This document shows positions 1 to 64,000 of a DNA stretch of 64,000 nucleotides, in pieces. Source of the stretch: Phaeovibrio sulfidiphilus (lineage in GTDB: Bacteria > Pseudomonadota > Alphaproteobacteria > Rhodospirillales > Rhodospirillaceae); contig NZ_JACZHT010000002.1 of assembly GCF_014861485.1 (NCBI RefSeq), positions 372,001-436,000 on the forward strand, in the 5' to 3' direction. The notes under the pieces are model-generated. The model was not told the origin of the DNA and did not search any database. It worked only from the letters and a program-made list of their open reading frames with translations. Each line of letters begins with the position of its first letter. The stretch's first letter is position 1. Both the position numbers and the translations under genes were made by a program.

Positions 1-2188
1 ATGCATCCCAGTCCATAAGTTTGGCGTCATATTTGTCGGGTTTTCCGGACAGGCCAACGTCGGTGAACAGGCGTCCGGTGATGCCGATATCCTCGGGCAG
101 GCCCAGGGGAATGCCCAACTCGGCCGTTCCCGTGACAATCCAGTTTCCGCCGAGGGCGTCCTCGGTCTGGGGATCCCGGGTGCCGGCACCGGCGGACTCG
201 AAGCCCCGCAGGTTGGTTCCACCCAGGAAGTAGCGCTGGTTGATGGCCACGTCCTCGCCAAGGCCGAAGATGTAGCCGGCCTGTCCCTGGAGATTGAAGT
301 TCCAGGCCGGGTTCCAGTCCAGAATCTCGCCGACGGGGAGGTAGTAGGCCGCCTTGATGTCACTGCGCAGGAACGCCTCGGTGCCTCCAAGGCCCGCCAC
401 GTCGTTGGACAGGGACACGAAATAGCCCTCGGTGGGGTTCAGGCGGGAATCCCGGCGGTCATAGGTCAGCACATGGCCCACCAGCGAGGTGGTGGTGTTG
501 CGCTTCTGGTCGCGGATGAAGCGTGACGCGTCCCAGGCGACGTGCTCGATCTTCATCTTTTCCACGTTGTAGCGCACCGAGTGGCTCCAGGCGGAATTGT
601 AGTTCCATCCGAACCGCACCCCGCCCCCGATGGAGCGGTAGTCGTAGGAGCTTTCGTCCTGGAGGTCGCGCTCGACCGCGTAGGCGTCCACGCCCGCGGC
701 CAGCTTCCGGTCCAGGAAGTAGGGTTCGGTGAAGCCCAGGTCCAGCTGCGAGCGCCGCTGCGCCCAGGAGACCGAGGCCCGCAGATCCTGGCCGCGTCCG
801 AGGAAGTTGCGCTCCCGGACGCCCACCTCAACGAGCGCGCCCACAGAGCTGGACCAGCCGATGCCGAAGGACACCTCGCCGGTGGAGCGTTCCTTGACGT
901 CCACCACGACCGTGGTGCGGTCGGCGGCGGCGGGGGAGGGCTGGTTGGACACGTCCACCGTCTCGAAGAAGCCCAGGTCCTGGACGTTCTGGCGGGAGCG
1001 GCGGATCTTGGAGGAGTTGAAGGCGTCACCCTCGGCGATCAGGAACTCGCGGCGGATCACCTCGTCGTGGGTGCGCACGTTGCCCTGAATGTCGATGCGG
1101 TCGACAAACACCCGGGGGCCCTCGTTGACCTCGAAGACGATGGAGATCACGCGGTTTTCCGCATCCCGGGTCACCCGCGGGCGCACATCCACAAAGGCGT
1201 AGCCCAGGTTGGCCACCTCTTCCGAGATGCTCTCGGAGATGTCCTCGACCTTCTTGGCGTCGTACCAGTCGCCGTTCTTGACCTCGATCATCTTGTAGAG
1301 AACCGCCGGATCCAGGTTCTCCAGGTTGCTCTCCACCTCGATGGTTCCGAAGCGGTAGCGCTCGCCCTCGTGCAGGGTGAAGGTGATGAAGAAGCTCTGG
1401 CGGTCGGGGGAGAGCTCGGCAATGGCCGAGCGGACCTCGAAGTCTGCATAGCCGCGCTTCAGGTAGAAGCGCCGCAGAAGCTCGCGGTCGTAGTTGACCC
1501 GGTCCGGATCGTAGGTGTCGGTGGAGGACAGGAACTTGTACCAGGTTTCCTCGGAGGTCATGATGACCTCGCGCAACTCGCCCGCCTTGAAGCGGGAGTT
1601 GCCAACGAAGGAAATCCCCTTCACCGTGGTCGAGGGGCCCTCGTTGATCTCGAAGACCACGTCCACCCGGTTCTGGTCCAGCTTGATCAGCTTGGGCTCG
1701 ACGGACACCGCAAAGCGTCCGGACCGGCGGTAGAGGTCCAGGATGCGCTGCACGTCCTCCTGGGCCCGCCACTCGGTGAACACCACCCGGGGGCGAAGCT
1801 GGATCTCGCCCTCAAGGGCTGTGGTGGGAACCCGCTTGTTCCCCTCGAAGACCACCTGGTTGATGATGGGGTTCTCGATCACCTTCACAACAAGGCTCGA
1901 GCCCTCAAGACGGATGGTGACGTCGGCAAAGAGGCCCGTGTCGAACAGGGCCTTCAAAGAGGCGTCCGCAAGCGAGGCGCTGTAGGGCTCGCCCTCGCGC
2001 AGGGTCATGTAGGTCCGGACGGTTTCAGGCTCGATCCGCTCCGCGCCCTCGACGATGATGCGGCTGACGACCGCTCCCGAGTGGGCGGACGCGCGGCTCT
2101 GGGCAAACGCCTCGGGCACCGGAAACCCGGGTGCGCCCGTTGCGACAGCGACACCGGTGAGAGCGAGAAACAATCGCCTGAAGGCCAT
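1..2188 (-). CDS. bamA: BamA, outer membrane protein assembly factor (3' end cut by window edge)
   Basis: BamA is the outer-membrane barrel that folds and inserts other barrel proteins. About 729 codons are present; the frame is still open at base 1, so roughly the last 60-80 residues are missing. The product starts with a signal peptide (MAFRRLFLALTG, cleavage probably after AFAQ), followed by the POTRA region (for example 'EGNKRVPTTALEGE', 'NEGPSTTVKGISFVGN' and 'NEGPRVFVDRIDIQGN') and the Omp85 barrel. The loop-6 motif appears as LRGF, within 'GGTNLRGFESAG'. An in-frame ATG 18 bases upstream (2206) is an alternative start. It follows rseP, the usual alphaproteobacterial order. The identity is secure. 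Confidence 0.96.
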   Translation of the reverse strand, partial: MAFRRLFLALTGVAVATGAPGFPVPEAFAQSRASAHSGAVVSRIIVEGAERIEPETVRTYMTLREGEPYSASLADASLKALFDTGLFADVTIRLEGSSLVVKVIENPIINQVVFEGNKRVPTTALEGEIQLRPRVVFTEWRAQEDVQRILDLYRRSGRFAVSVEPKLIKLDQNRVDVVFEINEGPSTTVKGISFVGNSRFKAGELREVIMTSEETWYKFLSSTDTYDPDRVNYDRELLRRFYLKRGYADFEVRSAIAELSPDRQSFFITFTLHEGERYRFGTIEVESNLENLDPAVLYKMIEVKNGDWYDAKKVEDISESISEEVANLGYAFVDVRPRVTRDAENRVISIVFEVNEGPRVFVDRIDIQGNVRTHDEVIRREFLIAEGDAFNSSKIRRSRQNVQDLGFFETVDVSNQPSPAAADRTTVVVDVKERSTGEVSFGIGWSSSVGALVEVGVRERNFLGRGQDLRASVSWAQRRSQLDLGFTEPYFLDRKLAAGVDAYAVERDLQDESSYDYRSIGGGVRFGWNYNSAWSHSVRYNVEKMKIEHVAWDASRFIRDQKRNTTTSLVGHVLTYDRRDSRLNPTEGYFVSLSNDVAGLGGTEAFLRSDIKAAYYLPVGEILDWNPAWNFNLQGQAGYIFGLGEDVAINQRYFLGGTNLRGFESAGAGTRDPQTEDALGGNWIVTGTAELGIPLGLPEDIGITGRLFTDVGLSGKPDKYDAKLMDWDA

Positions 2189-2324
2189 CTTTCCATTTTC
2201 TCCCATATCGTTGAACTAAGCCCTTCGAGCGAGGTGTGAATAATCCGATCGGTCACTCTGCGAACGTACCGCAACAGGCACAATATTCCAAGGCGATAGT
2301 GCGCCGAGTGTCACATTTAAGTAA

Positions 2325-3557
2325 TTAAAGCCCCTTAACTTTGTCGAGCCATTGCGGGACAATGTCATTAAAGGTGGCATAGACCATCAGCGTCAGCACC
2401 GCCGCCAGACCGAAGCGCAGCATCCATTCCTGCACCCGGTCGCTCAGCGGGCGCCCCCTCAGGGCCTCCCAGGTGTAGAACACCAGGTGTCCCCCATCGA
2501 GCATGGGGATCGGCAGAAGGTTGATCAGGCCCAGGTTCGCCGAGAGAAGGGCGACAAACATCAGGAAGCCCAGAGTGCCCTGTTCCAGGGCCTTCCCGGA
2601 CATGCGGGCGATGGTGATCGGGCCCCGAAGCTCCTCGGTGGAGCGGTAGCCGGTGATCATCTGGCCCACAAAGCGGAAGGTGTCCACCACCAGGGCGCCG
2701 GTCTGGGCAAAGCCCTCGCCCAGGGCCTCGACCGGTCCCAGGCGGACCCGGTCCGCCTCGCTGCCCGGCGTGAAGATGATGCCGATCTGGCCGATCTTCA
2801 CCTTGTTGTCCAGGGCGTCGCCGCGCATGACCGCGGTAACGGGCACGTCGTAGTCCAGAAGGGCGCCGTCACGTTTCACCGTGACCTTCACCGCCCGGTC
2901 CCCCGCGAGCATGACCGTGCGCTGCACATCCTGGCGCGCCTCCACGTCATGGCCGTCCACGGAGACGATCAGGTCTCCGGCCCGAAGGCCCGCGGCCTGT
3001 GCGGGCATGCCGTCCACCACCTCGGCGATCCGGGCTTCCGGACGCAGCTGGCCCCAGACCATGAACACGCCCCAGAAGATGGCGATCGCCAGCACGAAGT
3101 TGGCAAGCGGTCCCGCGGCAACAATGGCGAAGCGCTGCATGACCGACTTGTACTGGAAGCAGACCGCCTTCTCGGCGTCGGTCATCTCCCTGAGAGCCTC
3201 CTTGTCGGCGGTGGCGCTTGTGGCGTCCTCATCGCCGAAAAAACGGACGTAGCCCCCCATGGGGATGGCCGAGAGGCTCCAGCGGGTGCCGTGACGGTCC
3301 GTGAAGCCGCCCAGCTCCGGGCCGAAGCCGATGGAGAAGGTCTCCACCCGGACCCGGTTCAGCCGGGCAACCAGAAAGTGTCCCATCTCGTGAACGAACA
3401 CGACGATGGACAGGACAATCAGGAACCCGAGAAGGATAAAGCCCACATCCCCCGCACTGGCCCAGAACCCGGTCGCTTCGCTTGCGGTCCCGGACACCGC
3501 GCTGATGGCGGACTCAAGGGCGTCGCCCGCAGAGGACGGGGAGGGGGTCTCTGGCAT
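2325..3557 (-). CDS. rseP: RseP, site-2 zinc metalloprotease
   Basis: This inner-membrane protease cleaves membrane-embedded substrates such as anti-sigma factors. The product is 410 residues. The zinc site HEMGH lies in the first long membrane segment. It is followed by a second membrane segment ('AAGPLANFVLAIAIFWG'), a PDZ domain around 'AQAAGLRAGDLIVSVDG', the third metal-ligand motif 'PIPMLDGGHL', and a C-terminal membrane helix. I chose the ATG at 3557; a TTG 60 bases upstream would add a 20-residue tail that does not look like RseP. The Shine-Dalgarno is weak. It lies between dxr (140 bases upstream) and bamA (136 bases downstream). Confidence 0.95.
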   Translation of the reverse strand: MPETPSPSSAGDALESAISAVSGTASEATGFWASAGDVGFILLGFLIVLSIVVFVHEMGHFLVARLNRVRVETFSIGFGPELGGFTDRHGTRWSLSAIPMGGYVRFFGDEDATSATADKEALREMTDAEKAVCFQYKSVMQRFAIVAAGPLANFVLAIAIFWGVFMVWGQLRPEARIAEVVDGMPAQAAGLRAGDLIVSVDGHDVEARQDVQRTVMLAGDRAVKVTVKRDGALLDYDVPVTAVMRGDALDNKVKIGQIGIIFTPGSEADRVRLGPVEALGEGFAQTGALVVDTFRFVGQMITGYRSTEELRGPITIARMSGKALEQGTLGFLMFVALLSANLGLINLLPIPMLDGGHLVFYTWEALRGRPLSDRVQEWMLRFGLAAVLTLMVYATFNDIVPQWLDKVKGL

Positions 3558-3664
3558 GAACGGAAATCCAGTCGTGATTGAGAGAAAACACGGGGAGGGC
3601 TGCCGCAGGCGCGGCAAACGCTGACAATAGGGCTCAGGCGCGGGAAAGACAAACGAATGTGCAT

Positions 3665-3697
3665 TAAAAAGTCATCCCCGCCTGAAAAAGGACGGGG
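3665..3697 (-). terminator. Possible terminator between dxr and rseP
   Basis: Directly after the dxr stop, the minus strand has CCCCGTCC, a T-rich loop, then GGCGGGG, followed within a few bases by TTTTT. The stem has one mismatch. If active, it would separate or attenuate transcription into rseP-bamA. Confidence 0.4.
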
Positions 3698-4888
3698 TTA
3701 CTCGGCCAGGGCGTGGGTCTTTTCCCGGGCGCACACACGCGCCTCCCGGTCCACCGCGAGCACGGTGTCGAGGGAATCAAGGGTGCCTCCGGTTGTGGAC
3801 GTCCGGGCAATTTCGCCCATGGTCGCCTCCACCACAACGGGAATATCCAGGAAACGGATCTCCCGGTTCAGGAAGGCGGCCACCGCAACCTCGTTGGCGG
3901 CGTTCATGGCCGTGGGAACCACGCCCCCCTGGTGCAGGGCCTCGCGCACGATCCTGAGCGCCGGGAAACGCTCCGCATCCGGGGCCCGGAAGTCCAGGCG
4001 CCCAAGCTGTGCAAGGTCAAGCCGGGGCACGGGGGCCGCCATTCTCTCGGGGTAGGCAAGGCAGAACGCGATGGGGGTGCGCATGTCCGGAGACCCGAGC
4101 TGGGCCAGAACCGACCCGTCGATGTAGGCCACCATGGAGTGGATCACGGACTGGGGGTGCACCAGGATCTCGATGCGGTCCGCCGGCAGGCCGAACAGGT
4201 GGTAGGCCTCGATGAATTCCAGGCCCTTGTTGAACATGGACGCGGAGTCCACGCTGATCTTGGCGCCCATGGACCAGTTGGGGTGGGCGACCGCCTGTTC
4301 GGGGGTCACGGACTTCATCTGCTCAAGGGACAGGTCTCGGAAGGCGCCGCCCGAGGCCGTCAGGATCAGGCGGTCAATGGCCTGGACGCGCTCGGCATCG
4401 AAGACCTGGAAGATGGCGTTATGCTCGGAATCCACGGGCAGGAGACGGGTGCCGCAGCGGGCCACCTCCTTCATGAACAGCTCGCCCGCGCAGACAAGGC
4501 ATTCCTTGTTGGCCAGGGCCACGGTGCGGCCCTGCCGGACGGCGGCCAGGGTCGGCTCCAGACCGGCGGCGCCGACGATGGCGGCCATGGTCCAGTCCGC
4601 CTCGCGGGCTCCGGCCTCGATCACGGCCTCCGGGCCGGCGGCGGCCTCGATACCGGTTCCGGACAGGGCGTCCTTCAGCTCGGCGTAGGCGCCGGGGTCC
4701 GCAACGGCGGCAAACTTTGCGCCGAGGTCGATGGCCTGGGCGGCCAGGGTCCGGGCCCGGGAATTGGCCGAAAGCGCCACGACCTCGTAGTGCTCCCGGT
4801 TGCGGCTGATGAGATCGATCGTGTTCTTTCCAATCGAGCCGGTGGAGCCCAAAATCGTGACACGCCGTTTCGCGGTCTCAGTTCCCAT
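3698..4888 (-). CDS. dxr: 1-deoxy-D-xylulose 5-phosphate reductoisomerase
   Basis: DXR converts DXP to 2-C-methyl-D-erythritol 4-phosphate with NADPH, the committed step of the MEP isoprenoid pathway. The product is 396 residues, the normal length. Visible motifs are the NADPH-binding GSTGSIG at residues 14-20, 'ALANKECLV', the metal-site segment 'PVDSEHNAIFQ', 'MGAKISVDSASMFNKGLE', and 'MNAANEVAVAAF' near the C-terminus. It follows cdsA after 83 bases. Its pathway supplies the polyprenyl precursors used by UppS in the same operon. The identity is secure. Confidence 0.98.
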   Translation of the reverse strand: MGTETAKRRVTILGSTGSIGKNTIDLISRNREHYEVVALSANSRARTLAAQAIDLGAKFAAVADPGAYAELKDALSGTGIEAAAGPEAVIEAGAREADWTMAAIVGAAGLEPTLAAVRQGRTVALANKECLVCAGELFMKEVARCGTRLLPVDSEHNAIFQVFDAERVQAIDRLILTASGGAFRDLSLEQMKSVTPEQAVAHPNWSMGAKISVDSASMFNKGLEFIEAYHLFGLPADRIEILVHPQSVIHSMVAYIDGSVLAQLGSPDMRTPIAFCLAYPERMAAPVPRLDLAQLGRLDFRAPDAERFPALRIVREALHQGGVVPTAMNAANEVAVAAFLNREIRFLDIPVVVEATMGEIARTSTTGGTLDSLDTVLAVDREARVCAREKTHALAE

Positions 4889-4971
4889 GATCGAACCCTT
4901 TCTCTAGTCGTGCGCCAGTCGCCGGTATGCGTGGTTCTAGCGGTTTTCCCCGCAAACGCCAAGGAGGCTTT

Positions 4972-6090
4972 TTACCAGATCGTGCCGGTCAGCGGGGGCA
5001 GAATCATGAGCGAGTGGCCGCCAAGACGCACCGGCCCCGGGTTCTGGAACAGCCAGACCAGGAAGGGAACAAGGAGGAACGCCGTGGCCAGCAGGCCGTC
5101 GAAGCGGTCCAGAAGGCCTCCGTGCCCGGGGATGATGTGGCTGGAATCCTTCTGGTCGAAGCGGCGCTTCAGGAAGGACTCAAAGAGATCGCCGCCCTGG
5201 GCCACCACCGCAACCAGCGCTCCGACCACAAAAGCCACCATGATCAGGGCCTGGGCCTGGGGCGGCACATCGCGGGCCAGCAGCACAAGCGTGGCCGCAA
5301 GGCCCGAGCACACCGCTCCGCCCACCAGGCCCGCCCAGGTCTTGTTGGGGGAGATGCGGGGCGCCAGCTTGGCGCCCCCGATGGCGCGTCCGGCGAAATA
5401 GGCGCCCGTGTCCGTGGCCCAGACCATCACCAGCAGCCCAAGGAACGGGATCCAGCCCGCAGCGGCCCGGAAGAAGACAAGCGCGAGCAGCGTGACCCCC
5501 AGATACAGGAGGCCGGTCACGTCCCACCACCGGCTCTCGCGGTTTTTCCGCTCGAGCACCAGAACCGCGGCGGCGGCGGGCACCAGAAGCAGCCCCGCCC
5601 AGAGCATCATGGGAAGGGCCAGGGTCCGGGACACATCGCGGATGTTGGCGTCGGTCAGCTCGTCGCGGGGGCCGCCGAACACACCGGGCCCGACCCGTCC
5701 GCGTCCCAGCTCGATCTCGCCTCCGGTCAGCGGGTTGAGGGCATAGTACCCGTAGAACCGGGTGTCGGGTCCGATGGGGGCGCTCTCGGCCGCCTTGTCA
5801 GTGGCAGGGGCAGGGGCGGCCAGTCCCACCTCCTCCCGGGTCATCTCGCGCCACTCGGTGGGCCAGACCGTGGGGAGGATCGCAGTCAGGGCAATCATCA
5901 GGGACAGGGTGAACCCCATCACCTGCCCGGAGGCAGTGAACTGGCCCCGGTGCGAGATCCGCGACCACTCCCAGGCCATGATCCCCCCCATGAGGGCAAA
6001 GAGCGCCTCGAACCAGGGGGAGCCGAGCCACACAACCCCGAGAAACAGGGGCGCGAGAACAAGGGCCGAGAGAACGCGGGTCATGAGCAT
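4972..6090 (-). CDS. cdsA: CdsA, phosphatidate cytidylyltransferase, with an extra loop
   Basis: CdsA makes CDP-diacylglycerol from phosphatidate and CTP in the inner membrane. The C-terminal signature is clear: 'SFLKRRFDQKDSSHIIPGHG' followed by 'GLLDRFDGL'. Many membrane helices are visible. I place the start at MLMTRVLSAL (6090), with AAGGAA 11 bases upstream. The frame continues upstream for 143 codons of GC-rich repeat-derived sequence, which I reject. The product is 372 residues against a usual 260-290. The excess is a hydrophilic, proline/alanine/glutamate-rich stretch at about residues 75-158, between membrane helices. Confidence 0.94.
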   Translation of the reverse strand: MLMTRVLSALVLAPLFLGVVWLGSPWFEALFALMGGIMAWEWSRISHRGQFTASGQVMGFTLSLMIALTAILPTVWPTEWREMTREEVGLAAPAPATDKAAESAPIGPDTRFYGYYALNPLTGGEIELGRGRVGPGVFGGPRDELTDANIRDVSRTLALPMMLWAGLLLVPAAAAVLVLERKNRESRWWDVTGLLYLGVTLLALVFFRAAAGWIPFLGLLVMVWATDTGAYFAGRAIGGAKLAPRISPNKTWAGLVGGAVCSGLAATLVLLARDVPPQAQALIMVAFVVGALVAVVAQGGDLFESFLKRRFDQKDSSHIIPGHGGLLDRFDGLLATAFLLVPFLVWLFQNPGPVRLGGHSLMILPPLTGTIW

Positions 6091-6230
6091 GGCTTCGGGT
6101 TTCCTTCGCGGCAGGAGGACGGACTCCGGTTTTATCCGCCCGGGCGGCCGGATGCCAGCGCTTCGTGTCTCCGGACGGGGGAAAAACGGGGCGGGCGCGT
6201 CCCAGGGGAGAGGAGACCGATCCAAAGCAG

Positions 6231-6362
6231 GGCAGGGGGCGGGCAGAAGTCTCCGGGTGCGGCCCGGCAGGGCTCGGGCGCAGGTGGAAGCCTCCGGGTG
6301 CGGCCCGGCGGGGCTCGGGCGCAGGTGGAAGCCACCGGGGGTGGCCCCGAGGGGCTCTAGGG
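6231..6362. repeat. 41-bp tandem repeat in the uppS-cdsA spacer
   Basis: Two nearly identical 41-base units begin at 6251 and 6292, each starting CTCCGGGTGCGGCCCGGC and ending CAGGTGGAAGC. A degenerate unit follows from 6333 and a partial one precedes from about 6231. The repeat fills much of the 305-base gap between uppS and cdsA. Since 41 is not a multiple of three, it is not a coding repeat. I see no gene in this gap. Confidence 0.85.
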
Positions 6363-6395
6363 CAGCCGGGCAGTTCAGGGGAAGCGGGGAGGGCG

Positions 6396-7139
6396 TCAGA
6401 CGCCCCCGAACCGCCGTTCCCGGGTGCGGTAGTCCGCAAGTGCGTCGGCCAGGTGCTGGCCGTTGAAGTCGGGCCACAGGACGGGCGAGAACACCAGTTC
6501 CGCATAGGCCGCCTGCCACAGCAGGAAGTTGCTGATTCTCTGCTCCCCGGAGGTGCGGATCAGCACGTCCGGATCCGGCAGATCCCGGGTGGTCAGGTGG
6601 CGGTTCACGTCCGCCTCGCCGATGGTCTCCGGATCCAGGGTTCCGGCGGCCACCTCCCGCGCGATGTCCTTGACCGCGTCAACGATCTCGAGCCGGGAGC
6701 CGTAGTTCAGGGCAATGGTCAGCTGGAGCCCGGTGCCCTGGCCGGTTTCATGCTCGGCCTCCGCGATCAGGTCCAGCACATCCTGGCTGAAGCGGTCGCG
6801 CCGGCCGATGACCCTCAGGCAGACGTTGTGTTTCGCAAGGTTCCGGAGCTCGCTTTTCAGGTAGAAGCGCAGAAGCGACATGAGGTCAGAAATCTCGCTC
6901 TGGGGACGCTTCCAGTTTTCCGATGAAAACCCGAACAGGGTCAGATGCGTGATTCCAAGGCCCGGTGACGCCTCGACAACAGCACGGACGGACTCGGCCC
7001 CCTTGCGGTGCCCGGCGGTCCGGGGAAGTCCCCGGGCCCGGGCCCAGCGGCCGTTTCCGTCCATGATGATGGCGACATGCAGGGGATGTCCGTCTGATGG
7101 ACCTCGGGTGCCCGAAAGTGGAGATTGGGCTGTCATCAT
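6396..7139 (-). CDS. uppS: Undecaprenyl pyrophosphate synthase
   Basis: This cis-prenyltransferase makes the C55 lipid carrier used for peptidoglycan and polysaccharide synthesis. The product is 247 residues. The active-site block IIMDGNGRWA carries the catalytic aspartate at residue 27. 'LTLFGFSSENWKRP' and the C-terminal 'DPDVLIRTSGEQRISNFLLW' are typical of the family. The ATG overlaps the frr stop codon (TGATG), so translation is probably coupled. A 305-base repeat-bearing gap then precedes cdsA. Confidence 0.98.
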   Translation of the reverse strand: MMTAQSPLSGTRGPSDGHPLHVAIIMDGNGRWARARGLPRTAGHRKGAESVRAVVEASPGLGITHLTLFGFSSENWKRPQSEISDLMSLLRFYLKSELRNLAKHNVCLRVIGRRDRFSQDVLDLIAEAEHETGQGTGLQLTIALNYGSRLEIVDAVKDIAREVAAGTLDPETIGEADVNRHLTTRDLPDPDVLIRTSGEQRISNFLLWQAAYAELVFSPVLWPDFNGQHLADALADYRTRERRFGGV

Positions 7140-7723
7140 CAGACCTGCATGATCTCCTGCTCTTTCACGCCAAGAGCCTCGTCCACGGCGCGGATCATGT
7201 CATCGGTCAGCTTCTGGACGTCGGTCGAGAACTTGCGTTGCTCGTCCTCGCTGATCAGGCCGTCCTTCTCCAGCTTGCGGAGCTGGTCCATGCCGTCGCG
7301 GCGCACGTTGCGGATGGCCACGCGGACCTCCTCGGCGTACTTGCCGGCGACCTTGGTGAGCTCCTTGCGGCGCTCCTCGTTGAGCGGCGGAATGGGGACG
7401 CGGATCAGCTGCCCGTCCGAGGCCGGGTTCAGGCCCAGGCCCGCGTCGCGGATGGCCTTGTCCACGGCCTTGGCCATGGAGCGGTCCCAGACCTGCACCG
7501 AGATCATGCGGGGCTCGGGCACGGAGACCGTCGCCACCTGATTGAGGGGAACCATCTGACCGTAGGCGTCCACCATCACCGGATCCAGCAGGGCAATGGA
7601 CGCACGTCCGGTGCGAAGGCCCGCGAATTCCTTTTTCAGGACATCGACAGAGCTCTCCATTCGGTTCCTGAGGTCGGTTCTCATCTTGGAAAAATCAGCG
7701 GACGTGTCATCAGCCACGGGCAT
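7139..7723 (-). CDS. frr: Ribosome recycling factor
   Basis: With EF-G, RRF splits post-termination ribosomes. The product is 194 residues; family members are about 185. The N-terminal helix ('[20 protein letters not shown]') and the C-terminal helices ('[18 protein letters not shown]') flank the small beta domain. The start codon overlaps the pyrH stop (TAATG) and the stop overlaps the uppS start, giving a tightly coupled pyrH-frr-uppS unit. Confidence 0.98.
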
Positions 7724-8475
7724 TACTCCTTCTCGGTGTCACAGCAGATCTCGGTAAACAGTCCCCGGCGGGCCAGAACCTCGCACAGGGAGCCCGCAGA
7801 GTGAAGGGAAAACACGACGATAGGGATTTTGTTCTCCCGCGCAAGCGCAATTGCGGACGTGTCCATGACACGCAAGTCCTGCTTGAGCACGTCCGAGAAC
7901 GTCAGGCGGTCGTAACGCACCGCATCCGGTACCTTTTTCGGGTCCGCGGAGTAGACGCCGTCCACCTGGGTGGCCTTCAGGATGGCGTCGCAGTTGACCT
8001 CGACTGCCCGCAGGGCCGCGGCCGTGTCGGTGGTGAAAAACGGGTTTCCGGTCCCGGCGGCGAAAATGACCACACGGCCCTTCTCCATGTGGCGAATCGC
8101 CCGGCGGCGGATGTAGGGCTCGCAGACCATGGACATGGGGATCGCGGACTGGACCCGGGTCTGGACCCCCTGCTTCTCGAGGGCGTTCTGGACCGCAAGC
8201 GCGTTCATGACCGTGGCCAGCATGCCCATGTAGTCGGCGCTGGTGCGGTCCATGCCCTCGGCGGCCTTGGAGACGCCACGGAAGATGTTCCCGCCGCCAA
8301 TCACGACGCACAGCTGGATGCCGGTGGCGAGGGCGTTCTTGATCTCGCCCGCGATGCGGTTGACCATCTCGAGGTCCAGGCCATATTCCCGGTTCCCCAG
8401 AAGCCCTTCGCCCGAGAGTTTCAGCAAAACCCGTTTGTAGCGCGGCGGGCGGGAACCCTGTGAATCAGACGTCAT
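7723..8475 (-). CDS. pyrH: UMP kinase
   Basis: PyrH phosphorylates UMP to UDP. The product is 250 residues from the ATG at 8475, which has GAGG six bases upstream; the open frame extends 35 codons further but without family resemblance. Motifs are 'LLKLSGEGL', '[10 protein letters not shown]', '[14 protein letters not shown]' and '[19 protein letters not shown]'. In most alphaproteobacteria rpsB and tsf lie directly upstream; here the upstream neighbour is a divergent OmpA-domain gene. Confidence 0.97.
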
Positions 8476-8859
8476 TGGAAACCTCGATAAAAAACCATCA
8501 CATAGTACGGCAGATGTGGGAAAAACCCGGAAAACGGGTCGGTAATCATAAGCGAGAGCCAACAAAAAGGCGAGGCCCAAACATCCGCAACGCTGCCTTT
8601 GCCCGCTGCCCTACAGACATTCCGGTAGGGGCGGGGGCGCGGGTGCAGCGGGCAGGCCCGGCAGGCGCACGCCAAAGTCCCGGTTTTCCGCGGTTGGGAC
8701 GGCACCGGACCGCTGTTCGGGGCGCGGTGCCCTGTCTTTTCTGAAAAAAGATCTTGGCAACCACTCTGGAGCTACTACAGAATGACCCCTTGCCTGAAAA
8801 CACGGTGAGCGTGTGTGGAACGACTTCCACCCGGGCAGGGCTTTCCAAGGAGATATAAC
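8476..8859. other. Divergent intergenic region pyrH / OmpA-domain gene
   Basis: This 384-base gap must hold the promoters of the pyrH operon (minus) and of the gene at 8860 (plus). On the plus strand, TTGGCA at 8754-8759 and TACAGA at 8776-8781 are 16 bases apart and could be a sigma-70-type promoter. Nothing else is recognisable. Confidence 0.35.
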
Positions 8860-9315
8860 GTGTCCAGAATCATGACTGTTCTCCTTCTTTCCTTCGCTGT
8901 CGGCGTCGGTCCGCTTCTTGTGGACGCGGGCGCAGCCCAGGTTCCGGGGTTTGCCGGGACTCCGGCCCCCGAGAGCACGGGGGCTGACCGCTACACGGTG
9001 GCGTTCCAGCCGTCGGCGGCCTCGCTCTCCACCCGGCAGAAGGCCCGGATCGCCGAGATCGCCCGCTACTGGAAGCGGCAGAACGCGACCGGTCTTCGGG
9101 TGGTGGGCTTCGGTGAGACCGGCCTGGATCCGCAGGCGTCTCTCAGCCTGTCGAAGGCGAGGGCCGAGGCGGTCCGGGACGAGCTTCGCAAGAACGGCAT
9201 CCGCCCGGAATACATCTCCACCTTCTGGCGGGGCGGCAACGGGCCCTCCGACCATCTGGGTATCCACGAGGACGATGCACAAAACAGCCGCGTGGACATC
9301 CAGATCGTGTGGTAG
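8860..9315 (+). CDS. Small exported OmpA-C-like domain protein
   Basis: The predicted product is 151 residues: a signal peptide (MSRIMTVLLLSFAVGVG to about ...GAAQ), a short linker, then an OmpA/Pal-type peptidoglycan-binding domain. The domain shows 'VAFQPSAASLSTRQ', 'VVGFGETGLDPQASLSLSKA' (where family members have 'GHTD..G....N..LS..RA'), 'VRDELRKNGI' and the terminal 'NSRVDIQIVW'. The GTG at 8860 is chosen because AAGGAG lies seven bases upstream; a GTG 45 bases earlier lacks that signal. No lipobox is visible, so the protein is probably periplasmic. The usual NxxLSxxRA asparagine is replaced by serine. It converges on rsmB with an 11-base gap. Confidence 0.8.
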   Translation: MSRIMTVLLLSFAVGVGPLLVDAGAAQVPGFAGTPAPESTGADRYTVAFQPSAASLSTRQKARIAEIARYWKRQNATGLRVVGFGETGLDPQASLSLSKARAEAVRDELRKNGIRPEYISTFWRGGNGPSDHLGIHEDDAQNSRVDIQIVW

Positions 9316-9326
9316 GAGCCGGGCCG

Positions 9327-10637
9327 TCAGTCCCGGGTCAGCAGGGCCACGAAGAACCCGTCCATGCCCCCGGCCTCGCCCAGGTGGAACGGAAACAGGC
9401 GGATGTCGCCTGCGGGCGTGAGCACCGGGGTGTCCGGCAGAAGGGCCGAGGGATCAATGGCCTTGCGGCGCAGTCCCTTATGACGGGCAAGGGCGGCCTC
9501 GACTCGGGGCTCTCCCTCCTCATCCTGAAGCGAGCAGACCGAGTAGACCAGCGTGCCGCCCGGCTTCAGAAGCTCGACGGCGCTGTCGATCAGCGCATCC
9601 TGGATGGGGTTCAGGTCGGCGGGTGTTCCCGCGCCCTTGATCCAGGCCAGGTCCGGGTTGCGCCGCAGGGTGCCGGTGGCCGAGCACGGGGCATCCACAA
9701 GGACGCAGTCAAAGGGCCCGTCGGAGGCGGGGGGTCTCCAGCGCGCCGCATCGGCGCAGATCACCCGGACATCGCCGCCCAGGCGGGTGCGCTTCAGGTT
9801 GTCGCGCAGGCGCGCAAGGCGGGCATCCGAGCGGTCCACGGCCGTGACCCTGGCTCCGGCGGCGGCGAGCTGGAGGGTTTTTCCTCCGGGTGCCGCGCAC
9901 AGGTCCAGGACCCGCAGGCCCTTCAGGTCGCCCATGAGGTGGACGGGAAGGGCGGCGGCCGCATCCTGCACCCACCACTCCCCCTCGCGGAAGCCGGGAA
10001 GCCGGGGCACATCGTGGGGGCCGGCAGGCATGCGCACCGATCCCCAGGGCGTGACGACGGTTCCGCCCAGCTTCTCGGCAAGGGCGGCCGCATTGCCGTC
10101 GGCGGGGGTCAGGTCCAGGCGGGCCTCCCTGGCGGAGGCGCGGGCGATCAGGGTCGCGGTTTTCTCTCCCCAGGCCTCGGTCCACGCGGTGGTCAGCCAC
10201 TTCGGGTAGTCCAGCAGGGGGTCGTTCATGGCCCGCATCTGGCGGGTGCCCTCGGCCGACACCTTCCGCAGCACGGCGTTGATCAGGCCTGCATATCCCT
10301 GAAGACCGCGCATCCGCGCCGCCTCCACGGCTGTGGCCACGGCTGCGTGGGCGGGAGTGCCCAGAAACAGCAGCTGGGCAGCGCCCAGGCGCATCAGGTG
10401 GCGTGCGCCGGCCGCCCGCTTGGGAACCGGCTTGTCCAGGTAGAGCTTCAAAACGGCGTCGAGGCGGCCCATGTGGCGGAACGTGGTCGCCACAAGAAGG
10501 CGCACAAAGGCCCGGTCCCGAGGGCCGAGCGCCCGGGTCGCCCGGTCGAAGGCGTCATCGAAGGGGACACCCTCGCCCAGAACGTCCAGCAGGATGTCGT
10601 GGGCGGCGGCGCGCGAAAGGCTTGCGGTCTCGGCCAT
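9327..10637 (-). CDS. rsmB: RsmB-type 16S rRNA (cytosine-C5) methyltransferase
   Basis: The product is 436 residues. It has an N-terminal NusB-like RNA-binding domain (about residues 1-135) and a C-terminal SAM-dependent methyltransferase. Visible motifs are the SAM loop 'DLCAAPGGKT', the active-site 'VDAPCSATGTLRRNPD' and the second cysteine motif 'VYSVCS'. The family methylates C967 of 16S rRNA. It starts three bases after the gpsA stop, so the two are cotranscribed. NOL1/NOP2/Sun relatives such as RsmF are the alternative, but the NusB domain favours RsmB. Confidence 0.93.
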   Translation of the reverse strand: MAETASLSRAAAHDILLDVLGEGVPFDDAFDRATRALGPRDRAFVRLLVATTFRHMGRLDAVLKLYLDKPVPKRAAGARHLMRLGAAQLLFLGTPAHAAVATAVEAARMRGLQGYAGLINAVLRKVSAEGTRQMRAMNDPLLDYPKWLTTAWTEAWGEKTATLIARASAREARLDLTPADGNAAALAEKLGGTVVTPWGSVRMPAGPHDVPRLPGFREGEWWVQDAAAALPVHLMGDLKGLRVLDLCAAPGGKTLQLAAAGARVTAVDRSDARLARLRDNLKRTRLGGDVRVICADAARWRPPASDGPFDCVLVDAPCSATGTLRRNPDLAWIKGAGTPADLNPIQDALIDSAVELLKPGGTLVYSVCSLQDEEGEPRVEAALARHKGLRRKAIDPSALLPDTPVLTPAGDIRLFPFHLGEAGGMDGFFVALLTRD

Positions 10638-10640
10638 TGC

Positions 10641-11648
10641 TCAGCCCAGCTCGGAACGGAGCGGACGGTTCAGCAGGCCGGCAACGGCGCTGTCCACGTC
10701 GATCAGGCCCTGCAGCAGTTGGTCCACTGCCTGGCAGATCGGCATCTCGATCCCGTGAAGGGCTCCGCGCTCCACCACGGCCCGCGCCGAGTGGACGCCC
10801 TCGGCCACAGACCGGCGCTTGCCCATGATCTCGTCAAGGGCTCCGCCCTGTCCCAGGCCGTACCCCACCGAGAAGTTCCGGGACTTGGTCGACGTGGCGG
10901 TCAGGATCAGGTCTCCCATGCCGGACAGGCCGGCCAGGGTTTCCGCCTGGGCGCCCAGGGCGCGGCCAAGGCGGATCATTTCCGCAAGGCCCCGGGTCAG
11001 AAGCGCCGCGCGGGCGTTTTCCCCGAGGCTGCGCCCCTCCACGATGCCGCAGGCAATGGCGAGCACGTTTTTCACGGCGCCGCCGATTTCGGCGCCCACC
11101 GGATCCACGGACACATAGGGACGGAACGTCGGGGTGCTGATGGTCCGCACGAACTTCTCCGACAGCGCGATGTCGTGGGCGGCCACGGTCACGGCGGACG
11201 GAAGCCCGAGGGCGACCTCGTGGGCGAAGGTGGGCCCGCTCAGGACCATCTGGGGGATTCCCGGCAGAACCTCGGCGGCGACCTCGGTCATCATCATGCC
11301 GGATTTCTGCTCGATCCCCTTGGCGCACAGCACCACCGGAACCCCGGCGGGCCAGCGGTCCGCGAGGCTCTCCAGCACGCTGCGGAGCGCCTGGGCCGGG
11401 CAGACCACCAGGACCGCCTCCGCGTCGGCGATGATCTCCAGCAGGCTTCCCGAGGCCCTCAGGGTCGGCTCCAGGGGCACGCCCGGAAGGAACAGGCTGT
11501 TGACATGGTTGGCGTTGATATCGCCGACGACCTCGGTCTCGCGCGCCCACAGGGTAACGGACCGGCCGGCACGACACAGCGTCTGGGCAAGCGCGGTTCC
11601 CCACGCCCCTCCGCCGATCACACCGAGTTTTTCAAAAACTTCGCTCAT
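10641..11648 (-). CDS. gpsA: Glycerol-3-phosphate dehydrogenase [NAD(P)+]
   Basis: GpsA reduces dihydroxyacetone phosphate to sn-glycerol 3-phosphate, the backbone for phospholipids. The product is 335 residues, the expected length. The Rossmann motif GVIGGGAWGTALA is at residues 9-21. 'VLCAKGIEQKSG', 'VLSGPTFAHEVA', the catalytic-lysine segment 'GGAVKNVLAIACG' and 'NARAALLTRGLAEM' are all present. It forms a two-gene unit with rsmB. Confidence 0.97.
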   Translation of the reverse strand: MSEVFEKLGVIGGGAWGTALAQTLCRAGRSVTLWARETEVVGDINANHVNSLFLPGVPLEPTLRASGSLLEIIADAEAVLVVCPAQALRSVLESLADRWPAGVPVVLCAKGIEQKSGMMMTEVAAEVLPGIPQMVLSGPTFAHEVALGLPSAVTVAAHDIALSEKFVRTISTPTFRPYVSVDPVGAEIGGAVKNVLAIACGIVEGRSLGENARAALLTRGLAEMIRLGRALGAQAETLAGLSGMGDLILTATSTKSRNFSVGYGLGQGGALDEIMGKRRSVAEGVHSARAVVERGALHGIEMPICQAVDQLLQGLIDVDSAVAGLLNRPLRSELG

Positions 11649-12117
11649 GGGAGTGCTTTATAGCGGGTTTGCCCGTCCGGGGGAAGACGGAAACCGGGGG
11701 CAGGACACGCTCCGGGCACGGGTTTGGGGGCTGCACCGGCCGGGGCCGCCGCTCCGGATTGCGGGTGCGCGAACCGTTTCGGGGGCAGTGGCTGTCATGG
11801 GGCCCCAGCGTTCCACAGGCTGGAGGACTGGGGCTGCACAGGCACAGGGGCAGGGGCTTCCGGCTGCCCTGCCGGCCAACACCCCTTCGGGTCGAGGTTC
11901 ATCGAAAATGCGCCTATGGGATGTAATTCATCTTGACCGCACAGGCCGTCCCGAGCAGTCTCAATTCACAGACAACACAACGATAATGAGCGGTTGCGCT
12001 TGCTGCTCTCCCGGGGGCCCGGTGGCAGGTCGTGGCCCCGCGCGGGGGGAGGGCCCGAACGAACCACCCGAGGCAGGATCCGGGCAGGCGCACCCTTTGC
12101 CGGGGGAAGGAAAAATC
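11649..12117. other. Intergenic region upstream of the CTERM gene pair
   Basis: This 469-base divergent gap separates gpsA from the tandem CTERM genes. A lower-GC patch at about 11890-11990 is the likely promoter zone. I see no convincing paired -35/-10 and no gene. The last 30 bases, just before the start at 12118, recur in similar form just before the second gene at 12921. Confidence 0.4.
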
Positions 12118-12924
12118 ATGAACGGAATTCTCAAATCAATCAGGGCCCGCTCCGTGGTCCCGCTTCTGTTTCTTTCTGTGGCTCTCGGAGCGATGCTGGT
12201 GCCCTCGTCCTCCCGGGCGGCGGACGACACCTACTTTCACCGATTTGAGAGGGTGACGGTGAACACGTCATACGGTTTCTCGGGCCGGCTTATGGTTGGT
12301 CGGGACGTTGGTCCACCGTGGAACCCCGAGGTAACCCCGGTCAGCCAGATTCAACTTGATGGCGGAATGATCCACAAGCTTCCTGTGCCGGGGGGTGGGA
12401 CCGACTGGAACAAGAGCCTCGGGATCCGGCTTGAGGTTCCGCTCACGCTCGTAAAGCCTATGGCTCTGAAGCTGAGACTGTCGATTCCCGAGTATCGCAT
12501 TGCTCCCGATGATTATGTGCCCTTTGAGGGCGAGGGGATTGTCTTCAATATCAAGGGGCGCGGTGTGGATTGGTCGCGTTCCATCTCGAGTGGCCCGGCA
12601 CTGAACGAGTGGGAAACCCACAAGCTGGCGTATCTGGAACCGGGAGAGTATGTCCTGTCCATGTCGGGAGTGGTCGGTGGTTTCGGGGACCGATCCGTGA
12701 ATGCCTGGTCGTTCAGCGGGAACTTTCTCATGTTCAGTGTGGGAGTTGTCGAGACCGATGTCCCCCTGCCTGGCGCCCTGATTCTTCTGGGCACGGCTCT
12801 GGCCGGGGCGGGGGCGGTCGCGCGCCGCAGGCACCGGGCGGTGGCCGGGACCGGGGGGCGGAAAAGCCCCTCCCGGCCCGGATGCCCACGGGCGCAGTCC
12901 CAGCCGGGGAAGGAAAAATCATGA
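12118..12924 (+). CDS. VPLPGAL-CTERM secreted protein, copy 1
   Basis: The predicted product is 268 residues and I do not recognise its central domain. The N-terminus is a signal peptide (about residues 1-35, ending 'PSSSRAADD'). The middle is beta-rich and ends in a 'YLEPGEYVLSMSGVVGGFGD' segment. Near the C-terminus is DVPLPGAL, a hydrophobic alanine/glycine/leucine stretch and a basic cluster ARRRHR: the three-part layout of PEP-CTERM/VPLPA-CTERM sorting tails, which exosortases recognise. Unusually, 28 more residues follow the basic cluster. GGAAGG precedes the ATG by 8 bases. The stop overlaps the start of the next, paralogous gene. Confidence 0.8.
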   Translation: MNGILKSIRARSVVPLLFLSVALGAMLVPSSSRAADDTYFHRFERVTVNTSYGFSGRLMVGRDVGPPWNPEVTPVSQIQLDGGMIHKLPVPGGGTDWNKSLGIRLEVPLTLVKPMALKLRLSIPEYRIAPDDYVPFEGEGIVFNIKGRGVDWSRSISSGPALNEWETHKLAYLEPGEYVLSMSGVVGGFGDRSVNAWSFSGNFLMFSVGVVETDVPLPGALILLGTALAGAGAVARRRHRAVAGTGGRKSPSRPGCPRAQSQPGKEKS

Positions 12925-13721
12925 ACGGATTTGTCACGACGATCAGGGCCCGCTTCGTGGTCCCGCTTCTTTTTCTTGCTGTGGCTCTCGGAGCGACGCT
13001 GGCGCCCTCGTCCTCCCGGGCTGCGGAGGACACGTACGTTTATCGGTTTGAAACAGTGAACATGTATCATTCCTATGGGCTTATTGCGGGCGCCCTGTAT
13101 GTCGGGCACAAGTACGAGCGCTACGGGGGCGGAGAATGGTGGAGCTCGACCAGCGAGTTGCGATTCAACTTTGTTGAGCACGACGACTGGAGCATGCGCT
13201 GGCCCAGCATGAGCCTGCCCTCGCCGTACAGGTATCCGGACTGGGACAACAAGCAGAATATCCGTCTGGAGATTCCCTTTACGCTTCACAAGGCCATGGG
13301 GCTGGAGTTCGGCGCGTCGAATCCCACGGGGGCCCGAGGCAAAGATCTGTACATGGACCTCCCGGGGAACGGGCTGACCTTTACCCTGCAGGGGCCCGGG
13401 GTGAACTGGACGGGCGTCCTGGATGGCAAAGCGGGCATGGGGGATCTTTCGGCGGTCTGGGCCTACCTGGAATCGGGCGACTATGTTCTCTCCCTGTCGG
13501 GAACGATCGGCGGTTTCCTGGACGGTTCGCTGGATGGTCTTGATTTCCGCGGACAGTATGCCGGGTTCAGCGTGACGTTCAGCGATGTCCCCCTGCCGGG
13601 CGCCCTGGTTCTTCTGGGTACGGCTCTGGCCGGGGCGGGGGCGGTCGCGCGCCGCAGGCATCGGGTGCGGCCGGGAACTGGAGCGGCGCACCCCGCTGAC
13701 CCGGGGCAGGGTCGGATCTGA
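12921..13721 (+). CDS. VPLPGAL-CTERM secreted protein, copy 2
   Basis: This 266-residue protein is a paralogue of the preceding one. The signal peptide and the CTERM segment (DVPLPGAL, hydrophobic stretch, ARRRHR) are almost identical at DNA level, with 4 differences in 81 bases between 12757-12837 and 13584-13664. The middle differs strongly, with 'WAYLESGDYVLSLSGTIGG' in place of 'LAYLEPGEYVLSMSGVVGG'. Its ATG overlaps the stop of copy 1 (ATGA), and the leader GGGGAAGGAAAAATC is shared. About 20 residues follow the basic cluster. A surface or biofilm-matrix role is an inference from the sorting tail. Confidence 0.8.
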   Translation: MNGFVTTIRARFVVPLLFLAVALGATLAPSSSRAAEDTYVYRFETVNMYHSYGLIAGALYVGHKYERYGGGEWWSSTSELRFNFVEHDDWSMRWPSMSLPSPYRYPDWDNKQNIRLEIPFTLHKAMGLEFGASNPTGARGKDLYMDLPGNGLTFTLQGPGVNWTGVLDGKAGMGDLSAVWAYLESGDYVLSLSGTIGGFLDGSLDGLDFRGQYAGFSVTFSDVPLPGALVLLGTALAGAGAVARRRHRVRPGTGAAHPADPGQGRI

Positions 13722-13890
13722 GCCGGCCGCGCAGGCGGTCGTTTGGGCCCGACAGCGGCGCACAGCCGGAGGTATTGCCGGAAATATCGCTGTCAATGCG
13801 GGGTGCCTGAAACGGGGGAGGCCTGGTGCCGCGGTCAACAGGGCCCCGCCGCCCCGGCGCCCGGCCCCCGTCTTCCTCCCCACCGTCCGG

Positions 13891-13950
13891 GTTCCAGACC
13901 CCGGCGTTCCAGACTCAGGGGGTCCAGACTGCGGGGGTCCAGACTCCGGC
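13891..13950 (+). repeat. Four 15-bp tandem units between CTERM copy 2 and prfC
   Basis: Four consecutive 15-base units (13891, 13906, 13921, 13936) follow the pattern G(T/G)TCCAGAC plus six bases. The length is five codons, and one plus-strand frame reads VPDPG-VPDSG-GPDCG-GPDSG. That frame overlaps the end of CTERM copy 2 and looks otherwise non-coding. The 327-base gap 13722-14048 otherwise holds only the terminator at its right end. Confidence 0.75.
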
Positions 13951-13995
13951 GTTCGGCCGCCCGAGACTCACCGTCCGCCTGTCGTGCGGGCAAAG

Positions 13996-14027
13996 AAAAA
14001 GGCCCGGCGGTGTGCCGGGCCCTTTTT
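13996..14027. terminator. Bidirectional terminator between CTERM copy 2 and prfC
   Basis: AAAAA, then GGCCCGGC, a five-base loop, GCCGGGCC, then a T run. The perfect 8-bp stem is flanked by A and T runs, so it can terminate in both directions. It lies 21 bases past the prfC stop and about 275 bases past the CTERM pair. Confidence 0.9.
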
Positions 14028-14048
14028 GTTGGCTGATGGGGGCAGACC

Positions 14049-15644
14049 TTACAGTCCGGTGTGCTCCTTGGTCTTGTGGAACGAGACCTTGGGGTAGTCC
14101 TCCGCCGCCCGGTCAAGGTGCCAGGCGTTTCGGGCCAGAAAGACCGGATCGCCGTCGTGGTCGTCCGCCAGGGCCCCCTGGTTCGCATCCACGAAGGCTT
14201 TCAGCACCCGGGGATCCTCCGCACTCACCCAGCGGGCCGTGTAGAGCGTGGTCGGCTCGAAAATCACGGGCACGTCATACTCGGTCCGGATCCGGTCCGC
14301 GAGGACGTCGAACTGCAGCGGTCCCACCACGCCCACGATCCAGTCCGCGCCGATCCGGGGCTTGAAGACCTGGGCTGCGCCCTCCTCGGCCAGCTGGGAC
14401 AGGGCACGGCCCAGATGCTTGGCCCGCAGGGGATCCTTGGGGCGCGCCTTTTGCAGCATTTCCGGGGCAAAGCTGGGAATGCCGGTGAAAAACAGGGACT
14501 CGCCCTCGGTCAGCGCGTCGGCAATGCGAAGCTGCCCGTGGTTGGGCACGCCGATGATGTCTCCGGCGAAGGCCTCCTCGGCCAGCTCCCGGTCCTGGGC
14601 CAGGAACAGGGTGGGCGCGTGCATGGTCAGCTGCTTGCCCGTGCGCACATGGGTCAGCTTCATGCCCTTCTTGAAGTGCCCCGAGCAGATGCGCACAAAC
14701 GCGATCCGGTCCCGGTGCTTGGGGTCCATGTTGGCCTGGATCTTGAAGACAAAGCCCGTGACCTTGTCTTCGTCCGGCAGAACCTCGCGGGTGGTGGTGT
14801 TCTGGACCCGGGGGGAGGGCGCCATCTCCGCGATGCCGTTCAGCAGCTCGCGCACACCGAAATTGTTCACGGCCGAGCCGAAAAACACGGGGGACAGGTG
14901 CCCGGCCCGATAGGAGTCCCGGTCGAAGGGCGGACACAGGCCGCGCACCATCTCCACATCCTCCACCAGCTTTTCATAGGCGTGGGAGGGCAGGCGGTCC
15001 GCCAGCTTCGGGTCATCCAGCCCGGTGAACTGTTCGCCCTCCTTGGGCAGGGCGCCTTTTGCGCCCTTTTCCATCAGCACCAGCCGGTCCGACAGCAGGT
15101 CATAGCAGCCCAGGAAGTCCCGTCCCATGCCGATGGGCCAGGTGGCCGGGGTCACGTCCAGAGCCAGGGTCTGCTCGATCTCGTCCAGAAGGTCCAGGGG
15201 CTCGCGCCCGTCCCGGTCCAGCTTGTTGATAAAGGTGATGATGGGGACATCGCGCAGGCGGCAGACCTCGAACAGCTTGCGGGTCTGCTCCTCGATGCCC
15301 TTGGCCGAGTCGATCACCATGACGGCGGAGTCCACCGCCGTGAGCGTCCGGTAGGTGTCCTCGGAGAAGTCCTCGTGCCCCGGTGTGTCCAGCAGATTGA
15401 ACGCGCAGCCGGTGTAGTCGAAGCTCATGACCGAGGACGCCACAGAGATGCCACGCTCGCGTTCCACCTTCATCCAGTCCGAGTGGGCGCGTCGGGCCTC
15501 CCCCCGGGCTTTCACAGCGCCTGCAAGCTGAATGGCGCCCCCGAAAAGCAGCAGCTTTTCCGTCAGGGTGGTCTTGCCCGCGTCAGGGTGGGCGATGATG
15601 GCGAAGGTCCGCCGCTGGTCGATTTTGTCGGAGATGAAGCTCAT
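14049..15644 (-). CDS. prfC: Peptide chain release factor 3
   Basis: RF3 is a GTPase that removes RF1/RF2 from the ribosome after termination. The product is 531 residues, close to the E. coli length. GTPase motifs are 'AHPDAGKTTLTEKLL' (G1), 'LLDTPGHEDFSEDTYRT' (G3) and 'TFINKLDR' (G4). The C-terminal 'GVVGPLQFDVLADRI' is characteristic. I start at MSFISDKIDQRRTF (15644). The open frame extends nearly 400 codons upstream, but that stretch is antisense to the ABC transporter genes. Confidence 0.96.
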   Translation of the reverse strand: MSFISDKIDQRRTFAIIAHPDAGKTTLTEKLLLFGGAIQLAGAVKARGEARRAHSDWMKVERERGISVASSVMSFDYTGCAFNLLDTPGHEDFSEDTYRTLTAVDSAVMVIDSAKGIEEQTRKLFEVCRLRDVPIITFINKLDRDGREPLDLLDEIEQTLALDVTPATWPIGMGRDFLGCYDLLSDRLVLMEKGAKGALPKEGEQFTGLDDPKLADRLPSHAYEKLVEDVEMVRGLCPPFDRDSYRAGHLSPVFFGSAVNNFGVRELLNGIAEMAPSPRVQNTTTREVLPDEDKVTGFVFKIQANMDPKHRDRIAFVRICSGHFKKGMKLTHVRTGKQLTMHAPTLFLAQDRELAEEAFAGDIIGVPNHGQLRIADALTEGESLFFTGIPSFAPEMLQKARPKDPLRAKHLGRALSQLAEEGAAQVFKPRIGADWIVGVVGPLQFDVLADRIRTEYDVPVIFEPTTLYTARWVSAEDPRVLKAFVDANQGALADDHDGDPVFLARNAWHLDRAAEDYPKVSFHKTKEHTGL

Positions 15645-15842
15645 GGACTGGGGCCGGAAAACAGGAAGTGACGGAAAAAAGTATGGACAAGGGGGAAAAC
15701 CCGCCTTAACCGGTTCTGTCGGCAAGGGCCGCGGAGCCCCGGTCCGGGCAGCGGGACTTTCGCAAGGCCGGGCCCCGATTACCAGCTTTTTTTCCCGGCA
15801 GTGTCCGGAAGCCCCCGTCGAGGGGAAAACAGGCAGGCGGAA

Positions 15843-16829
15843 ATGATTCGTATTCGTGGACTGTCGTACGTTTACGCCCTCGGGCGCTCCCGCGAGGGGC
15901 GCACGGCGCTTGACGGCCTTGATCTTGATATCGCGGCCGGAACCATGACCATCCTTGCCGGACCGAACGGGTCGGGCAAATCCACCCTTTTTCGTCTTCT
16001 TTCCGGTCTCGCGCTGCCTTCCCGGGGCTCGGTCGAGATTGGCGGGTTCGACCTGTTTGCGGCTCCGGCCCAGGCGCGGGCCCTGCTGGGCGTCGTGTTC
16101 CAGTCCCCGGCCCTGGACAGGCATCTGAGCGTGGAGGAGAACCTCTCCCTGCACGGAGCCCTGTTCGGCCTTCGCGGGCGGGTGCTGCGCGACCGGATCC
16201 GGGAGTCCCTGTCCTGGAGCGGCCTGACGGATCGCCTGCCCGACCGGGTCGGCACCCTGTCCGGCGGTCTGGCCCGGCAGGTGGAGCTGGCCAAGGCCCT
16301 GATGAGCGCGCCCTCCGTCCTGTTGCTTGACGAGCCCACCACCGGCCTGGATCCGGCGGCGCGGCGCTCGTTTCTCGAGCAGCTTGCTCGCCTGAAGCGC
16401 GAGCGGGAGATGACCATCCTGATGACCAGCCATGTGTTCTCGGAGGCCGAGAACGCGGACCGGGTGGCGATCCTCTCCCAGGGGCGCCTGCTGGCCCATG
16501 ACACCCCGGCTGCCCTGTGCGGACGGCTGGGGCGCAACGTTTTGGTGGTGAACACCCCGTCCGAGGAGCGGGCCCGCGCCCTTCTGCCCTCTGTGGCGGA
16601 GCGGCTGGGCCATTCCTGCGTGCTGTGCGGCAGCGAGATCCGCCTTGAGCTGGGGCGCGACGAGCCCCCGGTTCCGCTGATCGATGCGGTGCTGGACTCG
16701 TTCCGTGACGAGATCACGGGGGTCGCCGTGCGGGAGCCGACCCTGGATGACGTGTTTGTCCACCTGACCGGCGCCGGCCCCGGAACCTCCCCCTTCGTGC
16801 CCAAACCGCAAATGGATCTGGCATCATGA
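15843..16829 (+). CDS. ABC transporter ATP-binding protein (DrrA/CcmA-like)
   Basis: The product is 328 residues from MIRIRGLSYVYA. It has Walker A GPNGSGKST, a Q-loop in 'VVFQSPALDRHLSVEENLSL', the signature LSGGLARQVELAKAL, Walker B VLLLDEPTT and the switch histidine in 'MTSHVFSEAE'. An additional domain of about 100 residues at the C-terminus is typical of the DrrA/NodI group. It overlaps the following permease gene by four bases (ATGA). The substrate cannot be told from sequence. Confidence 0.93.
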   Translation: MIRIRGLSYVYALGRSREGRTALDGLDLDIAAGTMTILAGPNGSGKSTLFRLLSGLALPSRGSVEIGGFDLFAAPAQARALLGVVFQSPALDRHLSVEENLSLHGALFGLRGRVLRDRIRESLSWSGLTDRLPDRVGTLSGGLARQVELAKALMSAPSVLLLDEPTTGLDPAARRSFLEQLARLKREREMTILMTSHVFSEAENADRVAILSQGRLLAHDTPAALCGRLGRNVLVVNTPSEERARALLPSVAERLGHSCVLCGSEIRLELGRDEPPVPLIDAVLDSFRDEITGVAVREPTLDDVFVHLTGAGPGTSPFVPKPQMDLAS

Positions 16830-17668
16830 CGTCCCCGACCCCGTTTGCCGGAACTCCGACGTTCCGCGCCACAACCCGCGATGCGACCCTGGCTCTGGCC
16901 CGGCGCGACCTGCTGCGTTTTGTCCGGCAGCCCGCCCGGCTGGCGGGAACCCTCGGGCAGCCCCTGCTGTTCTGGCTGGTGCTGGGGGCGGGGCTCTCGC
17001 CGTCCTTTGATGCGGGGACCTTCGCCGGCGGCGGCATGACCTACACCGAGTACTTCTACCCCGGCATGCTGGCCATGATGGTCCTGTTCGCCAGCGTCTT
17101 CTCCACGATCACCCTGATCGAGGACCGGGACCAGGGCTTTCTCCAGGGCGTGATGGCGGCGCCCGTCTCCCGGCTGTCCATCGTCATGGGCAAGGTTCTG
17201 GGCGGCACCATGGTGGCCATGATCCAGGCCTCGATCCTGCTGCTGGCCATCCCCTTCATGGGGTTTCACATCGGCCCCGGGTCCGTGGTGATGATTGTGG
17301 TGACCCTTGCGGTGCTGTCAGTCGCCTGCACCGGGTTTGGATTTCTGGTGGCCTGGTCCATGGAGTCCACCGCAGGCTTCCACGGGGTGATGATGCTGGT
17401 CATGATGCCCCTGTGGTTCCTGTCCTCGGCCCTGTTCCCCCTGGAAAGTGCGCCCGCGATCCTGAAGGGGGTCATGTATGTGAACCCGTTCACCTGGGCC
17501 ATGATCCTGCTGCGCGCCCCGTTTTACGGCGGTCCGCTGGAGTGCTTCGCCGACACCCGGTATCTGACCGCGCTGGGGATTACGGCCGGTGTGGTGCTGC
17601 TGATCCTGTGGGGCGGGGTCCGGCGTGTGAAGCGCCGCGAGAAGGGGCTGCCACTCGCCCGGGGCTGA
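16826..17668 (+). CDS. ABC-2 type transporter permease
   Basis: This 280-residue inner-membrane protein has about six hydrophobic segments. The ABC-2 pattern 'TLIEDRDQGFLQGVMAAPVS' follows the second segment. 'VMMLVMMPLWFLSSALFPLE' and 'MYVNPFTWAMILLRAPF' match the conserved second half of the family. It forms a half-transporter pair with the upstream ATPase and is translationally coupled to it. The substrate is unknown. Confidence 0.93.
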   Translation: MTSPTPFAGTPTFRATTRDATLALARRDLLRFVRQPARLAGTLGQPLLFWLVLGAGLSPSFDAGTFAGGGMTYTEYFYPGMLAMMVLFASVFSTITLIEDRDQGFLQGVMAAPVSRLSIVMGKVLGGTMVAMIQASILLLAIPFMGFHIGPGSVVMIVVTLAVLSVACTGFGFLVAWSMESTAGFHGVMMLVMMPLWFLSSALFPLESAPAILKGVMYVNPFTWAMILLRAPFYGGPLECFADTRYLTALGITAGVVLLILWGGVRRVKRREKGLPLARG

Positions 17669-17867
17669 GAGCCCCCGCGTCGGCCGCTGTGGCGGTCCCC
17701 CGTGTCGGGCGCCCGGTGTCTTGTCGTCGGTCCCCGGCTGTGGTGCGCGGGGTGCCCGGCAGGGGTGGTTCGGCTCCGGGTTCAGGTCCGTAAAAATCTT
17801 TTCATTTTCCGATAGTTGTTGGCGAGACCTCACGCGGACTGACAGGTCTTCCCAGTCCGGTTTTCCC

Positions 17868-17898
17868 GCCCTTTCAGGGCCTGTTTTCGGCTTTTTTT
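17868..17898 (+). terminator. Likely terminator of the ABC transporter operon
   Basis: A short hairpin GCCCT-TTC-AGGGC is followed by a T-rich tract ending in seven Ts, about 200 bases after the permease stop. The stem is only five base pairs. The rest of the 17669-18295 gap shows no gene. Confidence 0.45.
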
Positions 17899-18240
17899 GG
17901 GGGTGGGGCGTCCGCCTCCGGGCGCGCGCCGCGCCCGCAGGGATCGGGTCCGGTTGCGGCAAGGAAACGGGGCGGCCCCCTCTCCGAAGCCGCCCCTTCG
18001 GGCTTTGGGAACCGGGTGACGATCCGGTCCCCTGCCGTATTTCATCCTTGCGGATCCTGGCTCCGGCAGCGGCCCGCCCGGGGCTGCCACCGGAGTTCCC
18101 GTCCCCGTTGCCGTTCGGCATCCTGCCTGCAGTCGGGACGGGAGCCGGGGGCGGACTGTTCCCGCTCCCGGTGTCTCACCGGCCGGGCCTGTTCGGGGCG
18201 CGGTCGGAAAGGGTGGGCATGCTGGTCTCGGGCCCGCACG

Positions 18241-18308
18241 CCGCTGGCTTCAGGCCGGGAAGCCGCTGGCTTTTCAGGCCAGGAAGTCGCTGGCCTCAGG
18301 CCAGGAAG
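18241..18308 (-). repeat. Three 22-24 bp hairpin-forming repeats at the 3' end of the flagellin-like gene
   Basis: Units are 18241-18262, 18263-18286 and 18287-18308. On the minus strand each reads CTTCC(T/C)GGCCTGA followed by a complementary AGCCAGCG part, so each can form a small hairpin. The last unit contains the final codons and stop (F-L-A-stop) of the gene at 18296; the other two are copies of that end, each with its own TGA. They may act in termination or transcript stability. Confidence 0.75.
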
Positions 18309-19489
18309 TCCACGAACGGGTTGTTCTTGCTGTAGGCATTCAGCGTGGACTGGAACATCTGCACGTAGGCCTGCTGCTGCTGGCTCATCATCGCGTAGTG
18401 CTGGGCCATCACGTCGTACTGGCGCTTGTAGTCGTCCTCGAGCTCGAGCTGGTCGACATACTTGAGGCTGGCGATCTTCTCGCGTTCCTTCGCGATCCCC
18501 TGAACGTCGTCCGAGTAGGCCTTTTCGGCCTTTGCGACGCTCGCCTGGTCATTCTCCAGGGAGGTCTTTGTCATAAACACCTTCGAGGTGGCCATCGACA
18601 GGTCGTCGCGCATTTTCGCGAGATCGTCCGGGTTGTTCACGTCGTAGAGGAACGAGGGGGCAACCCCCAGGCCGCCCTGTTTCAGGGTGCCGGTGATGGT
18701 GACCTCTTTTCCGTCCGCGTTCGTGTAGGCAAGGGTGACGGTGTCGCCGTTGCGCTCCTTGACGGTCAGGTCCTGGAAGGAGACCGAGTCCCCCTTTCCG
18801 CCGCTGGCCTGCGGATTGTACTGGTTGTAGTCATCGTAGTGGGTGATCTCGCCGGCGGAGCCCAGGTTTGTCGAGGTTCCGTTGTAGGTGGGAACCCAGA
18901 CCGAGCCGTCGTCCATCTCGATGCGGAAGTCGGACCCCAGGAAGGCCCCCTTGATGGTGGTGTCCTCGGGTGAGTTCACAGTCGGCCGGTAGCTGACCGA
19001 GTTGGGAGACCAGTCGCCCCAGTTCTGGGGAGAACCGATGAGGTTGTTGTCCGAAGAGTAGTCGTTCGCGGCCTCATTGATCTTCGCCAGCGCGGTATCA
19101 TACTTTTCCTTGTAGTATTCGATGTCGTCCTTGTTCCCCGCTTTCACGGCGTCTTCAATGCCGGTGACCGCGGAGCGCATGTCCAGAAGGGATTTGTCGA
19201 TATCATCAATGCCCTTCAGACCTTCCTCAAGGCCGGTTTTTGCAGCCGCAAGATCGCGCATGACCGTGTAGATGCGCTTTTCGTCCAGATCCAGTCCCTG
19301 GGTCTGGGTGTCATACTTGTCGCCGATCTGCTGCTTCTTGTCGTTCATCTCCTCGAACAGCCGCACCGCCTGCTGCTTCAGACCGATCTGCGCAAAGGGA
19401 TTGAGCGCCGAGGTGTTTGCGGTCAGCGGGTTGGGCGGGCCATTGGAGGTATCGGGCATCAGCGATGCCAGAAGGGGTGAGATATTCAT
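18296..19489 (-). CDS. Flagellin-like coiled-coil protein of unknown function
   Basis: The 397-residue product is not a protein I recognise by name. It starts MNISPLLASLMPDTSN at 19489, with GGGGAG eight bases upstream, and has no signal peptide. Two long helical regions (about residues 35-170 and 285-390) flank a beta/turn-rich centre, as in flagellin. Within the first, 'LLDMRSAVTGIEDAVKAGNK' then 'YKEKYDTALAKINEAANDYS' parallels the neighbouring flagellin's 'LLKSAKAAAQSARAEKDAKV' then 'YIKQINDNLGQIVQLAGDTN'. The C-terminal part is methionine/glutamine-rich ('HYAMMSQQQQAYVQMFQSTL'). It is divergent from the flagellin gene. A flagellar filament or cap-associated role is an inference. Confidence 0.75.
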   Translation of the reverse strand: MNISPLLASLMPDTSNGPPNPLTANTSALNPFAQIGLKQQAVRLFEEMNDKKQQIGDKYDTQTQGLDLDEKRIYTVMRDLAAAKTGLEEGLKGIDDIDKSLLDMRSAVTGIEDAVKAGNKDDIEYYKEKYDTALAKINEAANDYSSDNNLIGSPQNWGDWSPNSVSYRPTVNSPEDTTIKGAFLGSDFRIEMDDGSVWVPTYNGTSTNLGSAGEITHYDDYNQYNPQASGGKGDSVSFQDLTVKERNGDTVTLAYTNADGKEVTITGTLKQGGLGVAPSFLYDVNNPDDLAKMRDDLSMATSKVFMTKTSLENDQASVAKAEKAYSDDVQGIAKEREKIASLKYVDQLELEDDYKRQYDVMAQHYAMMSQQQQAYVQMFQSTLNAYSKNNPFVDFLA

Positions 19490-19749
19490 TGCTTGAGTCT
19501 CCCCGGGCGTTCTGCCCCTCGACCTCCTGCCCCTGTCGTCCGGGGCGGGGAGGCCGACTTTTCGTCGCAGGGGGTATATCGGGGGGCGGAGCCCGCAGGT
19601 CCAGAATTCTGTCCGCGAATTCACACAAGGGTTGAGTGCCCGAAGCCGCTTCGGGGCGGTCCGTCTCCTCCGCCCGGGGCTGTGCGGGGCGTTGGGCGCG
19701 GCGTGGACGGGCCGGAAACGGCGCCCGGGAGCGCCCGGTTTTCCCTGTG

Positions 19750-19762
19750 CCCCCCCCCCCCC
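19750..19762. repeat. C13 homopolymer in the divergent flagellin promoter region
   Basis: Thirteen consecutive C residues lie 261 bases upstream of the flagellin-like gene and 348 bases upstream of flagellin, within the 620-base gap 19490-20109. The gap also has an AT-rich patch at 19841-19930. Homopolymers of this length are slippage-prone. Confidence 0.8.
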
Positions 19763-19959
19763 TGCGCCGACGGGGTTCTGCCGGGGTGCAGGGAGTGCGG
19801 TTTCCGGGCGGGGCAAGCCTGCCCCCTGTCCGCCGTTACACGCAATAAAATACCATAGATCTGTGTGTATTTGATTACGAGAAAGACACGTTTCAAGAAA
19901 AACAATTCAAAATCAATGAGTTGCGTGGGTGATTTTGGGTGTTTTCGTGCTCTGGAACC

Positions 19960-19975
19960 GGGTTCAAGGGTTGCG
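19960..19975 (+). promoter_or_regulatory. Weak sigma-54-like element upstream of flagellin
   Basis: GG at 19961-19962 and GC at 19973-19974 are separated by ten bases, and the -12 half reads GTTGCG, as expected for -24/-12 promoters. The -24 half (GGGTTCA) is poor. The leader to the flagellin start would be about 120 bases. I saw no good sigma-28 match. Confidence 0.25.
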
Positions 19976-20109
19976 CCGGCGTTTTTGCCCCACCACATCT
20001 CGGACCAGCCGCGCACTGCGGACATGCCTCCCGGGCTCTCCGGGGGCAGACGGGCGCTCTGAATGAGGCCCGCCATGAAACACCACAGATCCTAGAAAGG
20101 GATTGAACC

Positions 20110-21507
20110 ATGGCAAGCTCAGTAACGCTTTCCTCTGCAGCAATGTCGAACCTTCTGGCGCTGCAAAATACGCAATCGCTGGTTGATCGCACGCAGAACC
20201 GGCTGTCGACCGGCAAGGCCGTCAACTCGGCTCTTGACGACGCGATGGCCTTCTTCAAGAACCGTAACCTGACCAACCGGGCGTCCGACCTTTCGGATAT
20301 CAAGAGCGATATCCAGAACGGCGTGAACGTGATCAAGGAGGCCGTTGACTCGCTGGAGCAGGTCGACAGCCTTCTGAAGAGCGCCAAGGCAGCCGCCCAG
20401 TCGGCCCGTGCCGAAAAAGACGCAAAGGTTCGCGAAAACTACATCAAGCAGATCAACGACAACCTGGGGCAGATCGTCCAGCTTGCCGGTGATACGAACT
20501 ACGACGGTATCAACCTGGTACAGGCCGTTGACAACGTCGATGTGAACTCGGATGCCGGTAAGGCCGCCCTGAATGTGGTCAATGCCGATGTCCGAAACCA
20601 GTATGCCGGTGACGCCTTCGACAAGGCCCTGAAGGAAAAAGGCGCGGACTTCTTCGGAACCGCGACCCCCCCCGACGGCACCACCTTGAAGATCGCCGCG
20701 AACACGGACTACGGTGTGGCGGACTCCGACATTACCAAATCGGGTGGTGGCAAGTACATCACCTCGGAAACCAAGTCGGCAACGGACCTGGGTGAAGCCA
20801 CCCTGACCGCCGGCAAGGTCTACAAATCGGGCGACAACTACTACCTCGCGACCGATGACACCTCCGCAGCCAAGATTGACATGGCCGCGGTGCGTGATGA
20901 CTTCATCAAGGCCAATGCCACGACCCTGGTGGCTGATACGGATCTGACGGACCCGACCAAGAACGCTCTTGGCGCCGACACCTACAACACGATCCGGCAG
21001 ACGGCCGTCAACGACGAGGTTGCCGCCAATCAGGACAAGTACTCCGACAAGCAGGGCTTCATCGCCCCGGAGCGTCTGACGGTGATCTTCTCCGAGCAGG
21101 ACAAGAACCGCAAGATCGACGTGCAGGCCCGGGCTCTTGGCTCGATCCTGACCGGTCTGGTGGACGGTACCAAGGCCAAAACCGTGTCGGCCAAGGACTG
21201 GGTCCGCACTGACGGAACGGTGGATACCAACAAGATCGACGACTTTATTGCCACGGTCGATACGGCCCGCAGCCAGGTTCGCGCCTACGCTGCCGAGCTG
21301 GGTAACTACTCGTCCATCATGTCCATCCGCAAGGACTGGACCGACAACACGGTGAACACCCTGAAAGGCGGCGCGGCCGACCTCGTGAATGCGAACATGA
21401 ACGAGGAATCCGCGAACATGCTGGCCCTGCAGACCAGACAGCAGCTGGGTGTGATCGCCCTGTCGATCTCGCAGCAGTCCGACCAGGCGGTGCTGCGTCT
21501 CTTCTAG
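20110..21507 (+). CDS. Flagellin
   Basis: This is the structural subunit of the flagellar filament, 465 residues. The N-terminal D0/D1 region 'VTLSSAAMSNLLALQNTQSL' and 'RTQNRLSTGKAVNSALDDA' is typical of Rhodospirillales flagellins. The C-terminal D1/D0 segment 'NANMNEESANMLALQTRQQL' then 'GVIALSISQQSDQAVLRLF' is also conserved. Residues about 160-350 form a variable surface (D2/D3) insertion with many Asp, Lys and Thr. AAAGGGA precedes the ATG by eight bases. A strong terminator follows, so the gene is monocistronic. Confidence 0.95.
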   Translation: MASSVTLSSAAMSNLLALQNTQSLVDRTQNRLSTGKAVNSALDDAMAFFKNRNLTNRASDLSDIKSDIQNGVNVIKEAVDSLEQVDSLLKSAKAAAQSARAEKDAKVRENYIKQINDNLGQIVQLAGDTNYDGINLVQAVDNVDVNSDAGKAALNVVNADVRNQYAGDAFDKALKEKGADFFGTATPPDGTTLKIAANTDYGVADSDITKSGGGKYITSETKSATDLGEATLTAGKVYKSGDNYYLATDDTSAAKIDMAAVRDDFIKANATTLVADTDLTDPTKNALGADTYNTIRQTAVNDEVAANQDKYSDKQGFIAPERLTVIFSEQDKNRKIDVQARALGSILTGLVDGTKAKTVSAKDWVRTDGTVDTNKIDDFIATVDTARSQVRAYAAELGNYSSIMSIRKDWTDNTVNTLKGGAADLVNANMNEESANMLALQTRQQLGVIALSISQQSDQAVLRLF

Positions 21508-21562
21508 GGCGCGCGCCCTCCCGGAGGGGCTTTTCACGAACACCGGCTTTCGGGCCGGACCG

Positions 21563-21591
21563 GCGAGCGGGGAAACCCGCTCGCTTTTTTT
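21563..21591 (+). terminator. Strong terminator of the flagellin gene
   Basis: GCGAGCGGG, a GAAA tetraloop, CCCGCTCGC and seven Ts: a perfect 9-bp stem 56 bases after the flagellin stop. Confidence 0.95.
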
Positions 21592-21634
21592 GTGCCCGGG
21601 GCGCGGAGGGCTGCGATGGGGACTGCCCGGGGCG

Positions 21635-21707
21635 TGGGGTAAGCGTGGGACCTGGGGTAAGCGTGGGGGCCTGGGGTGCGCGTGGGGGCTGGGGTGCGCG
21701 TGGATCC
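21635..21707 (+). repeat. 18-19 bp tandem repeat downstream of flagellin
   Basis: Four units start at 21635, 21653, 21672 and 21690, each TGGGGT(AA/GC)GCGTGGG plus three to four bases. The gap 21592-21830 holds no gene that I can support. Confidence 0.75.
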
Positions 21708-21830
21708 GGTGCGGGGCCCGGTCGCCGGTTCCCGCGCGTCCGGTATCGCGTGCCGGAACCCCCGGTTCGGGAGTCCGGATCCGCAGCCGTTTGGCTCCGG
21801 TTGTGGCGCCGGTTCAGGCCCCGGGAGGGG

Positions 21831-22304
21831 TCAGGCCCGGGCCCGCAGGGAGGCCGTCAGGCTGGCGCCCGGAGCGCTGTCCTCCTCACGGCTGCCTCGG
21901 GCTCCGGCCCGTGCCAGCGTGTGGAAGGTCATGGAGGCGAGAAGGGCGGTTTGCAGGCTGCCCAGTTCCTGGAAGAAGGCGTCCAGGGCGGCGCTTTCCG
22001 CCGTGCTGCCCAGGATCGGCTGCCCCGCTCCATTGGTGCCCGCCCGCGGTGTCGGCTCGAACACCGAGATCACGTCATGCAAGGTCACCTTGCGGCCCGG
22101 GGAGGCCAGGCGGTAGCCACCGCCGATGCCGCGCGAGGCCTCGACAAACCGGGCCTTGCCCAGCTCCCGGAGCACCTTGGCCAGGTGGCTGAGGGGCAGG
22201 TTGTGCCGTTGGGCGATCTCGGAGGCCGATACGGACTCATCCGGGCGGGCCGTCAGTTCCAGCATGGCGATGAGGGCATACAGGGTAGAGGTCTGGAGTT
22301 TCAC
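21831..22304 (-). CDS. Rrf2-family transcriptional regulator
   Basis: The product is 157 residues from a GTG at 22304 that overlaps the stop of the upstream acetyltransferase gene (GTGA); AAGGGG lies eight bases upstream. The winged-helix region matches Rrf2: 'KLQTSTLYALIAMLELTA', 'VSASEIAQRHNLPLSHLAKV', 'GIGGGYRLASPGRKVTLHDV'. There is no cysteine anywhere in the protein, so it cannot bind an iron-sulfur cluster as IscR or NsrR do. It probably senses another signal. It shares an operon with the GNAT gene. Confidence 0.9.
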   Translation of the reverse strand: MKLQTSTLYALIAMLELTARPDESVSASEIAQRHNLPLSHLAKVLRELGKARFVEASRGIGGGYRLASPGRKVTLHDVISVFEPTPRAGTNGAGQPILGSTAESAALDAFFQELGSLQTALLASMTFHTLARAGARGSREEDSAPGASLTASLRARA

Positions 22305-22804
22305 GCGCTCAGCCCCTTCTCGAACTGGATGTACCCTCCGGTTTTCATCCCCAGCTGGCGGCAAAACGCCATGGGGGTCTCGGCACCGCCAACGCAGGGC
22401 ACCATCATGCGCACGTTCCGGGCACCGTCGCCGAGAAAGCGGGCGCACAGGGCCTCGAACAGGGCAGTGCCCACGCCGTTGCCCCGGCACGACGGCGACA
22501 CAAACAGGGCCGACACGCAGGCATAGGGGGCGCTGGTGTAGTCCAGGGTGCGGACCTCGCCCAGGGCGAAGCCCACGCAGCCTGCCTCGGTGGTGGCCAC
22601 CAGGAAGTGCCGGCGCGGGCGTCCGGTGCCGTAGCGCTTGAAGTACTCCCGCCAGCGGTCCATCCCGAATTCGGAGGTTTCGCGCAGGGGGGCGTTGGCG
22701 TTTGTGGCGTCAAGCCGGGAGACCGCCTCGATGTCGCTGACAAGGGCCGGCCGAACGGAAAACGCCGGCGGGCCGGAGGTCCGGCACAGGGTGAGATTCG
22801 ACAT
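22301..22804 (-). CDS. GNAT-family N-acetyltransferase
   Basis: The product is 167 residues. The acetyl-CoA-binding motif is 'VSPSCRGNGVGTALFEALCA' (family pattern R/Q-x-x-G-x-G/A). An N-terminal strand pair ('SVRPALVSDIEAVSRLD') and the C-terminal 'AFCRQLGMKTGGYIQFEKG' also fit GNAT. The substrate is unknown. The gene precedes and overlaps the Rrf2 regulator, which may control the pair. Confidence 0.88.
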   Translation of the reverse strand: MSNLTLCRTSGPPAFSVRPALVSDIEAVSRLDATNANAPLRETSEFGMDRWREYFKRYGTGRPRRHFLVATTEAGCVGFALGEVRTLDYTSAPYACVSALFVSPSCRGNGVGTALFEALCARFLGDGARNVRMMVPCVGGAETPMAFCRQLGMKTGGYIQFEKGLSA

Positions 22805-22967
22805 GGTGTTCCAGTCCGTTGTTTTTCTTTACTTGTTTTCGGCACTGACACGGCGTCATGTCTGAAGGTATGTATGCCGAAAGTGGGTGTTCGCAGGGGC
22901 TGCGGGGCACCCGGTTTCGGGCTACGCATGAACCGATGTATACACAACTGAACAGGGAGGGCAAGTT

Positions 22968-23108
22968 ATGTTTTTCTACTCATCGGTCAGGCCCCGGAAA
23001 GGTGGGCCGAGTCCCGCCAATTTCGGCGGCGCCGGGGCGGGGCTGCGTGGACGGGGCGCGGCGTTTCACCCGGGACTGGAGATCCGGAGCGAGGTCGTAA
23101 AGCCTTAA
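22968..23108 (+). CDS. Candidate 46-residue small protein
   Basis: The ORF has an unusually good ribosome-binding site, GGGAGG, seven bases before its ATG. The product is basic and glycine/arginine-rich (MFFYSSVRPRKGGPSPANFG at the N-terminus, ending EIRSEVVKP). No family is recognised and no signal peptide is visible. It lies in the 940-base gap between the GNAT gene and tauE, divergent from the GNAT gene. It could equally be a chance ORF. Confidence 0.3.
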   Translation: MFFYSSVRPRKGGPSPANFGGAGAGLRGRGAAFHPGLEIRSEVVKP

Positions 23109-23364
23109 GTCTGTATTTAGTATAATCAAAACGACACGATTTGCGTCACGCGCGTTCCTGGTGCTCGTTTTCCCGGTCAGTGTGTGTAGGGGCTGGTCTG
23201 TTTTTCTTGTTTGTAATGGTGCTGACCTTGATTTCCCGGCCTCCGAAAAGGTATATATTGAGTTAACGGACCGGGATTTTTCACCATATGTAGTTGTTGT
23301 TACCAAATCTGGTGTACTTTTTCTGGTCCTTGTAATCCGGTCAAAAGGAGTGGAATGCAGAGGC

Positions 23365-23505
23365 ATGGTCGAGATACTTCTTGTCGTGTTTTTGTTCGCT
23401 GTTGCTGTGCGAATTGTCGATGGGAGGCTTGGCAGGCGCCGGGTCCGTCTTGATGGCGCCTTTCATCGGGCGCGCTATGCTTCGGCGCTTGAAAAAAGGT
23501 ACTGA
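23365..23505 (+). CDS. Candidate 46-residue single-pass membrane protein
   Basis: The frame MVEILLVVFLFAVAVRIVDG begins with one membrane helix and continues with a basic tail (GRLGRRRVRLDG...). AAAAGGAG is 14 bases upstream, long for a Shine-Dalgarno; an in-frame GTG at 23350 and an out-of-frame ATG at 23355 are alternatives. A clear terminator follows at 23537, and a TATAAT box occurs at 23121, so a short transcript from this gap is plausible. The protein family is unknown. Confidence 0.35.
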   Translation: MVEILLVVFLFAVAVRIVDGRLGRRRVRLDGAFHRARYASALEKRY

Positions 23506-23536
23506 TTTCCGGGTCTTCCCGGTGCAGTCCGATGGA

Positions 23537-23562
23537 AAAAAAGGGGCCTCGGGCCCCTTTTT
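23537..23562 (+). terminator. Terminator downstream of the small-ORF region
   Basis: An A run, GGGGCC, a three-base loop, GGCCCC and five Ts. It closes a transcription unit ending near 23505 and is symmetrical enough to work on both strands. Confidence 0.85.
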
Positions 23563-23745
23563 GCGGTTTTTTCGCAGGCCCTGTTTGTACTAGACTTGGA
23601 GGGTCTGCTTTTCCTGGGTGTTTCCCCGGGCAGATCCTTCCCGAGCCGGACCGCCGGTCCTTGCTCCCGTCCTGGCCGTTCTCCCGTTCGGGGGGGCGGC
23701 GTCTTCCCTTCCGGTGTCTGCCGGTTCCACCCTGGATGGCGCGCG

Positions 23746-24666
23746 GTGCAGCTGTATCTTCCTATCGCCGAGATGGCCGTTAACGTTTTTCCCGTTCTCG
23801 GCATGGGGGTTTTCGTCGGCTATCTGTCCGGCCTGTTCGGCGTGGGGGGCGGCTTCCTTCTCACCCCCCTTCTGATCCTGTACGGCGTGCCCCCGGCTGT
23901 GGCGGTCGGAACCCAGGCGAACCAGATCGTGGCCTCGTCGGTCACCGGTGTGATTGCCCACATGCGTGCAGGCAATGTGGACGTGCGCATGGGGCTGGTC
24001 CTCAGCGTGGGTGGTCTGTTTGGCGCGGCCCTCGGGGTCTGGCTGTTTTCCCTGCTGCGCCATGCGGGGCAGGTGGACACCTTCATCTCCATTGGCTACG
24101 TGGTGTTTCTGGGGTCTGTGGGCGGGCTGATGTTCTTCGAGAGCCTGGCGTCCTGGTTCCGCCGCGCCCGCTCCGGGGGCACCGCGCGGTCATCAGGGCC
24201 GCGGCGGCGCTGGATGCACCGCCTTCCGTTCAAGATGCGGTTCCGCCAGTCCAAGCTCTACATCAGCGCCCTTGTGCCGCTCCTGGTGGGGTTTGTGGTT
24301 GGGGCTTTTGCGGCCATGCTGGGCGTAGGCGGCGGGTTTCTGATGATCCCGGCCATGATCTACATCCTTGGCATGCCGACCCGCACGGTTGTGGGCACCA
24401 GTCTTCTCCAGATCATTTTTGTGACGATCATCACCGCGATCTTGCACGCGGCCATCAACCACACGGTGGATATCTTTCTTGCGCTGCTCCTGATTGCCGG
24501 AGCCGTTGTCGGCGTCAACTGGGGTGCACGGGCGGGAACCCGCCTTCGCGGCGAGCAGCTTCGGGTTCTGCTCGCTCTTGTTGTTCTGGCGGTTTGTGGG
24601 AAACTGGCCTACGATCTTGTGGCCACCCCGGAGATTCTGTTCTCTCTTGAACCCGCCATTCAGTAA
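23746..24666 (+). CDS. TauE/SafE-family membrane transporter
   Basis: The product is 306 residues from the GTG that begins (V)QLYLPIAEMAVN, matching the conserved N-terminus of alphaproteobacterial homologues; the frame is open 50 codons further upstream. Two repeated halves carry 'GYLSGLFGVGGGFLLTPLLI' and 'AAMLGVGGGFLMIPAMIYIL', the duplicated TauE/SafE signature. Eight or so membrane segments are visible, with a basic cytoplasmic linker (about residues 145-165). Family members export sulfite or other organosulfur anions, but the substrate here is not determinable. It is 11 bases upstream of tamA. Confidence 0.9.
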   Translation: MQLYLPIAEMAVNVFPVLGMGVFVGYLSGLFGVGGGFLLTPLLILYGVPPAVAVGTQANQIVASSVTGVIAHMRAGNVDVRMGLVLSVGGLFGAALGVWLFSLLRHAGQVDTFISIGYVVFLGSVGGLMFFESLASWFRRARSGGTARSSGPRRRWMHRLPFKMRFRQSKLYISALVPLLVGFVVGAFAAMLGVGGGFLMIPAMIYILGMPTRTVVGTSLLQIIFVTIITAILHAAINHTVDIFLALLLIAGAVVGVNWGARAGTRLRGEQLRVLLALVVLAVCGKLAYDLVATPEILFSLEPAIQ

Positions 24667-24677
24667 AGCGACGGACC

Positions 24678-26675
24678 ATGACCGTGGAGAATGCCCGGCC
24701 CGACGCGGCTCCATTCCCCTCTACATCGACACGAAAGAGCCGGCGCCCGGGGTGTGGCGTCCTGCTGGCGGGCGTCGTGGCCGCCGCCTGGTGGAGCGCC
24801 CCGAGCGCGTCCCTTGCGGCCGGATCCGCACCACTGTCCGAGCCTCCGCCCGTCTCATCCTCCGCCTCGGATCCGGAGCCCTCGGCCACGGGCGGGCGCC
24901 CGGGGAAGGCGGGGTCATCCGGCGCCTCGGTTCCCTATGATCTCAGCCTGAATGCGGGTAAGGGCGGCGGCGACCTTGAGGACTTCCTGCGGTCCGTCTC
25001 GCGGATGGAGACCCTGAAGGACGAGCCCCCGGCCACCCTCGAGGGCCTGCGCCAGCGCCTGGATGTGGACCTTGAGCGTTTTCGCGAGGCGCTCCGCTCC
25101 CGTGGTTACTATGCGGGTACGGTGGAGGGGGCAATCCGTCCGCCGGAGCGTTCGGGGCAGAACGCGGCGGTGACGGTCCGTGTGGTTCCCGGGCCCCGCT
25201 ATACCCTGTCGCGCGTGATCCTCGAGCCCGCCGGCGGTGCGGACGGAAAGGGGGGCGGGGACGCGGTCCCGGGCTCTCTGGCGTGCGGACCCGAGGCCTC
25301 GGGCCTCAAGACCGGCGAGCCGGCCGAGGCCTCCCCGGTCCTTGCGGGCAACCGGAAAATCGAGACCGCCCTGAAAGAGGCCGGATACCCCTTTGCCGAG
25401 GTGGTGGACCGCAAGGCGGTGGTCGATCACGACACGAAGACCATGGAGGTCACCTACGTTGTGCGTCCCGGGCCTCTGGCCACGTTCGGAACCTTGGGGG
25501 TGTCCGGAAACCGGGAGGTGGACAGCGGGTTCTTCCAGAAAATGCGCCCCTGGGAGACGGGAGCCCCCTACGACGAGCGCCAGGTGCAGACCTTCCGCAA
25601 GCGTCTTTCCGAAACCCGCCTTCTGGCCACCATCGAGCTGGGGCCGGTTCCGCCCGTGGACGGGGAGGGCCGGGTTCCCATAGACCTGAAGGTGACCGAG
25701 GCCCTGCCCAGGACCCTGTCCGGGGGGCTGTCCTGGGCCACGGACAGCGGCTTCGGGGCCACCGGGCGCTGGGAGCACCGCAACCTGTTTGGCAGCGGCG
25801 AGCTTCTGCGGCTCAATATTGTCGCGGGCTATATCGAGCAGACCGGGAGCGTGTTCTTCCGCAAGCCCTATTTCATGAGCCCCCGCCAGAACCTGACCGG
25901 CACCTTTTCCTTCGGGCGCAAGGAGTACGAGGCCTACTCCGGGTACGAGAGCAGTGCCGGTCTGGGGATCGAGCGCACGTTTCTGGACCACTGGCGCCTG
26001 TCGGCGGGGTTCCTGTTCGACATGGGGCACCTGACCTGGCCCGAGTACGGGGACAAGAAGTCCTTCAACCACATTCTGGTGGGCGCGCCGGTGCAGTTCG
26101 CCCGCGATGACACGGACAATCTGCTGGACCCCACCACGGGGACGCGCCTGTCCTTTCTTGTGACTCCCTATTCGGGCAAGGTGGAGAACGACGACACGAG
26201 CTTCCTGTCCATGGCCGTATCCGGGTCGGGCTACCTTTCGTTTTTCGACAAGCGCCTTGTGGTGGCCGGGCGGGCGCGGGTGGCCTCCATCACCGGGGCC
26301 GGTCTGTCGCGCATTCCGCCGAACCGGCGTCTCTATGCGGGCGGGGGCGGGTCGGTCCGCGGGTTCGGGTTCCAGATGATCGGGCCCCTGGGGCCGTCGG
26401 GGGATCCCATCGGCGGGCGCTCTGCGGTGGACGGCGGCGTCGAGTTCCGCATCAAGATCACCGACACCATCGGTGTGGTCCCGTTCATCGAGGCGGGCGC
26501 CGTGGGTGAGGACTCGTTTCCCTCGTTTCAGGAGACCGTGCGGGTCGGAACCGGGCTCGGGGTCCGGTACTATACGGACTTCGGTCCGGTTCGGGTGGAC
26601 TTCGGCGTGCCGGTCAACCGCCGCCGCGAGGACGACAGATGGCAGATCTACGTAAGTCTTGGGCAGGCGTTCTAG
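24678..26675 (+). CDS. tamA: TamA, Omp85-family translocation and assembly protein
   Basis: TamA is the outer-membrane barrel partner of TamB, involved in autotransporter assembly and envelope lipid transport. The product is 665 residues. A signal/membrane segment (residues about 25-48) is followed by a low-complexity Ser/Pro/Gly linker, three POTRA-like domains ('LRQRLDVDLERFREALRSRG', 'GNREVDSGFFQKMRPW') and a 16-strand-type barrel. The loop-6 motif is 'GGGGSVRGFGFQMIGP'. The sequence ends '..SLGQAF' with the terminal aromatic residue typical of barrels. tamB follows after 165 bases. It differs from bamA by the shorter POTRA region. Confidence 0.93.
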   Translation: MTVENARPDAAPFPSTSTRKSRRPGCGVLLAGVVAAAWWSAPSASLAAGSAPLSEPPPVSSSASDPEPSATGGRPGKAGSSGASVPYDLSLNAGKGGGDLEDFLRSVSRMETLKDEPPATLEGLRQRLDVDLERFREALRSRGYYAGTVEGAIRPPERSGQNAAVTVRVVPGPRYTLSRVILEPAGGADGKGGGDAVPGSLACGPEASGLKTGEPAEASPVLAGNRKIETALKEAGYPFAEVVDRKAVVDHDTKTMEVTYVVRPGPLATFGTLGVSGNREVDSGFFQKMRPWETGAPYDERQVQTFRKRLSETRLLATIELGPVPPVDGEGRVPIDLKVTEALPRTLSGGLSWATDSGFGATGRWEHRNLFGSGELLRLNIVAGYIEQTGSVFFRKPYFMSPRQNLTGTFSFGRKEYEAYSGYESSAGLGIERTFLDHWRLSAGFLFDMGHLTWPEYGDKKSFNHILVGAPVQFARDDTDNLLDPTTGTRLSFLVTPYSGKVENDDTSFLSMAVSGSGYLSFFDKRLVVAGRARVASITGAGLSRIPPNRRLYAGGGGSVRGFGFQMIGPLGPSGDPIGGRSAVDGGVEFRIKITDTIGVVPFIEAGAVGEDSFPSFQETVRVGTGLGVRYYTDFGPVRVDFGVPVNRRREDDRWQIYVSLGQAF

Positions 26676-26840
26676 ATCGTAATTACACAAGGGTGCCGGA
26701 CTTCGGAACGGGTCCGGGGCCCCGAACGGATCTGCTCCGGCCCGGCCCGGGGGCCTCGCATCCTGTGGCGCGGTGCGTCGGGTGTCGGAGGATCCCAGTG
26801 TCGTGCAGGCCGGTTTGCGGTCGGGAGAGGTGACAGAACC

Positions 26841-29800
26841 ATGCCGGGAGAACACATCATGTCCGCAAACGGGCAGGGCGGGGGACGCAGCCGCATCGCG
26901 CGCGTGCGCCCAGTGGTCCTGCGCGGTCTTGCCGGTGTCCTGGGCGCGGTTCTTGTGTGCGTGCTGGCGGGCGGTTTCTGGCTTTCGGAAACCCGCTCGG
27001 GCAGGGAGTGGCTGAGGCAGACCCTGGAGCAGGCGGTTGACGACCCCGCGGGCCTGCGGTTGCGGATCGGCGCTGTCGAGGGCTCCCTTCTGTCCGACCT
27101 TGTGGTGCGGGACGTGACCCTTGAGGATCCGCACGGCGTCTGGCTGTCCCTCGGGCGTGCGCGGTTGTCCTGGACGCCGCTTGCTCTTCTGCTGGGCCGC
27201 CTGTCGGTGGACGCGCTGGAGGCCGACACGCTTCACGTGACCCGCCTGCCCGAGCTTCCGGGGGCTCCCCCGGACCCGAAGGAGGACAGCGGCACCGGGA
27301 TCGGGGTCAGTCCGTCGATTCTTGGGCGGGTCAGCATCCGGAGCCTGAAGGTTGGCCCGGTTTTTCTTGGTGCGCCCGTTCTGGGGCACGATCTTTCCCT
27401 GTCCCTTGAGGGGCAGACCGAGGGGCAGGGCCGGAGCCTGCGCACCAGCGTGCGCCTGGAGGCCGGGCCCGATGGGGCGGGCGCAGGGCTGAGGGCGGAC
27501 ATCACCTCCCTGTTTCAGGCCGATCCCGCGAACCTGGATCTCACCGTGTCCCTGAGCGAGCCCGCGGGCGGTGTTCTGGGCGGTCTTGCAGGCTTTCCGG
27601 ACCACGCGGGGTTCTCTTTTCAGATGAGCGGGCATGGCCCCCTGTCCGGCTGGGATGCGACCATCGGCTTCCGGATCGAGGACGTCCTGGATGTGGGCGG
27701 CACCTTGGCCCTGGCCCTGGGAGACCGGGAGCAAACCGGGGCCCTGAGCCTGTCCGCCGCGCCCCTGACCCGGGCGCCCGCGGTGTTCGGCGCCCTTCTG
27801 GGGACCAGCGCCCGCCTGGACGTGGAGGCGGCCCGGGGGCAGGGGAACGTCGTTCGGCTCTCGAAGCTGACTGTGGCCTCCGCCAGTCTGGACCTGGAGG
27901 CCGGGGGGCAGGTGGACCTGTCCGGCTCCGCTCCGACCTTCGATCTGGAGACCCGGGCAGCCCTGAAGGGGCCCTCGCTGGTGTCCCTGTTTCTGGATGA
28001 TTTTGGGCTCACACAGGCGGACCTGACGGCGCGCCTCTCGGGAACCGTGGCGAAAGCGACGGCGGATGTGCACCTGAGTGCGACGGATGCGGTTCTTGGC
28101 GACATTATCGGCGCCCACCATCTGGATCTGAAGGCCACACTCCGGCCCCGGACCGGGCTTCTGGCCCTGGGGAAGGCCGCGGTGGACCTGTCCCTGGAGG
28201 CCGACGCCGACGGGTTCGCCCTTCCCGTGGCCGGATCCCTCGTGGAGGCGGCCCTGGGGGGCACGCCCCGGCTCCGCGCTGCCGGGGGGCTGGAGGTCGC
28301 GCCGGACCTGAGCCGCCTGGTCTGGCATGGGGTGTCTCTGGCCCTGAACGGTAAGGATGTGTCCCTGGAGGGCCAGGGGGACTTTGATATTCTGGATCTG
28401 CGGCTGGCACCCTTCCGGGCGACCCTGGAGGTGCCCCAGGTCGGCACCCTGGCGCCCGGACTGGACGGACCCGCCCGGCTGGAGGCCCGAACGGACGGGT
28501 TCACCGCCTGGCCCCTGAGCGGAGACCTGGCGCTCGAGGCCCGGGGTGATCTGGCCCGGGGCTCCCCGGACAACGGGGAAACCGGGGCCGCAAGCGAAAA
28601 CGCGGCGGAGGGGCCCGCACCATCCCGGGGCACAGAGGCCGCTGGGGGCGCGGGGGCACCCGACACCCTTAAGACAGCGCAGGCCCCGGGTACACCGGCT
28701 GTTTCACCGGACGCACCGCAGGGACAGAAGGCCCAGACAGCAACGGCCCCCCTGGATCCGCCCCTGTGGCGGCTGTTCGGGGCCTCTCCGACGGGTCGGC
28801 TCCGGGTCGTGTTCTCCACCGAGCCCGGGCATGACACCCTGCGCATCGAGGATCTGGAGCTGAATGGTGCCGGAGCCCGCGCGGCCGGGCACATGGCCCT
28901 GGGCGGCGATGCCGGGCGCCTGGAGGCGGTTCTCCAGGCCTCGGTGGACGATCCGGGCAGTTTCGGCGTCGGGTTCCGGGGGGATCCGGTCACCCTGGAC
29001 CTGACCGCCACCGGGCCCCTGTCCGATCCCGCCCTTGACCTGGCCGTGAATGCAAACCGCCTTGAGGGCCCGGGCCTGACCCTGGAGGGCCTGTCCATCA
29101 GCGGCCGGGTGCAGCGCCACGAGGGCGGTCCCTCCGGTCTTCTGGAGGCGGGCGGAACCATAGACGGCCGCCCCCTTCAGGTTCATATCCCCTTCGAGGT
29201 TACGCAGGAGTTCGGGCGCCTTGCCGTGTCCGAGGGCGTGCTCCGCTATGCGAACGCTGTCGCCCGCCTGGGGGCGGACGTGGATCTGGGATCTCTCCCG
29301 GCGTCCAAAGCCACGCTGCGGGCCGAGGTGCCGGATCTCTCCGTCCTGTCCGCCTTCGGTGCGCCCGCCGATCTGCGCGGGCATGTGAGCCTGAATGCAG
29401 CCCTTGTTCCCGCCCGGGGGAAGACGGCGGCGGCCCTGGATGCGTCCCTGTCCGGTGGCGGGCTGGCGCTGGGAGACCTGAAGCCCGGGGATCTGGGCGG
29501 CCGGGCCACGCTGCGCGACCCCTTTGGCGCGGCCCGTCTTGACGCGACGCTGTCCCTTGGGGCCGGTCAGGCCGGGATTGCCCGTTGGAGCCGTGTCGCC
29601 CTTTCGGCCACCGGTCCCCTGGACGCCCTGAAAACCGGGCTCGAGATCGACGGGGCCCTTGCGGCCGGGGCGACGGGGGAACTGCCCCTGAGCGTTCGCG
29701 TGGGCGCGGGGCTGACCCCGGGCGGGGAGGACCGGAGGATTGTTGTGTCTCCGGTGCGTGTGCAGGTGGGGCCGCACCGGCTTGAACAGACCTCGAACGC

Positions 29801-31595
29801 CACACTCCATCTCCTGCCCGGTGGCGGGCTGCGCCTTGAAAACCTGAACCTGGCTCTGGACACGGGCCGGATTGAGGGCTCGGGCTCGTTTGGCGCGGGC
29901 GCGGGCGCGGGCGCGGCCAAGCCTTTGACCGTTCGCCTGTCGGCCATTCCCCTGACCCTGGTGGAGACGTTTGCTCCCGGTCTCGGGATCGGGGGGCGTC
30001 TGGAGGGCACGGCGTCTGTGAGCGGAACGGCGGATCACCCGGTGGTGCGGGTGGCTCTGGTTGTTCCCGAGCTTCGCTCGACCGCATCCGCGTCCCGGGC
30101 CCTGGGCGCCCGCCTTGAGGGAACCCTGGACCGGGCGCTGGACGCCCGTCTGACCCTGGAGGGGAGCGCCCGGCCTCTGGTGGCCACCGTTCGGGTTGGG
30201 GGCGGTGGCGACGGGGCCACGCTGTCGGGCGCCTCCCGGCTCACGGCCCGCATCCAGGGCGGTGTTGAGCTTGCGGATCTCCTGGCATTCACCCCGCTGA
30301 TCGAGCACCGTGCCTCCGGCGTTCTCGATCTCGATGTGCAGGCCGGGGGAACCCTGGGTGCGCCGTCCATTCAGGGGACCGCTTCCCTTCGCAAGGCCCG
30401 CTATGAAAATCTGCTGACTGGCACCCTTCTCACCGATGTGGATCTGGATGTGGGCACGGACCGTGCACGCAATGTGAGCGTTTCCCTGCGCGCTGGCGAC
30501 GGTGACAGCGGAACGGTGCGCGTGGACGGCACCCTGGCTCTGGCCGATCTCGCCCGTCCCCGCGGGTCCGTGGATCTTCTCGCCCGGAACGCCGCGCTGG
30601 TCCGGCGCGACGACGTGGAGGCCGGGGCGAATGCGGACATTCATGTGGAGCTGCACCGGGGCGGCGGAGCGGTCACCGGGACCGTGACCACGACCCGGGT
30701 TCTGGTGCGGCTGATGAACACGCTGGGGGGCTCCATCCCAGATCTGCCTGTGGTGGAGAAAGGCGCAGGGACGCCGCCCGCAAACGCATCGGCATCAGGC
30801 GCGGGCCGGGTGCAAAAAACAGGCACGGGCGCGACCCGGAAGGCGGGGGCAGAGGTCCCGGCGGAGGCGGTTGCGCAGGAGACGCCCCTGACCCTCGATG
30901 TGCATGTGGTCCTGCCCGGGCACGTCAAGGTCACCGGACAGGGTATTGATACGGAATGGAAAGGCGACCTCAAGGTAGGCGGGACCGCTTCGGCTCCCTC
31001 CATCGTCGGATCCATCGCGAACGTCCGGGGACAGATCGAGCTGGTGGGCCGGGTCTTCTCGCTGAAAAACAGCGTGGTCCGTTTTGATGGCGGCAAAACC
31101 ATTGATCCGGCCCTCGATATCCGGGCAAGCAACAAGGCGGGCAAGATCGACGCCACGGTTCGGGTGACGGGAACCGCCACCTCGCCCTCGATTGCGTTCG
31201 AGGCCGATCCGCCCCTGCCCCAGGACGAGGTGGTGGCGCACGTTCTGTTCGGGAAAAGCTCTGGCGAACTGTCCGCCATGGAGGCGATCCAGCTGGCCCG
31301 GGCCCTGGCCCAGCTGAAGGACTTCGGCAGCGGAGGCACGGACATCATGGGCCGGATCCGGGATGCCTTCGGCCTGGATGTGCTGCGTTTTGGCGAGAGT
31401 GCGGATGGCTCCAGTACCCTGGAGGCCGGCGCCTATCTGCGCGAGAACGTCTATGTCGGCGTGGTGCAGGGCATGGAGCCCGGCGAAAGTGCGGTCCACG
31501 TCGAGGTGGAGCTGACTCCCGAAATCAGTGTGGAGAGCCAGGTGGGAGCGTCGGGCACCGGTGCGGCGGGCCTCCTGTGGAAATGGGACTACTGA
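26841..31595 (+). CDS. tamB: TamB, inner-membrane-anchored envelope bridge protein
   Basis: The product is 1584 residues. It has one N-terminal membrane helix (about residues 27-50), then more than 1,200 residues of amphipathic beta-strand repeats as expected for the lipid-conducting groove. The C-terminal DUF490 domain contains 'VVAHVLFGKSSGELSAMEAI' and ends 'LLWKWDY'. Two low-complexity insertions rich in Ala, Gly, Pro and Thr interrupt the beta region at about residues 565-640 and 1310-1345. An ATG at 26859 with GGGAGA eight bases upstream is an equally good start. It works with TamA, encoded just upstream. Confidence 0.92.
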   Translation: MPGEHIMSANGQGGGRSRIARVRPVVLRGLAGVLGAVLVCVLAGGFWLSETRSGREWLRQTLEQAVDDPAGLRLRIGAVEGSLLSDLVVRDVTLEDPHGVWLSLGRARLSWTPLALLLGRLSVDALEADTLHVTRLPELPGAPPDPKEDSGTGIGVSPSILGRVSIRSLKVGPVFLGAPVLGHDLSLSLEGQTEGQGRSLRTSVRLEAGPDGAGAGLRADITSLFQADPANLDLTVSLSEPAGGVLGGLAGFPDHAGFSFQMSGHGPLSGWDATIGFRIEDVLDVGGTLALALGDREQTGALSLSAAPLTRAPAVFGALLGTSARLDVEAARGQGNVVRLSKLTVASASLDLEAGGQVDLSGSAPTFDLETRAALKGPSLVSLFLDDFGLTQADLTARLSGTVAKATADVHLSATDAVLGDIIGAHHLDLKATLRPRTGLLALGKAAVDLSLEADADGFALPVAGSLVEAALGGTPRLRAAGGLEVAPDLSRLVWHGVSLALNGKDVSLEGQGDFDILDLRLAPFRATLEVPQVGTLAPGLDGPARLEARTDGFTAWPLSGDLALEARGDLARGSPDNGETGAASENAAEGPAPSRGTEAAGGAGAPDTLKTAQAPGTPAVSPDAPQGQKAQTATAPLDPPLWRLFGASPTGRLRVVFSTEPGHDTLRIEDLELNGAGARAAGHMALGGDAGRLEAVLQASVDDPGSFGVGFRGDPVTLDLTATGPLSDPALDLAVNANRLEGPGLTLEGLSISGRVQRHEGGPSGLLEAGGTIDGRPLQVHIPFEVTQEFGRLAVSEGVLRYANAVARLGADVDLGSLPASKATLRAEVPDLSVLSAFGAPADLRGHVSLNAALVPARGKTAAALDASLSGGGLALGDLKPGDLGGRATLRDPFGAARLDATLSLGAGQAGIARWSRVALSATGPLDALKTGLEIDGALAAGATGELPLSVRVGAGLTPGGEDRRIVVSPVRVQVGPHRLEQTSNATLHLLPGGGLRLENLNLALDTGRIEGSGSFGAGAGAGAAKPLTVRLSAIPLTLVETFAPGLGIGGRLEGTASVSGTADHPVVRVALVVPELRSTASASRALGARLEGTLDRALDARLTLEGSARPLVATVRVGGGGDGATLSGASRLTARIQGGVELADLLAFTPLIEHRASGVLDLDVQAGGTLGAPSIQGTASLRKARYENLLTGTLLTDVDLDVGTDRARNVSVSLRAGDGDSGTVRVDGTLALADLARPRGSVDLLARNAALVRRDDVEAGANADIHVELHRGGGAVTGTVTTTRVLVRLMNTLGGSIPDLPVVEKGAGTPPANASASGAGRVQKTGTGATRKAGAEVPAEAVAQETPLTLDVHVVLPGHVKVTGQGIDTEWKGDLKVGGTASAPSIVGSIANVRGQIELVGRVFSLKNSVVRFDGGKTIDPALDIRASNKAGKIDATVRVTGTATSPSIAFEADPPLPQDEVVAHVLFGKSSGELSAMEAIQLARALAQLKDFGSGGTDIMGRIRDAFGLDVLRFGESADGSSTLEAGAYLRENVYVGVVQGMEPGESAVHVEVELTPEISVESQVGASGTGAAGLLWKWDY

Positions 31596-31710
31596 GCCGG
31601 GGAGACCCTCGGTTCCGCCGGGCCGCGGGCGCGCCGGCCGGGACGGGGGGGGCGTCTGGCCGGGAGCTGCCGCGCAGGACGCGGTCCCACCGGGACGTGC
31701 CGGGGCGGGG

Positions 31711-31807
31711 GGCGTGCGTGTGGCCGGGAACGGCCTCCGAGGGGGCGTCTTCCCACAAATGGCCCGTCGGGGCAGGGTGGGGGGCTTGCGTGTGGCCGGG
31801 AACGGCC
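31711..31807. repeat. Spaced 25-bp direct repeat with internal hairpin, downstream of tamB
   Basis: Two copies (31711-31735 and 31783-31807) differ at one base. Each ends in GGCCGGGAACGGCC, which folds as GGCCG-GGAA-CGGCC. They occupy the 346-base gap between tamB and tRNA-Gln; no gene is visible there. Confidence 0.75.
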
Positions 31808-31941
31808 GCCGGGTTTATTCTCCGGAGGGCGGCCGGCTGGAGGCACCGGAGCGGCGGCGCAAATGGGATGCGGGGGCACCCGGGGTCGCAAGTCCGCGCT
31901 TGCATCTTCCGACCCTATCCCCTATGTTCCGCTGCGTTTGG

Positions 31942-32016
31942 TGGGGCGTAGCCAAGCGGTAAGGCAGCGGTTTTTGGTACCGCCATTCCCAGGTTCGAAT
32001 CCTGGCGCCCCAGCCA
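31942..32016 (+). tRNA. tRNA-Gln (anticodon TTG)
   Basis: The acceptor stem TGGGGCG/CGCCCCA, a D-arm, the anticodon stem GCGGT/ACCGC with loop TTTTGGT (anticodon TTG at 31974-31976), a T-arm with GGTTCGAATCC, and an encoded CCA end are all present. It decodes CAA/CAG. Confidence 0.97.
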
Positions 32017-32498
32017 GTTCCAGTTTCCCAAAAATTCAATGAACAGAACGCTGTGAGGTCCGCCCGGTTGTCCCGGTTGAGGGCCGCTGGCGGGCTGGCG
32101 CGCGCGTTCCGGCTCCCCTGCGTTGCCCATCACGCCGGCCGCCCGGAGCCGGTCTGCCGGACGTTCCGCAGGGGCTGCCGAATCCCGGATCTGGCACCGG
32201 TCAGCGAATGCCGGGCCCCGGGCAGTGGCACCGGTTTGCGGGCGTGGGGGATCGCCTCGCAAGATGGGTGGGGATCTGAGGTGTCCGGGCCGGTAGTGGG
32301 GTGCGCCCGGTCCGGCGTCCGGCTGCGCGAATTGGGAGTTTACCCCGGCGCGGGAGGCGCATGGTGAGGCTCCCGACCGGGGGCGATCCGGTCTGCCAGC
32401 GAAAATGCGCAGCCCAATGGCTACCGGATCGCAAGAGGCGCGGTTTCTGTGGGCTGTTCAGGAGCGTGAGTGGTCCCGGTCTGGCGGCGGGAAAGAGT
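32017..32498. other. Intergenic region tRNA-Gln / L,D-transpeptidase
   Basis: About 480 bases of GC-rich sequence lie between the tRNA and the hairpin past the transpeptidase gene. I found no supported ORF, promoter or RNA. Confidence 0.4.
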
Positions 32499-32528
32499 GC
32501 GCCGCCCGGGCGGGTCTCCGGGCGGCGC
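32499..32528 (-). terminator. Hairpin downstream of the L,D-transpeptidase gene
   Basis: A perfect 11-bp inverted repeat, GCGCCGCCCGG / CCGGGCGGCGC, with an eight-base loop, 28 bases past the stop. The T tract on the minus strand is weak (CTCTTTCC); the A run on the plus side lies between it and the gene. It is probably a terminator or 3'-end stabiliser. Confidence 0.55.
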
Positions 32529-32555
32529 GTTCGGGAAAAAAGGTGTAGGGGCTGT

Positions 32556-34406
32556 CTACGGCCTTTCCTCCCTGAGGGACAGGAGAGCAAACAGGGGCTC
32601 TCCAAGAGCGGTCCGGGCTTCCGTGACGGGGCCGGCGGCCTCTTTCCACGGAGTGGAGAAGTCGTGGGCGTTCTCGTCCATGCGGCTCATCAGCCCGGTG
32701 TCCTGATTGTAGATGTCGCGGAAGAACCGGACGTCCCCGTGGGCCTCGGCCCAGGCGGTGATGTAGACCAGGTGGATCGGCACCGGCGTGGCCAGGTCCA
32801 CGCGCCGGGGCGAGGAGCCGAGAAAGCTCTCGAACGTGCGGCTTGAGTAGGCGGTGTTGTGGGCCAGCAGGTAGTCCGCCAGGGCTTTCGGTTCGGAGAC
32901 CCGGATACAGCCGTGGGAGACCGCGCGGTTGTCCCTTTGGAACACGCCCGGCGCGTTGGTGTCGTGGAGATAGACCGAATACCGGTTCGGGAACATGAAC
33001 TTGACCGAGCCGAGAGCGTTGCCCGGTCCGGGGTTCTGGCGGATCCGGTAGTTGCGGGCCACATCGGCGGCATCGCTCCAGTCAACCTCGTCCGGGGACA
33101 CCCGGTCGCCCGAGGCGTTTGTCACGGTGTAGCCGCGCTTGGCCATGTAGTCGGGATCGTTGCGCTGCTTGGGAACGGTCTCCGCCCGTGCGATGGAGGG
33201 CGGCACGTTCCAGTACGGGTTGAACTCCATGTAGCGCAGGGTGTCGCTGAAGAGCGGCGTCGCGTGGCGCCCGGGAGAGCCCACCGCCACCTTCATGCGC
33301 AGGGCCGTGGTGTTCCCGTCCTCGAGAAAGAGCTCGAACTGGGGGATGTTCACAAGAATGTGGACCGGCCCGAGCTGCCGCGGAAGAAGGCGCCAGCGCT
33401 CCAGCGCGGTCTCTACCCGAGCGATCTTCTGCCCCAGGCCCCGGTTCAGGCTGGCAACGGTCTGGGGGCCCAGGATGCCGTCCGTGCCCAGGCCCTCGGC
33501 ACTTTGGAACGTCCGCACCGCGTCCGCCAGGGCCTCGTCATAGAGCGCCGTGTCAGACCCTTCGGTTGCCGCCAGGCCGGGGTGGGTGGCGGTGGCGGGC
33601 TGGGCAAGAAGACGGGCCCGGACAAGCGGGATGCGGGGATCACGGTCTCCGGCCCGAAGGGCAGGGCCGTCGGGGATCAGGGCCAGGCCGGATGCGGGAT
33701 CCGACACGCTGCGGTAACGGGCAAGGGCGTCGGCGAGCGCGTTGTACTGGGTGCTCACGGGCGCAAGGGAGGTCAGCCAGCTCCGCAGGTCATCCGCGGT
33801 GGCGAGACCCGCGAGGAGATCCTCCACGCGAAGGTGTTCCTCGGATTTCAGAAGCGCGACCTTCTGGTCCCAGGGAAGGTTGCGGCGGCTCTGGCCCAGC
33901 AGGCGGTCCAGAGAGAACATGAGAGCCGCGCGGGTCAGAAGGGCCTCGGCCTTGCGGAGGCTTTCCGGCGTGCGCGTTGCCAGGGCGGCCTCGATCACGG
34001 GCAGCCCATAGATGCGCGGGTCAAGCCCCTCGTTCGGGGCCGCCTGCAGCGCGGACATCAGGTCGCCGGCCCGCTGAAGGGCGCCGCTGTCGGTTGTCCA
34101 GACCGGCCAGGTGTCCGAGCGGCCAAAGGCGCCAACCAGAAAGCGCCCCAAGGCGTCGGATCCGAAGAGTGCGGGCTCCGGGGCGTTCACGGCCTCGGCA
34201 AGGCTGCGGGGACGCGCAGAGGATACATCCGCAAGTCTGTTCCCGCTGACGGCTTCCGGAGCGCCCGCAATCCCGAGAACAAGCGCAAGGACGCCGATAC
34301 CGGTGGCGGTCTCAACGACAAACGAACGGATGGGATGACGCTCGGCGCGAGCCGGAGACGAGTCGTCAACGGAACGGGGGGGGGAATCCGGGGGAAGTGA
34401 GGCCAT
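32556..34406 (-). CDS. L,D-transpeptidase of the YcbB/LdtD type
   Basis: This periplasmic enzyme forms 3-3 cross-links in peptidoglycan. The product is 616 residues: a membrane anchor or uncleaved signal (about residues 30-50), the scaffold region ('DPRIYGLPVIEAALATRTPE'), a peptidoglycan-binding domain ('FQSAEGLGTDGILGPQTVAS') and the YkuD catalytic domain with 'AVSHGCIRVSEPKALADYLL', containing the catalytic cysteine. The domain order matches E. coli YcbB. GAGGAGG lies seven bases before the ATG. Activity against beta-lactam-modified walls is known for the family but untested here. Confidence 0.93.
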   Translation of the reverse strand: MASLPPDSPPRSVDDSSPARAERHPIRSFVVETATGIGVLALVLGIAGAPEAVSGNRLADVSSARPRSLAEAVNAPEPALFGSDALGRFLVGAFGRSDTWPVWTTDSGALQRAGDLMSALQAAPNEGLDPRIYGLPVIEAALATRTPESLRKAEALLTRAALMFSLDRLLGQSRRNLPWDQKVALLKSEEHLRVEDLLAGLATADDLRSWLTSLAPVSTQYNALADALARYRSVSDPASGLALIPDGPALRAGDRDPRIPLVRARLLAQPATATHPGLAATEGSDTALYDEALADAVRTFQSAEGLGTDGILGPQTVASLNRGLGQKIARVETALERWRLLPRQLGPVHILVNIPQFELFLEDGNTTALRMKVAVGSPGRHATPLFSDTLRYMEFNPYWNVPPSIARAETVPKQRNDPDYMAKRGYTVTNASGDRVSPDEVDWSDAADVARNYRIRQNPGPGNALGSVKFMFPNRYSVYLHDTNAPGVFQRDNRAVSHGCIRVSEPKALADYLLAHNTAYSSRTFESFLGSSPRRVDLATPVPIHLVYITAWAEAHGDVRFFRDIYNQDTGLMSRMDENAHDFSTPWKEAAGPVTEARTALGEPLFALLSLREERP

Positions 34407-34665
34407 GAGGCACCTCCTCGGGGACAGCGCTCCTGCGCGGCGGGTGAAAGACCGGTCCGGGACGCCGCCCGGGAGTTCTCCTGCTAACGTCCGAAGTCTA
34501 GCACGCGGTGAATTATCTACGTAATGGAATCGGATATTCAGACCTCAGGTTATACTTTTTGCTCCATTATCACCGGAGGTGGCAAACAATTGGTTGTAGT
34601 GTTTTGGATCGAAACAATTCCGGGCTGTTTTTCGCGGCGCGACTCGAGAATCGTTATCCTTGATG

Positions 34666-34694
34666 TTGACAGTAATTATCATAATCACTACCTT
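34666..34694 (+). promoter_or_regulatory. Promoter region of feoABC with Fur-like site
   Basis: A TTGACA -35 (34666-34671) is followed by GTAATTATCATAATC. The reverse complement reads GATTATGATAATTAC, close to two and a half of the GATAAT hexamers of a Fur box. The -10 is poor (TACCTT at 34689). The site lies 180 bases upstream of feoA, in a locally AT-rich stretch; the rest of the 466-base gap shows nothing else. Confidence 0.55.
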
Positions 34695-34872
34695 TGTCTG
34701 ATACGCGGCCCGGGCCGCTCCTGAGAGGCAGTTCCCCACTGTCCGGGCTCCCGGTGACGAGGAGAGTGAACTGAAGCGGCTGTCCGAAGACCCCCGGTCA
34801 TGTGCCGGCCTTGCCGGCTTCCTGACCCGGACTGTCCCCGGACCCGTTTCCCGATTAAAAAGGATATGAGTC

Positions 34873-35190
34873 GTGCCTGAAGCTCTTTCAACTGCGCCGT
34901 CCTGCGGCTGCCCTGCCGCGGGAGCCATGACCGGATCCCTCGCGGATGCGGCCCCCGATATCCTCCTCAACGAGATGAACATTGGCGTGACCGTCCAGGT
35001 TACCGGAGTGCTGGGGGGGCGGAAAACCGCCCGCGAGCTCGGCGATCTTGGGATCCGGACCGGTCATCGCCTGAACATCCTGCGCCGGGTTCCCGGTGGC
35101 GGTCTTGCTGTTCGCTATTCCGCAATGACCGTGGCCATCGGCTCGGCCCTTGCGCGGCAGATTCTGGTGCGCCCTGTGTGCCCCCTGTAA
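34873..35190 (+). CDS. feoA: FeoA, ferrous iron transport accessory protein
   Basis: FeoA is a small cytoplasmic SH3-like protein that works with FeoB. The product is 105 residues from a GTG at 34873, with AAGGA nine bases upstream; the nearby ATG (34866) runs into a stop after four codons. The core 'VTGVLGGRKTARELGDLGIR' then 'TGHRLNILRRVPGGGLAVRY' and the ending 'ALARQILVRPVCPL' match the family. An N-terminal extension of about 30 residues carries a CGC motif. It is the first gene of feoABC. Confidence 0.93.
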   Translation: MPEALSTAPSCGCPAAGAMTGSLADAAPDILLNEMNIGVTVQVTGVLGGRKTARELGDLGIRTGHRLNILRRVPGGGLAVRYSAMTVAIGSALARQILVRPVCPL

Positions 35191-35348
35191 GCCGTCGCGT
35201 TTCACAGACCTTTGGTGGCTCGACCTTCCTCTCCTGGCACGGGTGTCCCGCAGGGGAGGGAGGTCGTCCCGTTAAGGTATTGTTTTAATTGCATTGCGGG
35301 CGACCTTGTTGTGTTTGGCCGCCTGCCCTGGTTGGAAAGTCCTCTTCC

Positions 35349-37754
35349 ATGGTTTCAACGAAACGAACCGACCCCAAGATCCTGCGGACCGTCGCCCTGA
35401 TCGGTCCTCCGAACTCGGGCAAAAGCTCGGTGTTCAATCGGCTGACGGGCGCGTCCCAGCGTGTTGGCAACTTCCCGGGCATCACCGTCGAACGCATGGA
35501 GGGTATGTGCCGTGCCGACGGCAAGTGCATCTCTGTTGTGGACCTTCCGGGGCTTTATTCCATTGCGCCCAACGAGGCCGGGAGCAGTCTGGACTACGAG
35601 GTGGCCCGCAAGTATGTGGGATCGTGCGAGGCTGACCTGTTCCTCAATATTGCGGACGCGACCCGCCTCGAGCAGTCGCTCTACCTGACCGTTCAGCTTC
35701 TGGAGTGCGGTGTTCCGTGCATCGTGGCCCTGAACATGATGGATGCAGCCGAGGATGCGGGGCTCCAGATTGATGTGGACGCCCTCGCGCGTCGTCTGGG
35801 CTGCCCGGTGTTCCCGGTGTCGGCGGCTTCGGGCTCCGGCATTCGCGAGCTTCGGGAGCGCCTTTTCGAGGCCCTGCCCGAGCTTCCGCGCACGTCCCCT
35901 GTCACCCACTCCGCAAGCGTGGAGGCTGCGGTCTCGGAGGTTGTCCATGAGCTGGACACCCGCCCCGACGCCTATGCCCCGGGCTCGCACCGCTGGGTTG
36001 CCCTGTCCATGCTGGAGGGGGATCACAGCCTTCTGGCCCGCAACTCCGCCGATCTTGGCGCGTTCGTCGCCGAGAAGCGCCGGGCTGTGGAGGATGCGGC
36101 AGGCGATGATGTGGACACCCTGATCGCGGCTGCGCGCTTTGACGCCGCCCACTCCCTTGTGGAGAGCACGGTTGTCCGCGGCAAGGCCCGCTCCGTCAAC
36201 CACACGGATTCCATCGACTCCGTCGTCCTGCACCCCCTTCTGGGCATCCCGGTTTTCTTCTTCGTGATGTACCTGATGTTCATGTTCACCGTGCACATCG
36301 GGGGCGCGTTTATTGATTTCTTTGATGTGGCCGGCGCCACGATCTTCGTGGACGGCTTCGGTCACCTGCTGGAGAGCATCGGTGCGCCTGAGTGGCTGGT
36401 GGTTCTTCTGGCCAAGGGTATCGGTGGCGGTATCACCACCGTTGCGACCTTCGTGCCCATCGTCGGGGCCCTGTACCTTGCCCTGACGGTCCTCGAGGAC
36501 TCCGGCTACATGGCCCGCGCGGCGTTTGTCATGGACAAGGCCATGAACCGGATCGGTCTTCCCGGCAAGGCCATCGTTCCCCTGATCGTGGGCTTCGGCT
36601 GCAACGTTCCGGCGGTCATGGCGGCCCGCGTGATGGAGCGTCCCAAGGACCGGGTCCTGGCCATCACCATGGCTCCCTTCATGTCCTGTGGCGCCCGGCT
36701 TGCCGTCTATGCCCTGTTTGCCACGGCCTTCTTCCCGAAAACCGGTGGAATGGTGGTCATGGCCCTGTACCTGATCGGTATTGCCGCTGCCATTTTCACC
36801 GCCATGACGCTGAAGAAGACCATTCTGGCCGGTGATGCGGCGCCGTTCATGCTGGAGCTGCCGTCCTATCGCATGCCCCGCCTGCGCGACGTTCTGATCC
36901 ACTCCTGGACCCGCCTCAAGGTGTTTGTCATGGGAGCGGGCAAGGTGATCGTCGCCGTGGTCATGGTGATCTCGGTTCTCCAGACCATGGGCACCGACGG
37001 CAAGTTCGATCACGAGGGCAAGGACAGCTCGATCCTTGCGCAGGTCTCCCAGGTGGCCACCCCGGCTTTCGGTCCCATGGGGCTGTCCGAGGACAACTGG
37101 CCTGCCATGGTGGGTATCGTGACCGGCCTGTTCGCCAAGGAAGCCGTCGTCGGCACCCTGAACACCCTGTATGCCGCCCAGGCCGACCAGGCCGGGGACG
37201 CGGACCAGGAGGGCGCCGCCATCGTCGGCGAGGAGGAGTCCGAGGACGAGGCGTTTGACTTCTGGGGCGGAATCCAGGAAGCGTTCATGACCATTCCCGA
37301 GAAGTTCGCGAGCCTTGGCGACATGCTCCTGGACCCGCTGGGCATCTCCGACGGTCTGCAGGATGAGGAGGCCCTGGCCACGGCCAGCGAGTTCTCCGGT
37401 CCGCTCGCCTCCGGCTTTGCCGGTCCTCTGGCGGCGTTCTCCTACCTGCTGTTTGTCCTGCTGTACGTGCCGTGTGCCGCCGTTCTGGGCGCCGTGAAGC
37501 GTGAGCTGGGCTGGGGCTGGACCGGGTTCGTCACCTTCTGGACCACCGGGCTTGCGTACATCGTCGCGACCTCGACCTACCAGATCGGCACCTTCTCCCA
37601 GCACCCCCTGTTCAGCGGGCTGTGGCTCCTCGGATGCCTTGGGGTGATGGTGGTTTCCATCGGCAGCCTGTCGCTCATCGGCCGCCACCAGCGGGCCAGC
37701 GCGGCCCTGTCGGTGGGCACCGCCGGGACCCTGTCTCCGAAGGGAGCGGAATGA
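35349..37754 (+). CDS. feoB: FeoB, ferrous iron transporter
   Basis: FeoB is the inner-membrane Fe(II) transporter with a cytosolic G domain. The product is 801 residues from MVSTKRTDPK. G motifs are GPPNSGKSS (G1), 'VGNFPGITVE' (G2), 'VVDLPGLY' (G3), NMMD (G4) and 'SAASGSG' (G5). A helical GDI domain follows, then gate-bearing membrane halves ('GFGCNVPAVMAARVMERPKD', 'GLFAKEAVVGTLNTLY'). A charged acidic loop (about residues 610-640) lies between late helices. The stop overlaps the start of feoC. Confidence 0.97.
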   Translation: MVSTKRTDPKILRTVALIGPPNSGKSSVFNRLTGASQRVGNFPGITVERMEGMCRADGKCISVVDLPGLYSIAPNEAGSSLDYEVARKYVGSCEADLFLNIADATRLEQSLYLTVQLLECGVPCIVALNMMDAAEDAGLQIDVDALARRLGCPVFPVSAASGSGIRELRERLFEALPELPRTSPVTHSASVEAAVSEVVHELDTRPDAYAPGSHRWVALSMLEGDHSLLARNSADLGAFVAEKRRAVEDAAGDDVDTLIAAARFDAAHSLVESTVVRGKARSVNHTDSIDSVVLHPLLGIPVFFFVMYLMFMFTVHIGGAFIDFFDVAGATIFVDGFGHLLESIGAPEWLVVLLAKGIGGGITTVATFVPIVGALYLALTVLEDSGYMARAAFVMDKAMNRIGLPGKAIVPLIVGFGCNVPAVMAARVMERPKDRVLAITMAPFMSCGARLAVYALFATAFFPKTGGMVVMALYLIGIAAAIFTAMTLKKTILAGDAAPFMLELPSYRMPRLRDVLIHSWTRLKVFVMGAGKVIVAVVMVISVLQTMGTDGKFDHEGKDSSILAQVSQVATPAFGPMGLSEDNWPAMVGIVTGLFAKEAVVGTLNTLYAAQADQAGDADQEGAAIVGEEESEDEAFDFWGGIQEAFMTIPEKFASLGDMLLDPLGISDGLQDEEALATASEFSGPLASGFAGPLAAFSYLLFVLLYVPCAAVLGAVKRELGWGWTGFVTFWTTGLAYIVATSTYQIGTFSQHPLFSGLWLLGCLGVMVVSIGSLSLIGRHQRASAALSVGTAGTLSPKGAE

Positions 37755-38035
37755 TGCTTCTGATGCGTCTGAGAGCCGTTGTACGGGAGCGTCGCGAGGT
37801 TCCTCTCGGTGAGCTTGCCCGCGTCCTCGAGACGGCTCCGGACGTGTTGGAGACCATGCTGGACCACTGGATTGCCCGGGGCTGTATCCAGAAGCGGGAG
37901 AGCCCGTGTTCCGGCAAGTCCTGCAGCTGTTCCTATGCCCGCGATCCCGTCTATGTCTGGGTTGAGCCCTCGGCCTCCAGGCCCGGGAAAGCGCCCGCCA
38001 GGGCCGGGCACCACAGTCGGGCACCCTGCGGGTGA
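37751..38035 (+). CDS. feoC: FeoC-like winged-helix protein
   Basis: The product is 94 residues. A winged-helix part ('LRAVVRERREVPLGELARVL') is followed by a cysteine cluster, CSGKSCSC, which in FeoC proteins is linked to iron-sulfur binding. The ATG overlaps the feoB stop (ATGA); a second ATG three bases on has better spacing from AGGGAG. Known FeoC proteins regulate or stabilise FeoB. The C-terminal 25 residues are basic and probably disordered. A terminator follows 23 bases later. Confidence 0.85.
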   Translation: MMLLMRLRAVVRERREVPLGELARVLETAPDVLETMLDHWIARGCIQKRESPCSGKSCSCSYARDPVYVWVEPSASRPGKAPARAGHHSRAPCG

Positions 38036-38058
38036 GCGCCTTCAGACACCCATGAGAG

Positions 38059-38083
38059 CGGGCCGGAAACGGCCCGTTTTTTT
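38059..38083 (+). terminator. Terminator of the feoABC operon
   Basis: CGGGCCG, a GAAA tetraloop, CGGCCCG and seven Ts, 23 bases after the feoC stop. Confidence 0.95.
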
Positions 38084-38340
38084 GTGCGCGTGCGTGGTGC
38101 TGGGAGTTTGTGCGCGTGCGCGTGTGCGGTGGCGGGGGATGTGCAGGTTCGCGGTGCCGGGGGGGGGCGTGCCCGGTGCCGGGGGATGGAGGCACATGGC
38201 CACTCCGCTGGCCGTCGCTGTCGCCATGTCCGGCTGGCTGGCGTTGTCGGGTCCGGCTGGTCGCAGCGGTCTGTCCGGCTGCCGCTGGGGGGCGGCAGCT
38301 CTCCGCGGTTTCGGGTGGCGGGTGTGCCCGGGTGCGATAG

Positions 38341-38484
38341 GCGGGGTCCGGCCTGCCGGGGCAGGGGTGCGGGACCGTGTCCGAGGATGCCGCCTGGGCC
38401 GCGGGGCCCGGCCTGCCGGGGCGGGGTTGCGGAACCGTGTCCGGGGACGCCGCCTAGGCTGCGGGGCCCGGCCTGCGGGGGCAG
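38341..38484 (-). repeat. 60-bp tandem repeat spanning the stop codon of the hybrid kinase gene
   Basis: Units 38341-38400 and 38401-38460 are close copies, and a third begins at 38461 and matches for about 24 bases inside the kinase gene. Sixty bases is 20 codons, and in the kinase frame both downstream units stay open. The kinase stop TAG (38454-38456) sits where the neighbouring unit has CAG. The 418-base gap 38036-38453 contains no other gene. Confidence 0.85.
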
Positions 38485-41375
38485 GTCCGGGGCCGCGGGT
38501 CGCTCAGGTAGCGCGCCATCTTGCCGATGACCTCGTCCACCGAGATGGGCTTGCCCACGTGATCATCCATCCCGACGGCGAGGCACCGCTCCACGTCCTC
38601 ACGGAACACGTTGGCGGTCATGGCGATGATGGGCAGGCTGTTCCCGTCGGGTGTCCCCAGGGCCCGGATGCGCCGTGTGGCCTCGTAGCCGTCCATTTCC
38701 GGCATGTGGATATCCATGAGGATCAGGTCGTAGCGGCCCGGCGCGGCGGTGATCATCTCCAGGGCCTCGCGGCCGTCGACGGCGCAGTCGATGTCCACGC
38801 CGGTTTCCTGGAGCTGGATTCCCAAAATTTCCCTATTGATATCAATGTCCTCGACGACAAGGATCCGACGGCCCCTGAAGAGGTCCGCGCTCCTGCGCGG
38901 CGTCGGGGCGTCGCTCCCGCAGGGGGCGGGTGCCGGGTTGGGTTCGCCGACTCCGGTCCCGGATCCGGTCCCGCCGGTCGCCAGGTCCGGCCCGTTGCGC
39001 GGGTCGGGGGCGACGGCGCAGACGTGCCGGTTGATGCAGTCCACGATCATGGAGGACAGGATCGGCTTGGGGATGAAGTCATTGATTCCCGAGGCGTGGG
39101 CCTCGGCAGCGACCTGGGCCCAGTCCACGCTGGAAATGAGGATGACGATGCTGCCCGCGCCTCTCAGGGCGCGGATGCGCCGGGCCAGTTCGAGACCGTC
39201 CATTTCCGGCATCATCCAGTCGATGAACACGATGTCGAACGCGCCGAAGTGGCGGATCATGTCCAGGGCCTGATAGCCGTCGCAGGCGGTTTTGCAGGCA
39301 ATCCCAAGGCCGCCCAGGATCTCCTCCACGTACTCGCAGATTTCCGGGGCGTCATCGACGATGAGAACCCTGAGTTTTTTCCGGCTTGCCCCGGGGCTGA
39401 GGGCGACCGGCCGGGTGTTCTCCGCCACCCGGGCCCAGATGGTGAAGAAAAACCGGGAGCCCTTCCCGGGCTCGGACTCAACCCAGATGGATCCGTCCAT
39501 GTGCTCGATGATGCTTTTCGAGATGGAGAGCCCCAGGCCGGTTCCGCCAAAGCGCCGGGAGATGCTGTCGTCCGCCTGCTCGAAGGACTGGAACAGGCGT
39601 TCCTGCTGCTCGGGCGAGATGCCGATTCCCGTGTCGCTGACCTCGAACTCCAGCTCGCAGAGATCGCCCTGACGGGAGCGCTTGCGGATGAAGAGGATGA
39701 TTTTCCCCTCGTCCGGCGTGAACTTCACGGCGTTGGTCACCAGGTTGGTGATGACCTGGGCCAGGCGCTGGGGGTCCGTGACAAGGGAGCGGGGAACGTC
39801 CGGGTTCACGCGGATGATGAAGCTCTGCCGCTTCTGCTCAACCCGGAAGCCGACCACGTTGGTGATCCGGGCCAGCAGGTCATCGAGCACCGTCTCGACG
39901 GGCGAGACCTCGAACTTCCCGGCCTCGATCTTGGACATGTCCAGGATGTCGTTGATCACCCCCAGGAGGTGTCCGGCGGCGTCCTCGATCTTGCCCAGGC
40001 AGTACTGGATCCGCTCCAGGCTGGTGCTCTCGCGGGCAATGCCGGTCATGCCCATGATGGCGTTCATGGGGGTGCGGATCTCGTGGCTCATGTTGGCAAG
40101 GAAGGTGGTCTTGGCCCGCGCGCTCGCTCTCGCCTCGTCCCGGGCCAGGCGCAGGGCATCTTGTGTGGCCTCGATCTCCGCCATGGTCTTGCGCAGTTCC
40201 CGGAGGTCGCGGGTGTAGCCCACAACGCAGTAGCCCTCCCGCCACTTGACCCGAACGAGGGTGACCTCGACGGGAATCCAGGTGCCGTCCGCGTGGCAGT
40301 GCATCCAGTCGAAGACCACCTTTCCGCTGGCGAAGGCGTTGCGGATCATCAGGAGGAAGCCCTGGTAGCTGTCGGTGCCGTCGGGCTGGGTGACCGGCGA
40401 GAGGCTGTTGAAGCGTCGCAGGTAGTCGATCCGGGATCTCAGGCCGAAAATGCGCACGGCCTCGAGGTTGCAGTCGATGGGGCTGCAGTTCTCGTCGAAG
40501 AGGGTGCAGGCGAGGGGGGTCGCATCCAGCATGGCCCGGGTGCGCTCTTCGGCCGCGTTGAGTTTCTCGTTGTTCCTGGCCTCCGGGGTCAGATCCCGGG
40601 AGTAGCAGACCAGGCGCTCGTCCTCACCGATCCGGATGCGCAGCCCCGTCAGCTCCAGCATGATCGGTGCGCCGTCCCGGGTCAGGTGCTGCCAGCGTAT
40701 GACCTGATGCCCCCGCTTCAGAACCTCGCGGAAAAACGAGCGCCAGCGTTCCTGGCTGTCCGTGCCGTCGGGCTGGAGAACCGGCATGTAGGACACAATC
40801 GTCCGGAGGTATTCCTCCTTGCTGGCCATTCCGAACAGGCGCACGGCCTCGAGGTTGCAGTCGATGGGCACCCGGTTGAGGTCATAGAGCGTGCAGGTCA
40901 GCGGCGAGGCGTCGAAAAGGTCCTGGACCTGCTGGTCGGCGGCGGCAATGGCCTCGTGGGTTTCCTGCAGGCGAACCTGCTCGCTGACATCAAGGGTCCA
41001 GCCGCACAGGACAATCGAGCCGTCCTCACGGACCTGGAGCCGGCCGCACACGTGGTGCCAGAGCCACGTCCCGGTTTCCGGGTCCAGAACCCGGCGGTCT
41101 GCCGCAAACAGGCTGTTCTCGCACAGGGCCCGGTCAAGGCTGAAGACCACGCCCGGCCGGTCCTCGGGGTGGACCCTGGTTTCCAGGTATTCGTCCCAGC
41201 TCAGGTCCAGCTGCTGGATATCGGTGCCGAAATACCGCTTGTTGTGCTTCTGGCCATAGATGGAGAGACGGCGTGTCCCGATGTCCAGCTCCCAAAGCGC
41301 GATGCCGTGCTCGTAAATGAGGGGAGGCAGCGCACGGACCAGCGTTTTCGGGAGCTTCAAGGTGGTGTCGGTCAT
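38454..41375 (-). CDS. Hybrid sensor histidine kinase (PAS-PAS-PAS-HisKA-HATPase-REC-REC)
   Basis: The product is 973 residues with no membrane helix, so it is probably cytoplasmic. Three PAS-type domains fill about residues 20-410; the second and third share the motif 'PIDCNLEAVR(L/I)FG', suggesting duplication. HisKA contains 'FLANMSHEIRTPMNAIMGMT' with the phospho-accepting histidine. HATPase has 'NLVTNAVKFTPDEGK' and 'RRFGGTGLGLSISK'. Two receiver domains follow, with phospho-acceptor aspartates in 'VFIDWMMPEMDG' and 'LILMDIHMPEMDG'. The last residues (about 15, PRTCPRRPGPAA) come from a 60-bp repeat. The signal and partner are unknown; no response regulator gene is adjacent. Confidence 0.94.
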   Translation of the reverse strand: MTDTTLKLPKTLVRALPPLIYEHGIALWELDIGTRRLSIYGQKHNKRYFGTDIQQLDLSWDEYLETRVHPEDRPGVVFSLDRALCENSLFAADRRVLDPETGTWLWHHVCGRLQVREDGSIVLCGWTLDVSEQVRLQETHEAIAAADQQVQDLFDASPLTCTLYDLNRVPIDCNLEAVRLFGMASKEEYLRTIVSYMPVLQPDGTDSQERWRSFFREVLKRGHQVIRWQHLTRDGAPIMLELTGLRIRIGEDERLVCYSRDLTPEARNNEKLNAAEERTRAMLDATPLACTLFDENCSPIDCNLEAVRIFGLRSRIDYLRRFNSLSPVTQPDGTDSYQGFLLMIRNAFASGKVVFDWMHCHADGTWIPVEVTLVRVKWREGYCVVGYTRDLRELRKTMAEIEATQDALRLARDEARASARAKTTFLANMSHEIRTPMNAIMGMTGIARESTSLERIQYCLGKIEDAAGHLLGVINDILDMSKIEAGKFEVSPVETVLDDLLARITNVVGFRVEQKRQSFIIRVNPDVPRSLVTDPQRLAQVITNLVTNAVKFTPDEGKIILFIRKRSRQGDLCELEFEVSDTGIGISPEQQERLFQSFEQADDSISRRFGGTGLGLSISKSIIEHMDGSIWVESEPGKGSRFFFTIWARVAENTRPVALSPGASRKKLRVLIVDDAPEICEYVEEILGGLGIACKTACDGYQALDMIRHFGAFDIVFIDWMMPEMDGLELARRIRALRGAGSIVILISSVDWAQVAAEAHASGINDFIPKPILSSMIVDCINRHVCAVAPDPRNGPDLATGGTGSGTGVGEPNPAPAPCGSDAPTPRRSADLFRGRRILVVEDIDINREILGIQLQETGVDIDCAVDGREALEMITAAPGRYDLILMDIHMPEMDGYEATRRIRALGTPDGNSLPIIAMTANVFREDVERCLAVGMDDHVGKPISVDEVIGKMARYLSDPRPRTCPRRPGPAA

Positions 41376-41827
41376 CGCTCTGTGCTGCTCGGAAGGGGCG
41401 TCAGGGGAACCCGGTCGCAGGTCCGCTCAGGGAGGCGGGCACGCATTGGAAAAAGTATAGGGACGTTTTCCCCGTTCCTCCAGTGTATTTTGGCCGCATC
41501 CAGAAGTGGTAAAATACAGGAGAAACCGTGACTTGCTTTGTCCTTGGGGGTTTCAGGTATTACGTGTCCGGAGGTCGTGCGGGTGACGGGTATCGCAAGA
41601 CACGGTTCTTCGGGATTGGCGGAAACTCACGCGGTTTTCATCGCTCCGGACCCGGTTTCCGGCCCGGGGGCGCTTTCGTTGTGCGGAATGGACTCGCGCG
41701 GCTCCCCGTCTGCGACTGTGCGGGTTTGGTACAGGAGGACTTGATTTTGTTTGTCCCGGTTGCCAGTTTCTACTAACCGAGTCGGATGCGTGCATACCGA
41801 TTTTCTGTAAAAAAAAGGACGTACCGG
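41376..41827. other. Intergenic region hybrid kinase / cysK
   Basis: This 452-base divergent gap is lower in GC than its flanks and should hold the promoters of both neighbours. It also contains a weak small-ORF candidate at 41528. No riboswitch or operator was recognised. Confidence 0.35.
41528..41776 (+). CDS. Weak candidate: 82-residue ORF upstream of cysK
   Basis: A GTG start has AGGAG five bases upstream. The product (MTCFVLGGFRYYVSGGRAGD...) is glycine-, arginine- and phenylalanine-rich with no family resemblance and no signal peptide. It ends 51 bases before cysK. The region may simply be the cysK leader. Confidence 0.2.
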   Translation: MTCFVLGGFRYYVSGGRAGDGYRKTRFFGIGGNSRGFHRSGPGFRPGGAFVVRNGLARLPVCDCAGLVQEDLILFVPVASFY

Positions 41828-42787
41828 ATGAGCCTCACCAGTATTTTCGAGACCAACGCCTCGACCGTCGGCCGGACCCCCCTTGTGCGACTGAACAGGG
41901 TCACGCCCGGCGGTGCCACTGTGCTCGCCAAGATGGAGGCGCGCAATCCGTCGTGCTCGGTCAAGGACCGGATCGGCCTGGCCCTGGTGGAGGACGCCCT
42001 GGCGCGCGGAGTTCTTCGCCCCGGCATGAAAATCGTCGAGCCCACCAGCGGGAACACCGGTATTGCGCTGGCCTCGGTGGCCGCGGCCAGGGGCTTCGAG
42101 CTGACCCTGACCATGCCCGAGACCATGAGCCTGGAGCGCCGGCGCGTGCTGGCCATGCTGGGCGCACGCCTGATCCTGAGCCCCGGCGCGGAGGGCATGA
42201 ACGGCAGCGTGAGGATGGCCCGGGAGCTCGTCGAAAGCGACCCGGACCTCTATTTCATGCCCCAGCAGTTTGAGAACCCGGCCAATCCGGCTGTTCACGA
42301 GCGGACCACCGGCCCGGAGATCTGGATCGACACCGCAGGCGCCGTTGACGTTCTGATCGCGGGCGTGGGAACGGGCGGGACCATCAGCGGTACTGGCCGT
42401 TATCTGAAGGCGCGCAAGGACAGCGTGCAGACCGTGGCGGTCGAGCCGACCACCTCGCCGGTCATCACCCAGACCCTCGCGGGGCAGCCTGTGGTTCCCG
42501 GGCCTCACCGGATCCAGGGCATTGGCGCAGGCTTCATTCCCGGGACTCTGGATCTGGATGTCGTGGACCGGGTCGAGCAGGTCTCCAGCGAGGAGGCCGT
42601 GGACTATGCCCGGCGTCTTGCCCGGGAGGAGGGGATCCTTGCGGGGATATCCTCCGGTGCGGCGGCGGCGGCGGCGGCCCGTGTGGCCGCTGATCCGGCC
42701 TTCGACGGCAAGACCGTGGTGGTGATCCTTCCCGATGCGGGAGAGCGCTATCTGTCCTCGGTTCTTTACGACGGTATCGAGGGCTAG
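41828..42787 (+). CDS. cysK: Cysteine synthase (O-acetylserine sulfhydrylase)
   Basis: CysK makes L-cysteine from O-acetylserine and sulfide using pyridoxal phosphate. The product is 319 residues from [10 protein letters not shown], with AAGGA eight bases upstream. The PLP-lysine motif is '[11 protein letters not shown]'. The substrate loop '[18 protein letters not shown]' and the phosphate-binding '[16 protein letters not shown]' are clear. The CysK form is favoured over CysM by '[13 protein letters not shown]' and overall fit. Confidence 0.96.
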
Positions 42788-42902
42788 GGAGCCGCGGCCG
42801 CCCCGTCCCGACCCGCGGCGGACGTGGGGCCGGGGTGTGCCCGGGTGGCGTCCGGCGGGCCGCGCGGGCCGCGCATCTATCGTTTCCCCCTTCAGGCAGG
42901 GC

Positions 42903-42934
42903 AGGGCGCATCCGGGTTCGGGGGCGCCCTTTCC
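42903..42934 (+). terminator. Possible terminator downstream of cysK
   Basis: AGGGCGC and GCGCCCT pair across a 14-base loop, followed by TTCCTTTTG, 115 bases past the cysK stop. The rest of 42788-43381 (594 bases) shows no supported feature. Confidence 0.45.
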
Positions 42935-43381
42935 TTTTGCCCTGGGGCGGGATGGCGTCGTGTCGGTCTGGCCCACAGGCCCGGTGGGGCGTCCGGTGAC
43001 ATCGACCAGCGTCGGAGACCGTCAGTGTGGTGGGCGGCAGCGCTGGCGGACGGGCCGTCCCGGCCTGCGGCGGTGTCTTGCCCGCCGCCGGTGGCCACGA
43101 GCCCTGCGGACTGGCTGTCCGGGCCCGCAAGATGCGCCGCACGGGCCGGTCACGCCGTCGGCGCAGGTTCCGGGGGCGCTGGACGCGGGCGCTCGACACC
43201 CTGAGGGAGAGGCGCCCACAGACCCCGGGACCGGCCCGCGGGGCCGGCTGCCGGACGTGAACCCGGTTCCCCCGGGAAGTCCGTGGAAAAACCGGAGGCT
43301 TCGCAGTATACTGGGCTCTTTCCGAACCGGGGGTGCGGAGCCCGTACCCTGTCGGGCACACACACGCATCAGGGCACGACC

Positions 43382-44503
43382 ATGACCTTCAGCATTGGCG
43401 GTTTCTTCAGAACCAACAAGGTGTTCTTTATCTGGGTTGCCTTTGGCTCGCTTCTCTTTCTTTTCCGCGAGATGTTCGGTCTGGTGTTCATCACCTACAT
43501 CATGTGCTTTATTGCCCATGGTCTTGTGCACCGGATGCACCGGGTCTGCCATATTCCCCGGCGGGTTTTGATCGTTCTTCTTTACCTTGTCTTCCTTGCG
43601 ATTATTGTCGGCTTCCTGTTCTTCATCACGCCCCGGCTGATCTCCGAGGGGAAGGGGTTCACCGAGCAGATCCCCACCATCATGGCAACCGTCGAGGCCT
43701 GGATCGAGAGCAAGATTTCCGGGAACCAGATGCTCCAGGACGTGTTCGTGCGCGTCAAGGAACAGCTCGTGCCCTCGACGGTGATTGCCAGCAGCTGGTC
43801 CGCGGCCTTCGGGCTCCTGCAAAAGAGCGTGCACTACATCAGCTGGTTTTTCCTGGGGCTGCTGTTCAGCTTTCTGATCATGCTGGACCTGTCGCGCCTG
43901 ACCCGCAGTGTCCGGCGCCTGCGCTACACGCGTCTTGCCTCGGTGGTGGAGGAAACCTCCGGGTCCGTTGTGCTGTTCGCCCGCGTGGTGGGCGAGGCCT
44001 TCCGGGCCCAGATCTTCATCTCGTCCCTGAACACGGCCCTGACGGCTGTCGGGCTGTACTTCCTGGGAATTCAGGGCATCGTCCTGCTGTGCACCGTGGT
44101 GTTCTTCTGTGGCCTGATCCCGGTTCTGGGGGTGTTCATCTCGTCGGTCCCCATTTTGCTGATGGCGGTGAATGCGGGGGGGATTCCGCTCGCTCTCTGG
44201 GCCCTGGTGCTGATCGTGATCATCCACCTGGTGGAGGCCTATGTGTTCAATCCCCGGATCATGTCGGCCGTGATGCGGATCAACCCGGTGATGGTGCTGA
44301 TCATCCTCTATATCGCCCACAGCCTGATCGGTGTGTGGGGCATGCTGCTGGGGGTGCCCATCTCCGTCTATGTTTACCGACAGCTGATTGTGGGGAGCAC
44401 GCCGGCGGCGGTCGCAGGAGCCGCATCCGCGTACGCGGCCGCTGCGCGGGCCTCCATGGGCTGCGACGGCGAAAGGGGCCCCGGTCCCTCGGCGGGGGTC
44501 TAG
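43382..44503 (+). CDS. AI-2E/PerM-family inner membrane protein
   Basis: The product is 373 residues from MTFSIGGFFRTNK. It has about eight membrane segments: three near the N-terminus, a periplasmic or amphipathic stretch ('GFTEQIPTIMATVEAWIESK'), then a hydrophobic second half containing 'GLIPVLGVFISSVPILLMAV' and 'NPRIMSAVMRINPVMVLIIL', typical of the family (formerly UPF0118). Members export AI-2 in some species or act as Na+/H+ antiporters in others, so the substrate is open. The C-terminal 40 residues are alanine/glycine-rich. Confidence 0.88.
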   Translation: MTFSIGGFFRTNKVFFIWVAFGSLLFLFREMFGLVFITYIMCFIAHGLVHRMHRVCHIPRRVLIVLLYLVFLAIIVGFLFFITPRLISEGKGFTEQIPTIMATVEAWIESKISGNQMLQDVFVRVKEQLVPSTVIASSWSAAFGLLQKSVHYISWFFLGLLFSFLIMLDLSRLTRSVRRLRYTRLASVVEETSGSVVLFARVVGEAFRAQIFISSLNTALTAVGLYFLGIQGIVLLCTVVFFCGLIPVLGVFISSVPILLMAVNAGGIPLALWALVLIVIIHLVEAYVFNPRIMSAVMRINPVMVLIILYIAHSLIGVWGMLLGVPISVYVYRQLIVGSTPAAVAGAASAYAAAARASMGCDGERGPGPSAGV

Positions 44504-45082
44504 GCCCCCGTTGCCTGCGTGCTGTGTGCTGACCCAACCTGACCTGACCTGACTGGACCGGCACAGCCCCTCCCGGCCCGTTTCCTCACGGACAGGGGTC
44601 ACCCCTGTCGCTCCTGGTCCGGCGCGGTGCGCGAACGCCCTGGCTCCGGACCCGCGCGGCAGGCCGCGGTCCGGGCCAGGTTCCGTGTGGCGGGGCCCTG
44701 TCCGGTTCTGCCGGTTCTCTCAGGCGATAGGGTCTTGGGCCGGTCCGGGAACGGGGCCGGAGGGCCGGTCTTGTCCCTTCTCGGGATTTTGCTCTGTATT
44801 GCTTGTCTGGCGGTCCGGTCATCCCGGAGGCAGGTCGTGCCTGCACGGCCCCGATGGTCCAGCGTGCCCCTGTGCGACCGCGGTGGGCGTGCGTGCGCTT
44901 GCATCAGGGTGGCGGGGTGGGCCTCGCCTACGGGTGCGTAGGGCTGCTGCCCGGGTGCGGGACGCGCTGCGCCCACGGGTGCGCGGGCCGGCTGCCCGGG
45001 CCCAGCGGTGCAGGCTGGAGTGGGGCGAAACCGGACCGGGCCGGACTCTGGTCTGGAGAACCCTGGTCTGGCTGGCTCCGGG
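44504..45082. other. Gene-free GC-rich region with short direct repeats
   Basis: Between two convergent genes lie 579 bases without a supported ORF. Short repeats are visible: three ACCTG units near 44537, a GGGTGCG-rich stretch at about 44930-45000, and CTGGTCTGG at 45048 and 45063, with TGGTCTGG again at 45091 inside the 3' end of the cyclase gene. Confidence 0.5.
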
Positions 45083-46237
45083 CTAGCGCTTGGTCTGGCG
45101 CGCGGGGGTCGTGCTCGGGCGCGGCAGTTCCACGGGCTTGTCGACGGCGCTCTCGGGGGACCATTTGTCGGGATGGGTCTCGCTGGAGGTGCAGACCCGG
45201 TTCCGGCCTCCCTCCTTCGCGCTGTAGAGGGCGTGGTCCGCCATGGAGATGATCTTCTCGACAAACGTTTCGTTGCGCTCGTCGGGCCAGTCCGGGTTCA
45301 CCCCCGCAAGTCCCATGCTGGTGGTGATGGGCACGGCCTGGGCCCCCAGATCAATGGGGGTTCCGGCGATGGACAGCCGGATACGGTTGCAGATCTTCTC
45401 CGCCTGCTCGAGGGTGGCGTCCGAGAAAAAGAAGATGAACTCCTCACCGCCGTAGCGGCCGAGGGAGTCGGACTGTCGCAGGGCTTCCGAAGCGATCCGG
45501 ACAACCTGCTTCAGGGCCGTGTCGCCGCTGAGGTGGCCATAGCGGTCATTGAAATCCTTGAAGTGGTCCAGGTCCATGATGGCGATGCAGCAGTACTTGC
45601 CAAGCTGCCGGGCGGTTCGCATGCCGGCCTCGGCCACCAGGTAGAAGGAGCGCCGGTTCTGGGCGCCGGTCAGCACGTCATGGTCCGCCAGGTAGCGGAG
45701 CCTGCGCTCGCTCTCCTGGAGGGCGACAACGGCTGCCGTGCGGACGTCCACCTCGTTGCGCAGGGACTCTGTCAGGGAGGTGAGGGTTTCCTTGGTTTCC
45801 CGCAGGTTGGTCAGGGCCTCGTCCAGCTTGACCACCATGAGGTTGAAGGAATCGGAGAAGTCCCCCATGAAGTCCACCCGCTGGGTGAAATCGCCTTTTG
45901 CCACCTGCTCGACCTGCCAGGTCAGGTGGCGCAGGTTGGCGAGGTGGCGCTTCAGCAGGCCGGAGACAAATCCGCGGTATTTCAGGTCGATGGACAGGTC
46001 GCCCTCCGCAAGGCCCTGAAGGTGCTCGCGGACGTTCAGCATCATGGCATGAAACTGGACAAGCTGTTCGTTTTCTTCAAAGTCGGAGGGAAAAGCCGGG
46101 GCAACAGGGCTGTTCAGAAGCCCGTATATATGGGCTACAAGCCGGGGAAAGGCGTCACCGTCCTTTTCATTCTTTTCAATTGAATTTGCGCCCCCTGGTG
46201 AGTCAGGGGGCGCCATAACGCTTTTTTCAGTTCTCAT
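45083..46237 (-). CDS. Diguanylate cyclase (GGDEF)
   Basis: The product is 384 residues without membrane helices. The N-terminal half is helical and HAMP-like ('GLAEGDLSIDLKYRGFVSGL', 'QVAKGDFTQRVDFMGDFSDS'). The GGDEF domain has 'LADHDVLTGAQNRRSF', 'MDLDHFKDFNDRYGH' and the active site GGEEF. RQSD five residues before it is an inhibitory-site RxxD, so product inhibition is expected. It should make c-di-GMP. The start is uncertain: GTG 46264, ATG 46237 (chosen) or ATG 46216. It follows the V4R gene closely and probably receives its signal from that protein. Confidence 0.92.
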   Translation of the reverse strand: MRTEKSVMAPPDSPGGANSIEKNEKDGDAFPRLVAHIYGLLNSPVAPAFPSDFEENEQLVQFHAMMLNVREHLQGLAEGDLSIDLKYRGFVSGLLKRHLANLRHLTWQVEQVAKGDFTQRVDFMGDFSDSFNLMVVKLDEALTNLRETKETLTSLTESLRNEVDVRTAAVVALQESERRLRYLADHDVLTGAQNRRSFYLVAEAGMRTARQLGKYCCIAIMDLDHFKDFNDRYGHLSGDTALKQVVRIASEALRQSDSLGRYGGEEFIFFFSDATLEQAEKICNRIRLSIAGTPIDLGAQAVPITTSMGLAGVNPDWPDERNETFVEKIISMADHALYSAKEGGRNRVCTSSETHPDKWSPESAVDKPVELPRPSTTPARQTKR

Positions 46238-46275
46238 AGACTGTGTTTCCGGGGGCTCCCGCACAGGTTACAAGG

Positions 46276-46803
46276 TCAGCTTGCGACTGGATCCGCAGTG
46301 AAGCGGCACGTTCGGTCGCCGGTGCACCAGCAGTCGACCTCCCGTACCACAAAGTCCGTTCCGTGGTGTCCACGAAGAATGCCCTGGATGAAGCCCTCGT
46401 CATAGACACAAATAACCTCCGAGGTATCGGGCAGTCCCGAACAGTCAAGGTCTTCGTCCACTGTCAGCGTGAACCGCAGATTGGTCTCGTCCGTTTTTTC
46501 CAGACGGAGAATACCGATTCCCATCTCCTTGAACAGCCCCTGGAGCTTTCTGACAAGGTCATTCAGGTCGGCGGCGTCAGAGCAATAGTGCCTGTAAAAC
46601 TCCTCGCCTGCAAGAGATCCGGCAGAGCGGAGGATATCGTCCGAGGCGTCGGTCCCGTAGCGCTGCTCGATGATGTCACGCATGGTGAACTGGAACAGGC
46701 GGTAGATCTCGATACGGGTCGTTGGTCCCAGCTGCTTGCGGGCCATCTCCAGGTTTCCAATAGAATGTTCCCAACTGAAAGCATACTTCCGGGGCGCGCT
46801 CAT
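46276..46803 (-). CDS. V4R-domain sensor-like protein
   Basis: The product is 175 residues. The C-terminal half fits the V4R (4-vinyl reductase) fold, ending 'VREVDCWCTGDRTCRFTADP' with the conserved Cys/His-type ligand pattern C-x-C-x-G-x-x-x-C. The first 90 residues are helical ('TTRIEIYRLFQFTMRDIIEQ'). V4R domains bind small ligands or metal and are often coupled to signalling proteins. AGGAGG lies upstream of the ATG with good spacing. The diguanylate cyclase follows 38 bases later, suggesting a two-gene sensory unit. A pigment-biosynthetic role is unlikely without bch genes nearby. Confidence 0.82.
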   Translation of the reverse strand: MSAPRKYAFSWEHSIGNLEMARKQLGPTTRIEIYRLFQFTMRDIIEQRYGTDASDDILRSAGSLAGEEFYRHYCSDAADLNDLVRKLQGLFKEMGIGILRLEKTDETNLRFTLTVDEDLDCSGLPDTSEVICVYDEGFIQGILRGHHGTDFVVREVDCWCTGDRTCRFTADPVAS

Positions 46804-46937
46804 TGTGATCCCTCCTGTTCAGATCGTTCCGACAAGCGACGGATGTAATTTATAATAGGCCCAAACGACGTGTGCGTCCAGCAAACCTGCCCTTACGGGG
46901 GATATTTGCGGGCGCGCCCCACCTTTATGGGGAGACT

Positions 46938-49205
46938 TCAGTCTGAAATCCAGCGGTTATCGTGCGCAAAGGCCTGAATACGTGTCCGGTGCGAGGGGCC
47001 GGGCTGGTCCACGAGGGACTGGATGAACGGACGGGCCCGGTCCAGGTCAATGGCCCGCAGAACCTCCTTCACCGGCCCGAGGCTCGAGGCTGTGACGGAC
47101 AGGGAGCGGAAGCCCAGGGCCACCAGTGCGATGGCGTCCAGGGGGCGGGAGGCCATCTCGCCACAGATGGACAGCTGTTTGCCGGCCCGGTCACACGCGA
47201 GGACCAGATCCCGCAGAACCCTCAGGAAGGGGGCGGAGAGGCTGTCATAGCGCTCGGCCACCTTGGGATTGCAGCGGTCGGCGGCGAACAGGAACTGGAG
47301 CAGGTCGTTGCTTCCCACCGAGAGGAAGTCGATGTTCTCCGAAAGAAGCTCGGGCAACTGCCACAGCAGGGAGGGCACCTCCACCATCGAGCCCACGCGG
47401 AGGCTCTCCGGAAGGCGTCCGCCCCGGCTGGCCTCGCGCTCCAGCTCCAGATCCAGGATGCGCCGGGCGGCCCGGAATTCGGGAATGGTGGCGATCATGG
47501 GGAAGAGCACATTGAGCTCGCGGCCCCGGGCGGCCCGGATCATGGCCCGAAGCTGCTGGCGCAAGATGGCGGGGCGGGTGAGGGTGATGCGGGTGGAGCG
47601 CCAGCCCATGGCGGGGTTTTCCTCCGCCAGGTCGTCCCAGTAGGGCAGGAGCTTGTCGCCCCCCACGTCCAGGGTGCGGAAGACCACGGGCTTGCCGTCG
47701 GCATGGTCCAGAGCCCGCTCATAGATGCCGCGCTGCATCTCCACATCGGGCAGGGACGAGGCGCTCATGAACGCGAGCTCGGTGCGGAACAGGCCGATAC
47801 CGTCGGCGCCGGTCTCGCGCACACAGTCCATGTCCATCATCAGGCCCGCGTTGACCATCAGGGAGACGGTGGTGCCGTCCTTTGTGGTGGCCGGCAGGGC
47901 GCGCAGCTGACGGTAGGTCTCCAGCCGTTCCCTGCGCTGGCGCAGTCCGTCCAGGATCGCCTCCCGGACGTCGTCGTTCGGGCGCACGAAGATCTGGGAG
48001 TGGTCCGCATCCACGATCACCTGATCGCCCGGCGCGATTTTCTCGAACAGGTGGGGCACCTGGGCAATGACCGGAATGTCCAGCGCGCGGGCAATGATGA
48101 CCGCGTGCATGCCCACCGTTCCCTCTTCCAGGATGACGGCGCGAAGGCGCTTTGTGTCATAGTCCAGAAGCTCGGCCGGGCCCAGGGTCCGGCAGACCAG
48201 AACCACGTGATCCGGGAGGTTCTGCCCGGCCGCCGTTGAGCTTTGCCCCGTGAGGTGGCGCAGCAGGCGGTTGCCCAGATCCTTCAGGTCGTGCAGGCGT
48301 TCCCGGATGTAGGGATCATGAACCCGGGAGAACCGCAGGCGCATGTCGTTGTCCACCTTGCGCACGGCGGCCTCGGCGGTCAGGCCGGCGTGGATGTGCT
48401 CCTGGATCCGGCTGACCCAGCCCGCGTCCTCGGCGAACATCTGGAAGGTTTCCATGATGTCGCGGTATTCGTCGGGCAGGTTGGCGTGGGCGTCGAACAG
48501 GGTCTGGAGATTGGCCTGCATCTCGGCCAGAGCCATCTTCAGGCGCTCGATCTCGTGTTCCGGGTTTTCCGCCACCAGGGTCGTGACGGTCACCTCCGGC
48601 TGGTGGTAGACCGCCGTTCCAAGGCCAATGCCGCGGATGAGGGCGGTTCCCTCCTGGCGCATGGGCAGCACGGCGTTGCCCACCAGGGGTGAGGTCTCGG
48701 CCCGGGCGATTTCCGCCTCCTGGGCCAGGATCTCGGCCAGCACCATGGCGACCGTTTCCAGAACCTCCTGCTCGATTTCCGTAAAGGAGCGGGGCTCCTG
48801 GCTCTGCACGGCCAGAACGCCGATGACGTGGCCGCCGCGCACCAGGGGGACGCCGATGAAGGACGAGATGTTGTCCTCGCCGGTTTCCGGGCGGTAGACG
48901 AAGCGGGGGTCGGACCACACGTCCCGGACCCGCAGGGCCTGGGCCGACGAGGCCACATGCCCCACCAGGCCCTCGCCCATACGCAGGCGGGTCTTGTGGA
49001 CCGCGCCCGGGGCCAGGCCGAAGGTGGCATAGAGCTCAAGGAGGTCGCCGTGGCGGAGCACATAGCACGAGCACACGTCGGCACCCATGCCTTCCGCCAC
49101 AAGGCGGGTCGTCAGGTCCATACGGTCCTGGATGGTTCCGCTTTCCGCCATCGCATTGCGAAGACGGAAGAGAAGCTGTCGAGAGGTCTCGTCGCGTAAC
49201 GCCAT
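46938..49205 (-). CDS. ptsP: PtsP, PEP-protein phosphotransferase (enzyme I-Ntr)
   Basis: PtsP starts the nitrogen-related phosphotransfer chain (PtsP-NPr-PtsN). The product is 755 residues: an N-terminal GAF domain (about residues 15-165, 'MGEGLVGHVASSAQALRVRD'), the enzyme I helical HPr-binding region, the phospho-histidine domain ('EEGTVGMHAVIIARALDIPV', where GMHA replaces the more usual SH) and the PEP-binding barrel ('GLFRTELAFM', 'SVGSNDLLQFLFAADR', 'CGEMASRP'). The GAF domain is known to sense glutamine in related species. It follows the nitronate monooxygenase-like gene after 141 bases. Confidence 0.95.
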   Translation of the reverse strand: MALRDETSRQLLFRLRNAMAESGTIQDRMDLTTRLVAEGMGADVCSCYVLRHGDLLELYATFGLAPGAVHKTRLRMGEGLVGHVASSAQALRVRDVWSDPRFVYRPETGEDNISSFIGVPLVRGGHVIGVLAVQSQEPRSFTEIEQEVLETVAMVLAEILAQEAEIARAETSPLVGNAVLPMRQEGTALIRGIGLGTAVYHQPEVTVTTLVAENPEHEIERLKMALAEMQANLQTLFDAHANLPDEYRDIMETFQMFAEDAGWVSRIQEHIHAGLTAEAAVRKVDNDMRLRFSRVHDPYIRERLHDLKDLGNRLLRHLTGQSSTAAGQNLPDHVVLVCRTLGPAELLDYDTKRLRAVILEEGTVGMHAVIIARALDIPVIAQVPHLFEKIAPGDQVIVDADHSQIFVRPNDDVREAILDGLRQRRERLETYRQLRALPATTKDGTTVSLMVNAGLMMDMDCVRETGADGIGLFRTELAFMSASSLPDVEMQRGIYERALDHADGKPVVFRTLDVGGDKLLPYWDDLAEENPAMGWRSTRITLTRPAILRQQLRAMIRAARGRELNVLFPMIATIPEFRAARRILDLELEREASRGGRLPESLRVGSMVEVPSLLWQLPELLSENIDFLSVGSNDLLQFLFAADRCNPKVAERYDSLSAPFLRVLRDLVLACDRAGKQLSICGEMASRPLDAIALVALGFRSLSVTASSLGPVKEVLRAIDLDRARPFIQSLVDQPGPSHRTRIQAFAHDNRWISD

Positions 49206-49346
49206 AAGCCTCGCCCTAGTTGACCGGGCGCATTAGGTCCGGAGGGGTCCGGGAAGAACGGAGCACGAGTGTGCCGGAAAGACTGCGTGAAAACAAGAGT
49301 CTGGTGGCGGATCCGGTCGCCCGGGTCCGCCTGGCTGGCCGGGAGG

Positions 49347-50411
49347 TCAGGCGCCCACGCCCGGGCGCGCCGCAAGCGAGTGAACGGCCTGCTCGCACAG
49401 CTCGGCAATGATCTCGCGGGCGGGCTGCTCGCAGGTGATCAGCCCCACGCTCTGCCCCGCCATGATGGAGCCGTTCTCCACGTCGCCGTCGATGGCGGCA
49501 CGCTTCAGGGCCCCGGCCCAGAAATGCTCGATCTCCATCTGGCCGGCCTTCTGGTCGATCTCGCCGCGCTCGAAACGGGCCACAACGTCCCGCTGCTTTT
49601 CCATGAAAAGGCGGGTGCCCTCGTTGGGCAGGGCGCGCACCGGGATGACCGGGAAGCGCTCGTCGATCTGGAGCGTGGGCATGGCATCGCGGGCGCGACC
49701 GCGGATGAAGGCCTGCTTGAAGTTCGGGTGGGCAATGCACTCGGTGGCGCAGACAAAGCGGGTGCCCAGCTGGACCCCGGAGGCGCCCATCTCCAGGTAG
49801 GAGACAATGGCCTCGCCACGGCCGATGCCGCCGGCGATAAACACGGGAACGTCCCGGATTTCCGGCAGGATTTCCTGGGCCAGAATCGAGGTCGCCACGG
49901 GGCCGATGTGGCCGCCGGCCTCGGTGCCCTCGATGATCAGGGCGTCCGCGCCGGTGCGGATCAGCTTCTTGGCAAGGGCGAGGGCCGGGGCAAAGCACAG
50001 CACCCGGATGCCGCCGCTCTTCAGGCGGCGGATGGACTCGCCCGTGGGCAGTCCCCCGGCCAGAACCACGTGGGAGATGTTCTCCTCCAGGCACACGGAA
50101 ATGAGGTCATCCAGATCCGGGTGCATGGTGATCAGGTTGATGCCGAAGGGCTTCAGTCCGCCCGAGGCCTCCATGAGGGCCCGGGTCTCCCGGATTTCGG
50201 TGCGCAGGATCTCGGCGGGCATGGAGCCGGCGGCGATCACACCGAACCCGCCGGCCTGCGAGATGGCGTTGACAAGGTTGCGTTCCGAGATCCAGGACAT
50301 GGCGCCGCCAAGAATGGCGACCTCGCATCCGAGAAACTCACAGCCCCGGGCCCAGAGGGCGTCCAGTCTTTCCCGGGCCTGTGCCTGTGTGGCCGCATCC
50401 ATCGTTGTCAT
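49347..50411 (-). CDS. Nitronate monooxygenase-like flavoprotein
   Basis: The product is a 354-residue TIM-barrel of the NPD/nitronate monooxygenase (FabK-like) family. It has 'AILGGAMSWISERNLVNAIS' at the N-terminus, and the FMN-phosphate region 'ALIIEGTEAGGHIGP' and 'VFIAGGIGRGEAIVSYLEMG'. The histidine in AGGH matches the family's catalytic position. I chose the ATG at 50411 since AGGAAGAGG is nine bases upstream; an ATG at 50420 touches that motif. It lies 41 bases after lysC. The true substrate could be a nitronate or an enoyl thioester. Confidence 0.88.
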   Translation of the reverse strand: MTTMDAATQAQARERLDALWARGCEFLGCEVAILGGAMSWISERNLVNAISQAGGFGVIAAGSMPAEILRTEIRETRALMEASGGLKPFGINLITMHPDLDDLISVCLEENISHVVLAGGLPTGESIRRLKSGGIRVLCFAPALALAKKLIRTGADALIIEGTEAGGHIGPVATSILAQEILPEIRDVPVFIAGGIGRGEAIVSYLEMGASGVQLGTRFVCATECIAHPNFKQAFIRGRARDAMPTLQIDERFPVIPVRALPNEGTRLFMEKQRDVVARFERGEIDQKAGQMEIEHFWAGALKRAAIDGDVENGSIMAGQSVGLITCEQPAREIIAELCEQAVHSLAARPGVGA

Positions 50412-50452
50412 GGTTTCCATCCTCTTCCTGATCCGATCCGGGTTCCGGTTTT

Positions 50453-51673
50453 TTACTGTGCGTCGAGACCGTAGGCGGAGTGGAGCGCGCGCACGGCCAG
50501 CTCCATGTACTCCTCGGCGATCAGCACCGACACCTTGATCTCGGAGGTCGAGATGGTGAGGATGTTGATCCCCTTTTCCGACAGCGCCCGGAACATGGTC
50601 TGGGCGACGCCCGCGTGGGAGCGCATGCCCACACCGATGACCGAGATCTTGACCACGTTCTTGTCCGCCTCGAGGCGGGCGTAGCCGATGTCCTCCTGGC
50701 CCTTCTCCAGCACCTTGAGGGCGCGGGGCAGGTCGGTCCGGGGCAGGGTGAAGGTGATGTCCGCCGTGGTGCCGTCCGCCGAGACGTTCTGGACGATCAT
50801 GTCCACGTTGATGTTGGCGTCCGCGAGAGCGCCAAAGACCCCTGCCGCAACGCCGGGACGGTCCGCGACGGACAGAAGGGTGATCTTTGCCTCGTCGCGG
50901 GAGTAGGCGATACCGCTAACGACTTCTTTTTCCACGATTTCATCCTCGTCGCACACAAGGGTTCCGGGGGTGTCCGAGAAGCTGGAGAGAACCTGCACCC
51001 GGACATGATACTTCATGGCAATCTCGACCGAGCGGGTCTGGAGCACCTTGGTGCCCATGGACGCCTGCTCGAGCATTTCCTCGTAGGTGATCTTCGAGAG
51101 CTTGCGGGCATGGGGAACAATGCGGGGATCGGTGGTGTAGATCCCGTCCACGTCCGTGTAGATGTCGCAGCGCTCGGCGCCCAGTGCGGCCGCGAGGGCA
51201 ACGGCGGAGGTGTCCGAGCCGCCCCGGCCCAGCGTGGTGACCCGGTTGTCCGAGCCCAGCCCCTGGAAGCCCGCGCAGACCACGACCTGGCCCTGGTCCA
51301 GCCTCTGGCTCACGACGTCGGTGTCGATGCCCAGGATGCGGGCCTTTCCGTGGGCGTCGTCCGTATGGATGGGGATCTGCCAGCCCTGCCAGGAGCGGGC
51401 GTCCACGCCCAGGTCCTGAAGGGCCATGGCCAGAAGGCCCGAGGTGACCTGCTCGCCGGTGGAGACGACCGTGTCGTACTCGCGCGCGTCATAGAGTTCC
51501 GAGACGGAATCACACAGGGCAACAAGGCGGTTGGTCTCCCCGGCCATGGCCGAGACCGTGACAGCGACCTGATCGCCTGCGTCCACCGCTTTCTTGACCC
51601 GCAGCGCGACGTTTTTGATCCGCTCGACATCGGCCACCGAGGTGCCGCCGAATTTCATGACGATTCGCGCCAT
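50453..51673 (-). CDS. lysC: Aspartate kinase
   Basis: LysC phosphorylates aspartate, the first step toward lysine, threonine and methionine. The product is 406 residues. 'VMKFGGTSVADVERIKNVA' opens the kinase domain; 'TLGRGGSDTSAVALAAALGA' and 'IYTDVDGIYTTDPRIV' complete the active site. The C-terminal third holds two ACT domains ('DRPGVAAGVFGALADANINV', 'SHAGVAQTMFRALSEKGINI'), implying feedback regulation by amino acids. In other alphaproteobacteria lysC is also near ptsP. Confidence 0.97.
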   Translation of the reverse strand: MARIVMKFGGTSVADVERIKNVALRVKKAVDAGDQVAVTVSAMAGETNRLVALCDSVSELYDAREYDTVVSTGEQVTSGLLAMALQDLGVDARSWQGWQIPIHTDDAHGKARILGIDTDVVSQRLDQGQVVVCAGFQGLGSDNRVTTLGRGGSDTSAVALAAALGAERCDIYTDVDGIYTTDPRIVPHARKLSKITYEEMLEQASMGTKVLQTRSVEIAMKYHVRVQVLSSFSDTPGTLVCDEDEIVEKEVVSGIAYSRDEAKITLLSVADRPGVAAGVFGALADANINVDMIVQNVSADGTTADITFTLPRTDLPRALKVLEKGQEDIGYARLEADKNVVKISVIGVGMRSHAGVAQTMFRALSEKGINILTISTSEIKVSVLIAEEYMELAVRALHSAYGLDAQ

Positions 51674-51857
51674 TGTTCGCTTCCCGTTTGTTTTTCAAAC
51701 CGCAGGCCCGGCGGGTGTGTCCCTGGCCGGTCCGGCCGCCACGCGCACAGGAGCCGTGCGGCAGATGGTTGTGTAAAGCACTCCACCCCTGAACGCAAGC
51801 CGGGATGATTCTTCCGCCGTGCAGCGTGTGCGTTGCGCTGCACGGGGTGTTTTTCCC

Positions 51858-53153
51858 TCAGGCACAGAGCCTGTGGGGCGTCAGAAGGCCGTTGGTCTCC
51901 AGCGCCTCGAGCAGATTGCCCCCGGTGAAGAGAAGGCCCGGAATACCCGCGGCGCGGGCGGCCTCCATGTCCGTGTCCCGGTCCCCGACGAGAAGGCTGC
52001 CCGTCGTGCGAACGGGCCAGGACTCCATCAGGTCCAGAAGCATGCCCGGAGCGGGCTTGCGCCAGGGATGCACCCCCCGGTAGGCGGGAAGGGTGGCCTC
52101 GGGATGCCAGGGGCAGTAGCGCCAGTCGTCCACAAAGGCCCCGTGGCGGTTCAGGGTCTCGCTCATGAAGCGGTGCAGCGTGCGCACGTCCTCCTCGCCG
52201 TAGTACCCCCGGGCCACGCCGGCCTGGTTGGTCACCACAAAGACGTAGTACCCCAGCTCGTTCAGACGCCGGACTGCATCAATGGCGCCGTCCATCCACT
52301 CGAGGGTGTCGGTGCGGTACTGGTAGCCGTGGTCCACGTTCAGCACCCCGTCCCGGTCCAGGAACACGGCGGGCCTGAGGGGGCGCCCCGGATGGGGGGA
52401 GCCCACAAGGTCCGGGCAGGTCCGAACGGTGCGGGCGTCCAGGTGCGATCCGGCGCACGCGACCGTGACCAGACGGTCAGCCGGGCCGGTGGCTGCGGCC
52501 GTGGGGGTATCGGCAGGGTTGGTGGTCACGGAGGTCGTAGGGGCGGGTGTGCCTGTCGGGTGGCCGAGCAGGTCCGGGTGGGTCTCGACGGCGGCGCGTC
52601 TCAGAACCCAGACCCCGCCGTCACAGCGGGAGCCGGGGGCCGGAGGCGTGTCCGGGCCTGCCTGTCCCTCGGGTGCCGGAAGGACCGCGCGCACACCGGC
52701 CACCTCGGGCGGGCAGTCCGCCAGACGGGCGGCCAGAGCCCGCCAACTGCCGTCCAGCCAGGTGCGGCCGTCCAGAAACAGGAACGTTTCGTCAAGGAGG
52801 GGCAGGGCGCCCCTCAGAGCCCCCTGGAGCCCGAAGGCATCCGGCGTGCGGTTTACTGTGACGCTGACGCCGAAGCGGGCGCAGGGCTCAAAGCGGGCCA
52901 CGTACTGTTCCGCTGCCCCGGGCAAATCCCGCTCCAGAAGCACGATATCATCAAAGCCCTGGCGAGCCGCCTCCGCGATGAGAAAATCCACCAGAGGCCG
53001 CCCGCTGTCCGCCCCGTCCGTCCGGTCCGGGGTTTTCGGGGCCGGGGAGGTGCCGGTGGCGGGAGCCAGATCCGGATCCGGGCGTTCATCCAGGGCGATA
53101 ACGCACTGGCGGACGGGGGGTGTGTCGGCGGGAGGGAGGGTGTGCTGCTGCAT
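51858..53153 (-). CDS. Fusion: degenerate nucleotidyltransferase-like domain + HAD (GmhB-like) phosphatase
   Basis: The product is 431 residues. The C-terminal 185 residues are a HAD-IIIA phosphatase like D,D-heptose 1,7-bisphosphate phosphatase GmhB, with 'AVFLDRDGVLNVDHGYQYRT', 'FVVTNQAGVARGYYGEEDV', 'RKPAPGMLLDL' and 'LLVGDRDTDMEAARAAGI'. The zinc site is incomplete: the first C-x-W-H is present, but the usual C-x-C before RKP is HPW. The N-terminal part resembles a sugar-nucleotide transferase ('PLVDFLIAEAARQGFDDIVL', 'ETFLFLDGRTWLDG') but lacks the G-x-G-T-R-L loop. A Pro/Thr/Ala-rich linker joins them. It sits next to polysaccharide genes, which suggests heptose or sugar-phosphate processing. 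Confidence 0.82.
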   Translation of the reverse strand: MQQHTLPPADTPPVRQCVIALDERPDPDLAPATGTSPAPKTPDRTDGADSGRPLVDFLIAEAARQGFDDIVLLERDLPGAAEQYVARFEPCARFGVSVTVNRTPDAFGLQGALRGALPLLDETFLFLDGRTWLDGSWRALAARLADCPPEVAGVRAVLPAPEGQAGPDTPPAPGSRCDGGVWVLRRAAVETHPDLLGHPTGTPAPTTSVTTNPADTPTAAATGPADRLVTVACAGSHLDARTVRTCPDLVGSPHPGRPLRPAVFLDRDGVLNVDHGYQYRTDTLEWMDGAIDAVRRLNELGYYVFVVTNQAGVARGYYGEEDVRTLHRFMSETLNRHGAFVDDWRYCPWHPEATLPAYRGVHPWRKPAPGMLLDLMESWPVRTTGSLLVGDRDTDMEAARAAGIPGLLFTGGNLLEALETNGLLTPHRLCA

Positions 53154-53213
53154 GGCCTGTATCAAAGAGGGAACCGGAGTGCGGGCGGGCGGCGGTCCGG
53201 GGAAGCGTGGCGC

Positions 53214-54056
53214 CTAGATGAGCTTGAACCGGCGGTCGTTGATGACGGCACCCACCACGTGGAAGTTGGCAAGCGCGTCCCGGCACCGCTCGAAGTCCTC
53301 AAGCGTTGTGCCTCCGTCCCTCAGGACCAGGAGCACCGCGTCCACATGGGGCAGAAACGCAATGGTGTCGGCCTGGGTGAGCAGGGGAGGCATGTCGTAG
53401 ATCACAATGCGGTCCGCATAGCGGTTTTTCAGCTCCCGGGCAAGGGCGGCCATCTTGGGCGTCCCCAGGACTTCGGAGGAGTCCTCCAGGGGATGGGTGA
53501 TGGGCAGAAGCCTCAGGCGCTCGATATCAAGGCCCACCATACAGTCCGGCACCTGGGCGTCGCCCTTCAGGTAGTCCCCCAGGCCCAGTTCCGCGTCAAT
53601 CCCAAAGTTCCTCTGGACACTGGGATCGCGAAGATCCAGGTCCACCAGAAGAACCGTCTGGTTCACGTCCTGGGCAAGGCTGAGGGCCAGGTTCGCGGCA
53701 ATAATGGACTTGCCGTCGCCGTAGACCGGGCTGGTGACGCCCAGGGTTCGGGCGCCGATGCGGCCCATTTCCTGCATGACCTTGGTGCGCAGGACACGGA
53801 ACAGGTCCGCGTTCCGGTCCTGGAGGCGCCTGGAGATCAGGCGGTTGGCCTCGAGCTGGGTATCGGAGATGTGGAAGATCCGGCTGCGTCGCACCGGCGC
53901 GGGAAGGCTTCCCGGGTCGTCCCCGTCAACCGGAAGCGTGCCGTCCGGGTTCGGGGTTCCGCCCTTCAGAAGCTCACCGGCGCCCCCGTGCTCGGATGAA
54001 AGCCGGGCGAGGCGCTTCTGGCGTGCTTTTTCCAGAGCTCTGGTCAGTTTGTCCAT
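53214..54056 (-). CDS. CpsD/CapB-like P-loop ATPase of the exopolysaccharide locus
   Basis: The 280-residue product resembles the cytoplasmic BY-kinase partner of Wzz/GumC proteins, in particular those of exosortase-linked EPS loci ('MDKLTRALEKARQKRLAR' at the N-terminus). The Walker A variant is 'SPVYGDGKSIIAANLALSLA' and Walker A' is 'VLLVDLDLRDPS'; 'IVIYDMPPLLTQADTIAF' is the Walker B region. The C-terminus (VVGAVINDRRFKLI) has no tyrosine cluster, so autophosphorylation at the usual tail is not possible. It follows the chain-length protein gene by 116 bases. Confidence 0.85.
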   Translation of the reverse strand: MDKLTRALEKARQKRLARLSSEHGGAGELLKGGTPNPDGTLPVDGDDPGSLPAPVRRSRIFHISDTQLEANRLISRRLQDRNADLFRVLRTKVMQEMGRIGARTLGVTSPVYGDGKSIIAANLALSLAQDVNQTVLLVDLDLRDPSVQRNFGIDAELGLGDYLKGDAQVPDCMVGLDIERLRLLPITHPLEDSSEVLGTPKMAALARELKNRYADRIVIYDMPPLLTQADTIAFLPHVDAVLLVLRDGGTTLEDFERCRDALANFHVVGAVINDRRFKLI

Positions 54057-54172
54057 GGCAATCCAAACAATCCGTTTCTGTCTGCCGGCGGGAGGGAGCC
54101 CGGGTCCGGCAGGGGGCGAGGGGACGGAGCGCCGTGGTCCCGGGCAGGGGGCGGCGCTTCGTCCCGGTATCG

Positions 54173-55948
54173 CTAGTAAATTCCGAACTTCCGCAGGAGC
54201 AGGGTCCAGGCGACCTCAAGCGGCATGATCAGCAGGTGGAAGCTGCCCAGCACCACCGTGATGAAGGCGACGGTGGCTCCGGCAATATACAGGAGGTGGC
54301 GCTTGCGGTTCTGCCTTTCCCGTTCCGTGTAGAGGTAGGGAATGGAGACAAGCGGCAGGGTGCCTGTCAGGCGGTAGTAGTGGTTCTGCCCGTTGATCAC
54401 GCTCGACAGGATCTCGATGACGAAGACCGTCCCGATGCCCGACAGGGTGGCGAGAAAGATGCCGGCAAGAAGAAGCATTTTCCGGCCCGGCGAGGTGTCC
54501 GTGGGCAGTTCCGGCGGGTTGATGACCACCAGGCGCTCGCCCTTGTGGTCGGCCTCCATCTTCTCGCTCATTTCGGCGCTGAGCTGCCGGGCTCTGAGCT
54601 CCCGGTAGGCGATCATGGTGTTCTCGTAGTCCCGGGTGAGGGCGGAGAACTCCTCCTCCACCTTGGGGATTTCCGCGATGGAGCGTTGATACTCCTGGAT
54701 CTGGCGCTCCAGCTCCGTGCGCTGGTCCAGAAGCGGCGCAAGGGAGGCCTCGGTCGCCTGGATCTGGGAGACGATCATCAGATAGGTGGGGTTGTCCGCG
54801 TCCTGCACCATCTCGTCGGTCATGCTGGTGGCGCGGCTGGTCGCGATCTTCTGCTTGAGCTGGGCAATCTGCCCCTTCAGGTTCTGGATGTCCGGATGAT
54901 CGGGGGACCGGGTTTCCTCAAGGATCTTGAGCCGGGTCTCGGCGTCGATCAGCCGGGACTGGAACTTGGAGGTGTCCTGGCGCGGCCGGGTCGGGCGGAC
55001 CTGCTTTTGCAGCAGCTGGATCTGCTTCTCGACCCGGATCACGTCCGGGTGGCGTTCGCTGTACTGCCCCTTGAGAATGGCCAGCTGGGAGCGCAGGGCC
55101 TTGAGCTGGATATCCGGGGAGGTCAGCACCTGGCCGTCCATCACGGCCATGGAGTAGGGCTGAACAAGGGCCAACTGGCCCTTCAGGTCGCCGCGCTGTT
55201 TCTCGAGGGAGGAAATCCGGGTGTTGACCTCACGGAGGCTTGATTCCGTCGAGGCCAGCATCTGCTGGTTGAAGGCCAGGGACTCGGGCCGGGCATTCGG
55301 GTTCCGGGCACGGAACTCCGCGATTTTCTTGTCCTGCTCCTCGAGGGTCTTTTCGAGGGCCGTCACCTGGTAGGCAATGAAGGCATTCGTCTCGGTGGCC
55401 TGGACCCGGCGCTGCTTCAAATCCTCGTCAAGGAACCGTGAGATCAGCTCGTCGGTGGTCTGCTGGGCCTTCAGCGGGTCGTCGTAGGCAAATGTCAGGT
55501 TGAAGGCGATGGCCGACAGCTGTCCCGCCGACGCCCGCTGGGCCGCGGTCGGGTTCGCGAGGCTCGTGCTGACCATGTCGAGCTGGATTTTCTTGCGCAT
55601 GTCCGCAGCCACCTCGGCCAGCGGCATTCTCTTGCGATCCTCGGGGTAGAGGTTCAGCTTGTTGATGACCTCGATCAGCCCGGAGGTGGAGGTCACGCGC
55701 TGCTGGATCTGGTTGATCCGCTGGTCCGCCAGGGCCTCGGCCATGCGGGCCGCCCCGTCAAAGGTCAGGGAGGCAATGTTCTCGGCGATTTCCGGGCTCT
55801 GGATCTGGACGGTGACCGTACTCTTGTAGCGGTCATAGTTCAGTGTGAAGACAAACGACAGAATCAGCACAAGGAAAAAGGAAACTGTAAAATATTTCCA
55901 ATTCCGAGTCAGTATGGAGATATAGTCTTTGACCCCCATTTCTTTCAT
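54173..55948 (-). CDS. GumC/Wzz-type polysaccharide chain-length determinant protein
   Basis: The product is 591 residues. An N-terminal membrane helix (about residues 18-40) opens a Wzz domain ('RYKSTVTVQIQSPEIAENIA'), then long periplasmic coiled coils (about residues 180-460; 'EKTLEEQDKKIAEFRARN'), the proline-rich PCP motif region ('VINPPELPTDTSPGRKMLLL') and C-terminal membrane helices. A further hydrophobic helix at about 550-580 is unusual. There is no kinase domain; that role lies with the next gene. AAGGAA precedes the ATG by about nine bases. Confidence 0.9.
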   Translation of the reverse strand: MKEMGVKDYISILTRNWKYFTVSFFLVLILSFVFTLNYDRYKSTVTVQIQSPEIAENIASLTFDGAARMAEALADQRINQIQQRVTSTSGLIEVINKLNLYPEDRKRMPLAEVAADMRKKIQLDMVSTSLANPTAAQRASAGQLSAIAFNLTFAYDDPLKAQQTTDELISRFLDEDLKQRRVQATETNAFIAYQVTALEKTLEEQDKKIAEFRARNPNARPESLAFNQQMLASTESSLREVNTRISSLEKQRGDLKGQLALVQPYSMAVMDGQVLTSPDIQLKALRSQLAILKGQYSERHPDVIRVEKQIQLLQKQVRPTRPRQDTSKFQSRLIDAETRLKILEETRSPDHPDIQNLKGQIAQLKQKIATSRATSMTDEMVQDADNPTYLMIVSQIQATEASLAPLLDQRTELERQIQEYQRSIAEIPKVEEEFSALTRDYENTMIAYRELRARQLSAEMSEKMEADHKGERLVVINPPELPTDTSPGRKMLLLAGIFLATLSGIGTVFVIEILSSVINGQNHYYRLTGTLPLVSIPYLYTERERQNRKRHLLYIAGATVAFITVVLGSFHLLIMPLEVAWTLLLRKFGIY

Positions 55949-56033
55949 GGTCGGGATTTTCCTTGGAGTGCGGCCCGCCCCGCCAGGGGGGCTGCCGCAA
56001 GATGTTTCAAATACAGGACCGCTGGGGCGCGGT

Positions 56034-57248
56034 TTACCAGTCGATGGACAGCTCGGACGGGCGGTAGGTCAGTTCCAGAAGGAATGCATTGGACGTCGCC
56101 GTGTCCTTGATCAGGTCCGTGGACTTTTCCGAGTACCGGTAGCTGCCGATAACGGAGAAGTCACGGGACAGCTTGTACGACACGTGGGGTGACAGCGACC
56201 ACACATTCGTGCTGTAGGTTCCTCCGGCGGTCGGAGTTTCGTAAAGCCGGTACCGGGCGTCCAGGCCCAGCCGGATGCGCTCGCTGACGTAGTAGCTGGA
56301 GTTCATTCCGAAATCCGTTGTGTCACTCTCGTATCCTGATGCCGTGGCGTTGGGATAGCGCCGGGCCCAGGCATCCACCATGACGTCCTGGGTCTTGTAG
56401 AACAGGGAGGCGTCAAACGACATCTCCCAGGTGTTCACCACCGGCTCCTCCCAGAAGTAGAGTTCCGACTTCGGCATCTTCCGGTAGCCACCCAACTGGA
56501 TCCCCGCGCTCAGGGTTTCCGAGAACTGGTGACGCCAGCCCAAAGACATCCCGACGTTGTCGACACTGGAGCTGCGACCGCTTGTTGTTTCGTAGCGGCT
56601 GCCCTGGAAGCCGACCGTGGCCGTGTTCTTCTGGTCAAGCATCCTGCTCCATGTAAGGTTGATCGAGTACTGATTGTAGTCCTGATACCCACCTTTTTTT
56701 TCGTAGGTCGAAAACAGGGCGCTTCCGTCCAGGCTCAGTTGGTCGCGTTCTGTCAGGATTTTGGTGAAGCTCGGCGCGAGGGCCACCAGTTCGTGCTGGA
56801 TTCCGCTCACGATATAAATGTCACCCGAGTTGAGCTCGCTGGTTCGGGTTGTGTCGTGGTCATAGCGGACACTCATGCCCGCCGACCACGTCTCGCTGCC
56901 CGTCCGTCCATTGACGTCAACATGGGCGTCGGTGGAGCCGTAGCCTTTCCGGTTATAGATCGCGTTGGATACCTTCAGGGCCGCGGACAGGGCGCTGGTG
57001 GGGGTTTCTGCCGAGAGCTCCACGCGCGGGGTTGTGATCCAGCCGGTCGTTGACTCCGGGTTCTTGTAGCGCAGGAGGAGGTTCGAGTCGTGCTCGAACT
57101 TCTGGCTCACGCTGGCCCGGATGTTCCGTTTTGCCGCCTCGGCCGGTCCGGGGATCAGGATGCAAAGCGCGCACGCGGCGAGCCACAGCGGGCCCGATGT
57201 CCGCCCCCGGAGTGTCTGAGTGTCGTTCAAACGGTCTGCAGGCATCAT
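56034..57248 (-). CDS. Outer-membrane beta-barrel protein of the exopolysaccharide locus
   Basis: The product is 404 residues. A signal peptide (about residues 1-40, ending 'PGPAEA') is followed by alternating amphipathic strands rich in aromatic and polar residues throughout. It ends 'YRPSELSIDW', with the terminal aromatic residue expected of barrels. The size and context fit the PEP-CTERM-system-associated barrel family. A homopolymer of eight adenines lies in the coding strand at 56694-56701 (codons for E-K-K). Function is inferred: likely the outer-membrane component or an export accessory. Confidence 0.8.
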   Translation of the reverse strand: MMPADRLNDTQTLRGRTSGPLWLAACALCILIPGPAEAAKRNIRASVSQKFEHDSNLLLRYKNPESTTGWITTPRVELSAETPTSALSAALKVSNAIYNRKGYGSTDAHVDVNGRTGSETWSAGMSVRYDHDTTRTSELNSGDIYIVSGIQHELVALAPSFTKILTERDQLSLDGSALFSTYEKKGGYQDYNQYSINLTWSRMLDQKNTATVGFQGSRYETTSGRSSSVDNVGMSLGWRHQFSETLSAGIQLGGYRKMPKSELYFWEEPVVNTWEMSFDASLFYKTQDVMVDAWARRYPNATASGYESDTTDFGMNSSYYVSERIRLGLDARYRLYETPTAGGTYSTNVWSLSPHVSYKLSRDFSVIGSYRYSEKSTDLIKDTATSNAFLLELTYRPSELSIDW

Positions 57249-57411
57249 GATGGATCTCAACTGGTCTCCCGCTCCTTGACCGGGGCCCGGGTGTGTGGTC
57301 GGGCCGGGTCCGGTCATTTGCGGGGCAGGTGCCGAAGGGATTCAGGTCGGAAAACGGGCCGTGTCCGGTGTGGGGCGTGCGGGCCCCCTACCGGGAGAGC
57401 GTTGCGGCCCC

Positions 57412-58065
57412 CTAGAAAAGGAGACCCGCGGTCGGGACAACGATCACGTCCCCGGGCTTCAGGACGATGTCCTGGTCCAGGGACCGGCCCCGGATCACGT
57501 CCTTGTAGGGGAACGGGAAGGAGACCTCACCGTCGCTGGTGCGACGCAGGACGATGATGCCACCCTCGTCGGCAAACGGTGTGACGCCGCCGGCAATGCT
57601 CAGGGCCTGCATGACCGTGATATTGCGGCTGTTCACGATTTCGCCGGGTTTGTTCACCTGGCCCACCACGTGATACGCGTGGCCGAGGGGCGCCTTGACG
57701 CTGACGGTCACCTCCGCGTTCGGGATGTAGACCTTCAGCCGGTCGCGGATCTCGTCGCGCAGGGTGTCGGGCGTCTTGCCCCGGGTGCTGAGCTCGCCCA
57801 CAAGCGGAAACGAGATCTGGGAGCTGGGCAGGACAAGGACTTCCAGGTCCAGCTTTTCCTCGCCCCAGACCGAGATCTGGAGCACGTCACCGGGTGCCAG
57901 GAAGTAGGAGGAGCCCGGAACAGCGCTCGGCTGGTGGCTGTCCACCGGGGCGGAGCGGCCCGCGGTTCCCGCGTCCGTCTGGGCCGGCGCCGGGGCGGAG
58001 GGCAGGTAGGAGCACGCAGCCAGGGCCAGACCCAGGAAAAGAGCGCCTATCGTTCGTGTCGTCAT
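57412..58065 (-). CDS. Polysaccharide export lipoprotein (Wza/GumB-like)
   Basis: The product is 217 residues from MTTRTIGALF, with GAGGGG seven bases upstream. A lipoprotein signal ends in the lipobox LAAC. The poly_export domain has 'YFLAPGDVLQISVWGEEKLD', 'ISFPLVGELSTRGKTPDTLR' and a SLBB segment ('VVGQVNKPGEIVNSRNITVM'). It ends 'VLKPGDVIVVPTAGLLF'. It would form the outer-membrane channel for the exopolysaccharide, and is the first gene of the minus-strand EPS operon. Confidence 0.92.
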   Translation of the reverse strand: MTTRTIGALFLGLALAACSYLPSAPAPAQTDAGTAGRSAPVDSHQPSAVPGSSYFLAPGDVLQISVWGEEKLDLEVLVLPSSQISFPLVGELSTRGKTPDTLRDEIRDRLKVYIPNAEVTVSVKAPLGHAYHVVGQVNKPGEIVNSRNITVMQALSIAGGVTPFADEGGIIVLRRTSDGEVSFPFPYKDVIRGRSLDQDIVLKPGDVIVVPTAGLLF

Positions 58066-58308
58066 AACCGTCCCCTCTTGCGTTCCATACAACTGTGAGG
58101 CTTCCTGATCGCGGACAATGCCGGCCGGTGGGAGAGGCCCGGGCGCCGCAGCTCCGGCAGGGAACCGGTCCCCGTCCTGTGCGGGGGGAACCCGTCGTGC
58201 GGAGACTTCGCCCCTGCCGCCGGTAAACTCTGGATTCAGTATATCGTCCACCCTTTAACCGGTTCTTAATGCACAATTCCCGTCGGGGGTATTTCCCGAT
58301 CCCCGTGA

Positions 58309-58324
58309 CGGTTCCGCAGAACCG
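58309..58324. promoter_or_regulatory. Inverted repeat upstream of the EPS operon
   Basis: CGGTTC-CGCA-GAACCG is a perfect 6-4-6 palindrome 244 bases upstream of the EPS operon start. It could be an operator. A candidate sigma-54 element lies just upstream on the minus strand. Confidence 0.35.
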
Positions 58325-58342
58325 AATTTTGCAATGCCTTCC

Positions 58343-58358
58343 TGCAAAAGGAAACCCC
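58343..58358 (-). promoter_or_regulatory. Weak sigma-54-like element upstream of the EPS operon
   Basis: On the minus strand GG (58357-58356), ten bases, then GC (58345-58344) with TTTTGCA as the -12 half. The -24 half (GGGGTTTC) is imperfect. The transcript would start near 58332 and have a 270-base leader. The 450-base gap 58066-58515 contains no gene. Confidence 0.25.
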
Positions 58359-58515
58359 TGTTTTGGGATCGTTCCGGGAATGGGGTGCCATTATTCCGCC
58401 CGGCTGCGGTGTTCCGGGGTGATTTGCACGCCCTGCACAGGTCTTGCTGTGGTTTTCCCGCTAGGCGAGCGCAGTCTCCGGGCAGGGTCCGCACGGGGGC
58501 GGCCGGGGTGCGGCT

Positions 58516-60885
58516 CTAGCGCAGCGACAGGATCTCGCCCGACGCCTCGACACGGTTGTTCAGGAAGAGCCGGGGCTGGATCCGGACCACCGCCGTGCGC
58601 CCCTTGCGGACGTCCTGCAAAAGGGGATCGCTGTTTTTCAGCGAGACCCGGACGCCCCCGACGCCGGCCGGGCTGGCGCCGATCACCACGAATGGTGCGC
58701 CGTTGGCTCCGAACGCGATGTCCGTAACCGTGCCCCTGACAATCAGGGGTTGCTCCATGTACATCTTGCGGGCCCGGACGTCGTCGCGCTCGAATTCCTG
58801 GACCAGCTGAAACGGGGTGACGGTGTAGGCCAGATACCGGGCCAGCGCCGGGTTGGCCGCAGCCATCGACCCCCGGACCTCAAGAATCTGCAGGGACGGG
58901 GAGCCCGCCGTCTTTTCCACCACGCAGACCGGAACGCCGTCCGGGTAGCCCTGGCCCGTTTCGTAGAACGCGAATTGGGCCTCCCTCTCGTCGCGCAGGA
59001 AGGAGGGCAGCAGACGGGTGGTCGCCTCACCGTAGAACTCGGCCGGCCGGTCTGTCATGTCCCCCGAGACCTCCACAAGGACATAACGGCCGTCGATGGA
59101 CTGGGCCACCTTCGCGGTAATGCCCAGACCTGTGTCCTCGACCCTGTCCGGGCGGCCCGGGGGGAAGTGGATATGGGGGGCAATCTGGTGCCAGCCGACC
59201 GCCAGGGTCACAAGCAGCAGGAGCGAGAGCAAAAACACGGCGCGCCGGTGTCTGGCCACAAGGCCGGGGCGGGGCACGGGCGAGGCCGGCTCCCGGGCCG
59301 GTGCGGTCATGCTGTCGGCGTAACCGGGCAGGATTGTGCCGGGCGGAAAGAGGCGCCGTGCCATGTCCGGCGACATCCCGGCCAGGGCGGGGAGCCCCTG
59401 GTCCCCCGGGGGCACGACCGGGGTGATGAACGGATACACCGGGCTGCGCTCTCCGCCCGCGGTCCGATAGAGGGCCCGCGCCTGGTCGCTGCCATAGAGG
59501 GGCAGCGCCTCCGGTGCCGGGGGCGGGCCGTGCGTGACGGCGCTGCCGGCGGAGCCGCCGGCAGGCGGAAAGGGTGCACGGGCGGTGGCCACGGGAAGGG
59601 GAAGGGGCCGCACATCCTCGTAGGCGAGCCGGGTGTCCCCTCTCGCGGTTCCCAGGGACTGCAGGACAGCGGACAGGCTTCCGGGTGTCGGGTCTCCCGG
59701 GGCGGCGTCCGCGGTCGGCGGCAGGACCGGTGTGCCCCAGGGTGTCAGTGGGACCGGCTCCGCAGGCGGGGGAAAACCCGGAACCACCGCAGCAGACGTC
59801 TGCGCGAGGCCATGGGGATAGGGCGGGTGCCCGGCGCCGTACGGCGCGTCACGGTGCTGTGGTGCCGGTGTGGGGCCCGTTCGTGCCGGGGGCGCATCAA
59901 CTGCCGTCTCACGGTGGCCGGGCTCCGTGTCGTTGCCGGGGCCTGCGCGGTGTCCCGGCGGCCGGGTGCGGGTGTGCTCCCTCCCGGCCTGGAGCCGGCC
60001 CCGGGAGGCACGGGGTGCCGTTTCGGCGGAATCCGTCCGGCCCGTTTCCGGAGGGTGGGGGCGACGGTCCGCACCCGGGCGGGTGGGCTCTCGGTGAGGC
60101 CGGGGTTCTGTGGGGGAAGCCCGGTCCGGCGGGAGGGGAGGGAGGTCCTCCAGGGTGCGGGAGATGCTTCGGGTTGCGCGGCGCGCAATCATGCGGGCCA
60201 GCAGGTCTCCGGATCCGGCGTCGGAGCCGGGCTCTGGGACGGGCGGCGTCAGATGTGGCGGCGGGGGCATCGGCCGGGCCGGGGACAGGGGGCGCGCGGC
60301 CCGGGGTGCCCGGCCGGCTGCGGGGTCCGCCGGTACCGCACCGGGTGTCGGGCGTGCGTGGGCGCTGTGCTGGCGGCCCGGGGTGTCCCGGCGGGCGGGG
60401 GCTCTCTCCGGGTCCGGAGCCGGGTAGAGGTCCGACAGGGGCCGGGCCATCTGGCGCGGCAAGGGCTCGTGGGGGGAGAGCTGGCGGCGGGACGTCTGAT
60501 GCGGTGACACCTGATGCGATGACGTCGGGCGCGGTGGCGCTCGGTGCGGGTAAGGCCGGGGTGCGGGGCTCCGCTGAGCCTGTGACTGCCAGGTGTCTCC
60601 GTCCTGCCCACCGGTGGGTGCAGCGGACGGCTGGGCCCTCACCTGAACCGGCGCCCGGGCTGGGGCGCGGGCCTGCACCTGATCCGGCGCCCGGGCCGGG
60701 GTCTGCACATGAACCTGCGCGTGATCCTGAGCAGGGGCCAGGGTCTGGTCCCCGAGGGCGTACCGGTATGTCATGCGATCAAGAACCGTGCCGCCCGACG
60801 CACGCAGGGACGCCCCGCAGCCCGTGCACCGGGGCTGCGAGTCGGAAACGGCCGTTGCGCAGTAGGGACAGGTTACCCGTGCCAT
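58516..60885 (-). CDS. Zinc-ribbon / proline-rich / single-TM / OB-fold-like protein
   Basis: The predicted product is 789 residues and I do not know a named homologue. A zinc ribbon opens it (C6-x2-C9 and C20-x2-C23). Residues about 45-530 are low-complexity, rich in Pro, Arg, Ala, His and Gln, with short repeats (for example ARAPDQVQ/ARAPVQVR). A basic stretch and one membrane helix ('AVFLLSLLLLVTLAVGWHQI', about residues 548-567) follow. The C-terminal 220 residues are an extracytoplasmic domain ending in an OB-like, tRNA_anti-like segment ('PLIVRGTVTDIAFGANGAPF', 'VRVSLKNSDPLLQDVRKGRT'). GGAGAA precedes the ATG by nine bases. The long unbroken reading frame in GC-rich DNA is compatible with but does not prove translation of the central part. 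Confidence 0.75.
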   Translation of the reverse strand: MARVTCPYCATAVSDSQPRCTGCGASLRASGGTVLDRMTYRYALGDQTLAPAQDHAQVHVQTPARAPDQVQARAPARAPVQVRAQPSAAPTGGQDGDTWQSQAQRSPAPRPYPHRAPPRPTSSHQVSPHQTSRRQLSPHEPLPRQMARPLSDLYPAPDPERAPARRDTPGRQHSAHARPTPGAVPADPAAGRAPRAARPLSPARPMPPPPHLTPPVPEPGSDAGSGDLLARMIARRATRSISRTLEDLPPLPPDRASPTEPRPHREPTRPGADRRPHPPETGRTDSAETAPRASRGRLQAGREHTRTRPPGHRAGPGNDTEPGHRETAVDAPPARTGPTPAPQHRDAPYGAGHPPYPHGLAQTSAAVVPGFPPPAEPVPLTPWGTPVLPPTADAAPGDPTPGSLSAVLQSLGTARGDTRLAYEDVRPLPLPVATARAPFPPAGGSAGSAVTHGPPPAPEALPLYGSDQARALYRTAGGERSPVYPFITPVVPPGDQGLPALAGMSPDMARRLFPPGTILPGYADSMTAPAREPASPVPRPGLVARHRRAVFLLSLLLLVTLAVGWHQIAPHIHFPPGRPDRVEDTGLGITAKVAQSIDGRYVLVEVSGDMTDRPAEFYGEATTRLLPSFLRDEREAQFAFYETGQGYPDGVPVCVVEKTAGSPSLQILEVRGSMAAANPALARYLAYTVTPFQLVQEFERDDVRARKMYMEQPLIVRGTVTDIAFGANGAPFVVIGASPAGVGGVRVSLKNSDPLLQDVRKGRTAVVRIQPRLFLNNRVEASGEILSLR

Positions 60886-61436
60886 GGATCGCCGTTCTCC
60901 GGCACTCCTTTCTCGCGTGTCTGGCGGTCCGGTCAGGCGGGGCATGTCCACAGCCGGGCAGAGGGGGTCTCCGAGCCGACGTGCAGCCCCCGGGCGACCG
61001 TGTCTCCCGGGCGCCTTCGCGCTCCGGGTGTTCCCCGCGGGTGTCCCGCCAATTGTACCGGGAACGGACGCAAAATTGGACAGAAAATACAACCCGGAAG
61101 CGGGGAATGTTGGGCGGCTCGAGATCCTCGGGGCGATCCTGCCGGGGCAGCGGCCCCCGGGCCGGCGTGGAACGTCCGTACCCGGGGCGTCCCGGGATGC
61201 GTGTTCCCGGGGCCGGCAGGATGTGCGCACAGGGCATTGGCCGCCGTACGGGTGTCGCCCGTGGCAGCCCGAAAACAAAACCCGGGCCGTGCCGTGCCCC
61301 GTCCCGCGCCCCCTGGGGAGGTGCACAGCGGCCCGCCGCCTTTTTCCTTGTTTTTCTGCGCTTTAACGGCGTTTTCCGGACACCGGGCCGGTCCGCGTCC
61401 CGGTACGGTTTTTGCACATGGACTTCGGCACATCTC
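60886..61436. other. Divergent intergenic region zinc-ribbon gene / tenA
   Basis: A 617-base gap in all. It has an AT-richer patch at 61050-61100 and the tenA promoter candidate at its right end. No TPP riboswitch (no CTGAGA core) and no ORF could be supported. Confidence 0.4.
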
Positions 61437-61465
61437 TTGAAAGGCGGCTGCCAAAAATGGATACT
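61437..61465 (+). promoter_or_regulatory. Candidate sigma-70 promoter of tenA
   Basis: TTGAAA (61437-61442) and GATACT (61460-61465) are 17 bases apart, 37 bases upstream of the tenA ATG and just ahead of its GGAGG. Confidence 0.45.
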
Positions 61466-61502
61466 GGTCTCATTCGCATGTAAACGGAGGCGAGAGAACC
61501 CC

Positions 61503-62198
61503 ATGCACCGCTACAAAGGAGACGCCGTTCCCGGCCTTTCGGGGAGCGATACGCTTTTTGCCCGTCTGAGAACCGCCTGCAAGCCGGAGTGGGACAGCTA
61601 TGTCCGGCACGTTTTTGTCAGCTCGCTGGGCGAGGGCGTGCTGCCGGAGAGCTGTTTCCAGCAGTACCTCAAGCAGGACTACCTGTTCCTGATCCACTTT
61701 GCCCGCGCCTATGCCCTTGCAACCTACAAGTCCGAGACCCTGGACAGCATGCGCGACTCCGCGTCCGCCATGGCCGTCATTCTCGACGAGATGAAACTGC
61801 ACGTGAAGCTGTGCCAGCGCTGGGGAATCACGGAAAAGCAGCTCCAGTCGCTGCCCGAGGCCCGCGCGACCCTGGCCTACACGCGCTATGTTCTCGAGCG
61901 GGGCGTGAGCGGGGACATCCTGGACCTTCACGTGGCCCTGAGCCCCTGCATCATCGGCTACGCGGAGATCGGTCTCTCGCTTCAGCCCAGCGTGCATCCC
62001 GACCACCCCTACCGTGAGTGGATCGAGACCTACTGTTCGGACGGGTTTGTCGGTGCGGCGAAGGAAGCGGTTGCCCGCCTCGACCGCCTGATGGAGGAGC
62101 GCGGCGGTCCCGGACGGATGCCCGGGCTGATCCGGACGTTCCGCGAGGCCACTCTCCTGGAAGCGGATTTCTGGCAGGCCGGGCTTGATGGCCACTGA
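61503..62198 (+). CDS. tenA: TenA, aminopyrimidine aminohydrolase (thiaminase II family)
   Basis: TenA hydrolyses base-degraded thiamine products to salvage the HMP moiety. The product is 231 residues. The catalytic cysteine is in 'VALSPCIIGYAEIG', and the conserved glutamate in 'ATLLEADFW'. 'QYLKQDYLFLIHFARAYALA' near the N-terminus is the classic TenA motif. GGAGG lies 12 bases before the ATG. mnmA follows 16 bases later. Confidence 0.94.
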   Translation: MHRYKGDAVPGLSGSDTLFARLRTACKPEWDSYVRHVFVSSLGEGVLPESCFQQYLKQDYLFLIHFARAYALATYKSETLDSMRDSASAMAVILDEMKLHVKLCQRWGITEKQLQSLPEARATLAYTRYVLERGVSGDILDLHVALSPCIIGYAEIGLSLQPSVHPDHPYREWIETYCSDGFVGAAKEAVARLDRLMEERGGPGRMPGLIRTFREATLLEADFWQAGLDGH

Positions 62199-62214
62199 TG
62201 TCGGCGGGGCCTGA

Positions 62215-63342
62215 ATGGCGGGCCCGGTTCACTCCACGTTTGCGGACACGGGCCGGCCCGAGGGCGGGCCCGTTGCCGTTGCCCTCTCCGGGGGTGTTGA
62301 TTCCGCTGTGGCCGCGGCTCTGCTGAAGAGCCGGGGGTATGAGGTGTTCGGCCTGACCATGCGCCTTCTCGATGACTCGGGAACCATCGCGCAGGACGCG
62401 GCCGAGGTGGCCCGGGTCCTGGGAATCGGGCACCATGTCATTGACCTGCGCGATGTGTTCTCCCGCGAAGTGATCTCCCCCTTTGCGGAGGCCTATGTTC
62501 AGGGCCTCACCCCCCTGCCGTGCGCGCTGTGCAACCGCTCGGTCAAGCTGGGGCGCCTTCTGGAGGAGGCGAGGGCCCTGGGCGCGGACCGGCTGGCCAC
62601 CGGCCACTACGCGAAGCTGGAGGGTCCGCCTGGCGATATCGGGCTGTGGCGGGCCCGGGACGAAAGCCGGGACCAGAGCTATTTCCTGTTCACCCTGCCC
62701 AAGGAGCGTCTGCCGTCGGTGATGTTCCCTCTGGGGGACTTTCCCTCGAAGGCCCGAACCCGGGAACTGGCCCGCAGCTTCAACATCCCGGTTCACGAGC
62801 GGGCGGACAGCCAGGATCTGTGCTTTTCGGCCAGCGGGCGCCATGCGGATCTGGTCATGCGCCTGCGCGCCGATGCGGTCCGGGGGGGCGATATCGTTGA
62901 CGAGACCACGGGCAAGGTGGTGGGGCATCACCGGGGCCTTTTGCACTACACCGTGGGGCAGCGCCGGGGCCTGGGGCTGGGCGGCCGGGGCGATCCCCTC
63001 TATGTGACCCGCCTTGAGGCTCCGGAGGACGGCGGGCGCGTGTTTGTCGGTCCGGCGGAGAAGCTGGAGCGGCTCCGGTTCGATGTCCTCGAGCCCAACT
63101 GGCTGGGGGAGGGCGCTTCGCCGCCGTCCGGGCCGTTCCGGGTGTTTGTGAAGATCCGCAACCTTTCGCCCCTGGCGCCCGCCCGGGTGCTCTGGAGCGC
63201 GGACGGAACCCGCGCCCGTGTCGAGATGGACTCCCCCCTGCGGGGCGTGGCGCCCGGGCAGGCCGCGGTCTTCTATGATTGCGTTTCGGCGCAGAGGGTG
63301 CTGGGGGGCGGCTGGATTGCCCGCACCTCGGACCCGCAGTGA
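62215..63342 (+). CDS. mnmA: MnmA, tRNA-specific 2-thiouridylase
   Basis: MnmA adds the 2-thio group to U34 of tRNAs for Lys, Glu and Gln. The product is 375 residues. The PP-loop is 'VALSGGVDSAVAAALL'. The two catalytic cysteines are in 'TPLPCALCNRSVK' and 'DSQDLCFSA'. 'ATGHYAKLEG' and 'DQSYFLFTLPKERL' are also conserved. It lies close to tenA, with no terminator between, so the two may be cotranscribed. Its substrate tRNA-Gln is encoded about 30 kb away in the same window. Confidence 0.97.
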   Translation: MAGPVHSTFADTGRPEGGPVAVALSGGVDSAVAAALLKSRGYEVFGLTMRLLDDSGTIAQDAAEVARVLGIGHHVIDLRDVFSREVISPFAEAYVQGLTPLPCALCNRSVKLGRLLEEARALGADRLATGHYAKLEGPPGDIGLWRARDESRDQSYFLFTLPKERLPSVMFPLGDFPSKARTRELARSFNIPVHERADSQDLCFSASGRHADLVMRLRADAVRGGDIVDETTGKVVGHHRGLLHYTVGQRRGLGLGGRGDPLYVTRLEAPEDGGRVFVGPAEKLERLRFDVLEPNWLGEGASPPSGPFRVFVKIRNLSPLAPARVLWSADGTRARVEMDSPLRGVAPGQAAVFYDCVSAQRVLGGGWIARTSDPQ

Positions 63343-63679
63343 GGCCGTCGCGCGGGCTTGTGTGCGTGTCCGGTGCTGGGACGAACCGGTGTTCGGTGTT
63401 CGGTGTTCCGCCGGTTCCGCTCCTGGTCCTGGGGCGGGATCGGACCCGGGCCGGGCGTTCCGGGGCGCTTGCGGGCGCCGGAACAGGGCACGGAAAACCG
63501 CTCCGGGGCGAGCGGGGGCACGAAAAAATACATTCATGCTGTAACAGGCATTGACAGGGGTTTTTCCCTCCGGTAGATAGAGCGCCACGCAGCCGGGGGC
63601 ACCCGGAACGGGCCGGACCCGGGCGGTGGACAGGCGGTCGAAAGACAGGCCGTGGCCATACCGAGAAACCGGTCACAGC
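63343..63679. other. Intergenic region mnmA / tRNA-Met
   Basis: GC-rich 337-base gap. It contains three 7-base GGTGTTC units (63388-63408) and no supported gene. Confidence 0.4.
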
Positions 63680-63756
63680 GGCGGAGTAGCTCAGTCGGTT
63701 AGAGCAGCGGAATCATAATCCGCGTGTCGGGGGTTCGAGTCCCTCCTCCGCTACCA
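63680..63756 (+). tRNA. tRNA-Met (elongator, anticodon CAT)
   Basis: The acceptor stem GGCGGAG/CTCCGCT (one G-U), D-arm AGCTCAGTCGGTTAGAGC, anticodon stem GCGGA/TCCGC with loop ATCATAA (anticodon CAT), T-arm GGGTTCGAGTCCC and an encoded CCA. The G1-U72 pair rules out an initiator. A CAT tRNA-Ile is the other option, but the body matches elongator Met of alphaproteobacteria. Confidence 0.93.
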
Positions 63757-63760
63757 TTGA

Positions 63761-63792
63761 AAAGGACGTCACCCTGGTGGCGTCCTTTTTTT
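63761..63792 (+). terminator. Terminator of tRNA-Met
   Basis: AAAGGACG...CGTCCTTT with an inner CACC/GGTG pairing and a run of seven Ts, four bases past the tRNA end. The remaining bases to 64000 show no supported feature. Confidence 0.92.
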
Positions 63793-64000
63793 GTGCGTTT
63801 CTTCCGGATCGGGCGGGCGGGACTTTGGCCCAGCCCCATTTCCGGACCGTGCCCGCGCAGGCTCGGGCGTCGTTTCTGTCCGTGCGACCGGGCCCTGGCC
63901 CTCCGGCCCGGAGTGCCTTCGGGGCGGATTTCCGCGAACCGGAGTTCCGGACAGGTCCGGTATACCCGCTTTTCCGTATTCTCGTTGCGGATTGAACAAC

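Follow-up and report, generated by a model that had tools for sequence, protein, structure and literature searches.

The window, a stretch of 64,000 nucleotides of the Phaeovibrio sulfidiphilus genome, carries on its forward strand two genes, here named A and B, which are tandem overlapping paralogues, with the TGA of A and the ATG of B overlapping by four bases (ATGA). Their parts are as follows.

12100..12117, + strand: leader/ribosome-binding stretch of A, common to B (upstream DNA alignment)
12118..12924, + strand: gene A, 268 aa, VPLPG-CTERM protein (open frame, translation, TIGR03370 match)
12118..12234, + strand: 5' zone of A, residues 1-39, signal peptide region read by eye, near-identical to B (pS 0.15)
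12235..12756, + strand: middle of A, residues 40-213, predicted beta-sandwich, diverged from B (pS 0.59; model pLDDT 71.6)
12757..12837, + strand: CTERM zone of A, with DVPLPG, hydrophobic stretch and ARRRHR (4 differences from B in 81 bases)
12838..12921, + strand: unusually long C-terminal extension of A, holding the leader of B (30 residues beyond the 24-residue CTERM)
12904..12920, + strand: leader/ribosome-binding stretch of B, within the 3' end of A (upstream DNA alignment)
12921..13721, + strand: gene B, 266 aa, VPLPG-CTERM protein, its start overlapping the stop of A at ATGA (open frame, translation, TIGR03370 match)
12921..13037, + strand: 5' zone of B, near-identical to A (zoned divergence, pS)
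13038..13583, + strand: middle of B, diverged from A (zoned divergence, pS)
13584..13664, + strand: CTERM zone of B (zoned divergence, pS, and base comparison with A)
14001..14021, + strand: terminator-like hairpin 3' of B (consensus scan only)

Each protein has a hydrophobic start, a middle of about 175 residues and, close to the C-terminal end, the segment DVPLPGAL(I/V)LLGTALAGAGAVARRRHR. Read by eye, both N-termini consist of a basic n-region, a hydrophobic core and an SSRAA site, and both C-termini are tripartite, with the VPLPG motif, a hydrophobic stretch and an Arg cluster. Scanning A and B for promoters gives none, which is uninformative as to promoters of other sigma factors. An open frame on the minus strand ends at 14049, near the terminator-like hairpin.

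The divergence between A and B is distinctly zoned. By NG86 counts, residues 1-39 have a pS of 0.15 and a dN of 0.12 (dN/dS ~0.7), residues 40-213 a pS of 0.59 and a dN of 0.64 (dN/dS ~0.56, saturated), and residues 214-240, the CTERM, a pS of 0.11 and a dN of 0.02, while the tail beyond residue 240 returns to a pS of 0.63. The dN/dS of ~0.17 in the CTERM indicates that this segment is under purifying selection. At the DNA level, 77 of the 81 bases of CTERM codons 214-240 are identical; the best 5' local block (128/146 bases identical) begins 15 bases ahead of the ATG and ends at base 131, and the best 3' block starts one base before the CTERM (88/94 aligned bases identical). The first-pass annotation had described a shared leader, signal peptide and CTERM segment around strongly diverged centres, and the zone-by-zone comparison agrees on each of these points, with divergence far from uniform along the genes. 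Its further suggestion, that the exposed centre is diversifying, finds no such backing: with a dN/dS of ~0.56 and saturated dS, the middle of A and B gives no evidence of positive selection.

The same zoning appears among codons at which the residues of A and B agree (zones 1-35, 36-213 and 214-238). Identical codons number 24/26 in the signal zone, 30/59 in the middle and 22/24 in the CTERM, against 9.3, 23.6 and 8.2, respectively, predicted from codon usage alone, and the ends together (46/50) differ from the middle (30/59) with a Fisher p of 2.3e-6. In a run-permutation test for a single segment, none of the 91 family pairs survives Bonferroni correction, the best being 349/350 at 0.20, and A/B lies outside the top 12 of the 91, a rank which we think reflects a two-ended pattern under a one-segment test.

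In the genome of P. sulfidiphilus (2.59 Mb, 31 contigs, 97.6% complete), A-like proteins number 14, situated on contigs C12 (141/142, 307, 349/350 and A/B), C23 (217, 223 and 287), C28 (120) and C29 (85/87/88). Besides the tail, residues of A such as L111, L173, G176 and Y178 are invariant in 14/14 members, so the bodies share one domain, with A and the other 12 members at 23-27% identity. TIGR03370 has 16 matches in the genome, two of which are partial (13.2 and 9 bits) and were left out of the family. The search supplies the further copies that the first-pass annotation had proposed to look for, with the ends shared only among some of them; adjoining, 48-49% identical in protein sequence and members of this family, A and B also fit the duplication origin proposed for them. 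Gene 142 on C12 (L032:5256-6194, - strand) contains a Gly/Asn-rich middle insert of roughly 70 residues that is absent from the other 13. Beyond this genome, B has no match at 1e-12 in 60 related genomes (1/61 with its own), and the pattern stretches found in viral contigs with A (2), in genome contigs with the 14-row family alignment (7) and in genome contigs with XrtD (26) are all unconfirmed.

The predicted model of A (pLDDT 71.6, pTM 0.60) is a beta-sandwich with a C-terminal helix, the strands lying within residues 38-210. In Foldseek, the best PDB hit, at E 1.3e-3, misses the threshold of 0.001; VIA-align gives a best Z of 8.8 (10/1000 chains at 8 or above), little above the 7-8 typical without a true relative, and searching solved structures by profile gives a single row at E 0.11. 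A function from the fold was dropped, the structural matches being near the level expected without a true relative.

A single exosortase match exists in the genome, at G000:C29:95358-97019. It is XrtD (TIGR04152), the exosortase specific to VPLPA-CTERM proteins, which scores 468.7 bits (cut-off 400) and carries a fused EpsI/DUF3485 domain; the XrtD model has matches in 14 of 61 genomes (this one plus 60 relatives), 6 of them above the cut-off. The three-part tails had been interpreted as exosortase sorting signals, and the tripartite C-termini of A and B together with this enzyme are consistent with that interpretation. TIGR03370 matches A and B over its full length (1-25/25); in whole-protein scans the scores are 20.7 bits for A and 22.1 for B, below the cut-off of 25.35, and in the genome scan they are 26.5 for B and 25.2 for A, or 25.8 with neighbours in frame. 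Pfam, run on A and B only, gives the PEP-CTERM motif alone, and NCBIfam only CTERM-protein profiles, all below cut-off, among which the FxDxF profile extends back to residue 159 of A. XrtD would be the enzyme that processes the tag of this family.

The xrtD neighbourhood (G000:C29:79000-117900; L038/L159) was judged by reading translations, without family searches and under names of our own, over 79.0-117.9 kb of C29, and within it no exopolysaccharide cluster is seen beside xrtD. The gene adjoins dnaJ-dnaK and ribonucleotide reductase, the other genes read as yebC, ruvC, dapB and further non-exopolysaccharide genes, and the three substrate genes 85/87/88 lie 6-10 kb off. In the PEP-CTERM/EpsH system, the exosortase usually stands by an exopolysaccharide cluster, unlike XrtD here, an association which is usual but not excluding.

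The tails of A and B are a complication. After the 24-residue CTERM, A continues for 30 residues and B for 20, against 7-9 in the other 12 paralogues, which places exosortase processing of A and B in real doubt. In the consulted part of Haft et al. 2006 (PMC1569441), 87% of the proteins have fewer than ten residues after the CTERM, and the rare tails that are dramatically longer are regarded as possibly non-functional. On this basis A and B may be decaying or unprocessed, lost stops having given the two extensions, a reading that the whole-protein TIGR03370 scores below cut-off would also suit and that is compatible with recombination at the ends. It is nevertheless rather unlikely: both frames are intact, the dN of the CTERM is low (0.02) and the genome-scan scores of 26.5 (B) and 25.8 (A, with neighbours in frame) exceed the cut-off. 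Furthermore, the extension of A carries the leader of B and may therefore be a cost of the overlapping arrangement, as fits a two-gene unit.

Elsewhere in the same genome, tails are shared in several forms. In 349/350, the pS is 0.78 in the signal zone, 0.58 in the middle and 0.16 in the CTERM (NG86). The common block of the two genes (201/219 bases identical) extends from 128 bases before the stop to 94 after it, taking in the CTERM, the stop, 94 nt of 3' flank and an inverted repeat, which the terminator scan does not call a terminator, and ends ahead of the T-run hairpin of 349. In 87/88, the CTERM pS is 0.36 against 0.65-0.76 elsewhere. The body of gene 87 is closest to 85, with 70-80% DNA identity up to the CTERM, and the gene is 88-like from VPLPG on. 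At informative sites, those that distinguish 85 from 88 and at which 87 agrees with either, the ratio of 85-like to 88-like sites is 243:40 before VPLPG and 5:30 from VPLPG on (p = 8e-18); in codons with one residue in all three genes, it is 13:4 before and 2:6 after (p = 0.028). Gene 87 is thus a mosaic, with a body like 85 and a CTERM like 88, and is the clearest case.

Across the family, the mean CTERM codon identity is 0.675 in the five adjacent pairs versus 0.425 in the other 86, a level reached by 2/20000 label shuffles. Adjacent genes also have slightly more similar bodies (0.53, a value that 46/5000 shuffles reach), so part of the adjacency effect is shared descent. The pair 141/142 shows no homogenisation, its CTERM codons being at background (10/21).

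A survey of 148 PEP/VPLPA-CTERM genes extends the comparison to 12 genomes, the own genome and 11 others, chosen among the matches listed and nearly all picked for visibly close hits; survey genes against matches number 19/22 in G061, 17/18 in G033, 13/16 in G074, 7/13 in G464 and 7/18 in G216. Neighbouring genes are those on the same strand within less than 3 kb, with 85/88 counted as such despite 87 between them and close pairs on opposite strands placed among the other pairs. An open frame of G061 that contains two CTERMs was left out first (1 neighbouring and 17 other pairs), then pairs with bodies at least 60% identical (7/31 neighbouring and 14/951 others). Since the pairs are not independent, the Fisher values given here are rough. 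CTERM codons at least 80% identical beside diverged bodies occur in 5/24 neighbouring versus 31/937 other pairs (p = 0.0014), 28 of these 31 coming from one genome with a high background, G032. Without G032, the counts are 4/23 versus 3/818 (p = 1.4e-5), and without G032 and the own genome, 2/18 versus 3/733 (p = 0.0052). Similarly, the 3' flank is common to 3/24 neighbouring versus 1/937 other diverged-body pairs (p = 5.4e-5), or 2/18 versus 1/733 without G032 and the own genome (p = 0.0016). Meanwhile, 19/24 neighbouring diverged pairs, among them 87/88 (19/27), fall below the 0.8 threshold, which indicates that copying of the tail between neighbours is an occasional process.

Two pairs from the other genomes combine a shared 3' end with unrelated bodies, at ~25% in forced alignment. 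In G345 (C4 1087499/1088505), 166/170 bases of the 3' block are identical, from 9 bases before the CTERM hit to 59 past the stop, beyond the hairpin, and the 5' regions have no match above shuffles. In G033 (C556 7437/8531), 165/178 bases are identical, from 6 bases before the CTERM hit to 94 past the stop, again beyond the hairpin, and the 5' regions have a short weak match (score 18, reached by 0/200 shuffles).

Several further arrangements were observed in these genomes. In the G033 block (G033:C556; L053), the loop of the hairpin is seemingly inverted between the two copies (TTTCGACA vs TCGAAACG), with the stem kept. A G544 pair (C11 597929/603723; L066, 597000-604200), 5.8 kb apart on one strand, has a common 3' flank (score 53) and CTERM codons that are not alike (7/19), and is the sole distant pair with a shared flank in the survey. 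A 623-codon open frame in G061 (G061:C2:296500-299000; L124) contains two PEP-CTERM motifs in head-to-tail order, as though the stop codon of the upstream gene had been lost. At least seven PEP-CTERM genes lie within 15 kb in G464 (G464:C1:1313000-1330000; L073), including three near-identical whole copies interspersed with diverged genes. Two pairs were compared apart from the 12-genome survey. In G060 (G060:C1:953500-959000; L050), two PEP-CTERM genes of 308 aa, separated by 1.3 kb, encode proteins with a single residue difference and have identical codons at all the same-residue positions compared, a very recent whole-gene tandem duplication, and the pair in G045 is not homogenised (8/20).

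Judged from these sequences, the likeliest cause of the tail sharing is short-tract recombination of a 3' module, either by gene conversion or by local duplication, which would explain why gene 87 is a mosaic, why non-coding flanks are shared and why A and B diverge in zones. A and B would be two of 14 predicted substrates of the XrtD exosortase, each with a secretion signal, a variable beta-sandwich and a VPLPG-CTERM tag. Their history would begin with a tandem duplication leading to the two-gene overlapping unit; the bodies would then have diverged to synonymous saturation, and later short-tract recombination between neighbours, presumably gene conversion, would have re-copied both ends. This account of duplication, body divergence and re-copied ends within an XrtD-substrate family is, as a whole, probably correct. 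In the remaining cases, both within this genome and in two further ones, what is exchanged would be the 3' module, consisting of the CTERM codons, to which three pairs add the stop codon and the inverted repeat behind it. Selection for a tag fitting the single exosortase may simultaneously help to hold the tails alike as the bodies drift.

The first-pass annotation had attributed the likeness of both ends to conversion. For the CTERM-coding end, the recombination seen in 349/350 and 85/87/88 favours that proposal. Within the own genome, the 5' end is homogenised only in A/B, where the middle may instead have been replaced. In that event, a young whole-gene duplication would have been followed by replacement of one middle from a divergent allele or paralogue, the ends being the unreplaced original. 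Such a replacement would produce the zoning seen at the two ends of A/B, and it would accord with the fast turnover of PEP-CTERM sets, which the consulted part of Haft et al. 2006 (PMC1569441) places among the fastest-evolving sets in their genomes. Nevertheless, it is distinctly improbable, given that no donor of the middle was found in searches of this genome with A and of this genome plus 60 relatives with B, that the middles of A and B are nearer each other (0.49 DNA identity) than to those of the other 12 (at most 0.42), and that in gene 87 the tail appears imported from a neighbour onto an 85-matching body. Constraint on silent sites at the ends (translation start, RNA structure, codon bias), without recombination, could by itself produce the low pS there, but it is very improbable because other paralogues vary at these positions (mean CTERM codon identity 0.42 in 85-86 pairs; pS 0.78 in the signal zones of 349/350) and the non-coding 3' flank is common to three neighbouring pairs.

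Under short-tract recombination, a more general possibility can be put forward tentatively, as somewhat less likely than its opposite: the CTERM codons, the stop and the inverted repeat could constitute a cassette of DNA, ~170-220 bp long, that has time and again been copied onto adjacent genes or from one such gene to the other. Such copying would match tags to the exosortase, create new substrates from unrelated secreted proteins and explain the likeness of tags within a species. If the tag does travel as a DNA module between neighbours, this would offer a testable mechanism for the substrate set of one intramembrane sortase, and show how such an enzyme acquires, retains and re-tags a large number of unrelated surface proteins.

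The consulted part of Haft et al. 2006 (PMC1569441) reports greater similarity among the CTERM regions of one species than across species, which it ascribes to paralogous expansion of a modular domain. The modular tag, the paralogous expansion and the within-species likeness of tags are common to that account and the present one. However, the former describes similarity of proteins, and the string 'recombin' is absent from the portion of its text consulted, whereas here the DNA, the stop and the 3' inverted repeat are common to neighbours, in two cases with unrelated bodies. The passages seen of the open-licence papers contain no account of conversion of the CTERM tag or of its copying as a DNA module, and those of the open-licence sortase/LPXTG literature, among the matches listed, no occurrence of 'gene conversion'. 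The kind of protein is thus already known, and the new part would be that the tag is copied as a module of DNA, which was not found in the passages covered by this literature search.

Compared with VPLPA-CTERM/PEP-CTERM systems (TIGR03370, PF07589, XrtD TIGR04152), the family has the same signal peptide-like start and tripartite C-terminal tag, with many lineage-specific copies per genome and, here, one match for an XrtD-EpsI fusion exosortase. There are also differences: the motif is VPLPG in 11/14 members, with VPLPA, IPLPG and TPLPG in one each, the tails of A and B are long, and the tag DNA is near-identical between some neighbours. In Neisseria pilE and Borrelia vlsE, gene conversion swaps the variable part from silent cassettes. 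For silent cassettes in P. sulfidiphilus, the coverage consists of the whole-genome searches for A and TIGR03370. By analogy, the constant flanks and the variable middle of A and B resemble those systems; however, the variable part is swapped there, whereas it is the constant tag end that appears to be copied here.
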